A stretch of DNA of 30,450 nt, from IMG/VR virus record IMGVR_UViG_3300021357_000008, positions 1-30,450 of that record. One strand, written 5' to 3'. The notes below the pieces were generated by a model. It was given only the letters and a program-made list of their open reading frames with translations, was not told the DNA's origin and did not search any database. Within the stretch, counting starts at the first letter, position 1, and every line of letters begins with the position of its first letter. This document shows positions 1 through 30,450 of this stretch, in pieces. The translations under genes were made by a program, and so were the position numbers. This stretch comes from a virus.

Positions 1-5
1 AGTTA

Positions 6-1007
6 GTGAAGGGAACCCGTAGCTCAGGACTTACAAAGCTTGGTCATTTCTGTATTGAGATGGGTATGAATAATGCTGAGACACTAAGTATACTCTATAA
101 TGCAGACGATCGCTGGGACAAGTTCACTCGACGTAAGGACCGTAAAGAACGCTTACTGGGGATTATTAACTACTGTCGTTCACGTCATCCTGTAGATCCT
201 GTAGAAAAAGAGATTGATGAAAGACTTAAGGTTTACACATACGAGGAGTTCATTAATACAGAGATTACAGTTGAATGGGTAATACCAGATCTTCTGCATA
301 AGAAAGGATTATTCTCTATCTCAGGTCCGCCAGGTGTTGGTAAGTCACAAGTTTCTTTAAGGTTCGCACAAAGAATGGCTGAGGGCCAACCATTTCTTAA
401 ATGGCAAGCTGGATCACCACTTAAAACTCTCTTTGTTTCTATGGAAATGCCTCATGAGGAACTATACTTTTTCCTAAACAAAATGAAAATGGAAAATAGT
501 GGGCTTCTCAGAGAGAATATGTTACTCATGCCTGTAGGCTCTAGTATCAGGCTAAATAATAAGAAAAAACAAGCAGATATTTGTAAGACTATTGAGAAAT
601 TCCAACCTGAGGGTTTATTCTTTGATTCATTTGGAAAGGGTGTCATGGATGATATTAACTCAGAGAAAATTATATTCGAAGTCTTCGATTTTATCGACCG
701 AATTCGTCACGAATATGGAGTTTTTGTATGGTTTGTCCACCATCCGAGAAAAGGTCAAGCAGGTAACAAGCGACCTAATGCTTTGGATGACTTGTATGGC
801 TCTCAATATTATGCTGCTAATGTTGGAGCAGCAGTCGGACTTTGGCCTGTAGGCCCTGAAATTCAGGCCGATTGTTTGAAACTGCGCCTTGCAGAGAAAT
901 TCGAGTCGTTTAAGATTAGAAGAACACCTGACCTAGACTTCCAATTAGTAAAGGGTATGCATGACCTAAATAAGGGTCCTATAATGGGAGGGGTGATGGA
1001 TCTGTGA
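6..1007 (+). CDS. RecA/RepA-like helicase ATPase, probably C-terminal part of a primase-helicase
   Basis: P-loop ATPase expected to act in phage DNA replication as a replicative helicase or primase-helicase. The Walker A motif GPPGVGKS is at residues 107-114. A hydrophobic strand ending in Asp207 (GLFFDS) is the Walker B candidate. VWFVHHPRK (241-249) resembles the His-containing sensor strand of RecA/RepA/DnaB-type ATPases. The first 60 residues (LGHFCIEMGMN, then a basic KFTRRKDRKERL) look like the linker that follows a primase domain. The frame stays open to the left edge and no ribosome binding site is visible before the GTG at position 6, so the true start probably lies outside the window. 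The stop overlaps the polymerase start (GTGA). ATPase class is fairly sure; helicase versus RepA-like loader is not. Confidence 0.8.
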   Translation: MKGTRSSGLTKLGHFCIEMGMNNAETLSILYNADDRWDKFTRRKDRKERLLGIINYCRSRHPVDPVEKEIDERLKVYTYEEFINTEITVEWVIPDLLHKKGLFSISGPPGVGKSQVSLRFAQRMAEGQPFLKWQAGSPLKTLFVSMEMPHEELYFFLNKMKMENSGLLRENMLLMPVGSSIRLNNKKKQADICKTIEKFQPEGLFFDSFGKGVMDDINSEKIIFEVFDFIDRIRHEYGVFVWFVHHPRKGQAGNKRPNALDDLYGSQYYAANVGAAVGLWPVGPEIQADCLKLRLAEKFESFKIRRTPDLDFQLVKGMHDLNKGPIMGGVMDL

Positions 1008-2662
1008 GTATTACTAAGTACCTACAAGATGCTCCTTATGTTGCAGTAGATACTGAGGGCTACCCATATCACTACTGCCTAGGTATCTCCACTAGCATTG
1101 ATCGAGTAACTGAATACTTTCCTGTAGGTCATGTAGCTGGGGACAATATTAGCCAAACCCAATTTTCGGAACTAAAAGATGGTCTACAGGGGGTTAACTG
1201 TCTTATCTTCCATAACGCTAAACATGATTTACAGGCGCTTGCTAAGGCAGGCATACCATATGATGGTCCGTTTGTAGATACAATGCTTATGACCCATATG
1301 ATAGACGAAAATATCTACAGTAAGGCGCTCGACTATCTTGGTAAGAAATACTTGGATGAAACTAAGAAACCGTTCTTCTGGTCAGGTGATCCTGATATTG
1401 ATAGAATGTATCATCCAAACACTGTAGAAGAATATGCTCGACATGATGCATATATGGCAGAGAAGCTTTTCTATAAACTAAAGCCTGAGTATGAACAACA
1501 GTTTGATGATAAGCTGTGGGATTGGGAACAGAAATGGACTCGTCTTGTTGGTAAGATTGAGCAGAATGGTATCCTTGTAGATCAAAACTTTTGCCAGGAA
1601 CAACTTGATTATGGGCTTAATATCATGGGAGATATTAAGGAAACCCTTGGTTTTAACCCCTCATCTCCTAAGGAACTAGGACAGTTCTTTTTAGAGGATA
1701 TGGGAATGCAACCAGTTAAAAAGACCAAAAAGAATAAGCCATCATTTGATAAATATGCATTGGAAGTATATGATGAGTTGCTACAACTCTCAGGGGACCC
1801 AAGAGCGGACCTGGTACTTACCTATAGGGGTTGGCAGAAAACTACGTCTTCCAATTATAAGCCGTACTTGGAGCTTCGACATGGGGACGGGCGTCTTCAC
1901 CCGAACTTCAAAATCCATGGAACTAAAACTGGGCGGTTGTCCTGCGAGCATCCTAATCTACAGCAGATACCTAGAGAATCTGAGAAGAAATGGAATGGTG
2001 CCCTCAAAAAGGCTTTCATTGTCGAGTCGGGGCGTACCGCTTGGGAGCTCGATTATTCTCAACTTGAGTTTCGTTTGGCCGCAGCATATGCAGGAGAAGA
2101 ACGGCTTCTTGAGATATTCAGAGATCCAAATCGCGATCTCTTTTCCGAGATGGCAAAGGATCTAGGACTAAATCGTTTTCAAACTAAGACTCTTAACTAC
2201 ACCATGATGTATGGTGGTGGAGTTGATAGGGTAAGTACTGTATTCGGCGTTTCAGTACCAGCAGCTAAAGCCATTATTAATAACTACTATGGTAAGTACC
2301 CAGGTCTTAGGAAGATATCAAAACTTGCAGAGGAACGTGCTCGTGATCGCGGATACGTCAAGTTTTGGACGGGTAGAAGAAGGCATTTCCAATGGCCCGA
2401 GCAAGAGGCTCGCAAGGCATTTAACTCTGCAATTCAAGGTGGAGCGTTTGAAATTGTCAAACGAGCCATGATCATAGGTGATGAAGCAGGATTAAACAAT
2501 GACGAATGTAGAATTGATCTACAGGTACATGACTCAATCCGCTTAGATATTGAAGAAGGGAAGGAAAGTATATACGTGCCAGAGTGGCAGCATGTTATGG
2601 AAAACGTTATTCAGTTCCCACAAGTTAAGTTCAAGGTGGAGGCCAAAAAATGGGCAGTATGA
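1004..2662 (+). CDS. Family A DNA polymerase with 3'-5' exonuclease
   Basis: Phage replicative polymerase of the PolA family, 552 residues, without a 5' nuclease domain. Exonuclease motifs are visible: DTE (Asp16, Glu18), HNAKHDLQ (Asn71, Asp75) and YARHD (Tyr144, Asp148). Polymerase motifs follow: TGRLSCEHPNLQQIP (309-323), motif A DYSQLEFR with Asp350 and Glu355, motif B RFQTKTLNYTMMYG with Arg391, Lys395 and Tyr399, and motif C QVHDS with His509 and Asp510. All metal ligands are present. Motif C carries Ser511 where most family members have Glu. Motif B has Tyr at the position of E. coli Phe762 and T7 Tyr526. The GTG start overlaps the upstream stop, with a purine-rich GGGAGGGG site about 11 nt before it. 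Confidence 0.95.
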   Translation: MSITKYLQDAPYVAVDTEGYPYHYCLGISTSIDRVTEYFPVGHVAGDNISQTQFSELKDGLQGVNCLIFHNAKHDLQALAKAGIPYDGPFVDTMLMTHMIDENIYSKALDYLGKKYLDETKKPFFWSGDPDIDRMYHPNTVEEYARHDAYMAEKLFYKLKPEYEQQFDDKLWDWEQKWTRLVGKIEQNGILVDQNFCQEQLDYGLNIMGDIKETLGFNPSSPKELGQFFLEDMGMQPVKKTKKNKPSFDKYALEVYDELLQLSGDPRADLVLTYRGWQKTTSSNYKPYLELRHGDGRLHPNFKIHGTKTGRLSCEHPNLQQIPRESEKKWNGALKKAFIVESGRTAWELDYSQLEFRLAAAYAGEERLLEIFRDPNRDLFSEMAKDLGLNRFQTKTLNYTMMYGGGVDRVSTVFGVSVPAAKAIINNYYGKYPGLRKISKLAEERARDRGYVKFWTGRRRHFQWPEQEARKAFNSAIQGGAFEIVKRAMIIGDEAGLNNDECRIDLQVHDSIRLDIEEGKESIYVPEWQHVMENVIQFPQVKFKVEAKKWAV

Positions 2663-3090
2663 ATTACATACTGACTGCCTTTGATCCAGGTAAACGTATA
2701 GGTGTTTCAGCCTGGCAAGAAATAGAGGATAAAGACCCCTTTCTAGCGTACTCAGAAACCTTGACAGTAAAAGAACTAGATGATACAATTGAGGAGTTAG
2801 AGGCGCCAGTTTGGGTAATTGAAGAATACACTGTTTATGGTAACGTGAACCATACAGGTTCCAAAGTCGAAACAGCACGGGTAATTGGTAACCTAACAGG
2901 TTATGCGTCTCGTAAGGGAATCAAGGTGGTAATGCAACCAGCTACTATCCTTAAGATAGCAGCTATGCATGCTGGTATCAAATTACCCAAAGGACACACC
3001 CCTGATCAAATGTCCTCATTCCTACATGGATATGAGTACCTCCTTAAAAACGGTTTGACTACACCTAAGGTGTTGATGGATAATGGATAA
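2650..3090 (+). CDS. RuvC-like Holliday junction resolvase
   Basis: Predicted RNase H-fold endonuclease that would cut branched recombination or replication intermediates before packaging. The N-terminal strand carries FDPG (Asp12). A second acidic strand reads VWVIEEY (Glu58, Glu59). The C-terminal helix has HTPDQMSS (His116, Asp119), matching the D/E/H-D layout of RuvC-type active sites. At 146 residues it is slightly shorter than cellular RuvC, as is usual for phage versions. A GGTGGAGG site ends 7 nt before the chosen ATG; a second in-frame ATG lies three codons on. It overlaps the end of the polymerase gene by 13 nt, which suggests coupled translation. Confidence 0.75.
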   Translation: MGSMNYILTAFDPGKRIGVSAWQEIEDKDPFLAYSETLTVKELDDTIEELEAPVWVIEEYTVYGNVNHTGSKVETARVIGNLTGYASRKGIKVVMQPATILKIAAMHAGIKLPKGHTPDQMSSFLHGYEYLLKNGLTTPKVLMDNG

Positions 3091-3460
3091 GATTATTGCA
3101 GATTACTTGACTGAACGTTTCAATCAGGATATTAAGTGGGGTCAACAGAACCATCCAGATGGCACTGACCCTAAATACCTTAAGTGGGCTGAAAGATTCA
3201 AAGAAATTAATGGTGATTCAGCCAAAAATTGGGCTGAGATTCTTCTTGAGGAAGTATTTGAAGCTCTAGGAGAAACAGAACTTAAACCCTTAAGAGCAGA
3301 ACTAGTACAAGTCATGGCTGTTGCAGGTGCTCATATTGACCATATTGATAGAAGATTGGAGTTTGGAGAAATGGCAGATCAGTGGGTAAGATGCCCTGTT
3401 TGCGTAACCGAATGGATCAAAACAGATCAAGTAATGTGCAGTTCCTGCGCTAAGAAATGA
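3083..3460 (+). CDS. MazG-like nucleotide pyrophosphohydrolase with C-terminal zinc ribbon
   Basis: The first 95 residues match a phage MazG-like helical protein: KWGQQNHPDGT near the N-terminus, then WAEILLEEVFEALGE with the EE-x-x-E metal-binding pattern, then a helix LRAELVQVMAVAGAHI. Members of this all-alpha NTP-PPase superfamily hydrolyse (d)NTPs, and in phages may cleanse or rebalance nucleotide pools. The C-terminal 25 residues add CPVC and CSSC knuckles, an apparent zinc ribbon not needed for catalysis. The gene overlaps the resolvase stop by 8 nt. Substrate is unknown. The fold assignment is moderately firm and the zinc ribbon is read directly from the cysteines. Confidence 0.7.
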   Translation: MDKIIADYLTERFNQDIKWGQQNHPDGTDPKYLKWAERFKEINGDSAKNWAEILLEEVFEALGETELKPLRAELVQVMAVAGAHIDHIDRRLEFGEMADQWVRCPVCVTEWIKTDQVMCSSCAKK

Positions 3461-3466
3461 GTAACA

Positions 3467-3589
3467 ATGCCGTGGATTAAGACGGATGATGGGACTGATG
3501 CCTTTCAATGTCTTGCATGTGGTAGAGTTTTTCCGAATGTAGAAGAGTTCCTAGTTCATTGTGAGGAAGACCATGAAGAAGACCATTAG
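3467..3589 (+). CDS. 40-residue C2H2 zinc-finger-like protein
   Basis: A small gene of 40 codons starting six bases after the MazG-like stop. It encodes a single finger-like unit: Cys15-x2-Cys18, a Phe/Leu core (GRVF, EEFLVH), then His31-x4-His36, ending in a very acidic tail. The spacing C-x2-C-x12-H-x4-H is that of a classical C2H2 finger. It could bind nucleic acid or act as a protein adaptor. Its last 17 bases overlap the next small gene in another frame. No homologue is recognised; the case rests on the motif and on position in a tightly packed operon. Confidence 0.6.
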   Translation: MPWIKTDDGTDAFQCLACGRVFPNVEEFLVHCEEDHEEDH

Positions 3590-3710
3590 TACACCACCTA
3601 CTACACCGGGGTGTCTTGTTATGATGACATTACTAGCAAGCTTACTTTTCTTTGTAAAACTGCCAACAATTTGTCCTGTATGTGGTATGAGGAATTGTGT
3701 AATTCACTAA
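3573..3710 (+). CDS. 45-residue membrane protein with CxxC
   Basis: Short reading frame of 45 codons. It opens MKKTISTPPTTPG, continues with one hydrophobic segment (about residues 14-28, rich in Leu, Met and Phe), and ends with a small cysteine cluster (CPVCGMRNC). The start lies inside the previous gene and the stop TAA overlaps the next ATG (TAATG), the same coupling used elsewhere in this genome. Function is unknown; a membrane-anchored metal knuckle is the simplest reading. It lacks an obvious ribosome binding site, so confidence is moderate. Confidence 0.45.
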   Translation: MKKTISTPPTTPGCLVMMTLLASLLFFVKLPTICPVCGMRNCVIH

Positions 3711-3808
3711 TGATATGGCTGAGAGAATTTACTTTACTGGTGTATAAAACCACCGTAGTACTTGTACCAATCGTTGTATTTATCCTATTACTTATGTGGA
3801 TACGATGA
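3710..3808 (+). CDS. 32-residue single-span membrane peptide
   Basis: Starts at the ATG of the TAATG overlap with the preceding small gene and encodes 32 residues. About 20 are a continuous hydrophobic span of Val, Leu, Ile and Phe, flanked by a few basic residues and ending MWIR. The frame is open further upstream to a GTG at 3611, but the overlap favours this start. Size and layout suit a phage-encoded membrane peptide with regulatory or host-modifying role. No family is recognised. Confidence 0.4.
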   Translation: MIWLREFTLLVYKTTVVLVPIVVFILLLMWIR

Positions 3809-3987
3809 TGATATGCACCCCTTGCCAGATTGCTGCTGATAGTGGCTGGGCACATGATGGCTGTTTAAGTAAATCCTGGACCGATTCCTGGTGCGATTGT
3901 CAACATAAAAAAGAAGGGAAAAAGAATGCCTCGCGGGCCTCTGAAAGAGAAGACAAAGAAGAAGCAGGCAATTCAAGCAGTAGCTGA
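3805..3987 (+). CDS. 60-residue cysteine-rich protein
   Basis: Starts at ATG overlapping the previous stop (ATGATGA cluster). The N-terminal half holds CTPC (residues 4-7), a further Cys at 20, then CDCQH (30-34), so it could bind one or two zinc ions. The C-terminal half is low-complexity and charged, ending in a Ser run, and overlaps the next gene by 62 nt in another frame. That tail may simply be a consequence of the overlap. Function is not recognised. It fits a run of consecutive genes here that all carry cysteine knuckles. Confidence 0.45.
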   Translation: MMICTPCQIAADSGWAHDGCLSKSWTDSWCDCQHKKEGKKNASRASEREDKEEAGNSSSS

Positions 3988-4333
3988 TACACTGGGCATT
4001 TCTTATGAAGAAGCTGAAGATAAGTTCTTCTCTAATACTCCTGTAGAAACAGATGATGACAAAGCTAGAGAAGCTGAAAGTGTCATCCTCTATTTTGAAC
4101 ATAAAAATGAGTTTCTACAGAAAGAGTGTAAACAGTGTGGTGGTGTATTTGCATATACCTACAGTTATGAGGGAGTTGCTTACTGTTCTAATCCCTGTAG
4201 GAAAAATGCTCTCGCCAATATCGGTATTCAATGGAATCCAACTAAGGCTCCTCATGAAAGGTGGGGAAGATATATGCCTGCAGTTGTTCCTCCCAAAGCT
4301 CTAGAAATCATAGATATGGAGTTACCAGAATGA
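3926..4333 (+). CDS. Zinc-binding protein, 135 residues
   Basis: A GAAGGG site lies 8 nt before the ATG. The N-terminus is very basic (KEKTKKKQAI) and is followed by a helical region (ADTLGISYEEAEDKF) that may be a small helix-turn-helix. A four-cysteine knuckle follows: Cys68-x2-Cys71, then Cys87-x3-Cys91, with CGGVF and AYCSNPCR typical of a treble-clef or zinc ribbon. The end reads GIQWNPTK and ERWG. Similar small zinc proteins occur in actinobacteriophages as far as I recall, without known function. DNA binding is likely from the basic tail plus zinc unit. The stop overlaps the next ATG (ATGA). Confidence 0.65.
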   Translation: MPRGPLKEKTKKKQAIQAVADTLGISYEEAEDKFFSNTPVETDDDKAREAESVILYFEHKNEFLQKECKQCGGVFAYTYSYEGVAYCSNPCRKNALANIGIQWNPTKAPHERWGRYMPAVVPPKALEIIDMELPE

Positions 4334-4818
4334 GAAACGCATATGACTGGGAAAACTTGCCTACAGCTAAGGAGGGGTGGAGTCTTAGTGGAAAGCTTAT
4401 TCCTATTGCAGTAGCATTTATTGTTACATTCGTAACTATCCTTTTTATTGGTGTATTTGCCTTTGGATGGTTCCAAAAGACAACTGCAAATTTCCGTGGT
4501 GAGGTAGGACAAGCCGAGAAAATTCTGGCTGACCCTAATTATCGCATTGCAAAGTATGACCATTTCTTTGATCTTTGTGCTACAATTAAAGCCAAAGAAG
4601 CAACAATTGAAAATCTACAGGGGGAACGCGAAACGGCAACAGATAAACGAAAAGAGCAGATTAATAGCACAATTATGGCAATCAAATCACAACGCGCTGA
4701 GAGCATCCAAGAGTTTAATGCTGATTCTGCTAAAGAGGAAACAGCAGCTCACTTTAAGGCATCCGGACTACCATATAGACTAGATATTAAAGAAGAAACT
4801 GAATGTGAGGTAGAGTAG
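4330..4818 (+). CDS. Single-span membrane protein with coiled-coil
   Basis: I start at the ATG at 4330, which overlaps the upstream stop and has GGAG about 9 nt before it; the frame itself is open from further upstream. The 162-residue protein has about 22 N-terminal polar residues, then a strong transmembrane span (IPIAVAFIVTFVTILFIGVF), then a charged region and a predicted coiled-coil rich in Lys, Glu and Gln (KAKEATIENLQGERETATDK). It has no cleavable signal, so it is probably N-in and C-out. The next gene, overlapping by one base, encodes a lipoprotein, which suggests the two act together at the cell surface. Superinfection exclusion or an envelope function is possible but unproved. Confidence 0.7.
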   Translation: MRNAYDWENLPTAKEGWSLSGKLIPIAVAFIVTFVTILFIGVFAFGWFQKTTANFRGEVGQAEKILADPNYRIAKYDHFFDLCATIKAKEATIENLQGERETATDKRKEQINSTIMAIKSQRAESIQEFNADSAKEETAAHFKASGLPYRLDIKEETECEVE

Positions 4819-5357
4819 TGAAAAAGGTATTTATTTTACTTGGAATTGTTTTGTTTCTGACAGCTTGTAATGATCAACCGAATGCACAAAGAGAAGAACA
4901 AGGCAGACAACAGGGTAACTATGAAAACTTAGTTGCTAAGCAGCCAGCCAAATCCATGAAGCACTCATCAACTCGGGATACTGTAAACTTCTGGATGGAG
5001 ACTTGGGATAAGCCAAATAAACTGTCCTACGTTTATCTACAGGCTAGTAACGGACAACTTGTTGGGTACTACATCTTTAAGGGCCTGCCTGTAAGTTATT
5101 GTGTATCCCTTACTCCCCCATTCCGTCTTGAGGGAAACTCAAATGGTGCTCTAGTTGTAGTTCCAGCTCCTGCTATGGATGGTGTCTACTATGGTGGTGA
5201 AGGCGCTTGCAACACGTATTATGGAAGGGACGCAACAACTGATTCTTACATGGAGTATACAGTAGGTACTGGAATCAGTGCTCTGATTTACGAGGAACCT
5301 TTACCACGCCAAGATGTTGAACCTCTAGGCTTTACGGAGACAAAGGACATTAAATAA
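4818..5357 (+). CDS. Secreted lipoprotein
   Basis: Starts at GTG overlapping the last base of the upstream stop. The N-terminus is a textbook lipoprotein signal: MKK, a hydrophobic core FILLGIVLFL, and lipobox LTAC with Cys17 as the lipidation site. The mature part of about 160 residues begins with a Gln-rich linker and continues as a beta-rich domain with many Tyr and Gly residues (YVYLQASNGQLVGYY) and a later cysteine. It is the last gene of the rightward block and is followed by the terminator. Together with the membrane coiled-coil protein it forms a surface pair, plausibly expressed before lysis to block other phages. No defined family recognised. Confidence 0.7.
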   Translation: MKKVFILLGIVLFLTACNDQPNAQREEQGRQQGNYENLVAKQPAKSMKHSSTRDTVNFWMETWDKPNKLSYVYLQASNGQLVGYYIFKGLPVSYCVSLTPPFRLEGNSNGALVVVPAPAMDGVYYGGEGACNTYYGRDATTDSYMEYTVGTGISALIYEEPLPRQDVEPLGFTETKDIK

Positions 5358-5358
5358 T

Positions 5359-5402
5359 AGAATACCCCTGTAGACTCAGTTAAGGGTCTACAGGGGTATT
5401 CT
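5359..5402. terminator. Bidirectional terminator between convergent blocks
   Basis: A perfect inverted repeat with arms 5359-5375 and 5386-5402 (17 bp, loop of 10). It lies just after the lipoprotein stop and just before the end of the leftward amidase gene. Sequence is AT-rich on both sides rather than a clean T-run. Position between convergent genes and the symmetry indicate a two-way terminator. Each arm contains the CCTGTAG motif that recurs through the window. Confidence 0.85.
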
Positions 5403-5407
5403 TATGC

Positions 5408-6286
5408 CTACTGAGTAGGTTCCTCTTCGGGCTCCTCTTCAAAAGTATTAACATTTACATCTACAGTAAGGGTTGCATCCTGTAGAGCTTGGTTAAGACG
5501 CTCCTGAAGACCTTCGTCATGTTCAGTCAAAGCTGTTATAAGAGCATCTAGTTTAGCCTCGTTAACCACACCTTGACGAACAGCCGTTAATGAATGTCCA
5601 TAAGCCCATTTAAGTAGGCTGTTCATTTGCCATAATACTCCCTTAGCAGCATGGGGCTTCTGCATCTTCATGCGCCAAACAGCTTTTGCAACTTCTTCTG
5701 CTGTAGGCATATCGTCCTCCTTATCCTTCTTTTTTAAACCACCTAAGATAGCTAAAGCTTCTGCATGTCCTCGTGCTAACTTAGGCCAATTGCTCTTAAG
5801 CCAGTCAGCACTGTCTTTATGTCCTAGAAACAAATTCTCTGTTAGGACAGCCTGCATTTTAGTATCTCTGAGTACAGCGAAATTAGCTGACTTCATTCCT
5901 CTGTCATTTACCCAGTTAGGTAACTGGTCCATTATTTCTCTGTGAACAACTTTCTGTAGCTTAGTGGGGCTAGAAATCCCATTATACCTAAATGATTCGA
6001 AACCGTTAGCAATTCCACCATTACAGTGGATACTAACAAATAGGTCAGCACCCCATTCGTTGGCGTCATTAGCTCGCCAACTAAGTGACTGACCTGTAGA
6101 TAAGTGATCACCTCCTGCAAGTATGTCGGTAGTGCGAGACAGCCTAATGTCCGCACCGACATACTCTTTCTGAAGAATATTTCTAGTTGCTAATCCTATA
6201 CTCAAAGCTATGTCTTTTTCTAATAAACCATTCCCAGAGGTTCCAGGATCTCTTCCTCCATGGCCTGGATCTAGATAAATTTTCAT
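5408..6286 (-). CDS. Endolysin: N-acetylmuramoyl-L-alanine amidase (Amidase_3)
   Basis: Zinc amidase that would cut the bond between MurNAc and L-Ala in host peptidoglycan. Zinc and catalytic residues are visible: DPGHGG (His9), LEKD (Glu23), SIHCNG (His87) and LTENLF (Glu150). The catalytic domain covers about residues 1-185. A linker rich in Lys and Asp follows, and then a C-terminal part of about 100 residues (AEEVAKAVWRMKM) that ends in a run of Glu and Pro. That region probably binds the cell wall or mediates oligomerisation, though I do not recognise it. There is no signal peptide, so release should need a holin, and holin candidates lie just upstream. It is the last gene of the late block. 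Confidence 0.9.
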   Translation of the reverse strand: MKIYLDPGHGGRDPGTSGNGLLEKDIALSIGLATRNILQKEYVGADIRLSRTTDILAGGDHLSTGQSLSWRANDANEWGADLFVSIHCNGGIANGFESFRYNGISSPTKLQKVVHREIMDQLPNWVNDRGMKSANFAVLRDTKMQAVLTENLFLGHKDSADWLKSNWPKLARGHAEALAILGGLKKKDKEDDMPTAEEVAKAVWRMKMQKPHAAKGVLWQMNSLLKWAYGHSLTAVRQGVVNEAKLDALITALTEHDEGLQERLNQALQDATLTVDVNVNTFEEEPEEEPTQ

Positions 6287-6306
6287 GTCGCCCAGCCTCT
6301 CGTTTT

Positions 6307-6516
6307 TCAGCCGACTGTCGTATCGCCTCTAGTATTAATTGAAGCAACAGGGAAACCGAAAACTGCCGTAAGAGCTGCAATATAAAGACCAACCTGTTCC
6401 TCAGTAACGACACCATGAAAAACACCTACAATCGCTACAGCAGCCATTACTCCATAGGACCATTTCCTAAAACGTCTAGGAAGGATTCCTGTAAATTCTT
6501 CTCCGTGATTCGTCAT
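6307..6516 (-). CDS. Putative holin, 69 residues
   Basis: Small membrane protein placed directly before the amidase. An AAAGGAG site lies about 6 nt before the ATG. It has a basic N-terminus (LPRRFRKWSYG), a first hydrophobic segment (VMAAVAIVGVFHGVV), a short polar turn (TEEQ) and a second segment (LYIAALTAVFGFPVA), so two spans with both ends in the same compartment. Length, topology and the neighbouring lysin fit a holin of actinobacteriophage or lactococcal r1t style. Family assignment is from memory; topology is read from the sequence. Confidence 0.7.
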   Translation of the reverse strand: MTNHGEEFTGILPRRFRKWSYGVMAAVAIVGVFHGVVTEEQVGLYIAALTAVFGFPVASINTRGDTTVG

Positions 6517-6566
6517 GGTTATCTCCTTTGTTATAGAAGGTGTACCTCACCATCATAAGGCAATTG

Positions 6567-6755
6567 TTAACGGTTTCTAGCGTCAAATCTCCTAAATGTT
6601 AGCAACAAACCATCAGCAAATCTATTAATACTACGTCTATTCCTTAATGTTTTTGATAGTTCTTCAACTCTTTCTTTATGCTGTTCAACTTCCTCAAGGA
6701 GGCGTTCTGGCTCATTAGTGCAGCCTTCTGAATGCTCCCTTAATTTCCATTTCAT
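6567..6755 (-). CDS. Small charged lysis-cassette protein
   Basis: 62 residues, starting at an ATG that overlaps the upstream stop (ATGA), with GAGGAAA before it. It is a charged helix (ERLLEEVEQHKERVEEL) followed by a basic segment with the pattern RSINRFADGLLLTFRRF. Actinobacteriophages often carry a small protein of this kind, with an R-x-N-x-FA-x2-L signature, next to a membrane protein in the lysis region. Its job is not known to me. It probably works with the overlapping membrane protein upstream. Confidence 0.6.
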   Translation of the reverse strand: MKWKLREHSEGCTNEPERLLEEVEQHKERVEELSKTLRNRRSINRFADGLLLTFRRFDARNR

Positions 6756-6994
6756 AATATTTCCTCACTTTTTTGAACAGGAATTGCATTAACTACATCA
6801 GCAACAACCTCACTTGTAACCATCATCTTCTTGTTCTGAGATAATAATTCAAGTGCTAAGTTTTTCCAAGCATCTCTTTCTGCAATCATATCAAGTAGCA
6901 ATTGTCTTGGTATCAACCGACCTGACAGAATTAATAAAATTACAATTGCCAACAGACTGGCTGCTCCAATATTTGGTAACCATTCTAGTACCAA
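6752..6994 (-). CDS. Single-span membrane protein, possible second holin
   Basis: 80 residues from a TTG start preceded at 5 nt by GGAGGA, a strong site that decides this start. The N-terminus is a transmembrane segment (IGAASLLAIVILLILSG), followed by GRLIPRQLLLDMIAERDAWKNLALE, here only in outline: a basic patch, then an amphipathic helix. Proteins with one span followed by a helix with an ERD-x-W pattern sit in lysis cassettes of many actinobacteriophages. It overlaps the virion lysin gene upstream by 10 nt. Whether it is the holin, or a partner of the two-span protein downstream, cannot be told from sequence. Confidence 0.6.
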   Translation of the reverse strand: MVLEWLPNIGAASLLAIVILLILSGRLIPRQLLLDMIAERDAWKNLALELLSQNKKMMVTSEVVADVVNAIPVQKSEEIL

Positions 6995-8154
6995 TTGTTC
7001 CTCCTATGGAAAGCTAAAGCCCTAGAAGGCGAACCATAGCGTCGTCTAATGTAGTTAAGTCCCCACCTTGCTTGCCCTGCTGCACCTCGCTCAATAGGAC
7101 CGTGCAAACTAGTCATTTTTTGGAATAAGCCACGAGCACTAGATCGTGGGTTTGCAGCACCTGGATTCCAGCTAGATTCCTTTTGAACTAACGTATGTAA
7201 AGCCTGCCATTCTTTACCAGACCAGCCATATTGTTTGGCAGCTATGTTGCGTACAATACCTTTAGCGCCACCACCAGAGGCTCCTCCACCGCCATAGCCA
7301 CCACCAGAGGCTCCTCCACCGCTATGGAATGAAATATGGACATGACCAGTGTGTGGATTACTTCCTGTATATCTCACAGGAGCCCTACCTGGCTCCCAGT
7401 ATTTACGATTATGGATAATATATTTAACACCTAAACGGCCAGCATTCTGTAAAGCATATCTAACAACGCCACCTTTGCCACCCATAACGTCAATAGCATT
7501 ACCAGTGTAGTGGTCAGACCCTCTAATATGACCACTAGTTGCATGACCACCTATGTTAGAAATACCGAACTTACCACTTATTTCTTGGGCAGCACTTCTA
7601 GCGTATGGTTGAATCCCTCTTCCAAGCATTCTTAATGGTGCAGATTTAGCAATGAGATTCTGGTTATAGTTTCCCATACCACGTAACTGTACACCACCAA
7701 AAGCAGGTACTTGCTGAGACATTATATCCTTTAGACGTTCTAACTCTCTGTGCTGTGCACGTTGTTGCTCAGCGCCTACTCTAGCCTGTCCAATACGCCC
7801 AATTGTTTGTAGATTCTCATAGAAAGTTCTAAATTGTGAGGGTTGTACAAGTTCTGCACTTGGAGATCTTACCCTTTCACCAGGCTGTATTTCAGGTCTT
7901 ATTAATGCTTGCGATTGTAAAGCCTGGATACCACTTCTAATATGCTCCTCAGATGTGGGCAACTCCTCTTCGCTAGGTACCTGTGTTCCATGTATTCTTA
8001 TAGATTCAAAATCAGGAGATGGCTCTAATTTTTGTTCCTGAACAGGCTGTACCTGCTGCTCGTAGAATTGTGGTTGACGCATGTTGTATCGACGTTGTGG
8101 TGGTGCTACAACGGTAGTTTTAGGTAACTGAAATTTCTCTCGTGTAATAACCAT
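6985..8154 (-). CDS. Two-domain virion lysin: M15-type peptidase plus lytic transglycosylase
   Basis: 389 residues. Residues 1-150 are Gln- and Pro-rich with a coiled region. Residues about 195-277 look like an M15 (VanY/D,D-carboxypeptidase type) zinc domain: GSDHYTGNAID (His215, Asp222) and HTGHVHISF (His271, His273). A Gly/Ser linker follows (278-297), built from a 30-bp tandem repeat. Residues 301-389 resemble an SLT transglycosylase: LVQKESSWNP with candidate catalytic Glu326, SSARGLFQ, GLNYIRRRYG and a C-terminal AFHRRNNWY. Its position after the ejection proteins suggests a virion-borne enzyme that opens the wall at entry, distinct from the amidase. It overlaps the preceding gene by TAATG. 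Confidence 0.8.
   Translation of the reverse strand: MVITREKFQLPKTTVVAPPQRRYNMRQPQFYEQQVQPVQEQKLEPSPDFESIRIHGTQVPSEEELPTSEEHIRSGIQALQSQALIRPEIQPGERVRSPSAELVQPSQFRTFYENLQTIGRIGQARVGAEQQRAQHRELERLKDIMSQQVPAFGGVQLRGMGNYNQNLIAKSAPLRMLGRGIQPYARSAAQEISGKFGISNIGGHATSGHIRGSDHYTGNAIDVMGGKGGVVRYALQNAGRLGVKYIIHNRKYWEPGRAPVRYTGSNPHTGHVHISFHSGGGASGGGYGGGGASGGGAKGIVRNIAAKQYGWSGKEWQALHTLVQKESSWNPGAANPRSSARGLFQKMTSLHGPIERGAAGQARWGLNYIRRRYGSPSRALAFHRRNNWY
7267..7326. repeat. Two-copy 30-bp tandem repeat coding a Gly/Ser linker
   Basis: Two adjacent 30-bp copies (7267-7296 and 7297-7326), differing only at their last few bases. They encode the flexible GGGASGGG-type linker between the peptidase and transglycosylase domains of the virion lysin. 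Copy number could vary by slippage. Confidence 0.85.
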
Positions 8155-11100
8155 TACCCCTCACTCTCACGTAATCCTCGGAAGAATTCTTCTCTCCCAA
8201 GTCTACGTTGTTGTAAGAATGGTTGTCTTTCTTCAAACTTAGCAGATGATATGTATTGACCTGTACCCTTAATACCAGCATGTGTAAACCACTGAAGAAT
8301 AGCTTCTCTAGGCGCTCGTGTACCTTTAGCTTCTCTCTTAGTTGGAGTGCCTGTAGGTGTAACACCCAGCATATCTTGTAAATAAGTCCAATATGGTATG
8401 TTCTCACCAACATACTGACTATAAGCTCCTGGCCTAGCTTCTGGACCTGTAATCGGCTCTCCTGTAAACATCTTCCTACCCATCATATGCTCAATAGGTA
8501 TTACTGCACCAGGAGTAAGCAAAGATCCAGTCTCTTTAAGCCCTCTCTCAGGACTGCTAATAGAGGCCATAAGGTCAGTAAAAGGATTAAGCCCTACGCC
8601 ACCCATGACGTAACCAGGTATAGTCTGGTTACTAAATTTAGCTAGTAAACCATCTTCCTTACTTACAGGACCTAGTCCTTGATCTGTAATCCAGTCAGGA
8701 AATAATTGATCTACAGGGAAAGGATCGTGTCGGCCAGGTGTTTCAATACCTGCCATTTCCTGAACAGCTCCATATGCCTTAGCTGGTATTACAGTTTTAC
8801 CCGGCTTCATAAAGAGTCCCTCTAACAGAAGTGGAGTACTCTTACGTAACCAACTGTAAAAAGGAATAATACGACGTGCGTATTTCTTTTCTTCAAATGT
8901 TAAATCCAAACCAGTCGGATGGAACTTACGTGCACGTCTAGATGCCTTTTCAAAGATTTCGTCTAAATTGTTACCTTTACTCTTTTGGATCTTATCAATG
9001 AAATGCGCTAGCCTACCATTATGTGATTGAAGTTCAGATGCACCTCTGGCTACACGTTGAACCCTTCCACCAAAAGGTTGTACTCCAAGAATACCTTTAC
9101 GACCTTTTTCTCCCAAGTCAATAATATCTTCCAAAGTACGTGTATGCTCAAGAAGACCTTTTTGATCAGCTACATACTTAATTTGCTCAGCAGTAAACCC
9201 AATCCCACTCTTATTCCTAAAGAGTACTTGACCTGGCACAGGAGTTCCAAAACTTCTATGCATTACACCGACTTCAATAAGTCGGTCAACATCAACTATG
9301 TCTTCATACTGCCCACGCATTGAACGCTGTACTTGAGCAGCTAGTTTATAAGGTCTTACAGAGTTAACACCATCAAGCCATCCTAGATAAGCATCTCCAG
9401 ACATATTCCTGACATGGTGTCCTGGCCTGTAAATAGTAACAGAGGACTTCCACATAGACTGTAAACGATCTAGGAACTTACCAAAATCACTGGACGGACC
9501 CCATGGCCCTCTACCTTCTAGAGTCCAGTCACGTACAGCCCTTGGAATCTGCTCTGCAATGTTTTTTGGAAAGTGCCATCCGTCTAGATAATCAAAACCT
9601 TCTACCTTAGTCTTATAATCCTTACTTACAGTCCTACTTCCAAATCTAGCAGCCAGATCATCAAAAAATGCTCTTTCTACAGTAGCCTGTGATAGTGCAT
9701 GCTGAAGATTATACAAAAATTCCTGAGGAGGTGTGTTAGCCAAATCCCAGTACTTCCAACCTTCAACCCAATCAGCACCCTTAGATAAATCTACAGTTTC
9801 TCCAGTTAGAGGGTGCTTGACTTTATCCTTCATGAATCTCTGATTAGGTGGCAACCAACGTTTCATCCACTTATTAAGATTGTCCATGGTTACCCCGGAC
9901 CTGAACACAACACTTTGGCCCATAGCATGTCCGAAGGCATTATCCATGAACCTAGTAATCTGTTGAGATAACCCTACCACTTCTTGGGAAGCTGTAGTTG
10001 TAGGTGCAAGACCCTGTGCAATCTTAAATGCATCTGCACCTTGATCAGGGGTAAAGTTCCTAAACATATGATCTAGAACTTCACCACGTGCTTTAGCTGT
10101 AGAGTAACCAGATCCAATCCAGTTAAGAGTCATTGGTCGTAACTCTTTCTGACCCCATTGTGTAGCTACACGAGCCATAATCCATTCCACAGCTTTATTA
10201 TCATTATGTACCAATTTAGGAAGCTTTCCTAAATCCTTCTCAAGTTGTATAGTTAATGAGTCAACAACCTTGGGATTATTCTTCCCTGTAGCAACAATAT
10301 CATCAAGAATCCTACGATTACCTTCAATAGCAACCTGAGCAGCAGATTTTCCAGCCTTTATAGCCTGCTCCATAAGAGATCCTGTGGCCTTAATAGCAGC
10401 AGGACTAAGGTTAGCCATCTTAGCAGAATCTTTAGCAAAACCCTTAGCAAACTGCTCAAAACCTTTTATGTTAGCGTCTGATAGTAGTTTACTATTTTCT
10501 ACAAGAAGTCTACCTTCATTAACCTTACCAATAATCTCGCCTACAGAGGAACTGTCCTTAATAGCTCCTCGTGCCCGTATAACTTGAATTGCACTATCAA
10601 GAGGCGAACCCTTCTTAATAGTGCTACCAAACTCCTTTAGAGTGTCGTCCGTAACATTTTGGCCACGAGCAAGCATCTCACCAACAACATCAGAAAGTTT
10701 AACGTCCTCAGCGGCATGTGCACTACCTATACGAGGAACCTTGCCGCCTGCTATTAATCCATCTTCAATACGCTTTACTAAGTTAACAGTATTAGCAGTA
10801 ATCTCATCTTGTACTTTAGCAGGGTCCCTACCCTTCTTCATAGTCTTACCTTGGACAGCTATCCTGGCATTATGCCAAAGCCGTACTTGCTGTCTAGCAT
10901 TTATAGAATCAGGGTAGACCTTATTTAACTGAGCCTTAGTTGCAGACGGATTAAACTTTCCTAGAATATCATCAGCCGCAGCCTGTAACTTGGCCCCACC
11001 CATCTTAGGCGTAGGTAAAGGCTTTGGAGCAATCTTAGCAATGGCTGAACCAGCACCTTGGGTAACACCTTCTACAATATTCTCTGCCTTAGCTGCTGAC

Positions 11101-11870
11101 TGCTTACGAATTTCCTTTACATTGAAACCCTTACCAAATTTAAATACCTGCTGCCCAGGTAATTCTTTAGGGATAATTGGAAAATCTGGCAAAGACGGAG
11201 GCGGCTTCGCCGCCCGACCTACAGGTGGTAACGGCATAGTAGGAAAGGACATTTGCTCGCCAGGCTTAAATAATTCTCGACCTCGGCGCTCGAATAACTC
11301 AGGCTTAACTTTGGGCTCAGGTCTAAAAGCAGGAGGAACCTTACCACGTACCATTTCCTCTTGAGAAATACGCACACGTTCAGGTAAAGGCTTCTTTGGT
11401 AGCGCCTTGGGTACACCCTTAGCAGCAGTTTTAATCTTAGCCGCAGCACCAGCTATGGGTATATACGTAAGAGGATCGGCAAAGATATCTAAACCTAACC
11501 CTAAAGCAGCTCTTGCCTTTCCATCCTCCATACCCAATTCTTCTAGGAAATCACTATAGGTAGTACGCTTTTCAGCAGTAAATCCTTTACCCAGGGCTGA
11601 AAGGCTGGGCGTGCCTGTAGCTGCCCAGTCTCTAGCAAACTCAGCCACCGCATAATTTGTACGAGACAGCTTATCAAATATATGACCTAGTAAGGACGAC
11701 GGAGCACCATCATCTGCTGGTTTTTCTTGAATTCCAAATCCTGCGCGTGGCCCTACGTTATATTGGGCTAAGATAAGTTTAGCTATGTTGTCATTACTTG
11801 GCTTTAGAGGAGTTAAAGGGACAGCTCTACTCCTAATGAACTCCCTAAAGGCGCCACTAGGTGCAGTCAT
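8154..11870 (-). CDS. Large internal (ejected) virion protein, 1238 residues
   Basis: The longest gene of the window. It is a largely helical protein rich in Ala, Lys and Gly, with an early glycine/alanine hydrophobic stretch (LGLGLDIFADPLTYIPIAGAA, here residues around 125-145) that could insert in a membrane. A proline-rich stretch follows (about 150-240), then long helical regions. Near residue 990 it reads RRIIPFYSWLRKSTPLLLEG, a segment I associate with very large structural proteins of podoviruses. No enzyme motif is visible. In podoviruses the gene after the tail nozzle and before the lysin usually encodes proteins injected with the DNA to form a channel. That role is inferred from size and position. 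It overlaps the lysin start by TAATG. Confidence 0.65.
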   Translation of the reverse strand: MTAPSGAFREFIRSRAVPLTPLKPSNDNIAKLILAQYNVGPRAGFGIQEKPADDGAPSSLLGHIFDKLSRTNYAVAEFARDWAATGTPSLSALGKGFTAEKRTTYSDFLEELGMEDGKARAALGLGLDIFADPLTYIPIAGAAAKIKTAAKGVPKALPKKPLPERVRISQEEMVRGKVPPAFRPEPKVKPELFERRGRELFKPGEQMSFPTMPLPPVGRAAKPPPSLPDFPIIPKELPGQQVFKFGKGFNVKEIRKQSAAKAENIVEGVTQGAGSAIAKIAPKPLPTPKMGGAKLQAAADDILGKFNPSATKAQLNKVYPDSINARQQVRLWHNARIAVQGKTMKKGRDPAKVQDEITANTVNLVKRIEDGLIAGGKVPRIGSAHAAEDVKLSDVVGEMLARGQNVTDDTLKEFGSTIKKGSPLDSAIQVIRARGAIKDSSSVGEIIGKVNEGRLLVENSKLLSDANIKGFEQFAKGFAKDSAKMANLSPAAIKATGSLMEQAIKAGKSAAQVAIEGNRRILDDIVATGKNNPKVVDSLTIQLEKDLGKLPKLVHNDNKAVEWIMARVATQWGQKELRPMTLNWIGSGYSTAKARGEVLDHMFRNFTPDQGADAFKIAQGLAPTTTASQEVVGLSQQITRFMDNAFGHAMGQSVVFRSGVTMDNLNKWMKRWLPPNQRFMKDKVKHPLTGETVDLSKGADWVEGWKYWDLANTPPQEFLYNLQHALSQATVERAFFDDLAARFGSRTVSKDYKTKVEGFDYLDGWHFPKNIAEQIPRAVRDWTLEGRGPWGPSSDFGKFLDRLQSMWKSSVTIYRPGHHVRNMSGDAYLGWLDGVNSVRPYKLAAQVQRSMRGQYEDIVDVDRLIEVGVMHRSFGTPVPGQVLFRNKSGIGFTAEQIKYVADQKGLLEHTRTLEDIIDLGEKGRKGILGVQPFGGRVQRVARGASELQSHNGRLAHFIDKIQKSKGNNLDEIFEKASRRARKFHPTGLDLTFEEKKYARRIIPFYSWLRKSTPLLLEGLFMKPGKTVIPAKAYGAVQEMAGIETPGRHDPFPVDQLFPDWITDQGLGPVSKEDGLLAKFSNQTIPGYVMGGVGLNPFTDLMASISSPERGLKETGSLLTPGAVIPIEHMMGRKMFTGEPITGPEARPGAYSQYVGENIPYWTYLQDMLGVTPTGTPTKREAKGTRAPREAILQWFTHAGIKGTGQYISSAKFEERQPFLQQRRLGREEFFRGLRESEG

Positions 11871-11873
11871 TTC

Positions 11874-13211
11874 TTATCCAAACTTTCCGATTCCTAGATA
11901 CTGCCTAGCAATCTGTTCCAAAGCCCTCAACTGATTTGGACCTAACCTCATCCGGCGTCCTTCAGCAATTATGTGTTGAAGCTTACCGCTTGATCCAAGA
12001 GAAACCTGACCACTTGAATCAAACCCAAAGCCCTGTTTCTGCTCAGCGTTACTAATAGCCTTAACAACTCGGGCGGCATTCGCATCACTAACACCAGGAT
12101 AACCTCGGGCAGCTTCTAGCATCTGCTCATCCTGTCCAACAAATGGCTCAGGCATTGCTTCCTGTTGCTGTGCAATTTGAGCAAGTTCATCTTGTTCTAA
12201 ACTACGCTCATATTGAAGCATGGCCATACGATTTTGGAATTCCTGCTGACTTCTTTGGCCAGCCATTTGCATCATCTGTTGCTGTAACTGTCCAAAACCT
12301 GCTGTAGCAGCTTGAGATCTTGCAGCTCTATGGGCACCAACCTGGCCCTGTAATGCTCCTACAATTTCCTCTAATTCTGATTGTAAGTCTGCTCGACGCT
12401 CTACACCACCCATTCTGGCAATTTGAGCACCTTGCCGTGAAAACTCTATCCCGCCTCTTTCTTCCTGCCCTAAAGCAGTTTTAGCAGTAGCCGCTTCTTC
12501 TCGTGCCCGTCCTGTAAAATAATCCCTATCTGCCTGCTGTTGAGGTAAAATATCAGGAGCAGCAGCTTCGATGTTAAGTCTCTTAAGTGTCTCTTCTTGT
12601 TCTTTTTGAGACTGGGCATACTGACCCTTAATAGAACCTTCTAGCTCCTCAAACTGTTCTCCAGTACGCCCTCTTGTTTCTTTGTAGAGCTTTTGAATAT
12701 CAGGAATATCTTCTCGAATACTTCTACTAAGCCCGCCGTACATTTCACCTATTTCTCTACCATACCGGCCAGCTCTTTCAGTAGTTCCTGTAATTTGCTG
12801 TTTCAACGCAGCAATCAAGGGATTATATTGAGCAGCCGCAGAAGCTTGTGCTTGACGCCTTAACTCGGTTTCATCCATATAGTAACGACTAGGATCCTGT
12901 AGACCTAAAAGTTCATCAAATAAGTCTTGTCTACTAGTATCCTGCCTATAAGGATTTTGAATTCTTTCGCCTCGTGAATAATCCCAAGAATCCCTTGCAC
13001 TACCACCAGGTCTCCTGATCTGTGGGGGTTTTGGTGAGGGTCGCCGCCGCGCTTGAGGGGCACTAGTAAAACCAGCGTATCCAGGATGGGTACGCCCAGC
13101 TTGCCTTAATTGACTAAAGGCATCACTAGGTATTTTACGTTCTTGCATCCGCCCGATACCACCAGCAAGCCCTGCAAGACGTTCTCTAACCCAATCATCT
13201 AACCAACCCAT
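11874..13211 (-). CDS. Helical virion protein, probably internal/ejection
   Basis: 445 residues, unusually rich in Gln, Arg, Ala and Glu, with long heptad-like stretches (residues about 130-350) and Gln-rich segments (QQQMMQMAGQRSQQEF). An Arg/Pro-rich part (residues 50-70) follows the start MGWLDDWVRERL, an amphipathic helix. A typical GGAGG site stands about 8 nt before the ATG. There are no catalytic motifs and no transmembrane span. Composition resembles internal core proteins of podoviruses, which are stored in the capsid and unfold to leave through the portal. Assignment rests on composition and position. Confidence 0.55.
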   Translation of the reverse strand: MGWLDDWVRERLAGLAGGIGRMQERKIPSDAFSQLRQAGRTHPGYAGFTSAPQARRRPSPKPPQIRRPGGSARDSWDYSRGERIQNPYRQDTSRQDLFDELLGLQDPSRYYMDETELRRQAQASAAAQYNPLIAALKQQITGTTERAGRYGREIGEMYGGLSRSIREDIPDIQKLYKETRGRTGEQFEELEGSIKGQYAQSQKEQEETLKRLNIEAAAPDILPQQQADRDYFTGRAREEAATAKTALGQEERGGIEFSRQGAQIARMGGVERRADLQSELEEIVGALQGQVGAHRAARSQAATAGFGQLQQQMMQMAGQRSQQEFQNRMAMLQYERSLEQDELAQIAQQQEAMPEPFVGQDEQMLEAARGYPGVSDANAARVVKAISNAEQKQGFGFDSSGQVSLGSSGKLQHIIAEGRRMRLGPNQLRALEQIARQYLGIGKFG

Positions 13212-13226
13212 AGTACACCTCCTTAT

Positions 13227-13919
13227 CTACAGGCCGTACTTAGAAGCCCGACGTTCAATAGCTTGTTCCCGAGCTTCCTGCTTACTTAACGTTTGCTTTC
13301 TACCAAACTGACCCCGCTCTTGTTCCAACCGAGCAAGAGCACGCTTAAGCTGGGTTTCTAAATCAGAGGTTCTTTCACCAAATTCCTCTTCATATTCACC
13401 CACCTTACCGCCATAAAGACCAGAGCGAAGCATACCGCGTGCAGCAAAGTCAGCCTCTATATCCTCTAAATCACTAGTACGCTGTTTACCTAAAGCTCTT
13501 CTAGATTCCTGAGTTTCGGACTCTAAAGTTCCTCGACGTCTTGTTACATCAGCCCCAAAATCTGTTAACTGACCTGCTAACTGCTGTAATTGACGCTGAT
13601 AACCTGTATCCCTCGTCAAGAATTTACTAACTGAAGGAGGCCGTGGCTTTGGTTTAGGTTTAGGCTGAGCAAGCCGCCTAATTGGTCCTGGACCACCTCT
13701 AGGAGGAGGGGCAGGTGGAGAATAACGTCCTGTAGAACCACTAGTTACAGGAGGTCGATACACTTGTCTTGGAGGTGGACGGTAACCACCAGAAGGCTTA
13801 TAAGTAGGAGACTTGCTCCTTGCCCTTTGCTTATATTGCCTTGCTTTCATTCTGTCTAGCCTCTGAGCAGCAGCTCTTTGGGAAATTCGCCTTTGTGCTA
13901 AAGCAGCTCTTGCACCCAT
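13227..13919 (-). CDS. Arg/Pro-rich virion protein
   Basis: 230 residues. The N-terminal third is very basic (ALAQRRISQRAAAQRLDRMK), followed by a Pro-rich low-complexity region (residues 40-95, repeated KPKPKPRPP). The C-terminal half is a coiled-coil of Glu, Arg and Gln (LETQLKRALARLEQERG). It could bind packaged DNA or form part of an internal core. The last codons and stop are GGC CTG TAG, so the stop codon itself lies in the recurring CCTGTAG motif. The next gene follows after a GGAGG site. No family recognised. Confidence 0.55.
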   Translation of the reverse strand: MGARAALAQRRISQRAAAQRLDRMKARQYKQRARSKSPTYKPSGGYRPPPRQVYRPPVTSGSTGRYSPPAPPPRGGPGPIRRLAQPKPKPKPRPPSVSKFLTRDTGYQRQLQQLAGQLTDFGADVTRRRGTLESETQESRRALGKQRTSDLEDIEADFAARGMLRSGLYGGKVGEYEEEFGERTSDLETQLKRALARLEQERGQFGRKQTLSKQEAREQAIERRASKYGL

Positions 13920-13922
13920 TGT

Positions 13923-14135
13923 CTAAACCTTTCTCTGCGCATCTGCTGATGCAAAGTTACCGGATAGCTTAGCTTGCATTCGTTTTAAAATAGCTTGCCG
14001 TCTAGCCGCATGTTTTGCATCGCGCTCGGCATAGCCAAGTTTGTCTACAGGCCCCATTGTAGGAAAGGACCGGCCGCCACCATATATTTTATTACCTACA
14101 GCATAAGGCATTACATCATTAGTTGACATAGCCAT
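13923..14135 (-). CDS. Small conserved-looking phage protein, 70 residues
   Basis: Starts one base after the nozzle stop, with a G-run before the TAA as possible ribosome binding site. The middle reads GGGRSFPTMGPVDKLGYAERD and the C-terminus is a basic helix (ARRQAILKRMQAKL). I recall similar short proteins with this pattern in podoviruses of Gram-positive hosts, but not a function. Position among tail and ejection genes suggests a minor virion component. Confidence 0.6.
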   Translation of the reverse strand: MAMSTNDVMPYAVGNKIYGGGRSFPTMGPVDKLGYAERDAKHAARRQAILKRMQAKLSGNFASADAQRKV

Positions 14136-15677
14136 TTAGTTAACCCCCTTTGGTACAGTCTGCTTAGACTCTGTAATAATAGTCATGGTAAACACACGAC
14201 CGGGGCCATCTACTGTAGAGCCGTTTGTAGTTAACTCAACCGCAAAATTAATTTGCCTAAACCTTAATCCTCGTAAAAACTTAGCAAAACGTCTACCAAC
14301 ACCACTTTGTGTAGTCTGCACAGTTTGAACAATACCAGGTTCATCTAGAGGCTGTGCCCATGTGCCTAAATCCTGCCAAGCCGTCTCTTCTATATCTTGC
14401 CAAGCCACATCAAATGAAGCAATAATAGGGGTTGCAATGCCTGTTATATCATTCCTAGATGTAACATCAGCACCCCACCACCAGAGACGCTTAAACTGAT
14501 GTGATACAGCTAGATCAAAGTTTTTAGTCTTTGTTCTACAGGCTATCAAGTTAACTGCTAAATCAAGCGTTTCTTCTGTTTGTAGAGTAGCCTCATCAAA
14601 TAACTCTATGAAAGATGTTTGACTCAATACAGCTGAACCAGCATAATGTTTATGCTCCCCCTCAGAAAAGTGTAACGTAACTATTGGACCAAAGAAGTGT
14701 AACTCATTTCTTGCGCTACTCCATTCAGACCATGTTCGAGTACGCAATCCATATAAGTATATCTTATTAAAGATTCTACAGATAAGTCTATCCTCTAACT
14801 GGCTAAGGTGTATAATCTCATCACTTACAGGAGAAGGCGCTGTTTCATCAATTACAAAAGGTACTTTAGTATTTAATCTATGGAAGTCATAGTTAATAAT
14901 TTCGTATACCCATCCACCATGAAAAATATAAACCTGGTTTTCATAATTCAGCATCCGTCTATGGCGCTCAACTCCAATAGTCAAGGAAGTGTGCCGCACA
15001 ACAGCATCTGCTGGCTCTACATCATAAGCTAAAATCCACGTGGACCTAGTTTTGAAAATAAGTAAATTATCTCGATATACTGTTAAATCAGTTACTTTTG
15101 TACCATCACCTGGCATAATATCAATAAAATCTGAAGCAGACCACACATCCAAATTACCTGGGTTAGAAAAATTAAGCCGGCTACTATTTGTCGTTGAATC
15201 CACACCTGGAGCTAAGAACAACCTCTCTTTATGTATTACAGCAGCCTGGCCTGTAGGTATTGCAGCTATGACAGTAAACCCGCCTACAGGCTCCCATTTA
15301 CCACCTAGTCCATTATGACCTATGTCTGGAACCAGATATACATGATTATCATACTGCACAGCTACAGAAGCTTGGAACGTAGCCGTAATAAGAGTCCACG
15401 TACCATTAAGAAAGTGAAACACACCATTCGTATTGGACCCTATTAAATAGTGATTGGCTGCAAAAACCCCTTCTCCAATGAGAATGATACGTTCAGTCCA
15501 AGTACCCTGTCCTGCTAACTCTTTAAAAGGTGGACGTGAAATTAGCGATCCATCAATATCAAGTTCTAAGTTTGTGGACTCTAGTAATTCAGAGTCAGCA
15601 ATCGCCGTGGGATCGCTGCCTAAATTGAGTCAAAGGCCCCCAATAAAAGGTCCGAGACGCAACGGTTGACCAGGCAT
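14136..15677 (-). CDS. Tail nozzle/hub-like protein with an internal in-frame TGA
   Basis: The frame starts at ATG 15677 with AAGGAAGGTGAT upstream. It reads MPGQPLRLGPFIGGL, then TGA (15630-15632, codon 16), then continues in the same frame with LNLGSDPTAIAD and about 490 more residues. From the TGA to a GTG at 15422 there is no ATG, GTG or TTG, although the protein there (ELDIDGSLISRPPF) looks conserved. Several strand motifs recur (DNHVYLV, KERLFLAPG, RDNLLIFKTR, NQVYIFHG), suggesting a beta-propeller as in P22 gp10-like nozzles. Full product requires reading past the TGA by readthrough, hopping or suppression, or else the TGA is a mutation or sequence error. Gene order (adaptor just before it) supports the nozzle call. 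Confidence 0.7.
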
Positions 15678-15717
15678 GGGGAAAGATCACCTTCCTTTCT
15701 TTGAGATAGTCATTATA

Positions 15718-16374
15718 TCACCATTCGTCCTCAGGAAGTACGCTAATTGTAGGGTAGACTTCCTGCTGTTTCCAGTCGATTCTACCACGCAATAATGCTA
15801 CGTCATTGTCTCTCTTTTGAAGTTTAACTTGTGCAGCTTCCCAGTTCTCATCAAGCTCATAAGCCTCATATACACAATGCTCTTCTAAAGCCTTGTGGTA
15901 AAGAGAAGGTAAATCTGGAGTATCTGTGGTTAATACTACGTTCGTAGGTTTTCTTGTATAGTAAATCTTAATTGCATCAGTTACGCTGAAATCGGGGATT
16001 GGAAAAAGTAAGAGGTTGCCAGCATAGACAGTATAAGTAGTTGGAGTTCCACTATGGAAAGTAGTTCCATCCCATCCATCTACAAAACGGTTGAACTCAA
16101 CAATACTTAATGCTTTCATCAAGAAATAAGATTGCTGTCCTTGATCCTTAAACTGTACAAACTTAAGGATGAGGGTATCATCAGGCAGAGCATATTCTTG
16201 CTGCTTAGCCACACTATTTTGTGTTGCCGTTGTTTCTAGAAGTCCCTCATTCTGTAGAACAATTTGCTCCTGACCATCATTAATCCAACGAATAATATCA
16301 GCATCCGTAATCTGAACGCCAGCCTCATCACCGAATTTTTTCTTAACCCTTGTAAGGATATCGTTTACGTTAAT
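15718..16374 (-). CDS. Head-tail adaptor, apparently ATT-started
   Basis: The annotated start here is an ATT at 16372-16374, with AAAGGAG ending about 7 nt before it. From there 218 codons are open. The N-terminus reads I/M-NVNDILTRVKKKFGDEAG and VQITDADIIRWINDGQEQI, which is the helical start expected for a P22 gp4/HK97 gp6-like adaptor. The first standard start (GTG at 16212) would remove 54 residues, including this conserved region. Later parts are beta-rich (LLLFPIPD, AIKIYYTRKPT) and then helical (YHKALEEHCVYEAYEL). The protein would dock on the portal and connect to the nozzle encoded downstream. The family is inferred from pattern and position. Confidence 0.7.
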   Translation of the reverse strand: MNVNDILTRVKKKFGDEAGVQITDADIIRWINDGQEQIVLQNEGLLETTATQNSVAKQQEYALPDDTLILKFVQFKDQGQQSYFLMKALSIVEFNRFVDGWDGTTFHSGTPTTYTVYAGNLLLFPIPDFSVTDAIKIYYTRKPTNVVLTTDTPDLPSLYHKALEEHCVYEAYELDENWEAAQVKLQKRDNDVALLRGRIDWKQQEVYPTISVLPEDEW

Positions 16375-16378
16375 GGTT

Positions 16379-16807
16379 TCACTCCTTTACTCTAAGGGTG
16401 TGACCATCAAATTTCTTACCGTTCATCTTGAAAGTATGAAGCCTTGTATTAATCATAAACTTAGCCTGATCCGCTGCTTCCTCATATTGATCAGCCTGCC
16501 GCTGCATATTATATGCTTGGTTAGCTTGTTCGTTAGCTTCCAAGAGCCCAAGAACATCATTACGAGTAGTATCAGCCATGTAAAGCCTAGTGAGAATTTC
16601 TTGAGGATTATCAAGTTCGGAAGCATATAACACCTCAACATTACGGATAATATCGTAAATAATATAAGGCTTACGATCCTCACGAGTACGGCGCTCAGGA
16701 GGTATCCACCTAAGCTCTAGAAACTCATCATAGTCCTTAACCATTCGAGCCAGCCGCTCAAAACTCTCATCAACCCAGTGATTAGTCTCCGTAGGTATGA
16801 AAACCAT
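16379..16807 (-). CDS. Conserved-looking phage structural protein, 142 residues
   Basis: Starts at ATG overlapping the upstream stop (TAATG). The protein opens NHWVDESFERLARMVKDYDEF, given here only in outline, continues LRWIPPERRT and KPYIIYD, then a helix (LYASELDNPQEILTRLYMAD) and a coiled end. I recall related proteins in phages of Gram-positive hosts located between coat and adaptor genes. The function is unknown; it may be a neck or head-completion factor. The last codons GTA AAG GAG TGA contain the ribosome binding site of the adaptor gene. Confidence 0.55.
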   Translation of the reverse strand: MVFIPTETNHWVDESFERLARMVKDYDEFLELRWIPPERRTREDRKPYIIYDIIRNVEVLYASELDNPQEILTRLYMADTTRNDVLGLLEANEQANQAYNMQRQADQYEEAADQAKFMINTRLHTFKMNGKKFDGHTLRVKE

Positions 16808-17445
16808 TATAAACCAATCCCTTTAAGTAAACGCCAATAGTGATTGGCTGCCGTTTCGTCACCTTCGTCAATAAGAGTCTGAGTACCTTCAAGAAGTAAA
16901 CGCATTAAGTCTACGTTACTTAAATTAATATGTTGATCTACAGGCCCCCCTGTAAGCCTCAATGCATCTAAATAAATAATATCTGTAACCTCAGGTGTAC
17001 TAGTCATTCTTACAATTGGACTAGCTCCGTCAGTCAGAGCGGGGGCTGTTGCAGTTACAGAAAGAAAGGTCCAACCAAATATAGTAGTTAATGGACCATT
17101 TACAACAGCTAAAGTAGCATTTAAATCATCAAAAAATCTACATTGAACCCCTACATTTGGAACTGGTTTAGGAGCATATATCCAAACACTGGCTGTCCTT
17201 ACGTTACCTTCTACAGTAGCTGATTTTTGACCAGAGCCTATTCCAAAATCTGGACTTGAAGTAGTTCCATTAGGAGTAAACTTAGCAGAAGCACCCTTAA
17301 ATAAAAATTGTTCAGTTGTTCTTTCTCCTGTACCACCAAAGAAAAACCAACCAAAAAGATCAGTTTCTAAATAAGGATTAGGAGACAAAACACCAGGCAA
17401 TTCTGATACCAAGTTTTGCCTAGCAATATCAGAAACCGAAGACAT
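16807..17445 (-). CDS. Beta-rich virion protein with carbohydrate-binding-like fold
   Basis: 212 residues with an AAGGAG site about 6 nt before the ATG. After a short leader (LVSELPGVLSPNPYLE) comes a region of about 130 residues rich in Gly, Thr and Phe, with alternating strands (ATVEGNVRTASVWIYA, WTFLSVTATAPA, DIIYLDALRLTG). This resembles the jelly-roll of CBM4/9-type carbohydrate-binding modules and of phage decoration domains. The C-terminus is a helix (NHYWRLLKGIGL). It follows the coat block and a hairpin, so it could decorate the virion or bind host glycans. The fold call is pattern-based. Confidence 0.5.
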   Translation of the reverse strand: MSSVSDIARQNLVSELPGVLSPNPYLETDLFGWFFFGGTGERTTEQFLFKGASAKFTPNGTTSSPDFGIGSGQKSATVEGNVRTASVWIYAPKPVPNVGVQCRFFDDLNATLAVVNGPLTTIFGWTFLSVTATAPALTDGASPIVRMTSTPEVTDIIYLDALRLTGGPVDQHINLSNVDLMRLLLEGTQTLIDEGDETAANHYWRLLKGIGL

Positions 17446-17463
17446 AACATCTCCTTATAGATA

Positions 17464-17500
17464 AGGGTAGGGGAGAAGGGCGACCAAACTCCCCTACCCT
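17464..17500. terminator. Hairpin after the coat-gene cluster
   Basis: Perfect 12-bp inverted repeat, arms 17464-17475 and 17489-17500 with a 13-nt loop and a G/C-rich stem (GGGTAGGGGAG). It lies between the small genes behind the coat protein and the 212-residue gene. In the direction of transcription no U-run follows, so it may attenuate or protect the coat mRNA 3' end rather than stop all transcription. Confidence 0.6.
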
Positions 17501-17505
17501 AAAAC

Positions 17506-17664
17506 CTAGTTCTGGACAACAGTCACAGTAGCATTATAAACATCAAGCATGTATTCAATAAACTCTGCCTGAGTGAGTAAATCAGGTACCCGGTAAAGTT
17601 CATCATCTGCATGAGACTCTACACCATAGATCCTGAAACCACCTTCGACATTACCATCAGCCAT
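17506..17664 (-). CDS. 52-residue acidic protein
   Basis: An AGGAGG site stands about 8 nt before the ATG. It encodes 52 residues starting MADGNVEGGFRIYGVES and ending in a helix and strand (EFIEYMLDVYNATVTVVQN). It is acidic and has no cysteines or membrane span. It is the last gene before the post-coat hairpin. No family recognised; it may be a head-related accessory made in large amounts with the coat protein. Confidence 0.6.
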   Translation of the reverse strand: MADGNVEGGFRIYGVESHADDELYRVPDLLTQAEFIEYMLDVYNATVTVVQN

Positions 17665-17667
17665 TTC

Positions 17668-17814
17668 CTACACCTCCTCATCAAAGAAAGGGTCTTGGTC
17701 TACAGGAAGCTCAGGTCGAGTATCATTAGGTAATTCAACCCCCGCTGCGTCAGCAAGAGTATAAACACCTAACTCTTCTCGAAGAAAGTTAAGTTCTCGT
17801 TGAGACATTGCCAT
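17668..17814 (-). CDS. 48-residue acidic protein coupled to the coat gene
   Basis: The ATG overlaps the coat protein stop (TAATG), so translation is probably coupled. The 48-residue product starts MAMSQRELNFLREELGVYT, and a helix is followed by an acidic, Pro-rich tail (DQDPFFDEEV). The tail encodes the ribosome binding site of the next gene, because the codons GAG GAG GTG sit in its last positions. Similar tiny genes behind the coat gene are common in phages, but I do not recognise this one. Confidence 0.6.
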   Translation of the reverse strand: MAMSQRELNFLREELGVYTLADAAGVELPNDTRPELPVDQDPFFDEEV

Positions 17815-19031
17815 TATGCAGCCTCCGTAATATCTGCCAGAAGACCGTGCGAGTTACGACGGTGAGTACCAATCTGGCAATACTTGTACATCATTGCTTC
17901 GTAGGCGTCAAAATTACCTTCAGTAGTAATAACTCGCTGCCAGTTAGAGCCATCTCGGTTCATAAAGGACCAGTCAGCTTCCTGATAAAGCTTAAGTTCC
18001 TTCTCATTGATGAAATACATACGGTTCGGCTGGCAATCGAAGTCCGAAACAACCGGAACATCACCCCAGTCAGTAGTAAACTCAAGACCATTGAATCCAC
18101 CTTCAAAGGTCTTAGTATTCACATATCGGCGTTGCTGAACCAGAAGGTTGAAGTAAGCACGCCTAACTCCAAGACTGGTAAAGACAACCGTAGTACGACC
18201 ACCGTTTGTACGGATATCGTCTACCATCTTAATCATAAGACCCTCAGAAAGAGCCCTATTAGTACCAGCATTATCATTTACAACTGCAGCCCACAATGGC
18301 TCGGCTACTGGATCAATGTTGTAGAGAGTGTTATCATTGTCAACAATTTCTTCAAAACCAACCTTTTCCTGGTTCAGAGAACCATTACGAACAAGGTGGT
18401 CACCAGTAGCATCCCCCGTAACGTCTGCACCACTATAAGTAACAGTATTAGTTGCAGTATCAATATCCGTAATCTCGCGCTCTGAACCATGAATAGTATC
18501 ATCAACTGCATCCACAATATCAATAATCATACCAATTTCGAGATACTGTGTACTATCTACAGTAACCTGGTTAACAGTAGGGCCTGCAACATCAATCGTA
18601 GCAAGAACACCACGAGAAGTTCCGTAAACCTGTCGGTTAGTATCCTTAACAAGAGTCTGCTTAAGGCCATCCATCTCCTGCTGTAGTGCAGAAGCGAATG
18701 CCTGGAAGTTGTTACCGGCAAGTTCCATGGTCTGACCAGTAACACTTAAGGCACCATAAAGGTAAGCAAGGTTAATCCTTGCGGCCTTGTATCGCTGGCT
18801 ACGTGGCTTAGGAAGTGCAGTATTTTCTGCACGAGCACCAATACCATGGTTACGCCGTACCCTAATTGGGAACGTAACGTACTTACCGCCTACTTCGTTC
18901 GTAACGCCCTCAGTGGTACGCTCAATTCTCTTAAGAGTGATAACCTCACTCTGTAATTGGTCCCGAAGCTTATCCTCGTAGACCTCTTTGAGAATGGCGT
19001 CAACCACTGACATAGTAGTTGAAGCGGCCAT
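17814..19031 (-). CDS. Major capsid protein (HK97 fold)
   Basis: 405 residues. An N-terminal helix (VDAILKEVYEDKLRDQL) is followed by an extended arm and the P-loop-like region GGKYVTFPIRVRRN. A beta-rich insertion of about 65 residues (150-217, many Asp, Thr and Val) resembles the insertion domains of P22-like coats. Towards the end come PVVSDFDCQPNRMYFI, LKLYQEADWSFM and AYEAMMYKYCQIGTHRRNSHG, the usual A-domain pattern of phage coat proteins. There is no protease gene and no N-terminal prodomain. A GGAAAG site precedes the ATG. It is preceded by the scaffold gene, as expected. Confidence 0.85.
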   Translation of the reverse strand: MAASTTMSVVDAILKEVYEDKLRDQLQSEVITLKRIERTTEGVTNEVGGKYVTFPIRVRRNHGIGARAENTALPKPRSQRYKAARINLAYLYGALSVTGQTMELAGNNFQAFASALQQEMDGLKQTLVKDTNRQVYGTSRGVLATIDVAGPTVNQVTVDSTQYLEIGMIIDIVDAVDDTIHGSEREITDIDTATNTVTYSGADVTGDATGDHLVRNGSLNQEKVGFEEIVDNDNTLYNIDPVAEPLWAAVVNDNAGTNRALSEGLMIKMVDDIRTNGGRTTVVFTSLGVRRAYFNLLVQQRRYVNTKTFEGGFNGLEFTTDWGDVPVVSDFDCQPNRMYFINEKELKLYQEADWSFMNRDGSNWQRVITTEGNFDAYEAMMYKYCQIGTHRRNSHGLLADITEAA

Positions 19032-19049
19032 TTGGCTTTCCTTTCGAGT

Positions 19050-19844
19050 TTAGCCTTGATCGCGCGCTGCCTGAAGGTATTGCACGATAAGGTTCTTTGT
19101 GCCTTTCTCGTCAAGCTTTTTCACATCTACTCCCTGACCTGGTGCTCCTCCACCACTACCCATAATTAAAGGCTTAGGTGTACGAGCACCTGCGGCTCGT
19201 TCCAGATTACTAAAGTAAGTCTGCGCGGCATCTTCAGAAGACATTCCCGAACTCATAAGTCCAAGGATAATATTCTCTGTAGACTCATCAAATCTACCAT
19301 ACTTCTGGTAAAGTTGATTAAATTCTGTATCAAGCTCAGCCTCGGCCTGCATTTCAGACTCTCGATTTTGATTATCAAGAAGGACCTCAGCCATAATCTT
19401 ATTTTGCCGCTCAATTTCAGTAAACCTAGAATCGTAAGGATCTTCCTCGTTGGGTTCACCATCTTGGCCCTGCTCAACTAATTCCTGAGCCTGTTTAGCA
19501 GAGATCCCGTAGTATTCCCCAATCATATTATATGCATCTTGGGGATTTTCTTGGAGATAGTCTAAAAACTGAACTCCAAAACTAGCATGTTCGGGATCTA
19601 CACCAGCATCTACTAAAGGTTTCCAAGGCTCATATGTTGAGTGTACCTTTTGGAATCTATCTTGAACTCCCTTATCCCACTTCTCAAGGAGGGGAGTTAC
19701 CTGATGATGCAGCTCCTGGGGAACGACGTCTAGGAACTCTTGCCAGGCCGGGTTACCTCCCTGACCTTGCGATTCCTGCTGTCCAGATATTCCCTGTTGC
19801 TCTGGTTCCGAGGGTACCATAGTTCCCTCAAGCGGTCCAGTCAT
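19050..19844 (-). CDS. Capsid scaffolding protein
   Basis: 264 residues, acidic, rich in Gln and Glu. A disordered Gln/Gly leader is followed by NPAWQEFLDVVPQELHHQV, VQDRFQKVHSTYEPWKPL and VDAGVDPEHA, a pattern I associate with scaffold proteins of actinobacteriophages. Helical segments with Glu, Asn and Gln cover residues 140-200. The C-terminus is basic and helical (KNLIVQYLQAARDQG), the usual coat-binding end. It directly precedes the coat gene, separated by a 19-base gap that holds the coat ribosome binding site. The role is to template procapsid assembly. Confidence 0.8.
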   Translation of the reverse strand: MTGPLEGTMVPSEPEQQGISGQQESQGQGGNPAWQEFLDVVPQELHHQVTPLLEKWDKGVQDRFQKVHSTYEPWKPLVDAGVDPEHASFGVQFLDYLQENPQDAYNMIGEYYGISAKQAQELVEQGQDGEPNEEDPYDSRFTEIERQNKIMAEVLLDNQNRESEMQAEAELDTEFNQLYQKYGRFDESTENIILGLMSSGMSSEDAAQTYFSNLERAAGARTPKPLIMGSGGGAPGQGVDVKKLDEKGTKNLIVQYLQAARDQG

Positions 19845-19897
19845 TACGTGTCACCCTTTCTTTTGCCGTACCTAAGTGGCCCTAGCAGTTATTTTAG

Positions 19898-20158
19898 TTA
19901 GTAACCGACAGATTTGTTCTTTTTGGTTTGGTCGTTTTCATCACTATGACTTGTTTTCATACGCTTTTTAATGGCTTTCATCTTGGACTTATAATCAGGA
20001 TCATTCTTCTTAGCATACTTCTTACCCATACTTCCATATGCCATTTGTCTTACACCTCCTTTCCTTCTAGATATTATAGTACTTATTTCATCTTTGTTAG
20101 TACCAAGTTCATCTTCATTATCATGTTCATCATTAGTATCTATCAAGATATGGACCAT
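19898..20158 (-). CDS. Basic small protein with two in-frame starts
   Basis: The longer form (86 residues) starts at ATG 20158, with GGAGGT about 6 nt upstream that overlaps the stop of the fibre-like gene. Its first 38 residues are acidic (TNDEHDNEDELGTNKDE). A second ATG in the same frame at 20044 is also preceded by GGAGGT at about 9 nt. It would give a 48-residue, very basic protein (GKKYAKKNDPDYKSKMKAIKKRMK). Either the gene makes two forms or two small genes fused when a stop was lost. The basic part could bind DNA or the scaffold. No family recognised. Confidence 0.55.
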   Translation of the reverse strand: MVHILIDTNDEHDNEDELGTNKDEISTIISRRKGGVRQMAYGSMGKKYAKKNDPDYKSKMKAIKKRMKTSHSDENDQTKKNKSVGY

Positions 20159-20170
20159 AACTCTACCTCC

Positions 20171-21457
20171 TTACGGAATCCTAAACCCTTCTGCATACCA
20201 CTTCAAATTATCTACATTACCACCATCTGAGCCAATTCTTAGAGTTGATGGTCTAGTATCAATATCTGGATTAACAAAAGCTCCAATACACTTACTCAAC
20301 GTCTGTGCAGTACTACTAGATGATCTAAATCCATAAGATTGCATACCAGGGGCATCAATACCAGATAGTTTAGAATTAAAAGTATCTGGATAAATAGTCA
20401 TAACACAACTATTACCAGGAATCAAAGACCAGTCCGCTAAACGCCAGAAAGTAGCATTATCCTCAAAAGCAGCCTTTTGGGTACCATCTGATGCATTCCA
20501 AACTATACCACCCCGTCTATGTGAGCTAGCAGCGGAAAAATCATTAACTCTACATACAAGATAAGTATTGATTGTCAACTCACCTATAAAATGAACTCTA
20601 ATTAACCTAAAAGAACCTACAGGATACTTACCACTAACGGTTAAATCTAAATCAAAATCAGCAGTTTCCGCTCCAGAACCTATAAAAGTCCATCCAAGGT
20701 CACTTCTATTTGCAAGAGCATCAATTTCATCCCAGTTAGCATTTTTATTAAGTAACTTTCCCGAAGTATCTGTAGCAACATATTGATGTAATGGAGCAAG
20801 AGGTACGGGGATAGCTCTAACACCCTTTACAGTCCAAGCTAATTTCTTAACACCAGCCCCAACTCCTGGAGAAGCAGTAACTATCTGTAAACTATCTATT
20901 AATCTATTAGAAGATAAAGCACCACTACAAAGACTAAAACTTCTATCAGCTATAGTAGACTCTGGACGCCCACCCTCCCACAAAATAGGCAGGTTAGATA
21001 AAACATCAGTCTTAAATATAGTCAATTCAGCAGTATTATTCTCTGAACCTGAATCCCAACGAGGTCCTAAAAATTCTTCCCCTGAACTTGCTTCTGAATG
21101 ATCTACACCACCATTAGTACCAAATACTATACGTCTACGCTTATATAAATCAGTAGCAGCATCTGAATTAATCCTAGCTCCCAAAGCATTAGTATCTTCT
21201 AACATTGACCCACTTAAATGAAACTGCAACATCTTAAAAGTACCAGCAGGAAATTCTCCACCTTTAGTTATATCAATGACAAAGTTACCTGATTCTGAAA
21301 ATCCATTGTCAATAAATTCCCAGCCATTAGCTGCTCTATCTCCAAAAGCCTGAATTTTATCATAGTTCGCATTAAAGTCTTGCTCAGGGTTAGCCATGCT
21401 TTCAGACCCATCATCTGCGGGTCTATGCATCTGTAAATACGGAGTTGAAGTCGCCAT
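20171..21457 (-). CDS. Two-domain fibre- or decoration-like protein
   Basis: 428 residues. It opens with the short adaptor-like motif STPYLQMHRP and NPEQDFNANYDKIQAF, typical of phage fibre N-termini. Two copies of a beta-rich domain follow (about residues 45-215 and 250-428). Each has GW-x-FI, a strand ending in D-x-T-x-GG or SG, FPAGTF or YPVGSF, a basic RRR/HRR strand and an L-x-W-x-x-x-G-x-R-x-IP end. The neighbouring 211-residue gene has a third copy. The start overlaps that gene by TAATG. Location between portal and scaffold, rather than by the tail genes, suggests a head fibre or surface decoration; host-glycan binding is possible. Confidence 0.6.
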   Translation of the reverse strand: MATSTPYLQMHRPADDGSESMANPEQDFNANYDKIQAFGDRAANGWEFIDNGFSESGNFVIDITKGGEFPAGTFKMLQFHLSGSMLEDTNALGARINSDAATDLYKRRRIVFGTNGGVDHSEASSGEEFLGPRWDSGSENNTAELTIFKTDVLSNLPILWEGGRPESTIADRSFSLCSGALSSNRLIDSLQIVTASPGVGAGVKKLAWTVKGVRAIPVPLAPLHQYVATDTSGKLLNKNANWDEIDALANRSDLGWTFIGSGAETADFDLDLTVSGKYPVGSFRLIRVHFIGELTINTYLVCRVNDFSAASSHRRGGIVWNASDGTQKAAFEDNATFWRLADWSLIPGNSCVMTIYPDTFNSKLSGIDAPGMQSYGFRSSSSTAQTLSKCIGAFVNPDIDTRPSTLRIGSDGGNVDNLKWYAEGFRIP

Positions 21458-22092
21458 TATGGAATCGCCTCCAAAAACCCCTCAGCAACCCAAAGTGTAT
21501 CTCTAAAAGAACCATTATCAACTCTTAAATTATCCAAAAGTCTAGCTACACTCAAGTCTCCCCCAATTATATTATAAATATTATTAGTTGATGTATCACT
21601 AGCTTCAGTTCTAATAGTATTTCCTACAAATGAAAGCTGTGCACTAACTTTTGTTCCAAAAATAGTAAACTCACATAAATTAAAATCATCAGAACTCCAT
21701 GATCCCGCGTGCCAACTAGTAGAAAGACCGGAGGCAGAAAGACTTACAAGCCCATCAGTAAATTTAAAACCTATTCTAGCTCTACGATGCAAGTCTGCTG
21801 TAGAATCATTATTAACCCTAAGTAATATAATAGAGCCAGCCGTAGCCACCCTACCTGACATTTTAACTCTGACCATACTGAAAGTACCAGCAGGCCATTT
21901 TCCACCATCAGTTATATCAATAGTAAATGAATTATTTTCTGGTCCACCAGAAGCTATAAAAGTCCAGCCTAAATCAGTCTTACTAGCAAAGGTATCAATC
22001 TTGTCAAGATTTTGGTTTAAATCCTGAGTCACGTCGATAATTTCAGCCGGCCCAGGCTTGTATAAACCCAGTTTAGGGGTTGAACTTGCCAT
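21457..22092 (-). CDS. Single-domain fibre- or decoration-like protein
   Basis: 211 residues, starting inside the preceding small gene (20-nt overlap). The N-terminus STPKLGLYKPG and QDLNQNLDKIDTFA is a common phage fibre/adaptor opening. The rest is one copy of the beta-rich domain that occurs twice in the next gene: GWTFIASGG, FTIDITDGGKWPAGTF, HRRARI, CEFTIFG and a terminal LWVAEGFLEAIP. The clear similarity shows duplication of a one-domain gene, with a later fusion. Surface role on the head or fibres is inferred. Confidence 0.6.
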   Translation of the reverse strand: MASSTPKLGLYKPGPAEIIDVTQDLNQNLDKIDTFASKTDLGWTFIASGGPENNSFTIDITDGGKWPAGTFSMVRVKMSGRVATAGSIILLRVNNDSTADLHRRARIGFKFTDGLVSLSASGLSTSWHAGSWSSDDFNLCEFTIFGTKVSAQLSFVGNTIRTEASDTSTNNIYNIIGGDLSVARLLDNLRVDNGSFRDTLWVAEGFLEAIP

Positions 22093-22216
22093 TATTCATC
22101 CTTTTCTTTATAGCCTTTTGCCGGACCTTAGATCCATATTTCTTAGTCCACTTTTTTGCAACCCCTGGTTCTTTAAGCCAAAGGTATCGCCTTTGTTTTT
22201 CACTTTTAAAAGGCAT
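22073..22216 (-). CDS. 47-residue basic protein
   Basis: A GAGGT site lies 4 nt before the ATG. It encodes 47 residues opening MPFKSEKQRRYLWLKEPGV and continuing very basic (KKWTKKYGSKVRQKAIKKRM). Many phages have small proteins with the same opening pattern (MPF-x-S-x-x-QRR-x-x-x-x-x-PG/HP-x-x-A-x-x-W). The function is unknown to me. It overlaps the following gene by 20 nt in another frame. Confidence 0.65.
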   Translation of the reverse strand: MPFKSEKQRRYLWLKEPGVAKKWTKKYGSKVRQKAIKKRMNNGKFNP

Positions 22217-22229
22217 TTTGACCTCAAAA

Positions 22230-22264
22230 CCTGAAAAAGGACAAAAACTTAAGATCTACAGGCG
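22230..22264 (-). repeat. Intercistronic element, copy 2
   Basis: 35-nt spacer that begins (in transcription direction) exactly 4 nt after the stop of the 171-residue gene and ends close before the next ribosome binding site. On the coding strand it opens CGCCTGTAGATCTT, goes through a T-rich stretch and ends TTTTCAGG. It is nearly the same as the spacer at 25635-25671 after terL, with a few substitutions and a 2-nt difference. Confidence 0.7.
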
Positions 22265-22268
22265 CTAG

Positions 22269-22784
22269 TTAGGCACCGTGGCTACCAAAGGAACCAGAAT
22301 CGTGCTCAACCCTCACGGCATACAGTTTATCATTCTGAGTCATAAGGCTAATATCAGACGCAGAATAACCAGCCTCAGAAAGCGCAGCATCTAAACCAGC
22401 CTCATCGTTAATTACTCCTGCTTCTCCAAGTCGCATCTCGTCACCAGAAGCAGTTGCAACCGCAGCAGCGGGGGTGAATGTAACTGTAGTACTTCCCACT
22501 CCGGGTGTATCTACGGCAACGCCGGTAACTTCAAATACAGTAGATTCCTTCTCAGCCCCACCAGAAAAAAGCTTAAACTTTTCTCCAATGCGCACAACAT
22601 TTGTGCCAGTACCAGGGGCCGCATTTGCTCCCACTACAGTAGTAGTAGTACCTGCCGCATTAGCAGTAAAGATAGTACCACCAGTAGCAACAAGTACGTC
22701 AAAAAAAGACGTATCCGTCGGTGTATCAGTTCGCCTAGGATCTGTAAATGCTACTTGTAAAACAGAATCACTCATGTTAGCCAT
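22269..22784 (-). CDS. Beta-rich head protein, possible decoration protein
   Basis: 171 residues, ATG overlapping the portal stop (TAATG). The sequence is rich in Thr, Val, Ala and Gly. A segment of about 60 residues (GEKFKLFSGGAEKESTVFEV, then STTVTFTPAAAV and SGDEMRLG) looks like the small beta-barrel found as the insertion in the coat protein of this phage (EITDIDTATNTVTYS and TGDHLVRNG). The C-terminus is helical (EAGLDAALSEAGYSASDI) and ends with Gly, Ser and His. A decoration or head-stabilising role fits composition and position next to the portal; not proved. Confidence 0.5.
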   Translation of the reverse strand: MANMSDSVLQVAFTDPRRTDTPTDTSFFDVLVATGGTIFTANAAGTTTTVVGANAAPGTGTNVVRIGEKFKLFSGGAEKESTVFEVTGVAVDTPGVGSTTVTFTPAAAVATASGDEMRLGEAGVINDEAGLDAALSEAGYSASDISLMTQNDKLYAVRVEHDSGSFGSHGA

Positions 22785-24988
22785 TAGACTGCTCCTCCTT
22801 GTTGGTCACCAGAAGTTTCTGGTTGTGCTTCTGGTCCAGGTTGCTGTTGTTCTTGGCCACCTTCTTCACCTTCCATATCCTCTGGTGGTAAGCCTACAGA
22901 CTTACGAGGCTCCATAGTCTCAGACTCAATACCAATCGCCCAGATATGCTCTTGCACATGTGCTTCAAACAATGCCTTCACGAATTCAGGCAATTGTTCA
23001 AACGCCTGTCCCTTTCGGAACTGGTTATGGTACTCGACATGAAGTGCATGATTATCCCATGTATTAACCGGGACAATAAGCGGTGGTAAGTTACCATCAA
23101 ATGCCGTAGGTTCGCCTGTCTCAGGATCAATACTATTCTGTAGCATTTGCATATTTTGCTGGTTAAACTGCTCAAGAGTTTCTTCGGTAACCTTACTCAT
23201 GCGCAAATTCTCACGCTGAGCCTGACGCTGATCAACCTGAATCTGCTCATAAAGCTTATTAATACCACCCATATCCATAACTTCAAGACCTTTACGAGGT
23301 TCAATAAAGCCCATCTTCATAAGGTCCATAATAAACGCTTGCTTAGCAGCCTTACTTACAGGAAGTGCTGACCCAGCCTCAATGCGAATATCAAGGTTAT
23401 TTCTAAGATCGCTACCCTTAAAAGCCATAACATCAAAGGAGCCATCTGGTCCTGTAATCTTTACTAGATGCTTAGTACTCCAATAGTCGTGAACATAAGT
23501 CAACGTCATGTTAGCAATCTTTTCAACTCCCTCTTCTAGGGAATCAAAAGTTGCTGAAAGCTGGGTCTCATCTCGCTCCTGTAGATAACTAATTGCGGTG
23601 GCAGCAGTAACACCAGGAGGAACTTGTCCATGAGTAACTTCATGCTGACCACTAATATCAGACCAGTCTACTAAAATCCTATCTAACTCTTGGATAACAT
23701 ACATAGGCAAGTCTTGCATAGGTAAGGGTCTAGGAGGTTCAAAACCAGGAGTATACTGGATAACTTGACCCGGCTCCGAAGTAATCTTAGAGGCATCTAC
23801 AGAGCCGCGAGGAGCAATAAGCTGTGGCTTAGCCATACGATTCTTACTTTCAATAATACCACCCCTTGTACGGTTAAACTCACGCTGCAAGGGAATTAAG
23901 TCTTCAATAACCGAGGTACCATAGAATTTACCACTTTGGATATGGTCAAACTTAGCAAATGGATACTTCTTATGGGAGTATGGCCAGCCCTGTTGTCCCT
24001 GAACAATCTTATTACCCACCATAGTAAAGAAAGCACCCTCAGGGAACATAGGTACTGATTTTGGCTTAACCCATACTTCCATAACAAGCATCGAGCGTTG
24101 TCGATCTAAAGACTGGGTTCCAATAAGATTCATAAAAGAATCTTCTAGAATATCTCTAGCGTCGGCAGATGCTGGGTTAATCGGAGAACCATCTAAGGCT
24201 TCCTTATAATGCATAGACACCCAGTCAGGAGATTTAGTCTGCGCATGAATTAAGAAAGGCTGACTTTCTAAATCTTCTTCTCTTAAATCAGGACAAAGTA
24301 CATGGAAAGGTGTTTCATGCTTAAACATTACATCACCTACAGGCGCCATAGCTGGCTGCCCTGTAGACGGATCAATCTCAGGCATTCCCGTCATGGGATT
24401 TACCTGCTCTTCCATTTCCCCTTCATTTGGATCCCACCAGGTTTTAATAAACCCAGTACCAGTTACACATGTCCACCACATCGCACGACGAATAAGAGCC
24501 TTTATATTTTTCTCTGAATAGAAATTGTACCAGATCTGCTCCCCAGCCATTGCTGCATACATATCTCTGTCTTCAGCGGATGCAGGTACAACGGAAGCAT
24601 TGGGTCGATTAGCAGTAAGTTGGCTAATCTCTGTTCGGATAGTCGGTCTAATTCTATTAATAACTGGTCTAGCTCTGTAGTAAGGGGCCGGGGGTATCCA
24701 CAATTTGGTTTGGTTACCAGTTCCAATTCCGTAAGAATGTGGTTTGAGGATAGCAACATTTTGCTTCCCAAAGTAAAAGGCTAAGTTCATATACCACTGA
24801 CGCTCAGTAAGCACACGCGCATTACGTATTGCCTGGTACTGATCGTGTACCCACTTAGCAATTTGATCGTGTTGCTTACGCGCAGCAGAAGATTGGGCAA
24901 AATCAAGCTTTTCGGCCCCACCCGTTAGTCCGGTTGCTGGCTCACTTGTAGTACTGCCCATTTCCGCATAAGTCTCAGCTGAAGTCAC
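22784..24988 (-). CDS. Portal protein (P22-like)
   Basis: 734 residues, within the size range of P22-type portals. Helical regions near the N-terminus (QHDQIAKWVHDQYQAIRNAR) lead to a core with RPVINRIRPTIRTEISQL, PFHVLCPD, YPFAKFDHIQSGKFYGTSV and LIPLQREFNRTRGGIIESKN. A tunnel-loop/helix region follows (PPGVTAATAISYLQERDETQ), all familiar from P22-like portals. The C-terminal 120 residues are helical, then low-complexity with Gln, Glu and Pro. The GTG start is preceded by GGAGGAGA and overlaps the upstream stop (GTGA). The portal forms the dodecameric DNA channel and binds the terminase and adaptor. Confidence 0.9.
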   Translation of the reverse strand: MTSAETYAEMGSTTSEPATGLTGGAEKLDFAQSSAARKQHDQIAKWVHDQYQAIRNARVLTERQWYMNLAFYFGKQNVAILKPHSYGIGTGNQTKLWIPPAPYYRARPVINRIRPTIRTEISQLTANRPNASVVPASAEDRDMYAAMAGEQIWYNFYSEKNIKALIRRAMWWTCVTGTGFIKTWWDPNEGEMEEQVNPMTGMPEIDPSTGQPAMAPVGDVMFKHETPFHVLCPDLREEDLESQPFLIHAQTKSPDWVSMHYKEALDGSPINPASADARDILEDSFMNLIGTQSLDRQRSMLVMEVWVKPKSVPMFPEGAFFTMVGNKIVQGQQGWPYSHKKYPFAKFDHIQSGKFYGTSVIEDLIPLQREFNRTRGGIIESKNRMAKPQLIAPRGSVDASKITSEPGQVIQYTPGFEPPRPLPMQDLPMYVIQELDRILVDWSDISGQHEVTHGQVPPGVTAATAISYLQERDETQLSATFDSLEEGVEKIANMTLTYVHDYWSTKHLVKITGPDGSFDVMAFKGSDLRNNLDIRIEAGSALPVSKAAKQAFIMDLMKMGFIEPRKGLEVMDMGGINKLYEQIQVDQRQAQRENLRMSKVTEETLEQFNQQNMQMLQNSIDPETGEPTAFDGNLPPLIVPVNTWDNHALHVEYHNQFRKGQAFEQLPEFVKALFEAHVQEHIWAIGIESETMEPRKSVGLPPEDMEGEEGGQEQQQPGPEAQPETSGDQQGGAV

Positions 24989-25356
24989 TTCTCCTCCGGA
25001 CTACTAGGATTTAAACCCATGTCTTGCATAAACTCGTTTAAGTCATCAGAAACATCCATATCTACACCAGCGCTACCATATAATGCCTGAAGTCTTTCTA
25101 CCTCGGCTAAATCATGTTGAGGAATATAAGCATCAAAGTTCTGTGGAGAATTTGAGGAGTTTTTCAAGGCTGTCATCGTGCTGTACGTCTGTAGATCCTG
25201 ACTCATTAACCTGTTCAGGAGATCCTGGTTCTGTTTCCTCAGTTCCTGGTTCTGTTTCCCCTGACTCAGATTCAAAATCCAACTGGAGCTGATTAGGATC
25301 AGGCACGTCACTGCGAATACGATCAACGATTCCAAGAGCTGCACGTAACTCTCCAT
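24985..25356 (-). CDS. Single-span membrane protein overlapping a zinc-protein gene
   Basis: From ATG 25356 it gives 123 residues (a TTG four codons upstream is the alternative). A transmembrane segment (LIVFAVTCLILISSSWIL) is followed by a Gln/Asn/Lys coiled region (KQNQELRKQNQDLLNRL). The final 50 residues are acidic and well-formed (DLAEVERLQALYG, then LNEFMQDMGLNPSSPEEK). Its first 224 bases lie within the zinc-protein gene in another frame; the last 148 are covered by no other gene. The stop overlaps the portal GTG. Role unknown. Either both frames are used, or a frameshift joins the zinc domain to this C-terminus. Confidence 0.55.
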   Translation of the reverse strand: MESYVQLLESLIVFAVTCLILISSSWILNLSQGKQNQELRKQNQDLLNRLMSQDLQTYSTMTALKNSSNSPQNFDAYIPQHDLAEVERLQALYGSAGVDMDVSDDLNEFMQDMGLNPSSPEEK

Positions 25357-25621
25357 TCTCTTTATCAAGCTCGATAATTTCCTTCTTAAACTGCTCAGCT
25401 AATTCTTCGATTCCCTTAACGTGGCGCGCATGTACATAATCAAGCTGTTGAGCTAATTCATTGAAGCAATCCTCAATGCAGATATACACAACCCCGTAGA
25501 AGTCTAAATCAAACCCAAAATCAATACATGCCTTACTAACCGAACCGCATACTGCACACTTACCTGGCGGCATTAATGTACCACCGTTAACAATCTTAAA
25601 GCGTGACATTGTATTCGTCAT
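25133..25621 (-). CDS. Zinc-knuckle protein with acidic tail
   Basis: Start chosen at ATG 25621, where AGGAGT lies 5 nt upstream; the frame is open slightly further. The 162-residue protein has Cys22-x2-Cys25, Cys48 and Cys52 (KCAVCGSV, YICIEDC), a treble-clef-like knuckle. A helical coil follows (EELAQQLDYVHA, then EQFKKEIIELDKENGELR). The C-terminal third is acidic and low-complexity with a repeated ETEPG, coded by a 21-bp repeat. It sits between terL and portal. No function known; the knuckle is read directly. The second half overlaps another gene in a different frame. Confidence 0.65.
   Translation of the reverse strand: MTNTMSRFKIVNGGTLMPPGKCAVCGSVSKACIDFGFDLDFYGVVYICIEDCFNELAQQLDYVHARHVKGIEELAEQFKKEIIELDKENGELRAALGIVDRIRSDVPDPNQLQLDFESESGETEPGTEETEPGSPEQVNESGSTDVQHDDSLEKLLKFSTEL
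25224..25259. repeat. Two-copy 21-bp direct repeat in the dual-frame region
   Basis: The 15-mer CCTGGTTCTGTTTCC occurs at 25224-25238 and 25245-25259, a 21-bp period. In one frame it gives repeated ETEPG, in the other a repeated KQNQ(E/D)L coil. Since 21 is divisible by 3, duplication kept both frames open. Confidence 0.85.
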
Positions 25622-25634
25622 TTTACTCCTTATT

Positions 25635-25671
25635 CCTGAAAATCGGAACAAAACTACAAGATCTACAGGCG
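25635..25671 (-). repeat. Intercistronic element, copy 1
   Basis: 37-nt spacer that begins 4 nt after the terL stop codon in the direction of transcription. It opens CGCCTGTAGATCTTG and ends TTTTCAGG just before the ribosome binding site of the zinc-protein gene. It matches the spacer at 22230-22264 closely, at the same 4-nt distance from the stop. Confidence 0.7.
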
Positions 25672-25675
25672 GTAA

Positions 25676-27205
25676 CTACCAGATCCCTCCAATATGCTCA
25701 TCTATAACCGTCCATTCTTTATCTAGATTGTCTGGTCGGGTATTATGTAACCCCTGGTCAACCCTAAAGCCGCCCACAATTGCTGTGGCCGGTTGGAGCG
25801 ACTCATAAACTGCCTTGTTAATATCTAGCATCTTAGTATTCTTATCTCGCGGAAGTGACAAATCTGGCATTAAGCTAATGAAGTATCTCGCTGAGTCTGT
25901 CGAGTGGTCATCCTTCTTGTGAATTTCTTCACGAGGATTATTATCATGTCGTCGCTTAGCATTCTCGAAGATCTTCCATTTGACTCTTTGAAGTTCTCTA
26001 ATAAAGTTAGGGCAGTTCTCACTAACAAGCCACTTACCGCCACGGAAGTAGCGGTTCATTTTCTCTATTCCAATGTTAACATCATTGTTACCAAGAACAA
26101 TGGGGATTCCTTGCAAAGCATATGTGGTCTGAACACTATCACCAGTGTTGGCCATTCGCTGTCTAATAGCGGGATCACCAACATAAATGTCCGGAGGTCT
26201 GCGACCTTCCTCAGAGTTACGTTCATGAATCTCCTTAGCATAACTTTCTATGGTGCGCTCATTATCGTAAAGCTCATCGTATGTAACAACTGCACCATTA
26301 GTATTGACTGCATGCCAAAGAAAACATGTTGGATTATTAAATCCATGGTCCATGGAAACGTAATGTGTCCAATTAGGGGGAATCTTAATATCCTGACCTA
26401 TAATATGGTTCTCAGGATCAAATGATTTGAATACAAGTCCACCAATTTGTACGAACTTTCCCTGCTTACGAGCTTTTCTCTCATTCTGATCTAAACCTTC
26501 GAGGACAATCTCAATTTCAGCATTGCTAATATATGGATTTTCTTCTGTATCGATCTCGATGACTAGAAGGTTACCCCCAGGAACCTTCCCCGGCACGTAC
26601 AGAGTATCGTACACCCAGGTCATGCCCTCCACTGGTGTCATTGTAAGCCACCATGACCCCCTCGTGTCAAGCAAACGCATCCGGCACTCATCAAAGATTG
26701 CTTTTGGTGGTTCTTCATCGAAATGCACAAAGTGTCTTGAGGTTCCTGCAAAGTGGTCAAGCTTCTGATCGTAGGACATTAACTCACACTGCGAGTCGTT
26801 TGTAAGCCGAAGCATTCGTTCTTGTTTGTTATAACTGTCCTCCCAGGATCCATTCTTAAGCAAACTTGGCGGAATCCACCTTGAAATTTCCGGGATAATA
26901 ATTTCCTTCACACCTTCAGTAAAGGACGTTGTGACAATCCTACCCCGTACTGGTGGCTCTGGAACTCGTTTATAAGGATGCTTCCCCATCAAGTACCAAA
27001 TGTCTTCTACAATCCCACCAACCGTCTTTCCTGATCGGTTACCTCCAATATAAAGCCGGCCTCTTTCTTCCGCCTGGTGAAATATCATCTGTTTATCATG
27101 TGGCTCGTACGCATAAATCGTCGGCCGCCTTGCCGAGCGCTGTAATCCCTCTTTGAAAAGCCCTGTAAGCTCCCCCAAGTCTAAGGTTTTCTTTGGTCTT
27201 CCCAT
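25676..27205 (-). CDS. terL: Terminase large subunit
   Basis: Packaging motor ATPase and nuclease, 509 residues. Walker A is GGNRSGKT (54-61). Walker B is FVHFDEE with Asp163 and catalytic Glu164. Motif III/coupling is LTMTP (187-191). The RNase H-like nuclease domain has Asp286 (SMDHGF), Asp344 (VGDPA) and Asp437 (DHSTDSARY) as likely metal ligands. The N-terminus has a Q-like motif region (YEPHDKQMIFH). All motifs are intact. The ATG overlaps the stop of the upstream small gene (TAATG). The enzyme would cut concatemers and pump DNA through the portal encoded downstream. Confidence 0.95.
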   Translation of the reverse strand: MGRPKKTLDLGELTGLFKEGLQRSARRPTIYAYEPHDKQMIFHQAEERGRLYIGGNRSGKTVGGIVEDIWYLMGKHPYKRVPEPPVRGRIVTTSFTEGVKEIIIPEISRWIPPSLLKNGSWEDSYNKQERMLRLTNDSQCELMSYDQKLDHFAGTSRHFVHFDEEPPKAIFDECRMRLLDTRGSWWLTMTPVEGMTWVYDTLYVPGKVPGGNLLVIEIDTEENPYISNAEIEIVLEGLDQNERKARKQGKFVQIGGLVFKSFDPENHIIGQDIKIPPNWTHYVSMDHGFNNPTCFLWHAVNTNGAVVTYDELYDNERTIESYAKEIHERNSEEGRRPPDIYVGDPAIRQRMANTGDSVQTTYALQGIPIVLGNNDVNIGIEKMNRYFRGGKWLVSENCPNFIRELQRVKWKIFENAKRRHDNNPREEIHKKDDHSTDSARYFISLMPDLSLPRDKNTKMLDINKAVYESLQPATAIVGGFRVDQGLHNTRPDNLDKEWTVIDEHIGGIW

Positions 27206-27438
27206 TAAATATCCTTAGTAATATCTACTGTATATGTAGAATTTACGTCAAAAAGGTCTCCAACTTCTGGTACTGCGTCGACTTTGGATGCAGAAATAGT
27301 AACCCACACATTAGTTCCATCAGCTAATTGCTTATCAAACCTAGATTCAATACTGTATATAACTGCTCCACTAGATTTATGTGTTTTACATCCATCTTTG
27401 GGGTCATTAGGCCCAGCTGAGAAGTTAAGTTCTGACAT
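27205..27438 (-). CDS. Small hypothetical protein, 77 residues
   Basis: An AAGGAG site lies about 7 nt before the ATG. The protein has a polar start (NFSAGPNDPKDGCKTHK) and then beta strands (GAVIYSIESRF, NVWVTISASKVDA, TYTVDITKDI), so a small beta domain of unknown role. It sits between the two terminase genes and is coupled to terL by TAATG. Not recognised. Confidence 0.6.
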   Translation of the reverse strand: MSELNFSAGPNDPKDGCKTHKSSGAVIYSIESRFDKQLADGTNVWVTISASKVDAVPEVGDLFDVNSTYTVDITKDI

Positions 27439-27449
27439 TTCTTGTCTCC

Positions 27450-27764
27450 TTATGAAGAGTGGGTGTCGGTGAATTCTATAACTTTCTTAAGCATTTCAAT
27501 GAGATTGTTAAGAGTCTCATTAGTAGTCGTCCCAGTCAAGACAAGCCCAAGCCCTGTGCCAACCTTTCTGCTTGATTTGCCATCATGGTTATGGTCTCCT
27601 GCTGCGGACTGGTCATGCTTAATGCCTATAGTGTGATGTTGTGACTCCCATGATGAGTCTACATCTGACCGGCTATGGAAAAGATTTACTTCTCTTGGCT
27701 CTGGACTTACTGGGCCTTTCTCCTCTTTAACTCCCGAAAACGGATCTCCCTCAACAACTGCCAT
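27450..27764 (-). CDS. Small hypothetical protein with His/Asp-rich centre
   Basis: 104 residues with AAAGGAC about 9 nt before the ATG. The centre reads HHTIGIKHDQSAAGDHNHDG, a His/Asp-rich pattern seen in several phage structural proteins (HDQSAAGDHNHDG). The C-terminus is a helix (TLNNLIEMLKKVIEFTD). The His-rich part could bind metal. It lies between terS and terL. Function unknown. Confidence 0.6.
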   Translation of the reverse strand: MAVVEGDPFSGVKEEKGPVSPEPREVNLFHSRSDVDSSWESQHHTIGIKHDQSAAGDHNHDGKSSRKVGTGLGLVLTGTTTNETLNNLIEMLKKVIEFTDTHSS

Positions 27765-27779
27765 GATGTTTTGTCCTTT

Positions 27780-28436
27780 CTAAATGTCAATCTGGATCAA
27801 ACCCCGGGACGCGCCTGCGGCGCTATCTACAGGGGCTGCTAGGTCTGGTTGTAACTGCCCTGCCATTATCGCCTCGAAATCCTTAGCGATCGCCTTGATA
27901 ACTTCTGGATCCTTAACATGTCGCTGGATGGACTCAATTATGTGCGCAAGGATTAACCTTACGTTTTGGGACTCCGGCGACTGGTATCTACCAGTAAGCT
28001 CCATGTAAAGCTTAACCGCTTCCGGCTTCCCCGAATCGACCGCCTTTAAGAGCCCTTCATGCGCTACGTGAAGGTTATCACTGAACTCAGTGGACGACAA
28101 CTGGTGAAGAAACTGTTTGAATCGCTTCTGCTTAAGCCAACCCTGCCATTTCGCTGGTGTAATACCGAGGTCTCTCAGCTTTGAAGCTCTGGTTCGGCGG
28201 TCCTGGAAATTAATCATGGTATTTATTGCAGCCATCTGCTCATTGGTTAAGTCGTTACTGAGCTTATAATTAATACCTCTCTGGGTAAGAAATCTTATGA
28301 CTTCACTGTTATTAAGGAAATCATCTGGGTCCTCAATTTCGTAAGTTATTTTTAGCTCGTTATGATCTGGGAAGTGTGAGAACATGGACCACTGCATCTC
28401 TATGCGGTCGCATGCCTCCTTGTATTGTCTACGCAT
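27780..28436 (-). CDS. terS: Terminase small subunit
   Basis: 218 residues, first gene of the leftward late block. It contains a helix-turn-helix-like segment (KLRDLGITPAKWQGWLKQ) followed by FKQFLHQL, a helical part, and EAVKLYMELTGRYQ. This is the layout of phBC6A51-type small terminases: an HTH, then a motif linking substrate number to a GKPEA-x-KLYMELTG turn. A GAAGGGAG site lies 10 nt before the ATG. It should recognise the packaging site and recruit the large subunit. Position two genes upstream of terL supports the call. Confidence 0.75.
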   Translation of the reverse strand: MRRQYKEACDRIEMQWSMFSHFPDHNELKITYEIEDPDDFLNNSEVIRFLTQRGINYKLSNDLTNEQMAAINTMINFQDRRTRASKLRDLGITPAKWQGWLKQKRFKQFLHQLSSTEFSDNLHVAHEGLLKAVDSGKPEAVKLYMELTGRYQSPESQNVRLILAHIIESIQRHVKDPEVIKAIAKDFEAIMAGQLQPDLAAPVDSAAGASRGLIQIDI

Positions 28437-28470
28437 GATGTGCTAGCTCCCTTCTGCTCTGTGTTTAGTC

Positions 28471-28499
28471 ATGCTAGCATGGTTTTAAAAAAATTTCAA
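28471..28499 (-). promoter_or_regulatory. Late leftward promoter
   Basis: On the minus strand TTGAAA (28499-28494), a 17-bp spacer, and TAGCAT (28476-28471) form a sigma70-like promoter facing terS. The -10 lies in a palindrome ATGCTAGCAT. The dyad TTTTGG...CCAAAA just upstream of the -35 could bind an activator. Confidence 0.6.
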
Positions 28500-28617
28500 G
28501 TGAAAACTAACTTTTGGCAGATGGTACCAAAATTTTAACATAAGGTACCTCCAGTTATCAGACTAAGGAATCCAAATATCCTAAAGTACCTGGTGGAAAT
28601 ATCCGGACAACATGATC

Positions 28618-28646
28618 TTGACCTTAATCACGCTCTGCATTATGCG
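28618..28646 (+). promoter_or_regulatory. Candidate rightward promoter
   Basis: TTGACC (28618-28623), 17-bp spacer and TATGCG (28641-28646) face the small rightward genes. The -35 is good and the -10 is only fair. The leader to the first start would be about 140 bases and contains the ACGATTGATA repeats, which may be operators. Confidence 0.4.
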
Positions 28647-28659
28647 ATAACAAAGCGCG

Positions 28660-28701
28660 ACGATTGATAACGAGTCGGGTAAGTTAGTGACACGATTGAT
28701 A
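28660..28701 (+). repeat. Direct repeat ACGATTGATA, two copies
   Basis: Perfect 10-bp copies at 28660-28669 and 28692-28701, a 32-bp period (about three helical turns), just downstream of the rightward promoter candidate. Possible regulator binding sites. Confidence 0.55.
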
Positions 28702-28791
28702 GTGCTTAATCGTGAAAGACCCTGCCAGCCACCTAATGTAAGTGGCAGCTCCACTCCGCACGTCCACCCGCAAGTGAAGGGAATCACGCAC

Positions 28792-29010
28792 ATGACACAC
28801 AACGCGAAGTACGTAGGCATAGACCTCACTAAAGCTTTGGGTGAGATTCGCGATTGGGCAATTGCAATTGAGGATCGCTCAGTTTCAGCTACCGACGAGA
28901 AGGACGAATACTGGCGGGGTATCAATACAGGCCGAACCGAAGTTGCCAAAGACCTACAGGATTTGGTCTGGGAAATCCTGGTACGGCACGCCAACACGAA
29001 GGGAAACTAG
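28792..29010 (+). CDS. Unrecognised small protein, 72 residues
   Basis: Start chosen at ATG 28792, with GAAGGGA about 9 nt upstream; the frame is open further but the upstream part has low-complexity Pro and no site. The product is charged and helical (KALGEIRDWAIAIEDR, then TEVAKDLQDLVWEILVRHA). It is the first of three consecutive small genes with the same ribosome binding site. The region is richer in GC than the late genes. Function unknown, likely an early host-takeover or regulatory protein by position. Confidence 0.65.
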   Translation: MTHNAKYVGIDLTKALGEIRDWAIAIEDRSVSATDEKDEYWRGINTGRTEVAKDLQDLVWEILVRHANTKGN

Positions 29011-29014
29011 TCAC

Positions 29015-29275
29015 ATGATTACGCAATGGCACGTTGAAAGCGCTCTATTCGAGCTCGCAAAAGCACGTGAGGAGTGGGAACACGCTATAGATGGTGCGCA
29101 GGATGCCAGGCTATACGGGCATCGCACGACCAACGGACGAGCTCGAGCTGCTATGTGGCTCACAACGGCAGGCTACTTCCGTGCTCGGATTATCGAGTGC
29201 AAGCGGGACGTTGTGACTTACAAGCGCTGGGCTAACAACGCATGCATCACAGTGAAAGCGAGCGTGTCACGATGA
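29015..29275 (+). CDS. Unrecognised small protein, 86 residues
   Basis: ATG 29015 is preceded at about 10 nt by GAAGGGA, the same site as the gene before it, 4 bases after its stop. The product is helical and basic (ESALFELAKAREEWEHAI, ARLYGHRTTNGRARAAMW, IIECKRDVVTYKRW). It has a conserved-looking TTNGRARAAM turn but no known motif. The stop overlaps the next start (ATGA). An early-expressed accessory gene is likely. Confidence 0.65.
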   Translation: MITQWHVESALFELAKAREEWEHAIDGAQDARLYGHRTTNGRARAAMWLTTAGYFRARIIECKRDVVTYKRWANNACITVKASVSR

Positions 29276-29490
29276 CTAGTCGCTTTACACTTCCAACGAT
29301 GCTTCACTTCCGCGATCGCGGAGCACGTACGTATGACCACGTAGCCGAATTCGTCACGAATGATATGGAGCATGCGTGCCAGGCATATGACAAGGCACGT
29401 GTACGTAACGCGCAACTTATCGAGCTCGGTGCACAAGTTCTCGACTCTATCGACTGGGAATACCTAGCACTACGACCACGCGATAAGTAA
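29272..29490 (+). CDS. Unrecognised small protein, 72 residues
   Basis: Start at ATG 29272, overlapping the previous stop by four bases, so likely coupled; the frame itself is open about 30 bases further upstream. The product is helical (NDMEHACQAYDKARVRNAQL) and ends LALRPRDK. It is the last gene before a strong terminator. Codons are more GC-rich than in the late block. Not recognised. Confidence 0.65.
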   Translation: MTSRFTLPTMLHFRDRGARTYDHVAEFVTNDMEHACQAYDKARVRNAQLIELGAQVLDSIDWEYLALRPRDK

Positions 29491-29501
29491 CCGCACGCAT
29501 T

Positions 29502-29536
29502 AAAAGCCACGCCATTGTAAAGGCGTGGCTTTTTTT
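29502..29536 (+). terminator. Rho-independent terminator
   Basis: Perfect 12-bp stem AAAAGCCACGCC / GGCGTGGCTTTT with an 8-nt loop, ending in seven T residues. It lies 12 bases behind the three small rightward genes and closes their operon. Confidence 0.92.
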
Positions 29537-29545
29537 GTGTGCCCC

Positions 29546-29637
29546 GCCAGGCACTGTACCCACACAAGGAGACCTAGTACGCCTGGCAGGCCCGGAGCGT
29601 GCAGCTCAGCGCCAGTACGGACCATGCTGGCAGCACG
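29546..29637 (+). other. Two adjacent stem-loops, possible structured RNA
   Basis: Hairpin 1: GCCAGGC (29546-29552) pairs with GCCTGGC (29581-29587), extended by GTAC pairing, with AAGGAG exposed in the loop. Hairpin 2: CGTGC and GCCAG (29598-29615) pair with CTGGC and GCACG (29627-29637). A structured leader or small RNA is possible. No RNA family is recognised. Confidence 0.35.
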
Positions 29638-29782
29638 TTGGGTACACGCATGCGGGAGCTACCAGCGGAGCATGATCAACTTGTCCGCAATAACCAGGAT
29701 CTACAGGAAAACGAAAAAGACTAAGGTTCTGGGTAGACTTAATATTGCGCTGGGTATAACGTAACACCTTAGTAAAAACACC

Positions 29783-29809
29783 GAATTCTTTTGGGGTCGA
29801 AAAGAATTC
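29783..29809. repeat. Perfect inverted repeat GAATTCTTTT
   Basis: Arms GAATTCTTTT (29783-29792) and AAAAGAATTC (29800-29809) with a 7-nt loop. A third copy, GAATTCTTTTGG, lies at 30090-30101, so the three half sites bracket the bipartite repeats. Probable protein-binding sites. Confidence 0.7.
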
Positions 29810-29816
29810 AATTAAT

Positions 29817-29856
29817 ATCTACTATATACCTACTACGTACGGTATATATAGTAGAT
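29817..29856. repeat. AT-rich 40-bp palindrome
   Basis: ATCTACTATATACC at the left and GGTATATATAGTAGAT at the right form near-perfect arms (a 2-nt bulge) around a short centre TACTACGTAC. The AT-rich stem could melt or extrude, as in origins, or bind a dimeric regulator. Confidence 0.7.
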
Positions 29857-29866
29857 GTTGATCATG

Positions 29867-30035
29867 CGAGTAACTAGAATATCCACTCTGACCTGTGCTA
29901 ACTCGGTAGAACGTGTTCTAACTTCAATCCTAGACTTCTGGTTGCCTCAACCCACATAACCGCAGGTCAAATACCATACATACTAGTTACTAGAATCTCA
30001 CCTACTAGTTACTAGAACAACCGCCTTGACCTGCG
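29867..30035. repeat. Three bipartite repeats: CTAGTNACTAG dyad plus TGACCTG
   Basis: Dyads at 29867-29877 (CGAGTAACTAG), 29983-29993 and 30005-30015 (both CTAGTTACTAG). TGACCTG half sites lie at 29889-29895 and 30027-30033, each exactly 11 bp after a dyad. The inverted half site CAGGTCA (29963-29969) is 13 bp before the middle dyad. The right pair forms a mirror-like unit from 29961 to 30035 with 10-bp outer arms CGCAGGTCAA/TTGACCTGCG. Confidence 0.75.
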
Positions 30036-30070
30036 AAGCAAGCATCTTGCAAGCACTCGGCCAAGATCAA

Positions 30071-30085
30071 TCCCACGATGTGGGA
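30071..30085. repeat. Short hairpin TCCCAC-gat-GTGGGA
   Basis: Perfect 6-bp arms with a 3-nt loop in the control region, shortly before the third GAATTCTTTT copy. No T-run follows. Function unknown. Confidence 0.5.
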
Positions 30086-30223
30086 AGTTGAATTCTTTTG
30101 GACCCTATTACAACCCTACTTATAACCATGTAATCCCCTGTAGACCCTTTGTAATTGCCCCAATTTTAAAACTCTGTTCCGCATCGTGGAATCCAAGTTC
30201 CAAGCACAACCCACTTACAACCC

Positions 30224-30252
30224 TTCCCACCCTTGACAAGGTGTGATATGCT
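30224..30252 (+). promoter_or_regulatory. Candidate extended -10 promoter for the last gene
   Basis: TGaTATGCT (30244-30252) is an extended -10, and TTCCCA lies 17 bp upstream (30224-30229, 4 of 6 matches). A perfect TTGACA at 30233-30238 lies in the spacer but is only 8 bp from this -10, so it cannot serve as its -35. The start codon follows 45 bases later. Confidence 0.4.
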
Positions 30253-30297
30253 CAGGTCTCCACCATATCCACTACCCACTAGGGAGATTAAACGATC

Positions 30298-30450
30298 ATG
30301 ACTACGACATACACGGGTGACAACGTTGCTGCAACCGCTCTGCTTGCGATGCTTGCGACACACGCGGACGCATGGCGCAACGTAAGCGGCAAGCTGGCAG
30401 CGGCTACGGGTGACCGTGACAAGGCACTTATGCACTGGCAAGCATCAAGT
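30298..30450 (+). CDS. Start of an unrecognised gene, cut by the window edge
   Basis: ATG 30298 has AGGGAG about 11 nt upstream and the frame is open to the right edge (51 codons). The product is Ala/Thr-rich and helical (MTTTYTGDNVAATALLAML, DAWRNVSGKLAAATGDRDKA). It has its own promoter candidate and a long, repeat-rich control region, so it is probably an early, regulated and well-expressed gene. Too little is visible for a function. Confidence 0.65.
   Translation, partial: MTTTYTGDNVAATALLAMLATHADAWRNVSGKLAAATGDRDKALMHWQASS

Follow-up and report, generated by a model that had tools for sequence, protein, structure and literature searches.

The window, meaning the whole stretch of DNA analysed here, is a 30,450-base virus record from IMG/VR with a podophage-like gene order: terminase, portal, major capsid protein, SU10-type adaptor and tail nozzle. 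The nozzle frame (Table 1) starts with MPGQPLRLGPFIGGL, passes through CTT-TGA-CTC-AAT, and continues after the TGA as LNLGSDPTAIAD..., open for 497 codons to 14136. Reinitiation at an ordinary start codon would have little to use, since for about 68 codons after the TGA there is no ATG, GTG or TTG. A sequence-only reading of this DNA had drawn attention to an in-frame TGA at codon 16 between two Leu codons, with a long open continuation poor in start codons, and that description is confirmed.

Table 1. Features of the nozzle gene and of the proposed hop site (window coordinates).
Feature	Position	Strand	Remarks
Tail nozzle gene	14136..15677	-	15 opening codons, TGA, 497-codon continuation, stop at 14136
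Nozzle start ATG	15677-15675	-	read from sequence
Opening ORF, MPGQPLRLGPFIGGL, 15 codons	15633..15677	-	product if the TGA terminates; mainly synonymous changes among relatives
Proposed take-off codon CTT (Leu15)	15635-15633	-	CTT in L066 too
In-frame TGA, codon 16	15632-15630	-	L066 counterpart is TAG
Proposed landing codon CTC (Leu)	15629-15627	-	L066 counterpart is CTT
AAT after the landing codon	15626-15624	-	read from sequence
Six-base insert relative to 73 distinct relatives	15627..15632	-	alignable as TGACTC, CTTTGA or TTTGAC
G-rich run GGGGGC, directly 5' of CTT	15636..15642	-	weak Shine-Dalgarno-like match

Identification of the gene as a podophage tail nozzle is supported by a predicted fold and by its place directly after the adaptor gene (PF24175), both of which fit. 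The fold was taken from a model of the nozzle of a relative, L068 (a monomer with a pLDDT of 79.9, not the window's own protein), which in Foldseek matched the podophage nozzles of Pa223, cyanophages A4 and P-SCSP1u, PhiM1 (the C6 nozzle), Kp9 and P22 (gp10). The window nozzle (14136-15629) is missing a domain, about 200 residues long, that most of its closest relatives have between EATLQTEE and TLDLAVNL. This domain is also missing from more distant relatives, and a short version occurs in L006 and L008.

An insert in a motif of fixed length

The relatives gathered in the first round (n=11) have nozzles 54-63% identical to that of the window, and all 11 carry the motif GGLNxxSDP with no stop. 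A wider search found 69 relatives, and the extended searches, together with the cultured Cellulosimicrobium phage DS1, Microbacterium phage Shocker and Arthrobacter phage Jasmine, gave 74 distinct sites in all. At 73 of these the motif GPFxGG[L/I/M]N is present without stop or insert, the single exception being L066. Exactly three residues separate GPF from [L/I/M]N at 72 of the 73 insert-free sites; at the odd one out (L009/L077) the frame is shifted locally, upstream, by a single base. Because the relatives' motif is free of stops and constant in length, the window carries a clean 6-base insert. The form GGLN-x-x-SDP had been predicted for the relatives beforehand; it was found in them without a stop, and deleting the six bases restores it exactly in the window.

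The odd site deserves a brief description. At L009:2960-3010 (the same contig as L077), a single added base breaks up the nozzle N-terminus. Read in the zero frame it gives MGGEAIRLGPFHRWS and, after 15 codons, a TAA; slipping by +1 at UUU C would bring back GPFTGGLN. L006, L211 and L223 likewise have single-base frameshifts at other places, so the default reading of L009 is an error, though its closeness to the proposed hop site is curious.

The exception, L066, is a 45.4 kb IMG/VR record (IMGVR_UViG_3300049982_000010), like the window of metagenomic origin, whose nozzle is 64% identical to that of the window. It reads ...RIGPFIGGL, TAG, LNLGSDPTAIAD..., with the codons GGA CTT TAG CTT AAC. 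The two inserts agree in position, in their six-base length and in having Leu on both sides, and they differ in the stop, TAG against TGA. Alignment of the homologues had been proposed as a check on whether they all have a sense codon here; in L066 a stop stands there instead. No further case was found: a general pattern, GG-GG-codon-stop-codon-Asn...DPxxIAD, matched only L066, the exact 17-mer CTTTGACTCAATTTAGG and a downstream 23-mer matched no second record, the pattern GGNGGNCTNTGACTNAAT gave 51 chance matches with none in a nozzle gene, and the genome contig collection yielded no relative.

How are the two inserts related? Maximum-likelihood analysis does not place the window and L066 as sisters: the tree requires two changes, and 0% of bootstrap trees group them. 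The close sister of L066, L068 (75% identical), is insert-free. A tree from the first 125 residues is concordant but weakly resolved, and the first 70 residues of the window are closest to those of L066 (76%). Possible origins are two separate gains, one ancient gain followed by several losses, or recombination of an N-terminal piece. The Leu-stop-Leu insert of a non-sister lineage, with UAG where the window has UGA, is a strong argument against a chance mutation or an error, which the sequence-only reading had named as the dull option.

Is the interrupted frame under selection? A scan for internal stops compared 456 ORFs with the 11 related records, giving 1,771 alignments and about 556,000 aligned residues; the counts are those of the filtered scan, since the unfiltered output was dominated by antisense ORFs. 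Strongly conserved sequence lay to either side of just two internal in-frame stops, the window site and the L066 site, each backed by nine queries. Most of the other stops on the list fell at the borders of genes or where the alignment was weak. In the comparison of L066 with L068, the 12 codons preceding the stop comprise 3 identical, 7 synonymous and 2 changed codons, and the 70 codons after it 30 identical, 32 synonymous and 8 changed. This pattern suggests that selection acts in one frame on both sides of the stop, although part of the conservation may predate the insert, because both lineages may have gained it only recently.

Possible ways past the stop

Both phages use the standard code, since TGA terminates 6 of the 19 supported genes in the window and, in L066, TAG terminates 6 of 30; this stop usage rules out genome-wide recoding. 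No phage-borne suppressor tRNA was found: the window has no tRNA genes, and L066 has only those for Lys, Gln, Leu(UAA) and Arg. (The four genes lie at L134:18287-19605 and L135:480-554 of the L066 record.) A plain +1 shift had been predicted to fail, and it does: after CTT, the +1 frame of the window reads DSI* and the -1 frame LTQFRQRSHGDC*, while the +1 frame of L066 meets a stop after 15 codons. Since both shifted frames (+1 and -1) run into a stop within 2-15 codons in both phages, synthesis of the full nozzle would need either readthrough or a net movement of +6. A net +6 from CUU to CUC in the window, or from CUU to CUU in L066, gives the exact family sequence.

The best explanation is probably a natural in-frame Leu-stop-Leu hop that meters the nozzle protein, for which a probability of about 0.6 seems appropriate. 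A ribosome would translate the 15 opening codons and pause, its peptidyl-tRNA-Leu paired with CUU while UGA occupies the A site. For a fraction of ribosomes, the tRNA-Leu would leave CUU, re-pair with CUC six bases on and resume at AAU, so that nine bases are predicted, from comparison with the 73 relatives, to yield one amino acid, and the product, ...GPFIGGLNLGSDP..., would be the family's normal protein. The remaining ribosomes would terminate, releasing a 15-residue peptide. The likely effect would be to lower and meter the output of a protein of which each virion needs few copies. The hop itself, how efficient it is and what it is for are all things that we infer from sequence comparison.

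CUU and CUC are normally read by one tRNA-Leu(GAG), and both sites have what the Weiss type of hop calls for, that is, take-off and landing codons for one tRNA with only a stop between them (CTT-TGA-CTC and CTT-TAG-CTT). The flanking Leu codons alone are no proof of a hop, because they would also result if the Leu-Asn hexamer were duplicated and a mutation then created a stop. CTT and CTC together account for 45 of the 73 codons at this site, a codon preference that is compatible with hopping but weak. Synthetic hops without stimulators are inefficient, and candidate stimulators were sought around both stops. Folds of the 3' RNA had z scores of -3.3 in the window and -0.9 in L066, with -3.8 across the region in the insert-free L068; no structure common to the window and L066 sites was found, and an Rfam search gave no match. 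Nor was a shared Shine-Dalgarno-like stimulator found: the duplex is -8.4 kcal/mol in the window, -5.0 in L066 and -10.5 in insert-free L068, so that its strength does not discriminate and L066 is weak. As for a nascent-peptide stimulator, only 15-18 residues precede the stop, and PLRxGPFIGGL is conserved in insert-free relatives as well.

The +6 hop from CTT to CTC put forward in the sequence-only reading is thus supported by the homologues, with readthrough as its main rival. Programmed or leaky readthrough, by a near-cognate or host suppressor tRNA at UGA (UAG in L066), would give GGL-X-LNLGSDP, a product longer by two residues. It is simple and does without a hop, leakiness is possible at both UGA C and UAG C, and two extra residues might be tolerated in an N-terminus whose first 28 residues have low confidence in the monomer model; for the same reason, a structural argument about these residues was uninformative. 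Against this stands the GPF spacing, unvarying in 72 of 73 insert-free relatives despite great divergence. The hop is preferred because readthrough adds the two residues, leaves the six-base size and the second Leu codon unexplained in both phages, and would require separate suppressors for UGA and UAG, where no phage suppressor tRNA was found. Readthrough is accordingly regarded as unlikely, if still a serious contender.

The insert might instead be a recent inactivation or the off state of a phase-variable allele, with deletion between the CTT/CTC repeats turning the gene on. Slippage is possible at the short repeats CTTTAGCTT, the distribution is polyphyletic and insert-free relatives are common. 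The nozzle, however, is an essential protein of podophages, so that an off genome would form no virions; the same position, length and Leu flanks in two unrelated lineages would be unlikely from random inactivation, and no other gene across the 11 records is similarly broken by an in-frame stop, all of which makes this reading improbable. A few related contigs (L006, L009, L211 and L223) have unexplained single-base frameshifts, which lends something to the idea of a sequencing or assembly error in a metagenome contig, but a clean 6-base in-frame insert is an unusual type of error, and the recurrence of this structure, with a different stop, in another and diverged contig (L066) renders it very improbable. 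Least probable of all, and hardly credible, is that ribosomes terminate and then reinitiate a little way downstream from a non-standard start, with the 15-codon ORF as a leader and a shorter nozzle as the product. The short ORF does stop at the junction, and AUU codons occur 8 codons further on in both phages; yet the window offers no standard start over the long stretch noted above, and the PLRxGPFxGG that precedes the stop is conserved in relatives as the N-terminus of the same protein, with mainly synonymous changes.

Known hops and bypasses

In the main review of the field, PMC5009743 (Atkins and colleagues, 2016), in-frame stop hops with matched flanking codons are described as working in synthetic E. 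coli constructs, where nine bases give one amino acid (citing Weiss 1987); natural in-frame stop hopping is there without known occurrence, and might hide behind cases called readthrough. Among the accessible portions of later, openly licensed papers, no report of a natural in-frame stop hop was found. The fuller claim, that this is the first natural in-frame Leu-stop-Leu hop, gained at least twice at one nozzle codon with different stops and metering an essential low-copy tail protein, would stand at roughly even odds. If true, two phage genes sharing one minimal signal (nine bases, two stops) would make natural stop hopping directly testable, and this would be the smallest natural bypass signal. 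It would also open a sequence-only route to more cases, namely comparison of homologues for a 6-base insert consisting of a stop and a synonymous codon.

The closest parallel is with the Leu-stop-Leu reporters (Weiss, Dunn, Atkins and Gesteland 1987, as described in PMC5009743), which likewise have matched codons around a stop and a net movement of +6 in the same frame. Those reporters were synthetic, whereas the window and L066 sites lie in natural phage genes, twice and with different stops. The prfB (RF2) +1 frameshift, with CUU UGA C and an upstream Shine-Dalgarno sequence, was an early point of comparison, and the likeness is partial: the window does have CUU UGA C after a G-rich run, but its +1 frame closes after three codons, and L066 has CUU UAG C and a weak Shine-Dalgarno match, so that the prfB arrangement is not needed. 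A prfB-type +1 shift is rejected, the +1 frame being closed in both phages.

T4 gene 60 bypassing shares with the nozzle site matched take-off and landing codons and a stop after take-off. It differs in having a 50-base gap, a change of frame, and nascent-peptide and stem-loop stimulators, where the nozzle site would have a 6-base in-frame hop after 15 codons and no RNA stimulator common to both phages was found. A link to a homing endonuclease, as in T4 gene 60, is unsupported, with none in the window and an HNH_3 gene by the terminase in L066. (This gene adjoins the terminase at 21168-21296 of contig G001 in the L066 record, and another is present in the L069 record.) The putative bypass in the terminase of Streptomyces phage Hau3, as outlined in PMC5009743, is alike in being a possible bypass in a phage structural gene, but it is tied to UUA decoding in the host and is not a Leu-stop-Leu in-frame hop. 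The byp elements of Magnusiomyces mitochondria, finally, are also inserts skipped in translation, with a product that equals the insert-free homologue; they are mitochondrial, occur many times per genome and are longer than the six bases of the nozzle insert.
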